Source: Alphaproteobacteria bacterium (lineage in GTDB: Bacteria; Pseudomonadota; Alphaproteobacteria; CAAHEQ01; UBA3637). Taken from it: a DNA stretch of 43,135 nucleotides. The notes beneath the pieces were generated by a model. It worked only from the letters and a program-made list of their open reading frames with translations, ran no database searches and was not told the origin of the DNA. Each line of letters starts with the position of its first letter. Positions within the stretch are counted from its first letter, which is position 1. The position numbers were made by a program, and so were the translations under genes. Positions 1-43,135 of the stretch are shown one piece after another. The stretch spans positions 1 to 43,135 of the forward strand of contig JAFTEW010000015.1 in assembly GCA_017453485.1 (NCBI GenBank). The letters run 5' to 3'.

Positions 1-67
1 ATAAAGTATATGTCAACAATATTTGTTCGGGATTTTTACCCGGTATCACGGAAAAATTTAGGTTATG

Positions 68-96
68 GAAAAAGCCCCTGTTGAAAGGGGCTTTTA
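68..96 (-). terminator. Rho-independent terminator after secA
   Basis: A 9-bp stem (71-79 pairing with 86-94) with a 6-nt loop lies directly beyond the secA stop codon. The minus-strand transcript ends the stem in a run of U. The plus strand also ends in a T-rich tract, so it may work in both directions. Confidence 0.8.
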
Positions 97-2691
97 TTAT
101 TCGATTTTTCCGTGGCAATGTTTGTATTTCTTGCCGGAACCGCATGGGCACGGGTCATTTCGTGACGGTGGCGGTTCAATCGGCTTTTCGTCTTGTGCCT
201 TCGGTGCCTCTGTCGGTTCGGATGTCCGAATTTGAAATTCGGCAAAAGCTAAAATGCGGGTGACCCGTTCCCGAACGCGAGACAGTAATCCTTCAAACAA
301 CCGGAATGCTTCTTGTTTGTAAGCGTTTAAAGGGTTTTGCTGTGCATACTGACGCAACCCGATAGAACCTTTTAAGAAATCCAGCGTCTGTAAGTGTTCT
401 TTCCAACAGGTATCAATGGATTGAATGATAATGCTCTTTTTTAAATCATTTTGAATGTCGGTCGGTAACAATTTTAATTTATCCGCTACGGCTTTATCGG
501 ACATTTCATTCAAACGTTCGACCATCGTTTCCGGTGTGATACCCGGTTCGTTGATCCAGGATTCAAACGGAACGTCAAGCCCCAATAATTTTGCGGTTTC
601 TTCTTTAAGAGCTTTGGCATCCCAATCTTCTGGAACAGATTTTTCGGGAGCAATTCCATAAACCAAATTTTGAATGCAATCATCACGCATACCCCGGATG
701 ACATCATCAACGTCATCCGTTGTCATCAATTCACGCCGTTGTTCATAAATGACTTTGCGTTGATCATTCATAACACCATCATATTCCAGCAAACTTTTGC
801 GAACATCAAAGTGAAAACCTTCCACTTTTTCTTGGGCTTTTGCGATGGCCTTACTGATCCAGGGATGAACGATGGCTTGGCCGTTCGGCATCCCCATTGT
901 TTTTAAAATGTTTCCAATTCGTTCGGAACCGAAAATACGCATCAGGTCATCTTGCAATGAAACATAGAATTTGCTGAGTCCCGGATCACCCTGACGACCG
1001 GACCGACCCCGGAGTTGGTTGTCGATGCGTCGGCTTTCATGCCGTTCGGACCCCAGCACATATAGACCGCCGGCCTTTAAAGCGATATCTTTACCGGTGG
1101 CAATTTCAGCCCGAATTTTTTCGGCTAATTTTTCTTTATCGGTATCCGGATTTTTGGCCAATTCTTCGGCCATCCGCATATCAAAGTTGCCGCCCAGTTG
1201 AATGTCTGTTCCCCGACCGGCCATGTTGGTGGCAATCGTGACAGCCCCCGGTCGTCCGGCTTGGGCGACAATTTGGGCTTCTTGTTCGTGATGACGGGCG
1301 TTCAAAACATTAAACGGAATATCCGATTTTTTACGAAGCAGATTAGCTAAAATTTCGGATTTTTCAATAGAGGTTGTTCCAACCAAAATCGGTTGTTGCC
1401 GATTATGAGCGGCGATGATTTCGTCAATGATGGCATTGTATTTTTCTTCGGCCGTGCGATAAATAACATCTTGTTCATCAATGCGGCCGGATGGCTTGTT
1501 CGTCGGGATTTCAATGACATCCAAATGATAAATGCTGTCAAATTCACCGGCTTCGGTCATGGCGGTCCCCGTCATACCGGCCAATTTCGGGTAGAGACGG
1601 AAATAATTTTGAAAGGTAATGGATGCGACGGTCTGATTTTCCGGTTGGATTTCAACATGCTCTTTGGCTTCCAAAGCCTGATGCAAACCGTTTGAATAGC
1701 GGCGGCCTTCCATAATGCGGCCGGTAAATTCATCGATAATCATGACTTTACCGTCCTTGACCATATAATCCACATCCCGCGTGAACAGGGTGTGTGCCCG
1801 TAAAGCTTGCTCAACAAAGTGAACAAACGGTATGTTTTCCGTATCATACAGTGTGCCGCTCATCAAACCGGAAGCACGCAATTTTTCCTCAACAAATTCA
1901 ACGCCGGCATCCGTCAACGTGACATTTTTGCGTTTTTCGTCCTTTTCATAATGTTCGGGGCGAATATCGGCCATTAATTGATCAACAACCTGGTATTTTT
2001 CGGAAGAGTCTTCGGCTAAGCCCGAAATGATCAAAGGCGTGCGGGCTTCATCAATCAAAATAGAGTCAACTTCATCCACAATCGCATAATAAAACGGTCG
2101 TTGAACCATAGCATTTAAGGATAACCGCATATTATCCCGCAAGTAGTCAAACCCTAATTCGTTATTGGTGGCATATGTAATATCGCAATTATAAACGGCA
2201 CGGCGCTGCTCGTCGTTCAACTCGTGAACCAGACAGCCAACGGTCAACCCCAAAAAGCGATAAATTTTACCCATCCATTCACTGTCCCGTTTGGCCAAAT
2301 AATCGTTGACGGTCACAACGTGAACACCACGGCCGGTCAGAGCGTTTAAATAGACGGGTAGAGTGGCAACCAATGTTTTTCCTTCACCTGTGCGCATTTC
2401 GGCAATTTTTCCGTTGTGGAGGACGATACCCCCCAGTAGTTGCACATCAAAAGGACGTAACCCCAAAGTTCGTTTAGCTGCTTCCCGGACAACGGCAAAG
2501 GCCTCAACCAACAAGTCATCCAATGTTTCTCCTTTACTCAACCGGTCTTTGAATTCGGTCGTTTTAGCTTTCAAAGCTTCATCGGATAATGTCGAAATTT
2601 CGGGTTCGAGGGCATTGATGTCAGCAATGGTTTTTTTGAATTTTTTTAAATAGCGATCATTGGCTGAGCCGAACAGATTCTTTAATTTCAT
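97..2691 (-). CDS. secA: Preprotein translocase ATPase SecA
   Basis: SecA is the ATPase motor that pushes unfolded preproteins through the SecYEG channel at the inner membrane. The 864-residue length is normal for the family. Visible marks are the Walker A stretch MRTGEGKT near residue 100, the DEAD-type [15 protein letters not shown] segment near residue 208, the second ATPase half with [10 protein letters not shown] and [13 protein letters not shown], and a C-terminal zinc-binding tail [14 protein letters not shown] that in other bacteria binds SecB and phospholipid. The start is supported by an AAGGA ribosome site upstream on the minus strand. The gene stands alone, with its own promoter candidate and terminator. 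The autotransporter and the signal-peptide-bearing DGR target in this window would both depend on Sec export, which is known biology rather than something seen here. Confidence 0.98.
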
Positions 2692-2737
2692 TGATTTTCC
2701 TTACATAGACTTTCGGTTGATTAAAATTATATGTTAT

Positions 2738-2766
2738 GACATAGGCTATTTTTTCCGAAAAGTCAA
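2738..2766 (-). promoter_or_regulatory. Candidate sigma70-type promoter of secA
   Basis: On the minus strand TTGACT (2766-2761) and TATGTC (2743-2738) are separated by 17 bp, about 47 bp upstream of the secA start. The -35 box is good and the -10 box is weak. A second TATAAT-like stretch lies closer to the gene, so the exact start site is uncertain. Confidence 0.45.
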
Positions 2767-2872
2767 GAATAAGAACTGAATTTGTTTGATAAAATGATTT
2801 TCGCAAAGTGGGGGGATATTGGAAAAAGAACGGACAAGAGGTTCGTTAGGTGTAAAAAAAATAAAAAAAGTG

Positions 2873-2901
2873 TTGCTTTTTCATTATGGCTTTTGTAATA
2901 T
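2873..2901 (+). promoter_or_regulatory. Candidate promoter of the autotransporter-prepilin-DGR run
   Basis: TTGCTT (2873-2878) and TAATAT (2896-2901) are separated by 17 bp and lie about 42 bp upstream of the autotransporter ATG, which follows an AAGGAG ribosome site. No terminator is obvious before the avd-like gene, so this promoter could serve the genes up to the reverse transcriptase. Confidence 0.5.
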
Positions 2902-2943
2902 GGAATAAAATAACCCCAGGAGTATCAATTAAGGAGTCCCCTC

Positions 2944-5900
2944 ATGTATCGTAAAATAATTGCTTTTGGTTTAATGACAAGTTTGCTTTTCGGATTATCA
3001 AACGGGACGTATGCCGCTGGCTCGGCTGTTGGATTATCCCCGCGGAAGGCTATCTATCAGGCGGCGCGCACCGGGAATGTTAAGGCTGTTGAAAATTTGG
3101 TGCGGCAGGGATTTTCTTTGGAAACAGTTGATTCAAACGGAAATACGGCCCTATGTGCTTCGGTGGCGTTGAAAGATGTGACCGCCTATAATACATTGAT
3201 TGCCGCCGGGGCAGATCCGAATGCCGATTGTATGAAGAATATGTCGGCCGCCCGGAAAGAGCGTTTCTGTGCCGGTAGGGGAATTGCCGATCGGTCCATC
3301 TGTACCGGGGTGGCTAAATCAGGTATTATCACGTCCAATATTTGGGCTGACGCGGCCGGGGTTGCCGTTTTGGGGACAGTTGCTGTGGCGGCTGCCAGCG
3401 GCGGTGGCGGTGGTGGCGGCAGCAGTGGTGGTGGAGACGACGGCGGGTCTGGCGGCGGGTCCGATTCGGGGCTATGCGCCAATGTTGATTGCGGATTTCA
3501 CGGAAACTGTGATTCAAATACGGGAACCTGTATTTGTGAAACGGGTTGGTCGGGTACTTATTGTACCGAACAGGAAGACGTGACACCGTCTTGTGATGAT
3601 GTGGATTGCGGGGACCATGGGACCTGTAATGCCGGTGCTTGTATCTGTGCCGACGGGTGGAGTGGCTCAACTTGTAATATCGCGCCGGATGCTTGTTATA
3701 ATGTAAGTTGCGGGGCACATGGTTCCTGCTCAAACGGAACGTGTAGTTGTCGGGACGGATTTTCGGGAACAAATTGTGAAGTGCCGCCGACAACCGAATT
3801 AACGGAAGAAACGACAATGGATGAACAAAGTGGCGTTCCCTGCGATGATGGTGAAGTTATCAATGGTGTGTGTACGAAACCGGTCCAATCGGGTAATGAT
3901 GAGCATGCAGTCGTTGAACAAAATGATCCGGATGCAACGACGAATCCTCTGTTTTTGGCTGAATTCGGCGGAAATGTCGAAAATACGGGTGACGTGGAAC
4001 GCTCCGGCTCATCGACCGAACAATTTGTTGGTATGTGGGCGAACGGTGTTGGGGCGGATGCTTTGTCGCCTGGTGGTTCAACCGTCGATTTGACAAAGGC
4101 GTCAAAAGCCACAAACAGCGGGACCCTGACATTGACGGAAGAAACGGTTGATGATAAAGGAATTATCGGAATGAAAGCCACATCGGCCGGCACCATTAAA
4201 AATACCGGAACAATTGATTTGACGACAAAATCTCCGAATCAGTCTGCGGCCATGCTGGCTAAGGGAAAGGGATTGGCTGTTGAAAATCAGGGGATCATTA
4301 ACCTGAATCCGACAGAATCTTCTTGGGACATGACAGGGATGTCTGGGGCCGATCGAAATGTATTGAATGATACGGACGGGCAAATCAATATCGTGATGGG
4401 TCAAAAAACATCGGGATTAACGACCGAAAAAGGTTCGGTTGTCGGCATGACCGGTGATTTTGTTTTGAATCGCGGCACGATCACGGCCAAAGTTGATGAT
4501 ACCGTTCCGGAGGGCCAAACGGTTCAAACAGATTTGCGCTTGATAGAAGCCGGTCCGAATGGCATGGCTTTCAATGACGGCACCATCAATTTGGATATTA
4601 CGAATATGATGTTTAATGTGTCGGCTTTGGCGCCGTCCGGTGGGGCGTCGGGGGCAAAGTTGACCAACAACGGCACGATGAATGTGACGGGGGATTTGTA
4701 TTATGATTCCGCGTTGAGTAAACAGGTCTACCTGATGGGGACTGCGGATACATCTTCTACATTATTGAATGAAGGTTTGATTGATGTGGATATTGATGTG
4801 TCTAAGGGCGGCTTGTTTGGAGTGATGAACGGCAATGGCGGTACACAAACCAATAATAAGGATATTAAGGTCAAATTGACTTCCGTCGGGGCAACGGATG
4901 GCTTCTATGCATCTGTGTTTGATTCGCAGGCCGGTTCACAAGTAAATAACGGGACAGTTGATGTGACGTTTGCTCCGGGTGTAGCAAATTCAAGTTCCTT
5001 CTTTACTGTTATGGATTATCATGGTGGTGAAGGCGGAGTTGATCAAACCAATAACGGTTTGATTCGAATGACATCCGAAATGGACGGCCTGTCGGTTGTT
5101 GCCATGACCGGGGCCGGAGCAAAAGTAAACGGTGCCGAAGGAGAAATTCACCTGATCAGCAGCGCAAACAATTCTTCTTTGGCTGCAATCGGCGGTGGTG
5201 GCGGATCGGCCAATAATAGCGGTAAGGTCTTCTTGGAACACAATGGCGGTAGCGGCAGTATTGTCGGCTTTGGTGGCGCCAATGAAGGTAAAATCTATAT
5301 CCGGGCCAATGATATGACGGGAATGACGGGTATTAACGGTGCTTCCATCGCACCGGGTGGGGCTACCGTTGATGACAGCAAAGGGTTGATTGATATTAAA
5401 CTGACGGGAAGCACGTATGGTGCTGTGGCAGGGGCTTCCGTCGCCGGTGCCGGAACCCTTAATAATGCCAATAAAGTAAGTATTGAAGCGAAGGATTCTT
5501 TGCGTGCCGGTGATTTAATGGCTGTGGGTATGACGGTCCTTGAAGGTGCTCAACTCAATCGGGGGGGCGATACGATTATAAATGTGAACGGTTCTACCTC
5601 CGGCAAAACGCAAATTTGGGGTCTGCAATCTGAAAATGCTCATATTACGAATAACGGGGATATCCGTATCACATCCGATTTAACGAACAGTAACCAACAT
5701 GTTGTTATCGGTATGGAATCGCAGGATACCCAGCGTTCAGAATTAACGCAGTATAAAGCGATTAACAATAACCGGATTCGAATTAATGTGACCGGTGGTA
5801 AAAGCAGCATACATCGGGACGGTATCCCGTTTGATGTGGTCGGTATGGCGACGAATTCTTATGCTGAAAACAGTGGCACCGGGGTTATTTCAATCAATGT

Positions 5901-7626
5901 TTCCGGTGATGCCAAAGCGGCCGGTATGGTGGCCTATGATGCCGGTCAGATTGTGAATAAGGGAACGATTATCTTTACCGGTAATGCCGATAATTTTACG
6001 CCGTTTTACGGGACGGGTCTTCGGAACATTGATTTGGCTTGGGATAAAGACGGTAATGTCATTAAAAAGACAACTGTTTATGCGTCGGTTTATAATGGCG
6101 GCGATATCATTATCAACAATATGCCGATTAGCATAACCAATGCCCAAGGTCACGGTTATGAAGGCAGCGGTTGGGCCAGACGAACCTATGACTGGGTTGA
6201 AAACGATGAAGAAGGCAATCCGGTGAACGATTTTGTTTTAAATAAGGATGAAACAAATGTTGATTCATTTACGGAATACAATACGCTCGGCACGCCGTTC
6301 GCCAATGTGGAAGATGTGACGACTCCCTCCTTTATTTTAAATAACGGTGTTCGGTATGTGTCTGAACAAAACGGAACATTGAATGCAAACGGATCTCACC
6401 TGATCGGGGAAATTACGGCTGGTACGTCATTAGCGTTAAACGGCAATAAGGATATCTATATCGGTGATGGTAAAGGGTCCGGAGCCGTAATCGGTGACGG
6501 GGATTTTTCGGATTTGACCTTTGTCTCTGATTCGCCCCTGTTTACCGCAGGATATCGCATCAATGATAAAAACAGTAACGGACTGGATATCGTTCTGACG
6601 CGTCGGTCTTTTGCCGATGTTGTATCGGATGCCTCTTTGGCCGATTATTTAGAGCGGAACTATGTAGCCGGATATAATGAATCATTCTTTAATGAATTGA
6701 AGTCGTTTAATAATCGGCAGAGTTTGATGGCCGGACTCAATCAAATGACCGGTCGAGATATGTTGTCACGCTTTAATTTTGAAGATATGACAATGATTCG
6801 GGAATTAAATGTTGATATGAACAATCAACTGTTCCGTCGTCCGGAAGCGGCCTTTGCAACGGCGGGTATTGTTAAGCCGATGGCATTTAGTGGAGATATC
6901 GGTTCGGAAAGCCGGTATAGTCTGTTTAATAAACGGCGGGGAAATTTATCCGTCGGCTTCGGGGTAGCATTTACCGATGTCCGATCCGATGATACACATA
7001 ACAGTAATGACCGGAAGGAAACAATGTATCAATTGGTTGTTCCGGTTGGCTATCGTGCTGCTGGGATGCACTTTATTACATCGCCGCGTATCGGATATGC
7101 CAGAGGTAATTATGACCGTGTCGGCTTTAATAATCAATCCTATGACGGAACGATGGAAAAGCGAATTTTCGGCTTGATGAATGAAGCGCGTTATCCGATG
7201 ACTTTTGGGGATTGGACGGTTGAACCGGCGGCTGAATTGAATGTGTTGGGGATGAGTCAACGGGGAAAAGAAGACCGGAAAGATTACAGCCTGAATATTA
7301 AGTCGCAGAACACCTATTCTGTGGAAAGTGGAATCGGATTATATCTGACACGGGCCGAAGAATTAAGCAAGGATTCTCGTGTTAAGTTGACGGCCGGCGT
7401 CGCAGGATACCATGAATTTGCCGATCCGTATCGGTTGGATGTCGGGATGAACGGATTGATGGGAACATTCCGGCTTCGTGATGAAAAGCGGTCCGATAAT
7501 CGGGGAATCATTCGGTTAGGACTGGATTATGATTATCGGGATTTGTCGGTTTACGGGTCCTTTATCTCTTATATTGATCGGGAAGTTCGGTCTGCCGTTA
7601 AATCCGGTATGAAATTGAAATTTTAA
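2944..7626 (+). CDS. Large autotransporter with ankyrin-like and EGF-like modules
   Basis: This 1560-residue protein looks like a type V (autotransporter) surface protein. Residues 1-24 form a signal peptide. Residues about 33-100 look like two ankyrin repeats (AARTGNVKAVENLVRQG, then GNTALCASVALKD and LIAAGADPNADC). A hydrophobic stretch and a long Gly/Ser linker follow (about 135-175). Three EGF-like modules, each with six Cys and ending GWSGTYC, GWSGSTC or GFSGTNC, occupy about 177-282. Residues 300-1250 are a repetitive passenger rich in N-N-G-x-I/M and N-x-G-T motifs, typical of a beta-helix. The last ~270 residues look like an outer-membrane barrel and end in the aromatic residue F, as autotransporter barrels do. 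The start follows AAGGAG. The prepilin-like gene begins 16 nt after the stop. The function is probably adhesion or host contact, which is inference. Confidence 0.88.
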   Translation: MYRKIIAFGLMTSLLFGLSNGTYAAGSAVGLSPRKAIYQAARTGNVKAVENLVRQGFSLETVDSNGNTALCASVALKDVTAYNTLIAAGADPNADCMKNMSAARKERFCAGRGIADRSICTGVAKSGIITSNIWADAAGVAVLGTVAVAAASGGGGGGGSSGGGDDGGSGGGSDSGLCANVDCGFHGNCDSNTGTCICETGWSGTYCTEQEDVTPSCDDVDCGDHGTCNAGACICADGWSGSTCNIAPDACYNVSCGAHGSCSNGTCSCRDGFSGTNCEVPPTTELTEETTMDEQSGVPCDDGEVINGVCTKPVQSGNDEHAVVEQNDPDATTNPLFLAEFGGNVENTGDVERSGSSTEQFVGMWANGVGADALSPGGSTVDLTKASKATNSGTLTLTEETVDDKGIIGMKATSAGTIKNTGTIDLTTKSPNQSAAMLAKGKGLAVENQGIINLNPTESSWDMTGMSGADRNVLNDTDGQINIVMGQKTSGLTTEKGSVVGMTGDFVLNRGTITAKVDDTVPEGQTVQTDLRLIEAGPNGMAFNDGTINLDITNMMFNVSALAPSGGASGAKLTNNGTMNVTGDLYYDSALSKQVYLMGTADTSSTLLNEGLIDVDIDVSKGGLFGVMNGNGGTQTNNKDIKVKLTSVGATDGFYASVFDSQAGSQVNNGTVDVTFAPGVANSSSFFTVMDYHGGEGGVDQTNNGLIRMTSEMDGLSVVAMTGAGAKVNGAEGEIHLISSANNSSLAAIGGGGGSANNSGKVFLEHNGGSGSIVGFGGANEGKIYIRANDMTGMTGINGASIAPGGATVDDSKGLIDIKLTGSTYGAVAGASVAGAGTLNNANKVSIEAKDSLRAGDLMAVGMTVLEGAQLNRGGDTIINVNGSTSGKTQIWGLQSENAHITNNGDIRITSDLTNSNQHVVIGMESQDTQRSELTQYKAINNNRIRINVTGGKSSIHRDGIPFDVVGMATNSYAENSGTGVISINVSGDAKAAGMVAYDAGQIVNKGTIIFTGNADNFTPFYGTGLRNIDLAWDKDGNVIKKTTVYASVYNGGDIIINNMPISITNAQGHGYEGSGWARRTYDWVENDEEGNPVNDFVLNKDETNVDSFTEYNTLGTPFANVEDVTTPSFILNNGVRYVSEQNGTLNANGSHLIGEITAGTSLALNGNKDIYIGDGKGSGAVIGDGDFSDLTFVSDSPLFTAGYRINDKNSNGLDIVLTRRSFADVVSDASLADYLERNYVAGYNESFFNELKSFNNRQSLMAGLNQMTGRDMLSRFNFEDMTMIRELNVDMNNQLFRRPEAAFATAGIVKPMAFSGDIGSESRYSLFNKRRGNLSVGFGVAFTDVRSDDTHNSNDRKETMYQLVVPVGYRAAGMHFITSPRIGYARGNYDRVGFNNQSYDGTMEKRIFGLMNEARYPMTFGDWTVEPAAELNVLGMSQRGKEDRKDYSLNIKSQNTYSVESGIGLYLTRAEELSKDSRVKLTAGVAGYHEFADPYRLDVGMNGLMGTFRLRDEKRSDNRGIIRLGLDYDYRDLSVYGSFISYIDREVRSAVKSGMKLKF

Positions 7627-7642
7627 CAGAGGAAAACCGCCC

Positions 7643-9025
7643 ATGACAGGGAAGCAACGTTATAGTGAAAACGGTAGAAGCATTATTGAAATTTTGGGTG
7701 TCTTGGCTATTATGGGCATCTTAACAATCGGTGCGGTTGCTTCTTTTCGATATGGAATGACCAAAAGTCGGACCAATCATATGATTGAGGATATTCAAAC
7801 CGCCTATTTAGAAGAAAGCGGATTGGTTCAGCATCATACGTTGTGGACGCCGGTGCACTTTACGCCGTCCAGCGGCACAGATTTAACCACGTTGTTTGAT
7901 AAGGCCTCCCATGTATTTGTAAAGGCGGCCGATGTTGATAAACGTGTTTGTGAAATGTTGTTGCGCGTCGGCTCTGATTATCGGTTTTCCTTCTATGACT
8001 TAGCCGGTAATGAAAAGACGGAATGTATTGATTCGGATGAAATCATTGTAGCCTTTAACGGCAGTGGTGCGCCGGTTGAATGCGGTGGAGCGTCTGATTG
8101 CGGGGAAGGATTTGAAGGGTATTGTAACGGGCGCGGTCGGTGTAAAGCCTGTCAGGCTGATCAGGAAACAGATCCGGAAGTTGAAGGATGTTTTTGTAAA
8201 GATGCCAATCAAACAACATGCGTGAATCAGACGGACACTTGGTGTTGCCCGAACACACAGTTGTGCGGTGAACAAGTCGGGGAATGTAAGGATTCCGATG
8301 GTAAGTGTGCCTATTATTTTGGTGTCACCGAAGACGATGGTGTTGTTTACTATGGGGATTGCAGCTATACCTGTTCCAAAGGTGGTGCTTCAACAACATA
8401 TGGCGCGAATTGTAGCTATACGGTTGGCACAACCGGTGGTTTGACGGGATATACGGATGCCGCCGGAACGGCACGCAATTATGCTTTACCGGGGGTGCAA
8501 TCGGTTCAAGGTTGCCCCGGCAATCAGTATTGCGCTATTTTTTGGACGCAGCCCGAATGGTCGGCCGACGGCTCGACACCATCTATCGGGGCGGCCTCAA
8601 CCGGTGTTGTTTACGGTAAGTGTCAGATGATGAGCTCTTATGAATCGACCCCTGTGGCCAAGGATTCGATTGATTCAGGGCTGGTTCGTGTGAACAAGGG
8701 ATGTCCTGCCAATCAATACTGTGCTATTTTTTGGACACAGCCCGAATGGCCGCACGGGTCGGCGACACCGACGGTTGCGGCGGCCGCTATGGGAACGTTA
8801 TACGGTCGGTGCCAGATGATGAATTCTTATGAATCAACACCGTTATCCAAAACCAAAACGGGTGCGGCAGCCGGCTATCATGTGGAAAAAGAGTGCCCCG
8901 AGGTTCAATTCTGTTCATTGAATTGGGCGGATGAAAATTGCACGGCCGCCGGGGCAAGTATTACCGGGACGGTGTTGGGGGCTTGCTCAAATATGAATGT
9001 CAGGAACACAACCTGCCCATATTAA
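7643..9025 (+). CDS. Prepilin-like Cys-rich surface protein with three internal repeats
   Basis: The N-terminus has a short basic leader and then GRSIIEILGVLAIMGILTIG, which resembles the type IV pilin / type II pseudopilin cleavage site and hydrophobic helix. The first residue after the Gly is Arg rather than the usual Phe/Met, with Glu at +4. The rest of the 460-residue protein is Cys-rich. Residues about 150-215 form a knottin- or EGF-like cluster. The C-terminal third holds three related ~60-residue units: two near-identical copies with NQYCAIFWTQPEW and YGxCQMMxSYESTP, and a degenerate third (VQFCSLNWADENC). A second protein with the same N-terminal architecture is at the far end of the window. 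The gene lies 16 nt after the autotransporter and 20 nt before the DGR accessory gene, which suggests co-transcription. No copy of the DGR template is found in it. The role is unknown. Confidence 0.82.
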   Translation: MTGKQRYSENGRSIIEILGVLAIMGILTIGAVASFRYGMTKSRTNHMIEDIQTAYLEESGLVQHHTLWTPVHFTPSSGTDLTTLFDKASHVFVKAADVDKRVCEMLLRVGSDYRFSFYDLAGNEKTECIDSDEIIVAFNGSGAPVECGGASDCGEGFEGYCNGRGRCKACQADQETDPEVEGCFCKDANQTTCVNQTDTWCCPNTQLCGEQVGECKDSDGKCAYYFGVTEDDGVVYYGDCSYTCSKGGASTTYGANCSYTVGTTGGLTGYTDAAGTARNYALPGVQSVQGCPGNQYCAIFWTQPEWSADGSTPSIGAASTGVVYGKCQMMSSYESTPVAKDSIDSGLVRVNKGCPANQYCAIFWTQPEWPHGSATPTVAAAAMGTLYGRCQMMNSYESTPLSKTKTGAAAGYHVEKECPEVQFCSLNWADENCTAAGASITGTVLGACSNMNVRNTTCPY

Positions 9026-9045
9026 GGGGGAAAAAGGAATGCCGC

Positions 9046-9417
9046 ATGCCAAATAGTGAAGGCCTTCCGATTTATATTGACACTTACCATTTGGCACAGG
9101 ATGTTTTTGCCGATACCGTCAGTTTTCCGCGGGACTATAAGTTTATTTTAGGAACGCGTCTGAATAACGATGTGTTGGATTTGTGTTGCCTGATTGATCG
9201 GATCAATCGTGCCGATGACAAAGATGACTTGCTGGATATGTTTATTTCGGGATTAGAGCGTGTGCGTATCCAATTAAGGTTATGCGCAGACTTTAAACTG
9301 ATCGGTTTTCAAAGGCAGGCCGGCCTGGCCGAAATGATAGAAAAGATTTGGACACAGGCTGTTGCTTGGCAAAAAAGTGAAAGGAGGCGCCAAAAATCCG
9401 TGCCAGAATCGGGGTGA
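9046..9417 (+). CDS. avd: DGR accessory variability determinant (Avd-like four-helix protein)
   Basis: In known DGRs, Avd is a small basic four-helix-bundle protein that forms a barrel-shaped pentamer, binds the reverse transcriptase and the template RNA, and is required for mutagenic cDNA synthesis. This 123-residue protein is predicted almost wholly helical and has the family pattern: a helix with HLAQDVFADTVSFPRDYKF, then LGTRLNNDVLDLCCLIDRI, then an LERVRIQLRLCADFKLIG helix, and a closing W-x-x-S end. The ATG at 9046 was chosen because AAAGGA lies 7 nt upstream. The open frame extends further upstream but overlaps the prepilin gene. It sits between the prepilin gene and the template repeat, the usual neighbourhood of avd. 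The call rests on pattern and position, not on a database search. Confidence 0.85.
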   Translation: MPNSEGLPIYIDTYHLAQDVFADTVSFPRDYKFILGTRLNNDVLDLCCLIDRINRADDKDDLLDMFISGLERVRIQLRLCADFKLIGFQRQAGLAEMIEKIWTQAVAWQKSERRRQKSVPESG

Positions 9418-9541
9418 GTCACGGCCTCCCCGAGCGAGCATTTTTTTTAATTTTAAAAGGGCCGATCACCGTGCCCGGATAATGGGGCGGTAAAGACAAC
9501 AGTATCGGCTTGACCACGTGGGAAGAGATTCCCAATTTGCG

Positions 9542-9646
9542 ATTCCTCGAACGCGTATAACGTGAATCTTTCCTCAGGTGCGGTCAACAACAACAACCGT
9601 AACAACAACAACTACGCCTTGTGTGAGTAGAGTTTTCCCAGCTTTT
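9542..9646 (+). repeat. DGR template repeat (TR)
   Basis: This non-coding 105-bp sequence between the avd-like gene and the RT matches 11652-11756, the end of the target gene. It holds 30 adenines; 9 of them differ from the target copy and none of the other 75 bases differs. In the target frame it reads A-V, four AAC (Asn) codons, Arg, four AAC codons, then Y-A-L-C-E and stop. AAC is the classic DGR codon, because changes at its two adenines give many residues but never a stop. The differences are at 9550, 9587, 9592, 9596, 9601, 9604, 9605, 9610 and 9611. The last 35 bp (9612-9646) are identical in both copies and probably act as the initiation-of-mutagenic-homing segment. Confidence 0.97.
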
Positions 9647-9663
9647 GAAGTTAAAATATCCGG

Positions 9664-10938
9664 ATGGAACAAACAGATTTTTATGATTTATTAAGCGATT
9701 TAACACTGGATGAAGTATTTCGGGCTTATTTTGACTGTCGCCGACGTAAACGCCGCAGTCTGTCGTCATTGAAGTTTGAAGCCGAATATGAACGCAATCT
9801 GATGACATTATATCAGGAAATTGTTCATCGGATTTACCGTCCCACGGTGTCTCAGGCTTTTATTGTGAAAAAGCCCGTCATCCGTGAAGTTTTTGCGGCG
9901 CATTTTCGGGATCGGATTGTGCATCATTTGGTGATGGGACGTTTGATTCCGATTTTTGAGCGTATCTTTTCCGATTGTTCGTATAGTTGTCGCCTGAAAA
10001 AAGGGACACTTTACGGTATTCGTTCGGTTGCGGATATGATGCGGGAATGTTCCAACCTGTATCAACGGGATTGTTATGTCCTGCGGTTGGATATTCACGG
10101 TTTCTTTTTTCATATTGACAAGAACATTTTATATCGTAAAGTTAAGCAGGTAGTGGATTCTTGTTATTTTCATCGGAATAAGTCAACAATGATTTATCTG
10201 GTGCAACAGATATTGTCGGATAATCCCGTCACTCATTGCCATATCCGTGGGGATAAAGATGATTGGCAGGATTTGCCCAAAAATAAAAGTCTGTTTTTCA
10301 GCGGTTCTCATCGGGGATTACCGATCGGTAATTTAACCAGCCAGATTTTTGCGAATTTTTACCTGAATGATTTTGATCACTTTGTGGCCGGTTTGGACAC
10401 GAATTTATATTACGGGCGATATGTGGATGATTTGGTTTTAATTCATCCGGATGCCGATTATCTGATGCGGGTGCGGGAACAAATCCAAGTGTATCTGAAA
10501 ACGGAATTAGGATTGTCCTTGCATCCCCGAAAGGTATCATTACAACATTACGCCAAAGGATTTGCTTTCATCGGTGCGTATATCAAGCCCGGTTGCATTT
10601 ACCCGGGAAAGAGACTTCGGGTCTCTTTTTACCGTAAAATGACGGCATTAAACGGGGAATGGGCCCATACGCGACGACCGGCCGAGGATAAAGTTTTAAT
10701 TCAAAAAACATTATCCAGTATTAATTCCTATTTCGGTTTGTTAAAGTATTTCAATGCCTGGCGGGTTAAATTAAAAGGGTGGAATTTATTAAGCGAAGAA
10801 ATACGCGCCTGTTTTCAAACGGATGAAAGTTTGAAAAAAGTGTGGATAAAACCGGAGTTGAAAAGGGCACTATTGAAGCAAAGCCGGGATAAATTATTTG
10901 CACCGCTTCGCCGGCATCGCCGCCGTTATCGCCGATAG
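9664..10938 (+). CDS. DGR reverse transcriptase
   Basis: This 424-residue reverse transcriptase is related to group II intron RTs. It would copy the template-repeat RNA with adenine-directed errors, giving cDNA that replaces the variable repeat. Visible motifs are the early palm/finger block with RDRIVHHLVMGRLIPIFER (near residues 81-99), SYSCRLKKGT, the palm block VLRLDIHGFFFHID with the first catalytic Asp (near 143), GLPIGNLTSQIFANFYLND (218 onward; this G-x-P-I-G-N-x-T-S-Q form is characteristic of DGR RTs), the catalytic YVDD box at 253-256, and a primer-grip-like region near FAFIGAYIKPG. No maturase X or HNH endonuclease domain is present, against a group II intron. The ATG lies 17 bp after the template repeat, so template RNA and RT mRNA probably come from one transcript. 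The ribosome site is weak. Confidence 0.96.
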   Translation: MEQTDFYDLLSDLTLDEVFRAYFDCRRRKRRSLSSLKFEAEYERNLMTLYQEIVHRIYRPTVSQAFIVKKPVIREVFAAHFRDRIVHHLVMGRLIPIFERIFSDCSYSCRLKKGTLYGIRSVADMMRECSNLYQRDCYVLRLDIHGFFFHIDKNILYRKVKQVVDSCYFHRNKSTMIYLVQQILSDNPVTHCHIRGDKDDWQDLPKNKSLFFSGSHRGLPIGNLTSQIFANFYLNDFDHFVAGLDTNLYYGRYVDDLVLIHPDADYLMRVREQIQVYLKTELGLSLHPRKVSLQHYAKGFAFIGAYIKPGCIYPGKRLRVSFYRKMTALNGEWAHTRRPAEDKVLIQKTLSSINSYFGLLKYFNAWRVKLKGWNLLSEEIRACFQTDESLKKVWIKPELKRALLKQSRDKLFAPLRRHRRRYRR

Positions 10939-10965
10939 GGTGGGCGTAAACGCATAAAATCAATA

Positions 10966-11220
10966 TGTCATCCTTGCGCATTTTTCTCCCCCTGTCATCC
11001 TTGCGTAGGCGAGGATCCATAAACACATAAATCAATATGTCATCCTTGCGAAAGCGAGGATCCATAAACATGTAAAATCCACCTGTCATCCCTCGCTTGA
11101 CGGGGGATCCAGCGGACAAACGTCCGCATAAAGGAAGCCTTACATTCCCCATGGATGCCCGATCAGGTCGGGCATGACAGAGTATAAAAAGTGTCATCCT
11201 TGCGAAAGCGAGGATCCATA
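10966..11220 (+). repeat. Cluster of REP-like palindromes between RT and target gene
   Basis: The 424-bp gap between RT and target is largely made of palindromic units. Family A (TGTCATCC followed by TTGCGAAAGCGAGGATCC) is at 10993-11020, 11038-11064 and 11192-11220, with a truncated copy at 10966-10980. Its stem TCCTTGC/GCGAGGA is closed by a GAAA loop. Family B (TCCCTCGCTTGACGGGGGA) is at 11084-11110. Family D (GCGGAC-AAAC-GTCCGC) is at 11112-11127. Family C (GCCCGA-TCAGG-TCGGGC) is at 11157-11173. An open frame running through them on the minus strand is an artefact of the repeats. Confidence 0.9.
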
Positions 11221-11298
11221 AAACACGTAAAATCCACATATTCCCCCTTACATACCTTCTTCCGTCTAAAAAAAAAGACGAAAGGATATATTTTTTTC

Positions 11299-11327
11299 TT
11301 GCAATTAAAAAAAAGGTTGGTTATTCT
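11299..11327 (+). promoter_or_regulatory. Candidate promoter of the DGR target gene
   Basis: TTGCAA (11299-11304) and TATTCT (11322-11327) are separated by 17 bp, 35 bp before the target ATG. A strong AAAAGGAG ribosome site precedes the ATG. A short hairpin (CGTCT/AGACG, about 11265-11281) followed by a T-rich stretch just upstream may insulate the gene from the RT transcript. Confidence 0.5.
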
Positions 11328-11362
11328 GATACAAAAATATCAGTAAAAAAGGAGCTTTTACC

Positions 11363-11740
11363 ATGAAAAAAATCATCTGTGCCGTTTGTGTGGGGCTGTT
11401 ATGGGCATCGGCTGCATTGGCCGAAGGATGCGGCAACGGTGGCGGAACGGTTATTGTCGGCCTGGACGGCACACGTTATTGCAAAAGTAATATCACCATG
11501 AATTGGTGGAGTGCTTTTGCCTGGTGCGATGCGGCTGGCGGGTCATTGATAGATATGACACGGGAATGTAATAAGGTCACCGGAGAGACCGGATGCCCGA
11601 ATTTAACCGGTGTTGGCGGCAATCAATCGGTTTGGACAAAAAATGTGCCAAATTCCTCGTACGCGTATAACGTGAATCTTTCCTCAGGTGCGGTCAGCAA
11701 CTACACCCGTTACGCCAACTCCTACGCCTTGTGTGAGTAG
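11363..11740 (+). CDS. DGR-diversified small secreted protein
   Basis: This 125-residue protein is the variable target of the retroelement. Residues 1-20 form a clear Sec signal peptide (basic start, hydrophobic core, A-L-A before the cut). The mature ~105 residues carry DGTRYCKSNITMNWWSAF and W-C-D-A-A-G-G-S, a later Trp at WTKNVPN, and a closing ALCE. This resembles a minimal C-type-lectin-like fold of the kind most DGR targets use, but the fold is inferred. The template-derived part is about residues 97-125. Residues 100, 112, 114, 115, 117, 118 and 120 differ from the Asn encoded by the template, while 113 and 119 are unchanged. Six Cys after the signal peptide suggest disulphides outside the cytoplasm. 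No membrane anchor or sorting signal is visible. The display partner is unknown; the neighbouring prepilin-like and autotransporter proteins are candidates by position only. Confidence 0.92.
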   Translation: MKKIICAVCVGLLWASAALAEGCGNGGGTVIVGLDGTRYCKSNITMNWWSAFAWCDAAGGSLIDMTRECNKVTGETGCPNLTGVGGNQSVWTKNVPNSSYAYNVNLSSGAVSNYTRYANSYALCE

Positions 11741-11756
11741 AGTTTTCCCAGCTTTT
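11652..11756 (+). repeat. DGR variable repeat (VR)
   Basis: This is the target copy of the template at 9542-9646. All nine mismatches are template A to T, G or C (four to T, two to G, three to C). The VR covers the last ~29 codons, the TAG stop (11738-11740) and 16 bp beyond it. The invariant 3' part, with GAGTAGAGTTTTCCCAGC, spans the stop codon. Confidence 0.97.
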
Positions 11757-11776
11757 AAAACGTAAATTTTGTCTTT

Positions 11777-11797
11777 GGCCTGCGCGTGTCGCAGGCC
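11777..11797 (+). other. GC-rich hairpin downstream of the variable repeat
   Basis: GGCCTGCG (11777-11784) and CGCAGGCC (11790-11797) form a perfect 8-bp stem with a 5-nt loop, 20 bp after the end of the VR. In the Bordetella phage DGR an 8-bp stem with a tetranucleotide loop just beyond the VR, absent after the TR, stimulates mutagenic homing (established knowledge). No comparable hairpin follows the TR here. It could also be the stem of the target-gene terminator, but no T tract follows it. Confidence 0.7.
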
Positions 11798-11891
11798 ATA
11801 TTGCGCGGGTCCATTTAAAAGGACGCCGCGCCGGGTCGCCCTCGACCCGTGGCAAGGGGTAGGGGGAGTGGTATTAGCTCATAGGAAAAAC

Positions 11892-12020
11892 TGTGTCGTG
11901 GGCAGGATAGGGACTGGTATAAGTTTTTAGGCATAAGTAATAAAAGTGCCTGCGTCGTGGGCGGGATAGGGACTGGTATAAATTTTTAGGCATAAGTAAT
12001 AAAAGTGCCTGCGTCGTGGG
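11892..12020 (+). repeat. 59-bp direct tandem repeat, about 2.2 copies
   Basis: Copy 1 is 11892-11950, copy 2 is 11951-12009 and a third copy breaks off around 12020-12024. Each unit starts TGYGTCGTGGGC, has GGGACTGGTATAA in the middle and ends AATAAAAGTGCC. The first two copies differ at only a few positions. No convincing gene crosses it. The preceding stretch (11800-11880) holds GC-rich inverted repeats such as GGGTCG/CGACCC at 11834-11849, and nothing else is recognised there. Confidence 0.9.
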
Positions 12021-12057
12021 CGGGGGCATAGTCCCCACCCGTGACGCAGGGGGTGTG

Positions 12058-12154
12058 GTCGGGCATGACAGAGTAAAAACTGTCATCCTTGCGAAGGCGA
12101 GGATCCATTAAACACATGAAATCCACCTGTCATCCCTCGCTTGACGGGGGATCC
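12058..12154 (+). repeat. REP-like palindromes upstream of the GIY-YIG gene
   Basis: This block has half a family C unit (TCGGGCATGACAGAG, 12058-12072), a family A unit (12081-12108) and a family B unit (12128-12154), in the same orientation as the cluster at 10966-11220. The order and spacers resemble that cluster, so the block is probably a partial duplication of it. Confidence 0.88.
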
Positions 12155-12175
12155 AAAAAACAAGAAGTCAATATA

Positions 12176-12466
12176 TCATCGGCATATATCGGGATACAAA
12201 TCATTCCAATCGGGATTCTGATTCTGTATTAACTTGATTTTCCAGTCGCGTTTCCAATGCTTTAATTGTTTCTCTCGCGCTATGGCACCACGTTCGTCTT
12301 GCCAAACCTCGTAATAGACCAACCGCCCAACATGGTATTTATCGGTAAAACCCTCAACGACATGGTTTCTATGTTCCCAAACCCGTTTGGACAGGTTGCC
12401 TGTTACACCGATATACAGGGTGCCGTTCGGTGCGCTGGCCATAATGTAAACATACATTTGTTTCAT
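12176..12466 (-). CDS. Small GIY-YIG nuclease domain protein (UPF0213/YhbQ-like)
   Basis: This 96-residue single-domain protein begins MKQMYVYIMASAPNGTLYIG, where Y-V-Y and Y-I-G are the two halves of the GIY-YIG signature. NLSKRVWEHRNH carries the catalytic Arg of the family, and AREKQLKHWKRDWKIKLI is the conserved helix with the catalytic Glu. Members such as YhbQ are small nucleases of uncertain function. No DNA-binding extension is present, unlike homing endonucleases. The gene is enclosed by REP-like palindromes on both sides and stands opposite to its neighbours. The ribosome site is weak, and a second ATG lies two codons in. The association with repeats suggests, but does not show, a role in their spread. 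Confidence 0.9.
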   Translation of the reverse strand: MKQMYVYIMASAPNGTLYIGVTGNLSKRVWEHRNHVVEGFTDKYHVGRLVYYEVWQDERGAIAREKQLKHWKRDWKIKLIQNQNPDWNDLYPDICR

Positions 12467-12532
12467 AAGGCGAAGGTATATGATATATTCATTTTCGTCA
12501 AGGTGTTTTTTATGGGGACTTCTTTATTTTAT

Positions 12533-12711
12533 GGATCCTCGCTTTCGCAAGGATGACATATTGATTTATGTGTTTATGGATCCCCCGTCAAGCGAGGGAT
12601 GACACTTTTTATACTCTGTCATGCCCGACCTGATCGGGCATCCATAGAAAATATAAGGCCTCCTTTATACGGACATTCGTCCGCTGGATCCCCGCTTTCG
12701 CAGGGATGACA
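12533..12711 (-). repeat. REP-like palindrome cluster in inverted orientation
   Basis: Read on the minus strand this block contains the same A, D, C, B, A families as the cluster at 10966-11220: A at 12685-12711 and 12533-12560, B at 12578-12604, C at 12623-12639 and D at 12669-12684. The stretch about 12597-12690 is an imperfect inverted copy of about 11105-11200, including the spacer GACAGAGTATAAAAAGTG. The rest of 12467-12892 holds only the tRNA promoter. Confidence 0.9.
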
Positions 12712-12808
12712 TAGAGATTTTACATGTTTATGGATTATTTGTATTTATAAGGGCGGCAAGGGTATATCGTGACAAAATCCGCTTTTTACAAAAAAGCCAA
12801 AAAAACAC

Positions 12809-12837
12809 TTGACATTTAAATCAAAAAAAGGTATTAT
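12809..12837 (+). promoter_or_regulatory. Strong sigma70-type promoter for tRNA-Trp and the secE cluster
   Basis: TTGACA (12809-12814), a 17-bp spacer and TATTAT (12832-12837) form a near-consensus promoter 55 bp before the tRNA. It probably drives tRNA-Trp, secE and nusG together. Confidence 0.85.
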
Positions 12838-12892
12838 TCATCGTCCGAAGTTTATCGGGGCATTTGCCTACCCCGAAAATAACGGGTATTTT

Positions 12893-12968
12893 AGGGGTGT
12901 AGCTCAGCTGGTAGAGCATCGGTCTCCAAAACCGAGGGTCGCGGGTTCGAATCCTACCGCCCCTGCCA
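12893..12968 (+). tRNA. trnW: tRNA-Trp (anticodon CCA)
   Basis: The acceptor arms AGGGGTG and CGCCCCT pair over 7 bp with one T-G. The D arm GCTCAGCTGGTAGAGC, the anticodon CCA at 12926-12928 and the T loop GGTTCGAATCC are all in place, and the 3' CCA is encoded. The total length is 76 nt. It lies directly upstream of secE, the common proteobacterial order. Confidence 0.98.
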
Positions 12969-12987
12969 AAAAAGAAAAGGAAGAAAC

Positions 12988-13176
12988 ATGAAAGTATCGC
13001 CGGCTTTATTTGTTCGTCAGGTTAAACAGGAAATTTCAAAAATTACTTGGCCGACCCGCTCGGAAACGGGAATGGGAACGGTTGTCGTTATTATCTTGTG
13101 CTTAATTATGGCCGTGTTTTTGTTCCTGGTCGATTCGATTTTCGCCGGTATTGTCCGTTGGGTTATGGAGGCTTAA
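12988..13176 (+). CDS. secE: Preprotein translocase subunit SecE
   Basis: This 62-residue protein has the short single-span form of SecE found in most bacteria outside the enterics. The amphipathic stretch [20 protein letters not shown], with the conserved K-x-x-W-P, precedes one transmembrane helix (about residues 30-52). SecE clamps the two halves of SecY in the inner membrane. The ATG follows AAAGGAAGAA, 19 nt after the tRNA, and nusG starts 5 nt after the stop. Confidence 0.96.
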
Positions 13177-13181
13177 TCAAA

Positions 13182-13703
13182 ATGCGTTGGTATGTGATTC
13201 ATACATATTCGGGATTTGAAAACAAAATTGCCGATTTTATTATGGAACAGGCGGCTAAAAAAGGTCTGTCGGATAAGGTGGAACAGGTCTTGGTCCCGCA
13301 AGAAAACGTGGTCTCCGTTCGCAATGGCACCAAGGTTGAACAAAAGCATAAATTCCTGCCGGGCTATGTTTTGATCAAAATGGAAATGAATGATGAAACA
13401 TGGTATCTGGTCAACAATACACCCAAGGTCACGGGCTTTTTGGGCGGAAAAAAACCGACCCCGATTACCGAGGCCGAAGCCATGCGGATTTTAAATCAGG
13501 TTCAGGAAGGTACGGAAAAACCACGCACTGCCGTTTCCTATGATGTTGGGGAACAGGTACGCGTTATTGACGGGCCGTTTGCTTCCTTTGTCGGAACGGT
13601 AGAAGAGGTTGATAAGGAAAAAGAACGGTTAAAGGTTTTGGTATCAATTTTCGGACGGGCAACGCCGGTTGATTTGGACTTTGTCCAGGTTAAAAAGGCC
13701 TAG
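13182..13703 (+). CDS. nusG: Transcription termination/antitermination factor NusG
   Basis: NusG binds RNA polymerase through its NGN domain and links it to Rho or ribosomal protein S10 through its KOW domain. The ATG at 13182 gives the usual start [19 protein letters not shown] and a normal 173-residue protein; the open frame upstream overlaps secE in another frame. The NGN domain covers about residues 1-110, with [14 protein letters not shown]. The C-terminal KOW motif is [19 protein letters not shown]. It sits between secE and rplK, as in most bacteria. Confidence 0.97.
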
Positions 13704-13841
13704 CCCTTGCGATTAAAGTTGCGGATCAAACCAATTCGGATCCGATAACTGTGTAGCGGATGAGCCATCATCGGACTACAAAACTTCAAGACAAGAAATT
13801 GTTGAATGAATTGGATGGATATTTTTGTTAGAGGTTAAAAA

Positions 13842-14270
13842 ATGGCAAAAAAAATTATTGGCTTTATCAAACTTCAAATTGAAGCCGGTAAAGCAAACCC
13901 GTCCCCTCCGGTCGGTCCGGCTTTGGGGCAACGTGGGTTAAATATCATGGAATTCTGTAAGGCATTTAATGCCAAAACACAAAAAGAAGAACCGGGTTCC
14001 CCGATTCCTGTTGTGATTACGGCCTATGCGGATCGGACGTTTTCGTTCGTCACAAAGCTGCCGCCGGTCAGTTATCTGATTAAAAAAGCCGCTAATGTTA
14101 AAAGCGCTTCCAAGGAACCGGGACGGAATAAAGTGGCTAAAATCACAAAAGCACAAGTGAAAGAAATCGCCGAAAAGAAATTGCCGGATATGAACTGCCA
14201 TACGGTTGAATCTGCTATGGAAATGGTCGCCGGTCAGGCTCGGTCAATGGGTATTGAAGTGGTGGAGTAA
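13842..14270 (+). CDS. rplK: 50S ribosomal protein L11
   Basis: L11 forms the GTPase-associated centre with 23S rRNA and L10/L12. At 142 residues it is full length. It has the N-terminal [20 protein letters not shown] with the proline pair that interacts with release factors and thiostrepton-type drugs, and the C-terminal rRNA-binding part near [16 protein letters not shown]. rplA follows after 3 nt. The 138-bp gap after nusG could hold a leader or promoter, but none was identified with confidence. Confidence 0.97.
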
Positions 14271-14273
14271 AGC

Positions 14274-14966
14274 ATGTCATACGGTAAAAGATTAAAAAAA
14301 GCATACGAATCCATTGATACCAACAAGGTCTATACTTTGGATGAAGCCGTTGCTATGGTGAAAGCCGGTGCAACCGCTAAATTTGACGAAACAATTGATA
14401 TCGCCGTGCGCTTGGGTGTTGATCCGCGTCAATCCGACCAAATGGTCCGTGGCGCTGTATCCTTGCCGGCCGGAACGGGTAAAACATTGCGTGTTGCCGT
14501 GTTTGCCAAAGGTCCGAAAGCCGAAGAAGCCCGCAAAGCCGGTGCCGATATTGTCGGTGATGATGATTTGATGAACACAATCATGGCCGGTAAGATTGAG
14601 TTTGATCGCTTAATCGCTACACCGGATATGATGGGTGTTGTCGGACGCCTCGGTAAAGTTTTGGGCCCGAAAGGCTTGATGCCGAATCCGAAATTGGGAA
14701 CCGTGACAATGGATGTGGCGAATGCCGTTAAGGCCGCCAAAGCCGGTCAGGTCCAATTCCGCGTGGACGCTGTCGGTGTGGTTCATGCCGGTATCGGTAA
14801 AGCCAGTTTCTCGGCCGAAAACATTGCCGAAAACGTTAAAGCCTTTGTGAAAAATCTGGTGGCGATTAAGCCGGCTTCTGCTTCGGGTGTTTACCTGCAA
14901 CAGGTGGCCCTGTCCAGTACACAAGGCGTTGGTGTTAAAGTGTCTGTTCCGACAATCGTCGGATAA
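14274..14966 (+). CDS. rplA: 50S ribosomal protein L1
   Basis: L1 binds the mobile L1 stalk of 23S rRNA and in many bacteria represses the rplKA mRNA. The 230-residue protein has the family marks [52 protein letters not shown] and the closing block with [16 protein letters not shown]. It is spaced 3 nt from rplK, so translation is probably coupled. Confidence 0.98.
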
Positions 14967-15232
14967 GCATTTAAGTCCGGTATCGGATGTGATAAAGACA
15001 TCCGGTATCGGCAACCTGTCCTAGACTGCGGGTACTTGCCACGGGGCAAGATTTAAGGGAAAGCATTCCGCCGGCATAGACAGAAATGAATCAGAGATTC
15101 CTTTTGGAGTTGACGGTTATTGTTTCTAGGCAGGATTAAAGAGTGGGTGTGGTAAGAAAACTTATCAAACCTGTGTAGAAACCGAAAGGACGGGAAATCC
15201 CGAACTTTCAAACAATATGTTGGAGACATATC
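14967..15232 (+). promoter_or_regulatory. Likely L10 leader between rplA and rplJ
   Basis: The 266-bp non-coding stretch holds several inverted repeats, for example CGGTATCGGATGTG and its partner near 14976-15011, GCCACGGGGC near 15037, and CGGGAAATCCCG at 15191-15202. In many bacteria this position carries the autoregulatory L10 leader bound by the L10(L12)4 complex. The identification rests on position and secondary structure potential; a covariance-model hit would be needed to confirm it. Confidence 0.5.
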
Positions 15233-15721
15233 GTGAAACGTGAAGAAAAACAACAGTTGATTTCCGAAATGAAGGAAGTGTTCAGTAATTCTTCTTTGGT
15301 GGTCGTTGTCTTGAATAAAGGCTTGAACATGGAAGAAACAACCGAATTACGGAACAATGTCCGGAAAGACGGAGCCAACTATCGTGTTGCTAAAAACCGT
15401 CTGGCGAAACTGGCTCTGGCAGGAACACCTTGCGAATCCCTGGCGGATTTGCTGGTTGGCCCAACGGCTATCGCCTATTCGGCAGATGAAATTGCTGCCT
15501 CTCGTGCGGTAGTCAAAATGGCCAAAGACAATGACCGATTTGAAATTGTTGGCGGTGTCATGAACGGACAAAAAGTGGATGCAAAGATGATTCAATCTTT
15601 GGCTGCTTTGCCGTCCTTGGACGAAATCCGCGGCAAATTGGTCGGCTTGTTGCAGGCTCCTGGCGGACAGTTGGCAAGATTGGCCAAAGCTTATTCCGAA
15701 AAGGAACAGGCTGCTGCCTAA
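15233..15721 (+). CDS. rplJ: 50S ribosomal protein L10
   Basis: L10 anchors the L7/L12 dimers to the ribosome. The 162-residue protein starts with GTG, preceded by TTGGAGACATATC, and reads MKREEKQQLISEMKEVFSNS, the usual N-terminus. YRVAKNRLAKLALAGT is the rRNA-binding region, and the C-terminal helix (LARLAKAYSEKEQAAA) would carry L7/L12. rplL follows after 45 nt. Confidence 0.97.
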   Translation: MKREEKQQLISEMKEVFSNSSLVVVVLNKGLNMEETTELRNNVRKDGANYRVAKNRLAKLALAGTPCESLADLLVGPTAIAYSADEIAASRAVVKMAKDNDRFEIVGGVMNGQKVDAKMIQSLAALPSLDEIRGKLVGLLQAPGGQLARLAKAYSEKEQAAA

Positions 15722-15766
15722 TGCAATTTAAAATTTTAACAATATAAAAACAAAAGGAAAATAAAA

Positions 15767-16129
15767 ATGACAGATTTAAATAAAATTATTGATGAGTTGT
15801 CTGCTTTAACAGTAATGGAAGCGGCTGAACTCGCTAAAATGTTGGAAGAAAAATGGGGCGTTTCTGCTGCTGCTCCGGTCGCCGTAGCCGCTGCAGGTGC
15901 TGCTGCCGCCGAAGAAAAGACAGAATTTGATGTCATCTTGGCCGATGGTGGTGCTAACAAAATCGCCGTAATTAAAGAAGTTCGTGCAATTACGGGTTTA
16001 GGCCTCAAAGAAGCCAAAGACTTGGTTGAAGGTGCTCCGAAAGAAGTGAAGAAAGGTGTCGCCAAAGACGAAGCCGAAAAATTAAAGAAACAACTGGAAG
16101 CCGCTGGTGCTAAGGTTGAATTGAAGTAA
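15767..16129 (+). CDS. rplL: 50S ribosomal protein L7/L12
   Basis: This acidic stalk protein recruits translation GTPases. The 120-residue form has the N-terminal dimerisation domain, the Ala-rich hinge (about residues 36-53), and the C-terminal domain with [20 protein letters not shown] and [12 protein letters not shown] ribosome site AAAGGAAAA precedes the ATG. Confidence 0.98.
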
Positions 16130-16268
16130 TTGATCTTCAAAAACGGGTTGGGTCGCATCATTTCCTGTGGGAATTTGATGACGGCCCGATACCGGTAAAT
16201 AAAGCAATAAGGGTCCCGGTGCCCTTCACCGGCCAGAATTTTTGATTATATTATATGGGGAAAAACGC

Positions 16269-19200
16269 ATGATCAAACAAGAAACGAATCGCAGAAGAGT
16301 TCGTAAAAATTTCGGAAAAATTGAAGCAGTTGCCCAAATGCCTGACTTAATCGGTGTACAAACGGATTCTTACAAAGAGTTCTTACAATGGGGAGTCCCG
16401 GTTGATAAGCGAGCCGATTCAGGGTTGCAGGCTGTTTTTAAATCTATCTTTCCGATTCATGATTTTGCCGGTCGTGGAGATTTGGAGTTTATCAAGTATG
16501 AATTGGATGAACCCAAATTTGACGTTGATGAATGTTTGAAACGCAGTTTGACATTTGCTGCACCTGTTCGGGCAACTTTACGATTAGTTGTTTGGGACGT
16601 TGATGCCGCGACGGGTGTTCGCTCCATTCGGGATATTAAGGAACAAGATGTCTATATGGGTGATTTGCCCCTGATGACAGAAAAAGGAACCTTCATTGTT
16701 AACGGCACGGAACGGGTTGTTGTGTCCCAAATGCATCGGTCCCCGGGTGTATTTTTTGATCATGATAACGGTGAGACACATTCTTCGGGTAAGTTCTTGT
16801 TTGCGGCTCGCATTATTCCCTATCGCGGTTCATGGATTGATTTTGAATTTGATGCCAAAGATTTGATTTATGTTCGGATTGACCGTCGTCGGAAATTGCC
16901 GGTGTCGTCGTTGTTATATGCCTTGGACAGTGATTATACCATTCAAAAGCGGGCAGAAGCGGCTGCCAATGGGCAAGAAATTGATCCGGCCGATGTCTAT
17001 GGAATGGGTAAAGAAGAAATTTTAAACTATTTCTATCAAACCGTTGTCTTTAAAAAGGATAAGAAAGGTTGGAAGACGGAATATAATCCCGACTTGTTGA
17101 AAGGGCAAAAATTGGCCTTTGATTTGGTGGATGCCAAAACGGGAAAAGTTGTTTTTGAAAAAGGTCAGAAGTTAATTTCCGCCAAAGCCAAAAAATTACA
17201 GAAAGACGGTCTGACGGAATATGTTCTGCCGGAAGAAGAATTAAATGGTCGTTTCGTGGCAACGGATATCATTGATGAAAAAACGGGCGAAGTTGTTTTG
17301 GAAGCCGGTGATGAACTGACCGAAGATGATTTTGTCAAGCTGAATGAAATGAAGTTAAAGGAATTACCGATTTTGCATATTGATTACGTGCGGGTCGGCC
17401 CCTATATTCGTAACACATTGGTTGCCGATAAAAATACGACACGGGAAGAAGCCTTAATTGATATTTACAAGATTATGCGGCCGGGTGAATTGCCGGTTGT
17501 TGAAACGGCGGATAACTTGTTCCGTGGTATGTTCTTTGATTTGGAACACTATGATTTGTCGGCGGTCGGCCGGGTTAAGATGAACGGTCGATTGGGTTTC
17601 AGTAATGAGGAAGTTCCTGATTCCGTGCGTGTTTTACGTAAAGAAGATATTTTAAAGATTTTAAAGACGCTGGTCGAAATTAAAGACGGTCAGGGTGAAA
17701 TTGATGATATTGATAATCTGGGTAATCGGCGGGTGCGTTCTGTCGGTGAATTGATGGAAAATCAATATCGGTTAGGCTTATTGCGGATGGAACGGATGAT
17801 TCGTGAACGGATGACGTCCAGTGAAATTGATTCGGTTATGCCGTATGATTTAATCAATGCCAAACCGTTGTCGGCCGCGGTGCGGGAATTCTTTGCCAGC
17901 AGCCAACTCAGTCAATTTATGGATCAAAACAATCCGTTGGCCGAAATTACGCATAAACGGCGTTTATCGGCTTTGGGTCCGGGCGGTTTGACTCGGGATC
18001 GGGCCGGTATGGAAGTGCGTGACGTGCATCCGACTCATTACGGCCGTATTTGTCCGATTGAATCTCCGGAAGGTCAGAATATCGGTTTGATTAACTCATT
18101 GGCCAGTTTTGCTCGTATCAACAAATATGGTTTTATTGAAACACCGTATCGTAAGGTTGTGAACGGTAAAGTGACGGATGAAGTTGTCTATTTGTCCGCT
18201 ATGGAAGAAGCCCGTCATACGATTGCTCAGGCAAATGCAAAAGTAAATGCCAAAGGGGAATTGACGGAAGAATTGGTGACATCGCGTCGGGCCGGTGAAG
18301 TTATGTTGGCCAAACCCGAAGAAGTAGATATGATTGACGTATCCCCCAAGCAAGTTGTATCTGTGGCGGCGGCATTAATTCCGTTCTTGGAAAACGATGA
18401 CGCAAACCGGGCCTTAATGGGATCCAACATGCAACGTCAGGGTGTCCCTTTGTTAAAGGTTCAGGCTCCGTTGGTCGGAACGGGTATGGAAGCCGTCGTG
18501 GCCAAGGATTCTAAGGCCGCCATTACGGCGAAGCGTTCTGGTGTCGTTCAACAGGTTGATTCGTCTCGTATTGTTATTCGTGCGACGGATGAGTTGAGTT
18601 CAACAGCCTCGGGTGTGGATATTTACACATTGGAAAAATTCCAACGGTCGAATCAAGGCACTTGTATGACACAACAACCGATTGTAAAAACCGGTGAAAT
18701 TGTGAATAAAGGTGATATTATTGCCGACGGTCCGTGTACTCAGTTGGGTGAATTGGCCTTGGGTCGCAACGTATTGGTGGCCTTTATGCCGTGGAACGGA
18801 TATAACTATGAAGACTCAATCTTGATTTCGGAACGGATTGCTCGGGATGACGTCTTTACGTCCATTCACTTGGAAGAGTTTGAAGTGACGGCCCGAGATA
18901 CCAAGTTGGGCCAAGAAGAAATTACTCGCGATATTCCGAATGTCGGTGAAGAAGGCTTGAAAAACCTGGATGAAACGGGTGTCGTTTATATCGGTGCCGA
19001 GGTAAAAGCCGGGGATATCTTGGTCGGTCGTGTGACACCGAAGGGTGAAACCATCATGACACCGGAAGAAAAATTGCTCCGTACCATCTTTGGTGAAAAA
19101 GCTGCCGATGTGCGGGACAGTTCCTTACGTGTGCCGCCGGGAATTTCCGGAACGGTCGTGGATGTGCGTGTCTTTACACGTCGGGGATTAGAAAAAGACG

Positions 19201-20450
19201 AACGGGCTCTGTCTATTGAGCAGGCGGAGATCAGTCGTTTGGCCAAAGATCGTGATGATGAAAAGGCAATTATTCAAGGCAGTTTCTATGATCGTATTCG
19301 TGGCTTATTGGCCGGTCAAAAGGTGTCCAAAGCCGTTGGGTTTAAGGCCGGGACGGTCCTGACAGCCGATGCTTTGGCGGCGGTGAAAAACGTTGATTTA
19401 CGTAAAATCAATGTTGCCGATGATAAGGTTATGAAAGAAATCGAACAATTGTTGCAAACATTGGACGACGCCGAAACAAATCTGCAAAAGAAGTTTGAAG
19501 ATCGGGTCGAAAAATTGCAACGCGGTGACGAAATGATGGCTGGTGAACTGAAAAAGATTAAGGTCTTTATTGCCACCAAACGGAAATTGCAACCGGGTGA
19601 TAAGATGTCCGGTCGTCATGGGAACAAGGGTGTGGTTTCTCGGGTGTTGCCGATTGAAGATATGCCCTATACCGAAGACGGAACACCGATGGATATCGTG
19701 TTAAATCCGCTGGGTGTGCCATCCCGTATGAATGTGGGACAGATTTTGGAAACGCACCTGGGATATGCTTGTCGGGAATTGGGTCGCCAAATCGGTGAAA
19801 TCGTGGATAAAGTCAAAGCCAAGGCCGCCAAGATTGATGACTTGAAATCAAAATTACAAGAAGTCTATGGCGATCGGGAATATAAGAATAAGATTGCCGA
19901 TATGAATGATACGGACTTGTTGGCGATGAGTGAAAATCTGAAAGGTGGTGTGCCTATTGCAACGCCGGTGTTTGACGGAGCTCATCAAGATGACATTGAT
20001 AACATGTTAAAGATGGCTGGGTTGAATGTATCGGGGCAGGTGACACTGTTTGACGGTTTAACCGGAGAACCCTTTGATCGACCGGTGACAATCGGATACA
20101 TGTATATGTTAAAATTGCACCACTTGGTTGATGAAAAGATTCACGCCCGTTCCATCGGACCTTACAGTTTGGTGACACAACAACCGCTTGGCGGTAAAGC
20201 CCAGTTCGGTGGCCAGCGTTTCGGTGAAATGGAAGTGTGGGCTTTGGAAGCCTATGGGGCTGCCTATACTTTACAGGAAATGTTGACGATTAAGTCCGAT
20301 GACGTGTCTGGTCGTATTAAGGCTTATGAAACCATTATCCGTGGGGATAATAATTTCGAAGCCGGTATTCCGGAATCGTTCAATGTGCTTACCAAAGAAA
20401 TGAAATCGTTGGCACTTGATGTCGAATTAAATCAAAGCGAAACCAAATAA
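16269..20450 (+). CDS. rpoB: RNA polymerase beta subunit
   Basis: This is the beta subunit of the core polymerase. The ATG at 16269 was chosen over an in-frame ATG 27 bp upstream because it follows ATGGGGAAAAACGC and gives the family start [19 protein letters not shown]; the length is then 1393 residues, normal for alphaproteobacteria. The rifampicin region carries [20 protein letters not shown] and the wild-type-like [11 protein letters not shown]. Further marks are [37 protein letters not shown] and the closing block [20 protein letters not shown]. No resistance substitution is evident in the main cluster. rpoC follows after 20 nt. Confidence 0.98.
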
Positions 20451-20470
20451 CAAACAAAGAGGCAAAAACA

Positions 20471-23400
20471 ATGAATGAATTGATTACAAATTTTAGTCCT
20501 GTGGCTAATCCGCAATCTTTTGATGATATTCGGATTTCAATTGCATCTCCGGAAAAAATCCGCAGTTGGTCGTATGGTGAGGTGACTCGTCCGGAAACGA
20601 TTAACTATCGGACGTTTAAACCAGAAAAAGACGGTTTGTTCTGTGCCAAGATTTTCGGACCGGTCAAGGATTACGAATGTTTATGCGGTAAGTATAAACG
20701 CATGAAGTATCGGGGTATTACCTGTGAAAAATGCGGTGTTGAAGTCACTTTGTCAAAGGTGCGTCGGGAACGGATGGGGCATATTGAATTAGCCTGTCCG
20801 GTCACACATATTTGGTTTTTGAAATCGCTCCCCAGTCGTATCGGCACGTTATTGGATATGATGTTGAAAAACTTGGAAGCCGTTTTATATTTTGAAAAAT
20901 ATATTGTGATTGAACCGGGTCTGACAGCCTTGAAATTGCATGATTTGTTGACAGAAGAACAATATCAGGCGGCTTTGGAAGAATACGGGGAAGATGCTTT
21001 CCGTGTCGGTATTGGTGCCGAAGCTATTAAAGAAATGCTTTCCCAAATCGATTTGGCTGCCGAAGCGGCGTCTTTGCGGGCTGAATTGATTGAAACAAAA
21101 TCCGATATGAAACGGAAGAAAATCGTCAAAAAATTAAAATTGGTCGAATCCTTCTTGGAATCCGGTTCTCGTCCGGAATGGATGGTATTGGATGTGTTGC
21201 CGGTTATTCCGCCGGAGTTGCGTCCGTTGGTGCCGTTGGACGGTGGTCGGTTTGCCACTTCTGATTTGAACGATTTATATCGGCGTGTTATTAACCGGAA
21301 CAATCGGTTAAAACGGTTGTTGGAATTACGGGCCCCTGAGATCATTATCCGTAATGAAAAGCGTATGTTGCAGGAAGCCGTTGATGCTTTATTTGATAAC
21401 GGGCGCCGGGGACGGGCAGTGGCTGGAATGAATAAACGGCCGTTAAAATCTTTGGCCGATATGTTAAAGGGTAAACAAGGTCGTTTCCGTCAAAACTTGC
21501 TTGGTAAACGGGTGGATTACTCGGGCCGTTCCGTGATTACGGTTGGTCCGGAATTGATGTTGCATCAGTGCGGATTGCCCAAACGGATGGCTTTGGAACT
21601 GTTTAAACCGTTCATTTATTCCAAATTGGAACAGTACGGTATGGCTTCAACAATTAAAGCGGCTAAGAAAATGGTTGAAAAGGAAAAACCGGAAGTTTGG
21701 GATATTTTATCCGAAGTTATTCGTGAGCATCCGGTATTGCTCAACCGGGCGCCGACGTTGCACCGTTTAGGTATTCAGGCTTTTGAACCGGTTTTGATTG
21801 AAGGAAAAGCCATTCAATTACACCCGTTGGTTTGTACGGCGTTTAACGCAGACTTTGACGGTGACCAGATGGCTGTTCATGTTCCGTTGTCTATGGAAGC
21901 GCAATTGGAAGCCCGTGTTTTGATGATGTCCACCAATAACATTTTGTCACCGGCATCCGGTAAGCCGATTATTGTGCCGACACAAGACGTTATTTTAGGT
22001 TTGTATTATATGTCTATGGCTTTGGACGGTGAACCGGGTGAAGGCATGGTATTTTCTTGCCCGCAAGAAATTGAACACGCCTTGTTTAATCATGTTGTGA
22101 CGCTCCATTCTAAGATTAAAGTCCGTCTGACAATTATGGAAGATAACGGTGTAAAGAATACACGTGTTGTTGAAACAACACCGGGTCGGATGAAGTTAGC
22201 CTCTTTATTACCGGATAACAGCAAGATTCCGTTCAGTTTGATGAATCGGCTTATCCGGAAGAAAGAAGTTTCGGATATCATTGATGCGGTCTATCGCTTC
22301 TGTGGTCAAAAAGAAACCTGTATTTTCGCGGATCGGATTATGGGCCTCGGGTATCGTCAGGCGGCTTTGTCCGGCATTTCGTTCGGTAAGGATGACTTGA
22401 TTGTTCCGGAAGCTAAAAAGAAATTGTTGGCCGAAACAGAAAAGAAAACTAACGAATTTGAACGTCAATATCAGGATGGTTTGATTACTCGTTTGGAAAA
22501 ATACAACAAAGTGGTGGATGCTTGGGCAGCCTGCACGGATGCTATTTCGGAAGCCATGATGAAAGGTATTTCAAAGATTGAGCCCGGTAAGCCCGTGAAC
22601 TCTGTCTATATGATGGCGAATTCCGGTGCGCGTGGTTCGGCGGCGCAGATGCGTCAGTTGGCCGGTATGCGTGGCTTGATGGCTAAACCTAACGGTGAAA
22701 TTATTGAAACACCTATTCGGTCGAACTTTAAGGAAGGCTTGACCGTTATGGAATACTTTAACTCAACACACGGTGCCCGTAAAGGGTTGGCCGATACTGC
22801 TTTAAAAACGGCAAACTCCGGTTATTTGACACGGCGTTTGGTTGATGTGGCCCAAGATGCCATTATTACAATGGAAGATTGCGGTACAGATAATGGTATC
22901 ACCATCCAACCGATTATTGAAGGCGGTGATGTGATTGCGACTACCGGTGAACGGATTTTGGGTCGGACGGCTGCGGAAGACATTAAGAATCCGACAACCG
23001 GTGAGGTTATTGTGCCCAAGAATCATTTGATTGACGAAAATGATGTCGAGAAAATTGATGCGGCCGGTGTTGATTCGGTTAAGATTCGGTCGGTTTTGAC
23101 CTGCGAAGCGGAAGATGGTATTTGTGCGGCCTGTTATGGTCGGGATCTGGCTCGCGGAACGGCCGTAAACCTGGGCGAAGTGGTCGGTATTATTGCGGCT
23201 CAATCCATTGGTGAACCGGGAACGCAGTTAACCATGCGGACTTTCCACATCGGTGGTGCGGCACAACGGGGCGCAGAACAATCCAATGTTGACGCAGCCT
23301 TTGATGCCAAGATTAAGTTGGGTAATTGTAATACGATTAAGAATTCGGCGGGGGATGTGATTGTTTTGTCCCGTAATTGTGAAATCTCGTTATTGGATGC

Positions 23401-24607
23401 TAGCGGTCGTGAAAAAGCCCGTCATAAGGTGCCCTATGGTGGTAAATTGATGGTTGAAAATGGCCAAAAAGTGACCAAAGGTACGCGGTTGGCAGAATGG
23501 GATCCATACACAACACCGATTATTGTGGATAAGGCCGGTCAGATCAAATTTGAAGATTTGGTTGAAGGCGAAACCGTTCGTCAAGTTATTGATGAAGCAA
23601 CGGGTTTGTCTTCTACGGTGGTAATGGATTGGCGGCAACAATCATCTAAGCAGGATCGTAAACCGCATTTGGCGTTGCTGGATGCCAAAGGTAAGGTGTT
23701 TAAATCTGCCAGTGGTGCCGAAGCGCGTTATTACCTGGCGACCGACGCTGTTGTGACTGTGACGAATGGTCAGAATGTCAAACCTGGTGATGTATTGGCC
23801 AGATTACCCCGTGAATCAACAAAAACTCGTGATATTACGGGCGGTTTGCCGCGGGTTGCCGAATTATTTGAAGCCCGTCGCCCCAAAGATGCGGCCATCA
23901 TTTCTGAAATTGACGGCCGGGTTGAATATGGGGCTGACTTTAAGACGAAGCGTCGCGTATTTGTGATTGGTGAAAATGACGAAAAGCGTGAATATCTGAT
24001 TCCAAAAGGTCGTTCTGTTGCCGTTCATGAAGGCGATATTGTTCAAAAAGGTGACTTGATTGTGGAAGGCTCTTTGGTGCCGCATGATATTTTGCGTATC
24101 TTGGGGGTTGAAGCGTTGGCTCACTATATGATTCGGGAAGTTCAGGCTGTCTATCGTCTGCAAGGTGTGAAGATTAACGATAAACACATTGAAGTCATTG
24201 TGCGTCAAATGATGCGCAAGATGGAAGTGGTCGATCCGGGCGATACAACGCTGTTGGCTGGGGAACAGGTTGATAAAGACACATTGGTTGCCGAAAATGT
24301 CAAAGCGGCCAAAGCAGGCGGACGGGAAGCCAAAGCAGAACCGGTCTTGTTGGGTATTACAAAGGCCAGTTTGCAGACAAAATCGTTTATTTCGGCGGCT
24401 TCGTTCCAAGAAACAACACGTGTCTTGACCGAAGCGGCGGTTGCCGGTAAGCGGGATCCGCTCCATGGCTTGAAAGAAAACGTCATTGTCGGTCGGTTAA
24501 TTCCGGCCGGAACCGGTGCCGAAATGCAACGGTTGCGTCAAATTGCGGTTGAACGCGATAAAGAAATCGTGGATGCCCGCAATAAAGAAACGGCCAATGC
24601 CGGTTAA
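20471..24607 (+). CDS. rpoC: RNA polymerase beta' subunit
   Basis: This is the 1378-residue catalytic subunit. The N-terminal zinc finger is C-L-C-G then C-E-K-C-G (near residues 71-90). The active-site Mg-binding motif [14 protein letters not shown] lies near residue 458. The second zinc site has [19 protein letters not shown]. The bridge helix and trigger loop region includes [19 protein letters not shown]. No large lineage-specific insertion is obvious. A strong terminator follows 17 nt downstream and closes the cluster. Confidence 0.98.
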
Positions 24608-24624
24608 TCCATCGAATAAAATTA

Positions 24625-24656
24625 ATCCCCCACGATATTGTGGGGGATTTTTTATT
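24625..24656 (+). terminator. Rho-independent terminator after rpoC
   Basis: A 9-bp stem (24625-24633 with 24640-24648) with a GATATT loop is followed by a T-rich tract. It separates rpoC from the convergent amidohydrolase gene and may also stop minus-strand transcripts. Confidence 0.92.
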
Positions 24657-25901
24657 TTACAAACGGTTTAATTCCCAAACAACCCGTTTAAATTCATCAA
24701 TGATTTGGGTTTCGTTTGTGACAGTTTTATTTTGCATCACGGGTTTCCCATCACAAATAACATCCGTGATGCAGGATGAATCTGCCGCATAGATTAGGTG
24801 TGAATCGATTTGTTCATTCGGTAAAAGCAAGGGATTATTTAAATCAACTAAAACGAAATCGGCCAAAGCCCCGACTTCAATTCTTCCGGTATTGATTCCA
24901 AAGGCTTGAAATCCGTTACGGGTAGCTATTTTCAAAATATCCGACACGCGCCCGGCCAAAACCGATCCAACCCGTTGTTTAGCGGATAGGGCAGCCACCT
25001 TCATCTCGGTTATCATAGATAGGGAGTTATTGGAGGAAACACTATCTGTCCCCAAGGTGAGTTGAATATTACTTTCCAAATATTTTTGTAAATTCATACT
25101 GCCGGAACCCAATTTTAAATTGGATGTCGGACAATGTGCAATAATGCTTCCGGTGTCGGCCAGTATGTGTAGTTCATCCTCATTAAAATGGACCCCGTGT
25201 GCCAAGATGGTTTTTGGCCCTAAAACGCCCCATTTGTGCAATAATTCAACCGGTCGGCATCCATATTTGTTCAGGCAATCGTGGACTTCCTTTTCCGTTT
25301 CGGATAAGTGAATATGGAAGTAAGTCTGATGGTTTTGGGCTTTTTCAAACAACCCTCGAATTAATCTTTCCGAGCAGGTATAGATTGCATGTGCTGATGT
25401 GCCCTTTATGATACGGCCAGAGGGGGATGGTCCAGATAGAAAAAGATCAGCTTGATTTAAGCGGCGTTCTGTTTCATTCTCATCAAAAAAGTCCATCCCG
25501 ACATAGGGAATCATGGATCGAATCCCCATGTCATTAACAGCCCGAACAGTTTCATCCGCATCACCATACATATCACAGAAAAAGGTTGTGCCGGTCTTAA
25601 TCATTTCTAAAATGGCAAAACGGGATAAAGGGTAAATATGTTCCGGTTTTAATTTGGCCTCTCGGGGCCAGATACTGGTGTTCAGCCAAGTGAACAGCTC
25701 TTGGTCCTCTCCAATCCCCCGTAGGAACATCATGGATGCATGTGTATGTGTATTGGCAAAAGATGGAAAAATAGCCTTACCGGTGCAATCCCAAATGATT
25801 TCATCAGGAACATTGATGCTTTTTTCAATTTGTGAAATGGTATTACCCTTAATTAAAATATCACAAAGTTGGTGATTTAGGCAGACTTTTTTAAGTAGCA
25901 T
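24657..25901 (-). CDS. Amidohydrolase, MTA/SAH or guanine-type deaminase family
   Basis: This 414-residue metal-dependent hydrolase belongs to the TRZ/ATZ group, whose members deaminate 5'-methylthioadenosine, S-adenosylhomocysteine or related bases. It shows the metal-binding NTHTHASMMFLRG (HxH near residue 52), FHIHLSETEKEV, ILAHGVHFNEDEL, HCPTSNLKLGSG and the catalytic Asp in LGTDSVSSNNSLSM. The C-terminal part returns to the small composite sheet (GALADFVLVDLNNP). The ribosome site AGAGAGGGTAAATGC is visible. The precise substrate cannot be set from the sequence; MtaD-like deaminase is the closest match by motif. It is convergent with rpoC and downstream of thrS, but a terminator separates it from thrS. 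Confidence 0.85.
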   Translation of the reverse strand: MLLKKVCLNHQLCDILIKGNTISQIEKSINVPDEIIWDCTGKAIFPSFANTHTHASMMFLRGIGEDQELFTWLNTSIWPREAKLKPEHIYPLSRFAILEMIKTGTTFFCDMYGDADETVRAVNDMGIRSMIPYVGMDFFDENETERRLNQADLFLSGPSPSGRIIKGTSAHAIYTCSERLIRGLFEKAQNHQTYFHIHLSETEKEVHDCLNKYGCRPVELLHKWGVLGPKTILAHGVHFNEDELHILADTGSIIAHCPTSNLKLGSGSMNLQKYLESNIQLTLGTDSVSSNNSLSMITEMKVAALSAKQRVGSVLAGRVSDILKIATRNGFQAFGINTGRIEVGALADFVLVDLNNPLLLPNEQIDSHLIYAADSSCITDVICDGKPVMQNKTVTNETQIIDEFKRVVWELNRL

Positions 25902-25916
25902 TTACCCTCTCTGAAT

Positions 25917-25945
25917 AAAAAAAGATGGGGTCACAAGACCCCATC
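25917..25945 (-). terminator. Rho-independent terminator after thrS
   Basis: A 9-bp stem (GATGGGGTC at 25924-25932 with GACCCCATC at 25937-25945) and a 4-nt loop lie just downstream of thrS. On the minus strand the stem is followed by seven T. Confidence 0.92.
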
Positions 25946-25952
25946 CAAATAA

Positions 25953-27878
25953 TTAATCATCATACTCAACGCTGGGGAAGCGGGCATCCTGTTTGAACTG
26001 GCGCAATGCGTCGTCAAATTTGACCGTTTCTTGGGAATTATTCCCTAATCGGCGAATGGTGACCGTTCCTTCGGCTTTTTCTTTTGCACCGACAACCAAG
26101 ATAATCGGCACTTTTTTCAGAGAATGCTCCCGAACTTTATAACTGATTTTCTCATTGCGCAGATCCGTTTCAACCCGAATTCCCGCCACAAACAGTTTGT
26201 GAGCAATCTCTTTGACATAGTCGTCTTGTTCCGAGGATATCGGGGCTACCACAACCTGAACCGGGGCAAGCCAAAACGGGAAGGCACCGGCACAATGCTC
26301 AATCAAAACACCCGAAAACCGTTCTAATGAACCGAACAATGCCCGGTGCAACATAATCGGACGATGCTTTTGTCCATCTTCACCGATATAGGTCACATCA
26401 AACCGTTCCGGCAAATTTAGATCAGCCTGCAATGTGCCCAGTTGCCATTCCCGACCAATGGCATCTTTTAACTTAAAATCCAGTTTCGGACCGTAGAAAG
26501 CCCCATCACCCGGATTAATCGTATAGGCATACCCCATATCGGTTAAGGCATCAGCCAATCCCTGTTCCAACATATCCCAAATTTCATCGGTTCCGATTCG
26601 TTCTTTGGGGCGAGTGGACAGTTTAATGGCGACATCTTTTAGCCCAAAGTCTTTGTAGATGTCCAACATGAAACGGACAACCCGTTGGCATTCACCTTTG
26701 AATTGTTCCGGCGTGCAGAAAATATGGGCATCATCCTGAGTAAAAGCCCGCACCCGCAGCAATCCGTGTAATGCTCCGGAGGCTTCATACCGATGAACGC
26801 GGCCAAATTCGGCAATCCGCTTGGGTAAATCCCGATAACTGGTAATGCCTTGTTTAAAGGTTAGCACCCCACCCGGGCAATTCATCGGTTTAATCGCAAA
26901 GGTTTTTTCCTCAATGGTAGTGGTATACATATTTTCCCGATACCAATTCCAGTGGCCGGATGTTTCCCACAACACTTTATCCATAATTTGCGGTGTATTG
27001 ATTTCGACATAGCCTTCGGCCTGTTGCCGGCGGCGCATATAAGCAATCAACGTTTGGAAAAAAGTCCATCCGCGCGGATGCCAAAACACATCACCGGGGG
27101 CGTATTCTTCAAAGTGGAACAAGTCCATCTCACGTCCCAATTTCCGGTGGTCACGCTTTTCGGCTTCCTCCAACAAAGTAAAGTAGGCTTTCATGTCTTT
27201 ATCTGACCAAAAGGCTGTGCCGTAAACTCGTTGTAATGATTCTTTGGTGGCATCTCCCCGCCAATAAGCGGCCGCCACTTTTGTCAATTTAAAGGCTTTG
27301 CCGACCATGCCGGTGCGTGGTAAATGCGGCCCACGGCACAGTTCAACATAATCTCCTTGCGTGTAAAGGGATACGGTTTGCACGTCTGCCGGTAAATCGT
27401 TAATCAACTCGACTTTATACTTCTCACCTCGACCTTCAAATAATTTGACGGCCTCTGCCCGTGGTAATTCGGAACGGACAATCGGTAAATCCGCCGCAAT
27501 AATTTTGGTCATTTCGGCTTCAATTTTCGGTAAATCTTCTTCCTTTAATATAATGCCGAAGAAATCATAATAAAAACCATTTTCAACAGCCGGTCCGATG
27601 GTGACCAAAGCCTGCGGATACAGATTTTTAACGGCTTGTGCCAGAACATGGGCCGTGGTATGGCGTAAAATTGCCAGAGATTCGGGGTTTTTTGTTGTGA
27701 TGAGAGAAATCGTTGCATCCTGCGTTATCGGGGTAGTTAGGTCAGTCAGGGTTTCATTAACCCGAACCGCTACCGAATTTTTTGCCAAACCGTCACTGAT
27801 CTTTTGTGCAATCTGTAAGCCAGACACCGGCGAATCAAATTGCATTTTTGCCCCATCGGGCAACGTAATTTCTATCAT
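25953..27878 (-). CDS. thrS: Threonyl-tRNA synthetase
   Basis: This class II synthetase charges tRNA-Thr and, through its N-terminal editing domain, removes mischarged Ser. The 641 residues include the TGS domain (1-60), the editing domain with RHTTAHVLAQAV and the downstream CRGPHLPRTG, the catalytic core with motif 2 region FGRVHRYEASGALHGL, the zinc ligands around KPMNCPGGV, motif 3 in RPIMLHRALFGSLERF, and the C-terminal anticodon-binding domain starting near PVQVVVAPISSEQ. It is normal length. A ribosome site AAAAGGAATATAAAA precedes the ATG. infC, rpmI and rplT, frequent neighbours in other bacteria, are not next to it here. Confidence 0.98.
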   Translation of the reverse strand: MIEITLPDGAKMQFDSPVSGLQIAQKISDGLAKNSVAVRVNETLTDLTTPITQDATISLITTKNPESLAILRHTTAHVLAQAVKNLYPQALVTIGPAVENGFYYDFFGIILKEEDLPKIEAEMTKIIAADLPIVRSELPRAEAVKLFEGRGEKYKVELINDLPADVQTVSLYTQGDYVELCRGPHLPRTGMVGKAFKLTKVAAAYWRGDATKESLQRVYGTAFWSDKDMKAYFTLLEEAEKRDHRKLGREMDLFHFEEYAPGDVFWHPRGWTFFQTLIAYMRRRQQAEGYVEINTPQIMDKVLWETSGHWNWYRENMYTTTIEEKTFAIKPMNCPGGVLTFKQGITSYRDLPKRIAEFGRVHRYEASGALHGLLRVRAFTQDDAHIFCTPEQFKGECQRVVRFMLDIYKDFGLKDVAIKLSTRPKERIGTDEIWDMLEQGLADALTDMGYAYTINPGDGAFYGPKLDFKLKDAIGREWQLGTLQADLNLPERFDVTYIGEDGQKHRPIMLHRALFGSLERFSGVLIEHCAGAFPFWLAPVQVVVAPISSEQDDYVKEIAHKLFVAGIRVETDLRNEKISYKVREHSLKKVPIILVVGAKEKAEGTVTIRRLGNNSQETVKFDDALRQFKQDARFPSVEYDD

Positions 27879-27971
27879 TTTTATATTCCTTTTTTGTTAA
27901 TAAAACCGACCCACACAACGGGCCGGCTCTTATTATAAACAAAAACGGAGAGAAAGTCAAATTTTTTTAGG

Positions 27972-28160
27972 CTACATATACTCATGCGAATCAAAAATGA
28001 TTCGTTCACGCAAGCGTTTTTGTAATTCCGAGTCCCAATGACCGATAAGTTGCCGTAATTCTTTTTGGACCCGACGGTCATGGCGCCCTTTTTTTGAAAC
28101 ACCCTGATCTATGCGTTTTTTTTGATGTTTTTTGTTGGTGTGACGGTGTTTGTAAAACAT
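27972..28160 (-). CDS. Small basic protein of unknown function, coupled to the gene before it
   Basis: This 62-residue, strongly basic ORF (22 Lys/Arg and 7 His) is not recognised. It begins with MFYKHRHTNKKHQKKR, followed by a helical stretch RRVQKELRQLIGHWDSELQKRLRER. The ATG lies 1 nt after the stop of the preceding gene, and the ribosome site GAGGA sits inside that gene's end, so translation is probably coupled; this is the main support for a real gene. An overlapping frame (27881-28102) lacks such a signal. Confidence 0.55.
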   Translation of the reverse strand: MFYKHRHTNKKHQKKRIDQGVSKKGRHDRRVQKELRQLIGHWDSELQKRLRERIIFDSHEYM

Positions 28161-28161
28161 A

Positions 28162-29241
28162 TTAATCCTCCCGTGTCAGGCAAATCTCGGCCATCTGTTG
28201 TGTTAGTCGATTTAAGTATCTGCGCTCTTGTCTGTTGGTCATCGGCTGCGGTGCCGGCTTATAACGGTAAGCATTCAACGGAACCGGTAATTCAACCAAA
28301 ACCGGTCTTCCCCTTTCGGCAAAATCGACTTTATTCCTTTCCCAAAAGGACATGAAAGGGGCTTGAACCGTAAACTGATAAGACCGCTCAATTTCCGGGC
28401 GAACGACAATGGCATTGGAACGGTGCGCCGCTCCGGCCAATGTCAACCATTGCACCCAATGTAAACGATAGGTATCGGCCAATTCCGGAGCAGATGCCCG
28501 TGATAATTGATTCTGCTCAAAATTCGTTAACTCTTTCAGGTATTTAACATCTCGTTGGAGGACCCGCGTGCGGATATTATCTAATTGCGTTTCACTTAAT
28601 TGGGGTTGTGTTTTTGTTCGTGGTACAGGAAGCAGTGTGACCAGTCGTGTTGGTTGTTTTTCAAACGGATGGCCCTTTATTTTCAAAATTGTCTTTCCGC
28701 AAGAGGATGTCAGACACACCTGAGTGTGGTTGGATGATCTATTCAGGCGTTGAACGAAAGCGGCATTTTTTTGATTACTGTCATACCAATCCTGGAAAAA
28801 TTTTTCCGTGGCCACTTTCGGGAAAACAGGTATGTCCACCAGAATATAATCATGTGTCTGAATTTCTTTTTTCAGTATTTCGGCTAATGGATACCACAAC
28901 ATGTGGCGCATATTATAAGCTACATCGTTGCGTATATAGATTAATTCCCGTGGGTCATTTGTAATGTCGCCGGTCATGGATAGTTTGCAATCATAAGCAT
29001 AGCCATGTGCATATCCGGGGATCGTCTTTTGCGGCAGGTTTTCCAGCAGTCCCTGTGATTTAAGGGTTGCTTTTAAACGACGGGCTTCCTTTTTTAATAC
29101 CGCCCCCGATATCGGTTCGGGAACACCCGTCCACCGAATGGTTCGGGATCCTGCATGGTTGGGTACTTTTCCCGGAATGTATATCCGCATAAAGGAACCG
29201 TGTTCTTCTTTCGCAATCACAAAACGTTCTGAATCAATCAT
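28162..29241 (-). CDS. Hypothetical protein, 359 residues
   Basis: The family was not recognised. The protein has no signal peptide or membrane span. It opens with VIAKEEHGSFMRIYIPGKVP, has a mixed alpha/beta appearance, and a basic helical end (MTNRQERRYLNRLTQQMAEI). A pattern of repeated Pro-rich turns lies near residues 220-235. Codon use resembles the surrounding genes, and the length argues for a real gene. It forms a likely two-gene unit with the small basic ORF and is divergent from virB3 across 231 bp. Its minus-strand start follows GGAAAGGGCAGTTCA. Confidence 0.75.
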   Translation of the reverse strand: MIDSERFVIAKEEHGSFMRIYIPGKVPNHAGSRTIRWTGVPEPISGAVLKKEARRLKATLKSQGLLENLPQKTIPGYAHGYAYDCKLSMTGDITNDPRELIYIRNDVAYNMRHMLWYPLAEILKKEIQTHDYILVDIPVFPKVATEKFFQDWYDSNQKNAAFVQRLNRSSNHTQVCLTSSCGKTILKIKGHPFEKQPTRLVTLLPVPRTKTQPQLSETQLDNIRTRVLQRDVKYLKELTNFEQNQLSRASAPELADTYRLHWVQWLTLAGAAHRSNAIVVRPEIERSYQFTVQAPFMSFWERNKVDFAERGRPVLVELPVPLNAYRYKPAPQPMTNRQERRYLNRLTQQMAEICLTRED

Positions 29242-29424
29242 TGAACTGCCCTTTCCATAAATAATAACGGCATTATACTCCCAAAACGACTTGTTGGCAA
29301 GAAAAAAGATGACAAAATTTATAATTTGTTGAAAATATGTTATTTTATTTTTTTTAAGCCTTCAATCAAAATAATTCTTTCAGACCGGCTTGAATAAACT
29401 TAAACAACGGATGAGATTTTCTGC

Positions 29425-29452
29425 TTGCATTTATCAAAAAAATGGTTAGAAT
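29425..29452 (+). promoter_or_regulatory. Candidate promoter of virB3-virB4
   Basis: TTGCAT (29425-29430) and TAGAAT (29447-29452) are separated by 16 bp, 20 bp before the virB3 ATG. The ribosome site AAAAGGA overlaps the expected transcript start region. Confidence 0.4.
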
Positions 29453-29472
29453 AACAGAAAAAAGGATGGAAA

Positions 29473-29769
29473 ATGCGTGAACCGATTTTAAAAGCAGTCT
29501 CTATGCCGCCGAAAGTCTTTTGGGCACCGATGTTGCCGATGGTGGTGAACTTTGCTGTTCAAATGGCAATTATGATGATGATTATGGGGGCTTTCCCAGG
29601 ACAGGTCAATCCGTTGGTGTTCATTGTCACGTTTTTGATTGTTCACATCGGCTTGGTTGTCTATGGCGTAAAGGAACCGCATATGTCCAAAATTATGCAG
29701 TCGCAGGGGCCGTTTCTGATGCCGTCCAAAAACGTGTATCGGTGTCGCGGTAATAAATTGGCATCTTAA
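29473..29769 (+). CDS. virB3: Type IV secretion system protein VirB3
   Basis: VirB3 is a small inner-membrane protein that associates with the VirB4 ATPase in type IV secretion machines. The 98 residues hold two hydrophobic spans (about 15-40 and 47-65) and the family-like parts KAVSMPPKVFWAPMLPMVVN and VKEPHMSKIM. virB4 begins 19 nt downstream, the conserved order. No virB6, virB8 or virB10 gene is present in the window. Confidence 0.88.
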   Translation: MREPILKAVSMPPKVFWAPMLPMVVNFAVQMAIMMMIMGAFPGQVNPLVFIVTFLIVHIGLVVYGVKEPHMSKIMQSQGPFLMPSKNVYRCRGNKLAS

Positions 29770-29788
29770 AAGAAAATGAGGGTCGGAA

Positions 29789-32233
29789 ATGAACGCTGAT
29801 ATGGAAATGGGATTAATGGATATGTTATGGCAGACCGCCGGGTCGTCCACAACAATTCTGCTGATTGGTTGTATTATCGGGGCTATGATTATCGCCGCCA
29901 CATTTGTCAGTAAGTTGGGCGACAAAATTTTGCCAAAGCCTAAGGAAACACGAGTGGCGGATTTTTTACCGTTCAGCCGGTTGGATGAAGACGGGGCAAC
30001 CATCCATCTGCGAAATAACTCTCTGTGTCGGGTATTAGAGGTAGAAGGGGCCGATACAACCCTTGTCTTGCCGGAAGAGCGAGAAGCCTATGCGGCGGCT
30101 CGGAAACAATGGATTGATTCGATCGCGGAATTGGAAATTGTGGCGCGTGTCATCACGATTCGGGAAAAAGTCCCCTTGTCGGAAAAGGAAGCTTTTAAAA
30201 ATGAGCCGCTGTTAAAGGCTATTTCAACCCGTTGGTTGGATAGTCTGCATCGTATTTTTAAGAATCGGCATTACATTATCCTGTCGGTTAATGATCGTAA
30301 AAATGCCCAGAAAGATTTGGATCAGGCCACCAATGCAACTATTACTATTTTAGATATGTATCATCCGGTTTTAATTTCAGAAAAGACGCCGGATCGTCAT
30401 CCGGATAAAAGTCCGTTTTGGTTGTTTGCCCGGTTAATGAGCCCGTTATCTCGTCCGAAACCGGTTATTCATGGGGAAAACGGGGAAACATTGAATGATT
30501 TGTTGACGTCAGATTATATCCATTTTACAAAGGATGAAGGAATTATTCGGTTCTTTTCGGGGGATAAAGAAAAGTTGGGGATTGTGATGGGCATTCGCAA
30601 ACCCGGTGATTTTATGGATGAACAGATGATCGCCGATATTATGTCCATTGATTGTGAATTGAATATCTTGCATAATATCAAAGCCATCCCGTCCGTCAAA
30701 GCCAATGCCCTTTTGATACAACAACGTAAAATGGCATTCTTTACAACTTTTTCAACGAACGTGTATAATCAGTATTCTACTGCTTTGGAATGGATGGATC
30801 AATCTGATGCCGATGGTCAAAGTATCAATGAATATGCAATGTCGGTCTTTATTTTCGGTGATTCCAAAGAGGAATTGAAATTCGGTCAGGAAGAAGTGGA
30901 GAAAATTTGCCGGATTCATAATGTGACCCCTGTTCGGGACGGTTGGGCAGCGCAGGCGGTCTTTTTCTCGCAGTTGCCGACATATGATGTGTATCCGCGG
31001 ACATTCCTATATTTGTCGCGGGTAATCGCCTGTGCCATTTGCGTGGACAGAACGGCAGAAGGTCGTCAAAAATCAGACTGGGGTCCTGTGCCTTTGTCTT
31101 ATTTCCGAACCGTGACGGGGACACCTTATGCTTTCCAATTTCACGTGTCGGAGGATGCCTATGCCGTGGCGCATACTGCTCTGATCGGGCCAACCGGGCA
31201 AGGGAAAACGACTTTCTTCTCATTTATGGCGGGGCAGGCACAGCGTATTCCGGATTTGAATGTTTACTTCTTTGATCGGAATAATGGTGCCAAGATTTTT
31301 GCTCTGATGCAAGGGGCGCCTTATGTCAAATTTGACGGCGGTGAAGATTCGGTATCTTTAAACCCGTTTGCCATACCGGATACTTCGGATAATCGGGCGT
31401 TTTTGCGGACATGGCTCAGAGATATTACCGGCGGAACGGATGCTGTTTCCGAACAGGAAATCGCCCGGGCCGTGACAACGTGTTTTGAATATTTACGTCC
31501 ACAGGAACGGTTGTTGAAAAATCTGTATAAAAGTTGCTTTGCTAATGGCGGGTATATGCGGCGTGAATTATTGCGTTGGATTGATGATGAACAATACGGT
31601 CGTATTTTTAACTCGTTAGACGATAATTTGGAATTGGACAGCCGCTATATGGGCTTTGATTTTACAACCATTTTCCAAGATGGTGTCTTGTCGCCGGCCG
31701 TGATCAGTTATGTAATGCACCGTATTCATACGCTTGCGACTCAAAAAGGGACGCCGACCATGATTATGATTGATGAAACGGCCCCGATGTTGGAGCATGA
31801 AATGTTTAAGGAAAGTTTTATTGTCGGTCTTCGTGAAGGTCGAAAAAAACGTCAGGCTTTCTTGTGCGCCTTCCAGCAGCCGAAATTTTTGGATGACCAC
31901 GGATTGGGCGATGTGATTCGCGGTCAGTGTCAGACGGTTGTTTTCTTCCGTAATCCACAGGCTAATCCGTCGGATTATGCTTCTTGGAATTTATCCCCGC
32001 GGGAAATGAATTTTGTAATGGGAAAAGAATTTACCGATCATAAATACGCTATTCTGGTCAGTCGTCCCGCTATTCATGAATCGGTGATTCTGGATGTTGA
32101 TTTATCCGGATTAGGCCCTTATTTAAAGGTCTATTCATCTGGAAGCAAAAATGTTATTTTGGCTGAACAGTTGGCAGCCCAAATTCCGGATGTTGATGCG
32201 TTGGTTCAGGCGTATCTGCAACGAGCTCCTTAA
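29789..32233 (+). CDS. virB4: Type IV secretion system ATPase VirB4
   Basis: VirB4 is the hexameric ATPase needed to assemble and energise the T4SS. This 814-residue protein has an N-terminal hydrophobic segment (about 20-45), the family N-terminal domain (CagE/TrbE/VirB type), Walker A GPTGQGKTT at about residues 467-475, Walker B TMIMIDETAP near 657-666, and GLREGRKKRQAFLCAFQQP, the conserved motif after Walker B. It is at the usual length. The next gene is the housekeeping ppa, so the T4SS locus is scattered, as is typical of Rickettsiales-like genomes. Confidence 0.95.
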   Translation: MNADMEMGLMDMLWQTAGSSTTILLIGCIIGAMIIAATFVSKLGDKILPKPKETRVADFLPFSRLDEDGATIHLRNNSLCRVLEVEGADTTLVLPEEREAYAAARKQWIDSIAELEIVARVITIREKVPLSEKEAFKNEPLLKAISTRWLDSLHRIFKNRHYIILSVNDRKNAQKDLDQATNATITILDMYHPVLISEKTPDRHPDKSPFWLFARLMSPLSRPKPVIHGENGETLNDLLTSDYIHFTKDEGIIRFFSGDKEKLGIVMGIRKPGDFMDEQMIADIMSIDCELNILHNIKAIPSVKANALLIQQRKMAFFTTFSTNVYNQYSTALEWMDQSDADGQSINEYAMSVFIFGDSKEELKFGQEEVEKICRIHNVTPVRDGWAAQAVFFSQLPTYDVYPRTFLYLSRVIACAICVDRTAEGRQKSDWGPVPLSYFRTVTGTPYAFQFHVSEDAYAVAHTALIGPTGQGKTTFFSFMAGQAQRIPDLNVYFFDRNNGAKIFALMQGAPYVKFDGGEDSVSLNPFAIPDTSDNRAFLRTWLRDITGGTDAVSEQEIARAVTTCFEYLRPQERLLKNLYKSCFANGGYMRRELLRWIDDEQYGRIFNSLDDNLELDSRYMGFDFTTIFQDGVLSPAVISYVMHRIHTLATQKGTPTMIMIDETAPMLEHEMFKESFIVGLREGRKKRQAFLCAFQQPKFLDDHGLGDVIRGQCQTVVFFRNPQANPSDYASWNLSPREMNFVMGKEFTDHKYAILVSRPAIHESVILDVDLSGLGPYLKVYSSGSKNVILAEQLAAQIPDVDALVQAYLQRAP

Positions 32234-32259
32234 AATTTTAACGGAAAGGTGTTAAGAAA

Positions 32260-32817
32260 ATGCATCCGTGGCATGAGGTGGAATTGGATTTAAATCATCC
32301 GGATATTATTCCGGCGATTATTGAGGTGCCGAAAGGCTCACAAATTAAATATGAATTGGATAAACGCAGCGGTTTGGTTCGTGTGGATCGGATTTTATAC
32401 AGTGCCGTCCATTATCCGGCCAATTACGGTTTTATTCCGCAGACCTATTGTGATGATAACGATCCGTTGGATATTTTGGTCTTGGGACAGGAAAGTGTGG
32501 CGCCGCTGTCAATTATGCGGGCCAGGCCCATCGGTGTGATGAAAATGATTGATGCCGGGGAGGCCGATGATAAAATCATTGCCATTCATGAAGATGATAT
32601 GCAGTATAATTGCTATCATCACATTGATGATTTACCACCGCATACGCTGAAAACGTTGAAACGTTTCTTTGAAGACTATAAAATTTTGGAAAACAAAGAG
32701 GTCAAAATTGAATCCTTTTTGGGACCGGATAAAGCCAAAGAAATTTTGAAAAAAGCATTTGATCTTTACCAACAAAAAAAACAAACGTTAATAGGGTATC
32801 AAAAACATGGCATTTAG
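32260..32817 (+). CDS. ppa: Inorganic pyrophosphatase
   Basis: This soluble family I pyrophosphatase hydrolyses pyrophosphate and pulls biosynthetic reactions forward. It is 185 residues long with the signature [12 protein letters not shown] (metal-binding Asp residues), plus [16 protein letters not shown]. The ATG follows GGAAAGGTGTTAAGAAA. The HIT-family gene overlaps the end by 11 nt, suggesting translational coupling. Confidence 0.96.
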
Positions 32818-33226
32818 TTTAACGACGGGCTTAGCCCAAAAAGAATTTATTTGTGATTTACCGTTTTGTCGGGTCTTATTTGAAGATAATGCCGATTATC
32901 CGTGGATATTTTTGGTGCCGCGTAAAGAGAATGTGCGTAATATGTTGGATCTAACGACAGAAGAACGCCTAACCCTGATGCGGGAAATTGAAATTTGTGA
33001 GCGTGCTTTGGCAAACATTTACCATCCGACGCAGACCAATGTAGCCATGATCGGGAATAAAACACCCCAACTGCATGTACATATCATTTGCCGCTTTAAA
33101 GGGGATTTGTATTGGCCGGATACTGTTTGGGGAGGAAAATCCAGACCGTATTTGACAACCATTAAATATCAAACAATTGACCGAATTAAAAAGGAGATTT
33201 TGTCATGTCAAAAGTTGCTGTCCTAA
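32807..33226 (+). CDS. HIT-family hydrolase or nucleotide-binding protein
   Basis: Proteins of the histidine-triad superfamily hydrolyse nucleotide conjugates. The 139-residue sequence carries the triad as [11 protein letters not shown] (H-x-H-x-x-x form, with a third His position replaced by Cys or absent). The N-terminal part with [23 protein letters not shown] matches the usual HIT pattern. It overlaps ppa by 11 nt and kdsB by 22 nt. The substrate is unknown. Confidence 0.85.
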
Positions 33227-33978
33227 TTCCGACCCGTTTGAAATCAACCCGTTTACCGAATAAGCCTTTGGCCATGATTAATGGAAAACCGTTAATTCAA
33301 CATGTTTATGAACATGCGGTTGCCGTTCATCCGGCGGCTGACGTCTATATTGCTTCGGGCGATCAAGAGATTTTAGAGGTTGCTAAAGGATTTCAGGCAC
33401 AATGTATTTTGACGGATGCCTCACTGCCGTCGGGAACGGATCGGATTGCGGCGGCTTTAAAGGAAATTGATCCGGACGGGTCAAAATATGATATTGTCGT
33501 TAATTTCCAAGGAGATGGTATCAATGTAGATCCGGCACTGAACTTGCGATTGGTAGCATTGATGGAACAAACCGGTGCCGATATGGTGACGGTCGGTATG
33601 AAAATAACAAAACCGGAGGAAATCAATAATCCGAATTATGTTAAGATTGCAATGGGGCTAAGGGATGGCGAACAATTCGGACGAGCCCTCTATTTTTCCC
33701 GTTCACCCGTGCCATATAATAGAGATAAAGTAGCGGCATATGATTTTGCTTATTGGCATATCGGAATTTATGTTTATCGAGCCGCTGCCTTGAAAAAATT
33801 TGTTTCATCACCGGTCGGAGTATTGGAAAATATTGAAAAATTAGAGCAACTGCGGGCTTTGGAAAATGGGATGAGTATTTATGCCTTAATTGTCGATGAT
33901 ATTAAATTAGTGCCCCAGGCCCCTGCCGATATCAATACGCCGGAAGAATTGGCCGAAGCCCAAAAGTATATGCAATAA
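33205..33978 (+). CDS. kdsB: 3-deoxy-manno-octulosonate cytidylyltransferase
   Basis: KdsB activates Kdo as CMP-Kdo for the inner core of lipopolysaccharide. The 257-residue protein has the nucleotide-binding start [39 protein letters not shown] (the usual form is N-V-Q-G-D-E-P, so this is a variant), and HIGIYVYRAAALKKF with LEQLRALENG. Overlap with the HIT gene suggests an operon. This supports a Gram-negative envelope with LPS. Confidence 0.95.
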   Translation: MSKVAVLIPTRLKSTRLPNKPLAMINGKPLIQHVYEHAVAVHPAADVYIASGDQEILEVAKGFQAQCILTDASLPSGTDRIAAALKEIDPDGSKYDIVVNFQGDGINVDPALNLRLVALMEQTGADMVTVGMKITKPEEINNPNYVKIAMGLRDGEQFGRALYFSRSPVPYNRDKVAAYDFAYWHIGIYVYRAAALKKFVSSPVGVLENIEKLEQLRALENGMSIYALIVDDIKLVPQAPADINTPEELAEAQKYMQ

Positions 33979-34002
33979 TCAGAATAGGAATCGAGGGGAA
34001 AA

Positions 34003-34881
34003 ATGGATTCTGTTCGCATGTGGTTGCAAAACTATCTGGGGGTATCCGGTTTGACCGGCGCCAGTATTTTGTTCCAGTTTGCCATTATTATTGGTGTTCT
34101 TTACTTTTTTTATGCCCGTTTAATTAAGGATACACCGGTTGAGAAAACAGTTAAGGGGATTTTGTATTTCCTGATTTTGCTTTGGGTGGTATCGGAAGTA
34201 TTTTCTGTATTGCGCCTGCGTATTTTAAGCACCATGCTGCATAATCTGATTTTGCTGATTATTTTATCTTTTATGGTTATTTTTCAACCGGAATTGCGTC
34301 GGTTTATGGCCCGTTTGGGAAACAGTATTGAAGCATTACCGCAAGCACATAAGCATCAATTGAATAACAAAATGATTGATGTTTTGGTTCAAAGCATTAC
34401 CTATTGGCAGCAGCATAAAACGGGGGCCTTACTTGTCTTTGAAAATCAAGAGCCCGTATCGGCTGTCACAACAGGGGGGACAACCCTGAATGCTGTTTTG
34501 TCATCAGAGTTGTTGATTAATCTGTTTTTTATCAATACGCCGCTTCATGATGGGGCTGTTGTTATCAAGAATAATCAAGTTTTAAAGGCTGGTGTTATTT
34601 TGCCATTATCACATGATGCCACGCTTAATTGGAAATACGGCACACGTCATCGGGCGGCCATCGGGATGAGTGAAAGTACGGATTGTCTGGTTATTGTGGT
34701 ATCCGAAGAAACAGGTGACATTTCCTTCATAAAAGATGGGCATATTGATACATTCCATCTTTTAGATAAATTACCGGAGCGGTTGAATCAATTTTTAAGA
34801 CCGATTTTGAAAAAGCCGAAAACAGAAAAACTGTGGATGCGTATTAAAGAGTTGATAAAATTGGATTTATCTGGAAAATAA
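34003..34881 (+). CDS. cdaA: Diadenylate cyclase, CdaA type
   Basis: This 292-residue protein looks like a membrane-bound enzyme that makes cyclic di-AMP from two ATP. The N-terminal part has three hydrophobic spans (about 20-40, 52-70, 80-95). The DAC domain follows, with GALLVFENQ, the catalytic INTPLHDGAVVI (DGA at 183-185) and GTRHRAAIGMSESTDC (RHR at 215-217) followed by IVVSEETGDIS. These match the family's active-site motifs closely. CdaA is well known in Firmicutes, where it controls turgor and potassium uptake; it is less expected in an alphaproteobacterium. It follows kdsB by 24 nt. Neighbouring cdaR or glmM, typical partners in Firmicutes, are absent. The last 15 bp overlap the convergent glycosyltransferase gene. 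Confidence 0.94.
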   Translation: MDSVRMWLQNYLGVSGLTGASILFQFAIIIGVLYFFYARLIKDTPVEKTVKGILYFLILLWVVSEVFSVLRLRILSTMLHNLILLIILSFMVIFQPELRRFMARLGNSIEALPQAHKHQLNNKMIDVLVQSITYWQQHKTGALLVFENQEPVSAVTTGGTTLNAVLSSELLINLFFINTPLHDGAVVIKNNQVLKAGVILPLSHDATLNWKYGTRHRAAIGMSESTDCLVIVVSEETGDISFIKDGHIDTFHLLDKLPERLNQFLRPILKKPKTEKLWMRIKELIKLDLSGK

Positions 34882-35880
34882 TCTTTGGCATTGCATCCAA
34901 AACGGGATTTTGACCGGTAGTTTTGTTTGACTCAAAACGGGCCAGGTGTTGATATGCCCATAGAATAGGGCGTTTTTACATCTTTTGACCAGATATCTGG
35001 CGCAATCGGACTGAAATGCCGAATCCGGTGCAAAATGTGTTTTTTTGTTAGTCAGAACCAAAAGAGAGAGAATTTGTTCTGCTTTAATCAATGTCTGCTC
35101 GCTTTGAATCCGGCAACGACCCTTTAATACATAATTGTTTAAAATATCAGTTTGATCTGGTGTTAATTGAACCCCTAACCGATTTAAAAAAATGGTCCGA
35201 AGTTTTTGTTGCTCAGCGCGGATTTTATCCTGTTGTGTTTTAGATGTCATACCCGATGAAATCCGATAAAGATACAAAATATCAGGCAAGTTATGTAGTT
35301 GTGTATAGGGTGCACAATCAAAATATAATTTGCGGTCATTAACCGATATAAAACGGTTATCCCAACGGATATGATTTTCGGTCAAAACGGAGCGACGAAT
35401 GATTGTTGATGGATGTAAAATCGGGCACCGAAAAAACAATAAAGACCGAATTTCCGCATCTTCAATCGGATTAGATACAGGGCCGTTTTTAAACAGTTTC
35501 CCAAATCGGCGACAGGCTGTTCCACAGATGCCGACTTGCGGATGGAATTCCATAAAATCAACTTGTTTTTGAAACCGATCGGGGGTTGAAATATCATCGT
35601 GATCCATCAATGCGATATATTTGCCGCATGCTTGGTCCAATAAGAAATTATGACCATCGGCAATTCCCAATGATTTATTGTTTTTAAAATAACGAATACG
35701 GGGATCCGTATAGCCGGCCACAATTTTATCCAATTCGGTATTTTGGGGAGAATCATTTAAGATTAAAAATTCAAAATCGGTAAAAGTTTGACTTAAAATA
35801 CTATCTATGGCTTGCCGCAAATAAGTCGGATTAGTATTGTAAATCGGCATTGTGACGGATAAAAGCGGTGTGTTGCTCAT
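34867..35880 (-). CDS. Family 2 glycosyltransferase
   Basis: This 337-residue protein starts with LLSVTMPIYNTNPTYLRQAI, the usual GT2 nucleotide-binding strand, followed by LILNDSPQNTE and ALMDHDDISTPDRFQKQVD with the D-x-D-like metal site (DHDD). It likely adds a sugar to a surface polysaccharide or LPS. The C-terminal third is helical. The acceptor cannot be set. It lies 10 nt downstream of the histidine kinase gene on the same strand, so it may belong to the two-component operon. Its end overlaps cdaA by 15 bp. Confidence 0.9.
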   Translation of the reverse strand: MSNTPLLSVTMPIYNTNPTYLRQAIDSILSQTFTDFEFLILNDSPQNTELDKIVAGYTDPRIRYFKNNKSLGIADGHNFLLDQACGKYIALMDHDDISTPDRFQKQVDFMEFHPQVGICGTACRRFGKLFKNGPVSNPIEDAEIRSLLFFRCPILHPSTIIRRSVLTENHIRWDNRFISVNDRKLYFDCAPYTQLHNLPDILYLYRISSGMTSKTQQDKIRAEQQKLRTIFLNRLGVQLTPDQTDILNNYVLKGRCRIQSEQTLIKAEQILSLLVLTNKKTHFAPDSAFQSDCARYLVKRCKNALFYGHINTWPVLSQTKLPVKIPFWMQCQRLFSR

Positions 35881-35890
35881 AATAGACTCC

Positions 35891-37300
35891 TTAAATTTGT
35901 TTGCCTTCCTGGGTGCGGCCGGCTAATGGTAATGTGATGATAACTCGAAGACCGCCAATAGGGCTGTCGGATAGATCAATGCTGCCCCCGTGGGACAGAA
36001 TAATATCCCGGGTGATGGTTAATCCCAATCCGATACCGCCGGTATGCGTATTCCTTGATTTTTCCAAGCGATAAAATGCCCGAAAAACATCGGCTCGTTT
36101 ATCCAGTGGAATACCCGGACCGTCGTCATCAATGATAATACGAGCCATATGTCTGTGCGTTCCGATGGTTATTTGCGCCTGTCGTGCATAACGGGCAGCA
36201 TTGGTTAAGATATTTGTGATGGCTCGGGTTAATTCATTCGGTCGGCAAATACACTGAACACGACCTTCTTGGTGGAAATCAATTTGTTGGCCTGATTTAA
36301 CGGCTTTATCGATTAAATCACGCAGTAAATCATTTAGGCAAGTTTGTTCCGGCCGCTCTTTGCCTTCCCCACGGGCAAAGGACAGATAAGCCTCTAACAT
36401 ATGCTCCATATCGGACACGTCTTCTTGCAAATCCTTGATGGCTTCCGTTTGATCCATCATGGATAATTGTAATTTCATACGGGTCAGTGGTGTGCGTAAA
36501 TCGTGAGAAACGCCGGACAGCATCCCGGTCCTTTCGGTTAAATAGCGTTGAATCCGATTACGCATCTGAATAAAAGAAATACCGGCCTGGCGCACTTCGG
36601 TTGCCCCCTCGGGTTTGAAAGAATTAACGGTTTGCCCGCGTCCGAATAATTCGGCGGCTCGGGATAAACGTTCAATAGAACGCACCTGATTTTTCATGAA
36701 TAAAAATGCAATCCAAAACAATAGAACGGAAAAACCGAACATCCAAATTAGAAAGACATAGACGGTGGAACTGAAAAAACGTTTTCGGGGAACTAATGCA
36801 TGCAATAAACCGGAATCTAATTGAATGGTAATGGCGGCTCGTTGGCTGTCTGTTTCCCGAATGATAAAAGGATAACCCAGGGCCTTTATTTCCTTGGATA
36901 ATGCCTGTATGGTAGTCGGATCTTTGGTCGGTGCCGTTTGTGGGAGAACCTCACGGGCTTGAAAAGAAATTTGAAGAGATAGTTTTTCATTCAAGGCACC
37001 AATAACCGGACCAATTTCCTCGGGCGGTAAATAATCACTTTGTATTAATGTGGCAATTGTTCCGATTTCACCGGCCACATCCCGGGCTAGCCGATAGCGA
37101 ACTGTATCCCAATGTCGGTCAAAAAAGAAAGCTAAAACGATGGCCTGTAATAACAATAACGGAACCAAAATAATCAAAATGAAACGATGAAGTAATCCTT
37201 TGGGGAAAAGGATTTTTTCAATGCTTGTATAAACATTCCGAACAGCATTCCCTATCAGATTCCCTTTTTGTGACAGAAAAGTTCTAATTTGTGATATCAT
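35891..37300 (-). CDS. EnvZ-type sensor histidine kinase
   Basis: This 469-residue protein has two transmembrane spans (about 39-60 and 179-202) framing a periplasmic sensor of about 115 residues, then a HAMP-like linker. The HisKA box is LSGVSHDLRTPLTRMK, with phosphorylated His about 266. The HATPase_c domain has N-A-A-R-Y-A, IIDDDGPGIP and TGGIGLGLTI. It overlaps the response regulator gene by 4 nt. The signal is unknown; the EnvZ/OmpR-like layout suggests envelope or osmotic sensing. Confidence 0.95.
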   Translation of the reverse strand: MISQIRTFLSQKGNLIGNAVRNVYTSIEKILFPKGLLHRFILIILVPLLLLQAIVLAFFFDRHWDTVRYRLARDVAGEIGTIATLIQSDYLPPEEIGPVIGALNEKLSLQISFQAREVLPQTAPTKDPTTIQALSKEIKALGYPFIIRETDSQRAAITIQLDSGLLHALVPRKRFFSSTVYVFLIWMFGFSVLLFWIAFLFMKNQVRSIERLSRAAELFGRGQTVNSFKPEGATEVRQAGISFIQMRNRIQRYLTERTGMLSGVSHDLRTPLTRMKLQLSMMDQTEAIKDLQEDVSDMEHMLEAYLSFARGEGKERPEQTCLNDLLRDLIDKAVKSGQQIDFHQEGRVQCICRPNELTRAITNILTNAARYARQAQITIGTHRHMARIIIDDDGPGIPLDKRADVFRAFYRLEKSRNTHTGGIGLGLTITRDIILSHGGSIDLSDSPIGGLRVIITLPLAGRTQEGKQI

Positions 37301-37974
37301 TGCGTGATTAACCGATAGCCTTGCCCCCGAACGGTTTGAATACAGACCGGATGAGAAGCATCCGTTTCAATTTTTTTGCGCAGACGTGTCATTTGCACAT
37401 CAACGGTTCGATCGTTATCGGTATCCATTAATGGCATCAGGTCTGATCGGGAAACGGTTTGTCCGGCATGGGATGCCAGAAAACGCAATAATTCCGTTTC
37501 CAGCCCAGTGAGTGGAACCGGTTGTCCGTCCCGGGTTAAAATACCCGATTTACCGTCAAACAAACAATTTCCAAATGACACCTTACGATTGGCTGTGGTT
37601 TGATTGGTCCGACGTAGGATATTATTTATCCTTAAAATGAGCTCTTTGGGTTCAAACGGCTTACTGAGATAGTCATCAGAGCCGGCCTCCAAACCGGAAA
37701 TGCGATGGTCAACATCCCCCATTGCCGTCAGCATTAAAATCGGCGTTTTATTCCCGTTTTCACGCAGCCGTTGAACCATTTCAATACCGGTCGTCCCCGG
37801 CATCATCATATCCATGATAATTAAGTCAAATTGCAGGCAGGCTATTAACGGTTCGGAATCATCTGCCGTCGGAGCCTCTGAAACACGAAAACCGTTTTCA
37901 GTCAAATATCGCCGCAATAATCGGCGGAGCCGTGTATCATCATCAACAACCAAAATGCACGGTTTATCGGTCAT
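37297..37974 (-). CDS. OmpR-family response regulator
   Basis: This 225-residue regulator has a receiver domain with acidic pair D11-D12, phosphorylated Asp 55 (DLIIMDMMMPG), Thr 82 and Lys 104 (YLSKPFEP). The C-terminal winged helix shows GLETELLRFLASHAG and VQMTRLRKKIETD then IQTVRGQGYRL. It overlaps the HPt gene by 11 nt upstream and the kinase by 4 nt downstream, so the three are an operon. Confidence 0.96.
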   Translation of the reverse strand: MTDKPCILVVDDDTRLRRLLRRYLTENGFRVSEAPTADDSEPLIACLQFDLIIMDMMMPGTTGIEMVQRLRENGNKTPILMLTAMGDVDHRISGLEAGSDDYLSKPFEPKELILRINNILRRTNQTTANRKVSFGNCLFDGKSGILTRDGQPVPLTGLETELLRFLASHAGQTVSRSDLMPLMDTDNDRTVDVQMTRLRKKIETDASHPVCIQTVRGQGYRLITQ

Positions 37975-38434
37975 AGCTTCCTTGTTCCAAATGTTGACGT
38001 ATCTGCGTGCCTATATCCCCACCGTCATTTGTCAGGCGCTTTTGATAAACGGTTTCAATATCGGCAACCACATGAGTTAAGACCTGTAAATCTTTATCTG
38101 TTATTTCTTTTTTTTGTCGCAAATAATCACAAGCCCAGGCCCCTAAATCGGTCAATAGAGGGTAACCGAAAGTTGCCCCTTGCCCTTTTAAATCATGGAC
38201 CTTGACAAAGAAATCATCACGAATGGCATGAAAACGAGCGGTCGAATCGGCGTGCGCAGCTTGCTTTAACAAGGCGTTCATTACTAAAATGTCCTGTTCG
38301 ACTTGTGCCAAATACGTATCGGTCAGACCGGCTATGGCTGCTGCCGCTTTTGCCGCTAAAATTTCCGTTTCCGTCTGTAATTCTTTTTCTTTGTTTTTTT
38401 GAAAAAAATCAGGCATATCATTTAATATTGTCAT
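37964..38434 (-). CDS. HPt-domain phosphotransfer protein
   Basis: This 156-residue helical protein carries the histidine phosphotransfer motif VHDLKGQGATFGYPLL, with H80 as the likely phosphorylated residue and the usual x-x-K-G after it. The extra N- and C-terminal helices are longer than a bare HPt bundle. It lacks kinase and receiver domains. It is first in the operon with an OmpR-type regulator and an EnvZ-type kinase, an unusual companion for simple kinases, since HPt proteins normally serve hybrid kinases. A GAAAGGGTTTGCC ribosome site precedes the ATG. Confidence 0.88.
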   Translation of the reverse strand: MTILNDMPDFFQKNKEKELQTETEILAAKAAAAIAGLTDTYLAQVEQDILVMNALLKQAAHADSTARFHAIRDDFFVKVHDLKGQGATFGYPLLTDLGAWACDYLRQKKEITDKDLQVLTHVVADIETVYQKRLTNDGGDIGTQIRQHLEQGSYDR

Positions 38435-38513
38435 GGCAAACCCTTTCTATCTATAAAGTCAATATATCGTAAAAAAAAAGCCCTGTCAATAAAAACAAAA
38501 ATTGGAAAAATAA

Positions 38514-38537
38514 CCTGCCGCAAGGAAATGCGGCAGG
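38514..38537 (-). terminator. Terminator after the Aas fusion gene
   Basis: CCTGCCGC (38514-38521) and GCGGCAGG (38530-38537) form an 8-bp stem with an 8-nt loop. On the minus strand a T-rich stretch follows. It lies about 20 bp beyond the aas stop, between that gene and the HPt operon. Confidence 0.8.
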
Positions 38538-38557
38538 TACTCTTAGCCTGTTTCGGA

Positions 38558-41500
38558 TTACCCCAAAACCTCTTTCTGAGCCATTTCTTTGGCCGTGACA
38601 TAGTCGAATTTACCCGTTCCGAGTAATGGCGGATTATCTGTCACAATGATGCGTCCCGGTAATCCTAATTCGGTGACACCGGCCGCTTTAAAGGCAGCAA
38701 TCAGGCCATCCTTAGTAATGTCTTTACAGGTTGTGATCAAAACAATCTGTTCTCCTTTTTTAGGATCCGGAATATTCACGGCGCCGGTAATGAAGCCTTT
38801 CCATTGATTGTTAATAACCGTTTCAACGGATAACAAAGAAACCATTTCACCGCCGATTTTGGCAAACCGTTTGCAACGGCCTTTAATATAGATATATCCA
38901 TCGGCATCAATATCCACGATATCGCCGGTATCATACCAATTGTCTTTTGGCGGATCTAGTTCCAGCGGCTTGGTATAACGCATATAGCCCTGCATAATAT
39001 TGGGGCCCTTAACCCACAGTTCTTGACCTTCGGTAATTCCGGTGACCGGTTTTAATTTATATTCCATCCCCGGCATCAGCCGACCGACAGATCCTTTGCT
39101 TTGGTGCAGGAAAGTATTCACCGAGATAAACGGAGAGCATTCTGTGGCACCATATCCTTCCATAACACGCACGCCGAATTTTTCGGACCATACTTTACGG
39201 GTTTCTTCTTTCAATTTTTCTGCTCCGACGGCAACAATGCGCAGACTGTTGAAATCATAGGGATTTGCACATTTAGCATAACCGGCCAGGAACGTGTCCG
39301 TCCCAAAGAAAATCGTTGCCCGAGTGGATGCACACAATTGCGGAATAATACGATAGTGTAATGGCGTCGGATAGAGAACGGCTTTGGCTCCTAAAATCAT
39401 CGGTAAAATCAAACCAGCTCCTAATCCGAACGAATGGAACATCGGCAACACATTCAGGAAAATATCATCCGGTGAAGCATCAAAGCGACACAAAACCTGA
39501 TAGATATTTGACAGCAGGTTCCGGTGGGTCAGGAAAACGGCTTTCGGGAAACCTTCCGAACCCGATGTAAACAATACAACAGCCGGATCATTCGGTTGAA
39601 CGTTTCCACCACTTGTCTTACGATAAGCACACATAGGCATCAAAGCCCGAATAATCCCGGTCAATTTGTCCTTTAGTGTCAATGTTGGGGCCAGATCTTC
39701 CAAATAAATTACCCGAATACCGGCTTCTTCAACGGCGGCAATCATATTTTCCAATTTGGCTAGTGCAACAACTTTTTTCGCCGTGACAATAGACTTTAAT
39801 CCGACCGTCTGGCAGGTTGAAATGACCTGTTTGGGACCGCTGGTAAAGTTGATCATGGCCGGCACTTTCCCAAAGGCATGCAATCCCAGGAATGTCAGCG
39901 CACAAGCATTGGATGTCGGAATCATAATACCAACGTATTTTTCATCGGGGGTTGCCCGTTGAATCATACCACCTAAAATAAACGATTTTAAGAAGACCCC
40001 TATAAATTTGACAGGTTTCCGGGCCGTATCTTCCAACATCGGTTTAAAGCGTCCGACGGTTTTCATCGTGTGAATCAGTGCCTGAAAAACCGGCCTGTCC
40101 TTTTCATAGCTGTCAAAAGTCATCTCTGACATAATGTCATATAGTTTTGAACTGGACCGTTCACGCACTTCACGGGTTGGCATATCATCCGGATAATCAT
40201 TAAATTGAATCGGCGGCAGGACCGTCAAAGAAATGTTTGGAAACCATCGGAAATCGGCTTTCTTACCCAAAACACGGGAAAATAAAGCATGGCAGGCACC
40301 GTCAATCCGAATGGGAACAATCGGGGCATCGCCTTTGACCGCCATCATGGCCGAGGCCTCGTAGATTTTCATACGAGTATTGCCACCTTCAATAATGCCT
40401 TCGGTAAAAATCATACATAACTGATCTTTATTTAATTCCTCAACCATGTCTTTAACGGCAAAAGGACTGACCGGATCCATAGGCTTAATTTCGACCAGAT
40501 TTGTCATAAATTTAACGAAAGTCTTATCCAACAGTTGGTTGTTGATGGCAAAAACAATCTTTTGGTCCACAAAGGCCGAAATCAGCAACACATCCATATA
40601 GGACGTATGATTTGTGACGATTAAAGCCCGTTTTCCTGCTTTCTTCAAATTTTCTAAGCCTTCAATCCGGGCACGGAATAATTTGCTGAACACCAATCTA
40701 AAGACCTTGCGCCGTGTTTCAACCGGAAGCAATCGTGTCATATAGATAGACACAAACACGTTGGCAACGGCAAAGATTAACATAATTGTCAATAAGTCAA
40801 TGAAAAGCAAAGACAGACACAACACAATCACCAAGGCAGCCATTAAACCACAAGCATTAACAACACTGCTGAAAGCCATTGTGCGTCCCAACAGGTGATT
40901 TGGTGTCGTTTTTTGCAGCATGGTGTAGAATGGAACGACAAAATTAATTGACAGTCCCCCCAGCATAAATGTATCAATGATGACCCGCCAATAGTTGAAA
41001 TGACCGAACAACATATCATGAACCGTAATGGCTTTATCTCCGGAATCGGACATAATGGAACCGCCCGCAAAAATCAGGTCAATCAAAAAGACCGTTGTGC
41101 CTAATCCCGCCCAAACAACACCGGAAAAGAGTTTGCCTTTGCGTGTTAAACGATAGTAAATACAGGCTCCGACTAAATAACCGGCCGTAAAAATACCACC
41201 ACTTAAAAACGAAACAACGGACCATCTGGCATTCAAAACGGTATGACCGTATTCCGCCGAAAAGAAGAAAATTAAACCTCCCAAAATCCAAAACCAAGCA
41301 ATACCGACAATATATGCCCAGCGATCAAATTGATGTTTTAATGAAACCAAAACAGGTCCGAAAGCTGTCCAGGGGTTATAGATAAAGGTGCTTTCCGGAT
41401 CGGCCGGTTTATCCTTTTTCAGCAACAGTGTCACCGCAAAACTGGCGCATGCCGAAACAGTTGCAACCAGGCAAACAACCGGTGCCGCATTGAATTTTAA

Positions 41501-41983
41501 AACGGACGTTAGTAACAAAACACTGAATCCTGCCCCGACGACGGATAATAATTTCATCCATACATTCCCGACATTCAGGTTCTTTTCCCCGACCGCCCCG
41601 GGCAAAAGAGCGTTGTTTACAACCCTGAGACAGGAGCCGGTTAAACCTAAAATCGCCAACAACAAAGTCAGTAAAATACGAGAGTCCATAAACACAAACA
41701 ATAATGCCATTAACATCAAGGCAATTTCCCCCGCCCGTATCAGGCGCAAAAACGTCACCCGGGATATTTTATCCGCGATTTGACCGGCATATAAACTGCC
41801 GGCATAATAGCACAGAGCATATAAAATAACGGCCGTGATGGTAAAACTTGTCCCGGCTTGGGTCATTTGATAGGTCACCAGGAACAAAAAAACCGTCCGA
41901 ACGAAACCGTCATTAACGACAGATAAAAAATGGGAAATCCATAATGGGGTAAAAGAACGGCTTATAAGTGTTTGTTTTAACAT
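38558..41983 (-). CDS. aas: Trifunctional Aas: LplT-like transporter, acyltransferase and acyl-ACP synthetase
   Basis: This 1141-residue protein fuses three activities for recycling lysophospholipids. Residues 1 to about 420 look like an MFS transporter of the LplT kind with about twelve hydrophobic spans. Residues about 435-630 form a PlsC-type acyltransferase with the catalytic NHTSYMD (HX4D) and FTEGIIEGG. The remainder is an AMP-forming acyl-ACP synthetase with VVLFTSGSEGFPKAVFLTHR, EGYGATECSPFISVN and WYDTGDIVDIDADGYIYIKGR. E. coli keeps lplT and aas as separate genes, so this fusion would re-import, activate and reattach acyl chains in one protein. A good ribosome site AAGGAGTTTTT precedes the ATG. 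It is flanked by terminator and intergenic DNA, so probably a single transcript. Confidence 0.95.
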   Translation of the reverse strand: MLKQTLISRSFTPLWISHFLSVVNDGFVRTVFLFLVTYQMTQAGTSFTITAVILYALCYYAGSLYAGQIADKISRVTFLRLIRAGEIALMLMALLFVFMDSRILLTLLLAILGLTGSCLRVVNNALLPGAVGEKNLNVGNVWMKLLSVVGAGFSVLLLTSVLKFNAAPVVCLVATVSACASFAVTLLLKKDKPADPESTFIYNPWTAFGPVLVSLKHQFDRWAYIVGIAWFWILGGLIFFFSAEYGHTVLNARWSVVSFLSGGIFTAGYLVGACIYYRLTRKGKLFSGVVWAGLGTTVFLIDLIFAGGSIMSDSGDKAITVHDMLFGHFNYWRVIIDTFMLGGLSINFVVPFYTMLQKTTPNHLLGRTMAFSSVVNACGLMAALVIVLCLSLLFIDLLTIMLIFAVANVFVSIYMTRLLPVETRRKVFRLVFSKLFRARIEGLENLKKAGKRALIVTNHTSYMDVLLISAFVDQKIVFAINNQLLDKTFVKFMTNLVEIKPMDPVSPFAVKDMVEELNKDQLCMIFTEGIIEGGNTRMKIYEASAMMAVKGDAPIVPIRIDGACHALFSRVLGKKADFRWFPNISLTVLPPIQFNDYPDDMPTREVRERSSSKLYDIMSEMTFDSYEKDRPVFQALIHTMKTVGRFKPMLEDTARKPVKFIGVFLKSFILGGMIQRATPDEKYVGIMIPTSNACALTFLGLHAFGKVPAMINFTSGPKQVISTCQTVGLKSIVTAKKVVALAKLENMIAAVEEAGIRVIYLEDLAPTLTLKDKLTGIIRALMPMCAYRKTSGGNVQPNDPAVVLFTSGSEGFPKAVFLTHRNLLSNIYQVLCRFDASPDDIFLNVLPMFHSFGLGAGLILPMILGAKAVLYPTPLHYRIIPQLCASTRATIFFGTDTFLAGYAKCANPYDFNSLRIVAVGAEKLKEETRKVWSEKFGVRVMEGYGATECSPFISVNTFLHQSKGSVGRLMPGMEYKLKPVTGITEGQELWVKGPNIMQGYMRYTKPLELDPPKDNWYDTGDIVDIDADGYIYIKGRCKRFAKIGGEMVSLLSVETVINNQWKGFITGAVNIPDPKKGEQIVLITTCKDITKDGLIAAFKAAGVTELGLPGRIIVTDNPPLLGTGKFDYVTAKEMAQKEVLG

Positions 41984-42146
41984 AAAAACTCCTTATTAAA
42001 AATAAAAACATACGCCGTTATAGCACAAATCGGATAAAAGTGCAAGTCCTCCCTTTGCATGGGGTAAGGTGCCTGACTAAACGGTCAAATGCAATACCCG
42101 TTGTGTCATTGAATACCACGAAATCAAAAAAAAACACCTGCTCATC

Positions 42147-43088
42147 TTATAAGTTAAAACATTGGTCAAATTTACTATAATCCCATACGTTTGAAGCGCA
42201 ACAAAATTCATTTTCATCATCCCAACGGTATCCGGCATCATTACAACATTTTTGATTTAATATTGTTGTACAACATTCTGTCCCCATTATCGTCCCGTCA
42301 GCACAACAAAAATTACCTGAATAATTCCAATTTCCTATTGATTCGCAACATCCAATATTACCACCGGCCCAATGCATCTCTAATAATTCACAGCATTTTT
42401 GACCCTCATTTCCGTCCGGAGAACAACATTTCCCTGTTCCGTCACATACAGAAGAACCATCAACACCGACACATGAGCTTCCTTCATTACTATAAGTAAT
42501 TACGCCATTTTTACATGATTGACAACCGTCATGAGTATCAAAATTTGCCGGGCAGACAGGTGTTTCGGGTTCGTCGTTTCCGGTGTCCTCTCCGGACTCC
42601 CCACCGGTTCCGTTCGTGGCCGATTTCTTTGTCAGCGTATTACTGAACACAAAGGCGATTTTATTGGCTTCCCCCTGATCACAGGAATCGGATTCACCGT
42701 TGATGGCAACGTCCTCCGGGACTTTCCAATCCATACCCTTAATCCGTTCACAAACCTCGTCATTCATATCCGATATGATAATGGAAAAGGTTCCGTCATT
42801 GTTCTGTGCCGTTTCTACGCCAAAGGCACCACTGATGGACAGGTTTCCATTCGCGTCTTTCCATTCCGGTAGAGTCAGGCTTCCTTGGGTCGTCAGTTCC
42901 GTGCTGGCTGTCACCGCCATCTGTGATACAGCATTCAAAATCGTATTGGCATTGGATTTGTTAATGGCATAGCGGTATCCGGCTATTCCCCCGATGGTCA
43001 ATACCCCCATAATGGCCAAGGTCCCCAGCATCTCTACCATACTCCGCCCCGATTGGGTGTTGATATATCTGATTTGTTTTTGTGACAT
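42147..43088 (-). CDS. Prepilin-like Cys-rich surface protein
   Basis: The N-terminus ends its basic leader at SGRSMVEMLGTLAIMGVLTI and continues into GGIAGYRYAINKSNANT, the same prepilin-like architecture as the protein at 7643-9025. Residues up to about 165 look like a pilin-type head with an acidic Gly/Glu linker (near 160-178). The rest of the 313 residues is Cys-rich with many C-C pairs (CCSPDGNEGQKCC, GCCES, ECCTTI, QKCCNDAG), probably disulphide-stabilised. No DGR variable repeat is visible in it. AAAGGAAC precedes the start. The gene is isolated by 163 bp from aas, a stretch in which no further feature was seen. Confidence 0.8.
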   Translation of the reverse strand: MSQKQIRYINTQSGRSMVEMLGTLAIMGVLTIGGIAGYRYAINKSNANTILNAVSQMAVTASTELTTQGSLTLPEWKDANGNLSISGAFGVETAQNNDGTFSIIISDMNDEVCERIKGMDWKVPEDVAINGESDSCDQGEANKIAFVFSNTLTKKSATNGTGGESGEDTGNDEPETPVCPANFDTHDGCQSCKNGVITYSNEGSSCVGVDGSSVCDGTGKCCSPDGNEGQKCCELLEMHWAGGNIGCCESIGNWNYSGNFCCADGTIMGTECCTTILNQKCCNDAGYRWDDENEFCCASNVWDYSKFDQCFNL

Positions 43089-43135
43089 TGTTTGTTCCTT
43101 TCATATTTTATAAAATCGCCACAGCCCAGCCGAAT

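Follow-up and report, generated by a model that had tools for sequence, protein, structure and literature searches.

Diversity-generating retroelements (DGRs) are usually pictured as cassettes in which the reverse transcriptase (RT) and the template are linked. In the DGR of Bordetella phage BPP-1 (avd-TR-brt, mtd), as in the locus described here, Avd, a template repeat (TR) and an RT occur together with an adenine-specific variable repeat (VR) at the 3′ end of the gene for a C-type-lectin-fold target, and a hairpin comes after the VR. The layouts differ: in BPP-1 the TR follows avd with 0 nt intervening and is separated from brt by a 144-nt structured spacer, whereas our locus has a 124-nt structured leader 5′ of the TR and 17 nt 3′ of it; BPP-1 is a phage, whereas the present DGR is chromosomal. 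The 3′ spacer of BPP-1 recruits its RT–Avd (PMC12875486). Several TRs for one DGR are known, for example in Stenotrophomonas SKA14 (PMC6642488), but here the extra TRs are located on contigs other than that of the RT, have neither RT nor avd beside them, and come each with its own target and together with a shared, defined RNA structure. Remote targets diversified in trans have been described in Thiohalocapsa PB-PSB1 (PMC10907252) and in cyanobacteria (PMC7517822); like ours they are distant from the RT, but their VRs draw on a TR belonging to another DGR, whereas the remote VRs reported here have a local TR and would borrow RT–Avd only. Retron msr-msd RNA (PMC8867640) is likewise a structured RNA with paired ends that is copied by its RT, a likeness that is analogy only: our locus has no retron RT and no msDNA signature, and its TR is a homing donor. 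No precedent for template units that lack an RT, serve targets of their own and share a defined 5′ RNA domain and a closing helix was found in a literature search that was mostly open-access and did not cover the primary papers on BPP-1 RNA structure. We think it likely that the present locus is a chromosomal DGR with a self-contained, structured template RNA unit, and that two satellites of this unit are used in trans by a single RT–Avd.

The host is an Alphaproteobacteria bacterium from the gut, represented by a fragmented metagenome-assembled genome of 1.17 Mb (98.6% complete, 0.1% contaminated); its named relatives are uncultured alphaproteobacteria, several of them sourced from animal guts. 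The window, that is, the whole 43,135-nt stretch of DNA analysed (contig C50), places the DGR on the chromosome beside ribosomal-protein genes. Upstream of avd, an ankyrin/EGF/autotransporter-like gene is followed by a pseudopilin gene, and downstream of the DGR come a tRNA and secE-nusG-rplK-rplA-rplJ-rplL (named from their translations). A prophage or plasmid origin was ruled out on this placement, and is also disfavoured by the best phage and plasmid RTs being <40% identical. The autotransporter-like gene (2944–7626), directly upstream of the DGR block, encodes a surface protein of 1560 aa that has ankyrin and EGF-like repeats and ends in an autotransporter-like C-terminus. The type IV pseudopilin-like gene (7643–9025, +), which encodes Cys-rich repeats, heads a conserved pilin-avd-TR-RT block and is itself an undiversified neighbour; it also lies 5′ of avd in relatives (loci L037, L038, L039 and L040). 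Within it, two 152-nt direct repeats that are 71% identical (8510–8850) encode Cys-rich repeats, and these are expanded in relatives.

The evidence supports reading the locus as a complete DGR whose target is predicted to be a secreted protein of C-type-lectin fold, with all parts on the + strand. The Avd-like protein named in the first-pass annotation is encoded at 9046–9417 (avd, accessory variability determinant) and was recognised by NCBIfam (DivGenRetAVD, E = 1.8e-11, 44.2 bits) and Pfam (bAvd, 3.7e-8, 34.3 bits), both under their curated cut-offs, and by PHROG ('Avd protein of DGR', 1.2e-16). The RT (9664–10938; PHROG RT profile, 9.4e-81) carries the motif LPIGNLTSQ, of the (I/L)GxxxSQ type, together with YVDD, so that the motifs already reported from the letters alone (GLPIGNLTSQ and YVDD) are in place. 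Its closest solved structure by sequence is 8ub7 (E = 1.2e-22), which we take to be the BPP-1 DGR RT. Assignment of the RT to the DGR type is borne out by a tree in which it clusters with RTs from loci that are themselves equipped with adenine-specific TR/VR pairs; the tree contained no known non-DGR RTs. The BPP-1 RT lies across a well supported split of this tree, a placement to be read with caution given long branches.

The template repeat (TR1, 9542–9646) is non-coding, starts 124 nt after avd and ends 17 nt before the ATG of the RT gene, and the variable repeat (VR1, 11652–11756) lies at the 3′ end of the target ORF (target 1, 11363–11740), all three where the annotation had put them. Recomputing its count over the 105-bp alignment reproduced it: nine of nine mismatches fall on the 30 template adenines and 75 of 75 non-adenine positions are unchanged. 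Chance is indeed a very unlikely source of this pattern, but the figure of 1 in 80,000 given for it is the with-replacement version, and the hypergeometric p is 4.8e-6. The description of the target as secreted also held, at the level of prediction: a signal peptide was judged by eye, and the AlphaFold model (pLDDT 80) gave, among the top Foldseek matches listed from the PDB, C-type lectins or lectin-fold domains, the best being Bd2740 (8oks, E = 8e-4) and Legionella Lcl being one of them. Target 1 had no match in sequence families; orthologues are present in relatives. A hairpin (11776–11798) stands ~20 nt past VR1, and similar hairpins come after VR2, VR3 and the VRs of relatives; it may be a terminator or a counterpart of the BPP-1 target hairpin.

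The gene order had been called unusual, with the target downstream under its own promoter. The order is not special, since relatives keep the pilin-avd-TR-RT block while the position and strand of the target vary. The target does lie downstream, but no consensus promoter was found upstream of it. As the target strand is variable in relatives, transcription of the target separately from the avd-TR-RT block is plausible.

As an interpretation, the first-pass annotation is incomplete, having missed the structured 5′ RNA domain, the closing helix and the RT-less template/target pairs. A search of the 98.6% complete assembly found one RT only, and three TR cores (AACAACAACAACCGYAACAACAACAAC), on C50 (the window), C16 and C32. 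On C16, TR2 lies beside a secreted lectin paralogue that bears VR2 (target 2), and a paralogue of the pseudopilin stands upstream of it; on C32, TR3 is located after a pseudopilin whose lectin C-terminus bears VR3 (target 3). Neither avd nor RT, nor remnants of them, were seen next to TR2 or TR3. TR1 and TR3 each match their own VR only, and the best match of TR2 is VR2. Template adenines account for 11 of the 14 TR2/VR2 mismatches (three differences are non-adenine) and for 16/16 between TR3 and VR3, with all non-adenine positions identical. All nine TR1/VR1 changes lie within Asn codons (AAC/AAT), with 0 of the 5 other adenines altered; this confinement of template-adenine changes would also fit ordinary paralogous repeats that came to differ, without any retrohoming, through mutation and selection acting at Asn codons. 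Such an origin is scarcely credible, given that adenine-specific differences recur at three unlinked pairs (36/39 in all) and at TR/VR pairs in relatives, and that a DGR-type RT and Avd adjoin.

We infer, without expression or population data, that the single RT probably also serves the two RT-less template/target pairs in trans. Because the assembly is fragmented, it may lack a further RT or include a mis-binned contig. Mis-binning of C16 and C32 is unlikely because they share with the window pseudopilin sequence (491 bp, 87% identity), the VR2 end and flank (~300 bp, 88% identity) and palindromic repeats. The genome encodes a prepilin peptidase and a type II/IV secretion ATPase, and pilin-borne targets could therefore be processed and assembled. 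Some further sequences were noted beside these elements. A pseudopilin paralogue at 42147–43088 (−) of the window is 87% identical in DNA to target 3 across the N-terminal half of the latter, but has a different, Cys-rich C-terminus, pointing to a modular pilin family. The palindromic repeats (TGTCATCC...GGATGACA), at 10993–11230 and 12081–12735 of the window and at 236–430 and 1770–2110 of L016, are inserted in target 3, in frame and ahead of its pilin motif, as well as between leader 3 and TR3, and are reminiscent of Rickettsia palindromic elements. On contig C47 (L017, 5778–6605), a pseudopilin with a lectin C-terminus resembles the DGR targets, like a fourth target; no TR for it is present in the assembly, and what follows its stop codon is similar to a TR tail, as though recombination between VR and TR had frozen the gene.

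The template RNA unit (9379–9658, +) was delimited by blastn as the stretch common to TR1 and the satellite TR2 unit (L015, 2140–2415); the alignment of the two begins 39 nt before the end of avd and stops 6 nt short of the RT start. All three TRs share a structured leader of ~120 nt, with hairpins P1 (GUGCC..GAGCGAGCA, 9401–9440) and P2 (9460–9510), and a closing helix, P3. P1 overlaps the avd stop codon, and is retained in the TR2 and TR3 units despite there being no avd. In an alignment of the three host units and five relatives, P1 and P2 are paired in 95.5% of cells (25–39% in slid controls) and covary, with 24 double-change cells compared with 8.2 in shuffles, none of 500 of which reached 24. 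P3 joins the P1–P2 linker (5′ arm, 9445–9459) to the sequence directly after the TR (3′ arm, 9642–9656, within which TR/VR identity stops); it has 15 bp in TR1, TR2 and relative G003, one mismatch in TR3 and 12 bp in G019, and compensatory changes occur in P1–P3. In an 8 × 8 matrix, the native linker/tail pairing was best, or equal or nearly best, where sequences had diverged, as for the TR3 tail (−10.9 kcal/mol with its own linker, −2.2 to −5.3 with others), and 2 of 720 permutations attained the observed pairing. The significance of P3 rests only on this linker-restricted test; when P3 was sought in viral loci without that restriction, the result did not reach significance, as long upstream stretches pair by chance. 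The energy of folding the whole RNA is ordinary (z = −0.88), so the case for structure rests on covariation. At the gathering score, Rfam 15 gave no match to the leader and found only tRNA in the window and four related loci. The sequences after the TR2 and TR3 tails are unrelated, and the 17 nt between TR1 and RT hold no BPP-1-type spacer.

The RT-less units could instead be dead remnants of whole DGRs once present at C16 and C32, their VRs recording past activity in cis. The pseudopilin upstream of TR2, as in the full locus, the three non-adenine mismatches of TR2/VR2, and the ~340 nt of repeats that separate TR3 from its leader all fit such decay. Yet compensatory changes maintain P1, P2 and P3 pairing in both units, no trace of avd or RT adjoins either, the stretch common to TR1 and TR2 stops at the RNA unit and not at gene ends, and the agreement of every non-adenine position of TR3/VR3 implies that neutral drift has been slight since homing last took place. 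The maintained pairing and the clean TR3/VR3 pair thus oppose decay, which we hold improbable without excluding it; on the preferred reading, as satellites served in trans, the units may nevertheless be past their activity, given the three non-adenine mismatches of TR2.

We built a covariance model of the leader (R1), which matches the window at 9398–9514 with 103.7 bits. Within the family, the leader was found in 6 of 43 genomes, which are exactly the six with a full-length-type RT; it was absent from all 36 genomes without RT and from G001, whose RT is truncated. This co-occurrence partly reuses sequences behind the model. The host genome has three copies and each other leader-positive family genome has one. 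In a blind search of IMG/VR loci with RTs 37–45% identical, the best R1 matches lay directly 5′ of the TR in L042 (30.8 bits), L043 (26.9), L045 (25.4), L044 (22.8) and L046 (15.5), with scores elsewhere of at most 11.2. Weaker matches were correctly placed in L047, L052, L054 and L055; L048, L049 and L053 had no leader at the TR. The BPP-1 DGR did not match the model. A further blind scan of 385 alphaproteobacterial genomes used strict filters, which makes its negatives weak; it added one genome, G213, from another alphaproteobacterial family, where avd is followed by three tandem leader–TR units 246 nt apart, each with its own P3 of 16–18 bp, and then by the RT.

In most loci the leader lies upstream of the RT gene, as it would if kept for a role outside the DGR RNA, for example as a riboswitch or attenuator of RT. 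In L043, however, the order is RT-avd-leader-TR, with the leader downstream of RT and before the TR, and therefore the leader goes with the TR rather than with the RT. A regulatory role, which we regard as very unlikely, would also leave unexplained the C16 and C32 leaders without RT, the three G213 copies that each precede a TR, and the spanning of the TR by P3.

The G213 array (contig C22; L070, 6152–6890, and L092) has features of its own. Over 112 nt, the TR of its unit U1 shows no difference from a VR located ~20 kb away; this TR is poor in adenine (20 A and one AAC, compared with about 30 A and six AAC), as though VR sequence had been written back into the template. In that genome, the DGR 3′ repeat end is present at six remote sites, on C2, C17, C20, C22 and C24, with two identical copies on C24. 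Unit U2 matches the C2 site, with 16 of 18 differences at A, the best match of U3 is C20, and the C17 site reaches the contig end. It is possible, though we hold it doubtful, that the template unit of this DGR lineage behaves as a portable module, multiplying either as RT-less satellites (three units for one RT in the host) or as tandem arrays (three units in G213), and can be rewritten from a diversified VR, in which case G213 U1 could be an archive from which a proven variant is restored.

The mechanism that we propose for the window builds on observed parts, adenine bias at three TR/VR pairs, a single RT, a conserved and covarying RNA structure and its co-occurrence with the RT, but its working is inferred. 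In the RNA, P1 is followed by the P3 helix, which encloses P2 and the TR. A single RT–Avd complex would recognise the 5′ leader, and P3 would hold the 3′ end of the TR beside it for priming. Copying of the TR would then begin near this clamped end and introduce errors opposite adenines, and the resulting cDNA would take the place of the VR, which forms the 3′ end of the gene for a lectin-fold surface or secreted protein. Because the template unit is self-contained, the two copies that lack RT and avd could act in trans, the C16 and C32 units serving as satellite templates for a second secreted lectin and for a pseudopilin with a lectin C-terminus, respectively. That the system remains active is equally an inference.

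If this is true, adapting DGRs as mutagenesis tools for the laboratory would become easier, as a new target would need only a new template unit. The template-unit model also offers direct tests of template choice and priming by DGR RTs, and would allow orphan templates to be found by covariance model instead of by proximity to an RT. A compact, self-contained template RNA with a 5′ recognition domain would explain how one RT diversifies several unrelated targets.

Follow-up and report, generated by a model that had tools for sequence, protein, structure and literature searches.

The membrane-bound cyclase CdaA of the Bacillota (also DacA; Bacillus subtilis, Listeria monocytogenes and Staphylococcus aureus) combines three membrane helices with a diadenylate cyclase (DAC) domain carrying DGA and RHR motifs, and the joining of ATP into c-di-AMP is its established chemistry. 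Its gene belongs to the CDA module (cdaA-cdaR-glmM), and the phosphodiesterases GdpP and PgpH are further partners in these bacteria. Photosynthetic cyanobacteria exhibit the same CdaA type within a lysA-cdaA-uppS operon, and passages of the report describing it treat the adjacency of lysA and cdaA as a trait particular to cyanobacteria (PMC5986932). According to a passage of a 2023 review, the alpha, beta and gamma classes of the proteobacteria are without a c-di-AMP signalling system (PMC10745434). Searches of an open-licence literature collection listed no contrary report of such a system, or of a DAC, in Alphaproteobacteria.

The window analysed here is an entire 43-kb contig (43,135 nucleotides) of a 1.17-Mb alphaproteobacterial genome assembled in 62 contigs, with an estimated completeness of 98.6% and contamination of 0.1%. 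It contains the ORF in question (cdaA, 34003 to 34881, forward strand, 292 aa), starting with ATG and having immediately 5' to it a GAGGGG (33993 to 33998, forward), the likely ribosome-binding site. The translated sequence matches the Pfam DAC domain (PF02457, E-value = 6.1e-41; residues 130-247, 34390 to 34743, forward) and scores 202.4 bits against the TIGR00159 model "diadenylate cyclase CdaA", above the curated cut-off of 188.8 bits, and it stays below the curated cut-offs of the DisA, CdaM and CdaS models (48.8/201, 102.8/225 and 137.6/225 bits, respectively). The PDB sequence match is 9g69, a nearly full-length CdaA (E-value = 2e-40, query residues 21-276). An AlphaFold model (10 sequences, mean pLDDT 73.9) exhibits three long N-terminal helices (residues 14-41, 47-69 and 73-93; 34042 to 34281, forward), overlapping hydrophobic stretches of the hydropathy profile. 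Its catalytic domain takes the CdaA fold: the best Foldseek matches in the PDB are CdaA crystal structures, including that of B. subtilis (9g0g, E-value = 3e-16, TM 0.87 by target length). The motifs H182-D183-G184-A185 (DGA at 34549 to 34557, forward) and G213-T214-R215-H216-R217 (RHR at 34645 to 34653, forward) are intact. In an alignment of 10 alphaproteobacterial DACs, H182, D183, G184 and G213 to R217 are invariant, including the whole RHR motif, and A185 is nearly so. The three membrane spans and two motifs (residues 183-185 and 215-217) listed in a preliminary description of this DNA are thus all confirmed. Judged from these matches, the protein is a genuine CdaA-type DAC, as had been proposed there, and it is the only DAC of the source genome. 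The DAC search also covered 14 control genomes, of which 11 matched; E. coli, which has no DAC, was not among these. Since automatic annotations of CdaA surely exist for such genomes, the protein itself is no novelty. The CdaA enzyme family is already known, and the interest lies in the lineage, the origin and the missing partners.

The protein thus resembles its Bacillota counterparts in helices, motifs and fold, and its surroundings differ. No glmM or cdaR was found near cdaA among the window genes scanned with Pfam, as the preliminary description had noted; this is unlike the CDA module of the Bacillota. The upstream neighbour is kdsB (CMP-Kdo synthetase, 33205 to 33978, forward, TIGR00466 above cut-off), separated from cdaA by 24 bases, and the two genes are probably on the same transcript. 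Further upstream on the same strand are a HIT-domain protein gene overlapping kdsB (32807 to 33226, forward; PF01230, E-value = 9.6e-13), the inorganic pyrophosphatase gene ppa (32260 to 32817, forward; PF00719, E-value = 2.2e-60) and virB4, encoding a VirB4-type ATPase. Downstream, a family 2 glycosyltransferase gene (34867 to 35880, reverse; PF00535, E-value = 5.6e-26) runs convergently with cdaA and overlaps it by 15 bases; it is followed by an EnvZ/OmpR-like pair and an Hpt protein gene on the other strand. The adjacency of kdsB and cdaA had been described as part of an envelope-related run. The adjacency is correct, but kdsB alone is plainly an envelope gene, and the surroundings of cdaA are not kept in relatives. 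The cdaA neighbourhoods of the six DAC-positive relatives in the family contain no kdsB match (0/6). In a genome of the same genus (G090), cdaA comes after a GtrII-like gene, and that gene adjoins counterparts of the EnvZ, OmpR and Hpt genes of the window. Five genomes from a different genus (G293, G410, G412, G415 and G416) have cdaA as the first gene of a run that also includes genes resembling sucC and sucD and a small gene of histidine-phosphotransferase type; the last has no Pfam match and is taken from its sequence to be chpT-like. Five DAC-negative genomes of that genus possess the sucC-sucD run without cdaA. There, dnaE precedes sucC in four genomes (by Pfam in G417, by inspection of the sequence in the others), and the contig of the fifth (G411) starts at the run. 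As no immediate neighbour of cdaA is kept in the relatives, the link to kdsB is incidental, and the kdsB run was dropped as a functional c-di-AMP operon. Low G+C content was likewise dropped as a sign of recent arrival, cdaA having 39.1% and the ppa, HIT and glycosyltransferase genes 38.6-40.5%.

The contig also carries rpoB, rpoC, nusG, secA, thrS and the genes of ribosomal proteins L1, L10 and L11, and is therefore chromosomal. It further encodes a secreted-looking protein of 1560 aa (2944 to 7626, forward) with Teneurin-type EGF repeats and a weak ankyrin similarity, of which a homologue with 63% identity lies near cdaA in G090 (L012:1045-5547). A reverse transcriptase gene (RVT_1, 9664 to 10938, forward) and a gene for a small GIY-YIG protein (12176 to 12466, reverse) lie in the stretch that separates the secA/EGF region from the nusG-rplK-rplA-rplJ-rpoBC run. 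Two proteins without Pfam match (7643 to 9025, forward; 42147 to 43088, reverse) exhibit a pilin-like start resembling GRSM(V/I)EM(L/M)G. Proteins with this start recur in both alphaproteobacterial families discussed below (L233:236-1507 and L018:5749-6213).

The distribution of cdaA is not that of an ordinary gene inherited vertically throughout close relatives, a possibility that the preliminary description had considered. DACs were found in 7 of the 43 genomes of the order, all from one family: two of four genomes in the same genus, five of eleven in one other genus, and none of the 28 genomes in the remaining 11 genera. Within a class-wide sample of 385 genomes, seven matched and six matches are real, three being from the same family and three from a second one (f69). 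The seventh (G081/L007) was rejected as a chance match: it scores under the cut-off, its frame contains a stop, and in the surrounding rpsF-like region other frames seem to be the true genes. Second-family DACs (L025, L043, L056 and others) exhibit 43-44% identity to the window protein; that of G188 (L018) is 97% identical to L056, a record titled "uncultured Alphaproteobacteria bacterium", from which the class shared by both families is taken to be Alphaproteobacteria. Among the matches listed, most second-family records come from gut samples according to their titles. Unlike the window gene, the second-family cdaA lies between an AsmA-like gene and a dnaN-like gene, the latter being, as we take it from its sequence, dnaN itself.

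Within the family of the window organism, the DAC-positive genomes form groups of their own. In an unrooted tree of SucC and SucD, ten genomes of the second genus fall into two distinct clades (100/99 each), five with a DAC in one and five without in the other. An unrooted tree of EnvZ and OmpR pairs the two DAC carriers of the window organism's genus (99/99), and these two exhibit similar levels of identity in DAC (64%) and in EnvZ (68%). Such a pattern is in line with a single early gain followed by vertical descent in the family and by losses, and DAC transfer within the family may also have contributed.

For the origin of these DACs, a search of named genomes with the single protein returned no relatives, and a search with an alignment returned at least 80 loci. 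Because the named-genome sample had been picked by patterns, we added DACs from 398 Pseudomonadota genomes and from 117 genomes of the phylum to which Vampirovibrio belongs. In a tree of 90 DACs, the own-family sequences, 12 second-family-like sequences and 25 sequences of the Vampirovibrionia clade (among the matches listed) form one clade of 44 rows (100/99). A second tree of 88 rows comprises 51 of the 90 first-tree rows, 9 of the 28 loci from Pseudomonadota and 28 of the 30 from Cyanobacteriota; the long branches L212 and L213 were left out, and L095, a long branch of the 90-DAC tree, is not among the rows reused. It again unites the own-family, second-family and Vampirovibrionia DACs in one clade (48 rows, 100/97), in which Vampirovibrio itself branches early. 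A further group of Cyanobacteriota DACs, taken as photosynthetic, are weakly placed neighbours of the Vampirovibrionia clade (82/46), and are distant in sequence from the window protein. One member of the clade (L026) is titled Heliobacteriaceae; given its lysA and its position inside Gastranaerophilales, this title is probably wrong. The phylogeny thus groups the alphaproteobacterial DACs with those of the Vampirovibrionia, which argues against vertical inheritance in the class. By these trees the Vampirovibrionia (Gastranaerophilales, Vampirovibrio) are the nearest known kin of the alphaproteobacterial sequences, and a horizontal gain of cdaA, in one or two transfers, appears most likely. 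The two alphaproteobacterial groups form one clade (83/58) in an intermediate tree including 22 of 58 new loci, and they do not in the 90- and 88-row trees; their union is compatible with the data (AU test, p=0.416). The own-family group is sister to the rest of the clade in the 90-DAC tree (among the matches listed), and is nested with weak support in both the 88-row tree and the intermediate one. The relationship to the Vampirovibrionia is based on about 300 alignment columns. With stem branches of 0.8 to 1.6 changes per column leading to each alphaproteobacterial group, long-branch effects may have played a part.

The direction of the transfer is suggested by gene order and by breadth of distribution. 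A tblastn search with a lysA sequence, in loci differing in size between groups, revealed lysA flanking cdaA in all 25 Vampirovibrionia-clade loci (among the matches listed) and in 26 of 30 loci of the Cyanobacteriota sample (short, about 3 kb). By the same search, no lysA was found beside cdaA in the seven own-family loci, nor, among the matches listed, in 12 second-family-like loci and 46 other GTDB loci, nor in 28 loci of other Pseudomonadota (short, about 3 kb). Directly downstream of lysA-cdaA, the Gastranaerophilales locus L022 carries a gene for a YitT/DUF2179 membrane protein (Pfam), and L029, L037, L040 and others exhibit genes of similar size; a passage on photosynthetic cyanobacteria places uppS there (PMC5986932). 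As DAC is widespread on the cyanobacterial side (113 of the 117 genomes) and lysA synteny is found there, we consider this side the more plausible donor; breadth and synteny are the two observations from which the direction from cyanobacteria to Alphaproteobacteria is inferred.

A transfer out of a third, unsampled lineage, or one running from Alphaproteobacteria into Vampirovibrionia, would agree with the long stems before both alphaproteobacterial groups and with the 90-DAC tree, in which own-family DACs fall outside the Vampirovibrionia and second-family sequences (97/83, among the matches listed). Such a history sits poorly with the near universal presence of DAC in the cyanobacterial phylum with lysA as neighbour, and with Vampirovibrio and Gastranaerophilales carrying cdaA in this lysA setting; we regard it as improbable, though it is the strongest of the competing accounts.

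The preliminary description had pointed to the c-di-AMP phosphodiesterases as genes to search for, and none of the known ones turned up in the family of the window organism. PgpH (PF07698) was found in none of 15 genomes (seven with and five without a DAC from this family, and three from the second family), nor in five further second-family-like genomes, unlike in the Vampirovibrionia, where five of the six genomes tested possess it. No GdpP/DhhP-type protein was found in the window organism's family: DHHA1 (PF02272) matched only in frames of RecJ size (585-623 aa) or AlaRS size (about 880-965 aa), these labels reflecting the frame lengths and the inspection of one such frame, and G415 (59% complete) exhibits no DHHA1 match. 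Unlike these, the three second-family genomes encode in addition a stand-alone DHH-DHHA1 protein, its frame being 317-332 aa long (L120, L121 and L122). The one at L120:775-1731 (318 aa, Pfam-supported) adjoins a recJ-like gene. The nearest solved structure to this second-family protein is the Thermotoga phosphodiesterase TM1595 (TmPDE, E-value = 1.4e-29), and it is a candidate c-di-AMP/pApA phosphodiesterase. A convincing CdaR (YbbR) is absent from the 17 genomes searched, four of which are Vampirovibrionia; a YbbR match in G000, the genome of the window, was rejected, being a partial match of 25-26 bits inside a YhdP-like protein. The window organism differs from the Bacillota in that no cdaR, GdpP or PgpH was found in its genome. 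No ydaO riboswitch was found within the window. As for receptors, RCK-domain proteins had been put forward, and one TrkA, with N and C (RCK_C) domains in two copies each, is indeed encoded (G000), but DAC-negative relatives also have TrkA. TrkA_C is found in four of seven DAC-positive genomes (one of the other three being only 59% complete), in all five DAC-negative genomes of the family and in none of three second-family genomes. TrkA thus does not track the synthase, occurring without it and missing from some of its carriers.

A working c-di-AMP system without a known hydrolase and CdaR would be unusual, and the absences observed, namely PgpH in 0 of 15 genomes, own-family DHH-DHHA1 proteins of RecJ and AlaRS size only and no true CdaR, are what could be said for a relict enzyme, or one with a changed product, taking no part in c-di-AMP signalling. 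We hold this to be unlikely, since all seven own-family DACs have intact frames with the DGA and RHR motifs (L013 alone having DGG), and the dN/dS ratios (NG86) lie at 0.06-0.15 in seven of seven pairs. These ratios are rough, as dS is high or saturated in most pairs; the pair with a dS of 0.25 gives 0.06. Such low ratios indicate a functional protein, and we consider the enzyme probably active.

A further account holds that the DAC is ancestral to proteobacteria, retained here and lost in most Alphaproteobacteria. Other Pseudomonadota do possess DACs: 83 of the 398 genomes matched (E-value<=0.001), 77 of them over the cut-off. Most are from one family (f188; for example L169, L176 and L180) and belong to a separate clade on a long stem. 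In the 88-row tree, nine of these other Pseudomonadota DACs form a distant clade of their own (100/99), and a tree uniting these nine representatives with both alphaproteobacterial groups fails the AU test (p=0.009). As only two families carry DAC in the class sample as well, retention from such an ancestor is very improbable. Contamination in assembly or binning, which a 62-contig draft and nearest DACs outside the class from another phylum might bring to mind, is hardly credible given the 0.1% estimate, the rpoB, rpoC, L1, L10, L11, secA and thrS genes on the same contig, the matches of contig genes to same-genus genomes (EGF-like protein 63%, EnvZ 63-68%, ThrS 88%), and the presence of cdaA in seven separate family assemblies in different settings.

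Taken together, we think it probable that the window gene encodes an active, membrane-anchored CdaA gained horizontally from a Vampirovibrionia-like lineage without lysA and PgpH. The three N-terminal helices would anchor it in the inner membrane, and the cytosolic DAC domains would pair face to face, converting two ATP into c-di-AMP and two pyrophosphates, a chemistry suggested by the intact motifs, the fold and the strong purifying selection. An ancestor of the family would have acquired cdaA from a non-photosynthetic cyanobacterial lineage of this kind, leaving lysA and PgpH behind, and the gene would then have evolved with its hosts in two subclades, being absent from the rest of the family. 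By analogy, c-di-AMP would most likely serve envelope integrity or the balance of potassium and osmolytes, and the two-RCK_C TrkA would be a candidate receptor in some carriers, not all. Turnover of c-di-AMP would then call for an enzyme belonging to neither the PgpH nor the DHH-DHHA1 family, or for loss through export and dilution.

Two families of Alphaproteobacteria thus exhibit an intact and selected synthase of cyanobacterial type in a class described as lacking the system. The presence of sister DAC-positive and DAC-negative clades within one family makes the origin of a pathway by transfer testable, and genes tracking the synthase could reveal a phosphodiesterase and receptors of unknown families. 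c-di-AMP is also a ligand of the host sensor STING, which adds to the interest in finding out which host-associated bacteria produce it. We suggest, tentatively and as the less likely case, that two alphaproteobacterial lineages with small genomes took the synthase from non-photosynthetic cyanobacteria without its partners, and that, at least in the family of the window organism, the hydrolase and receptors come from other families. If true, a c-di-AMP circuit would have been built independently around a transferred synthase.
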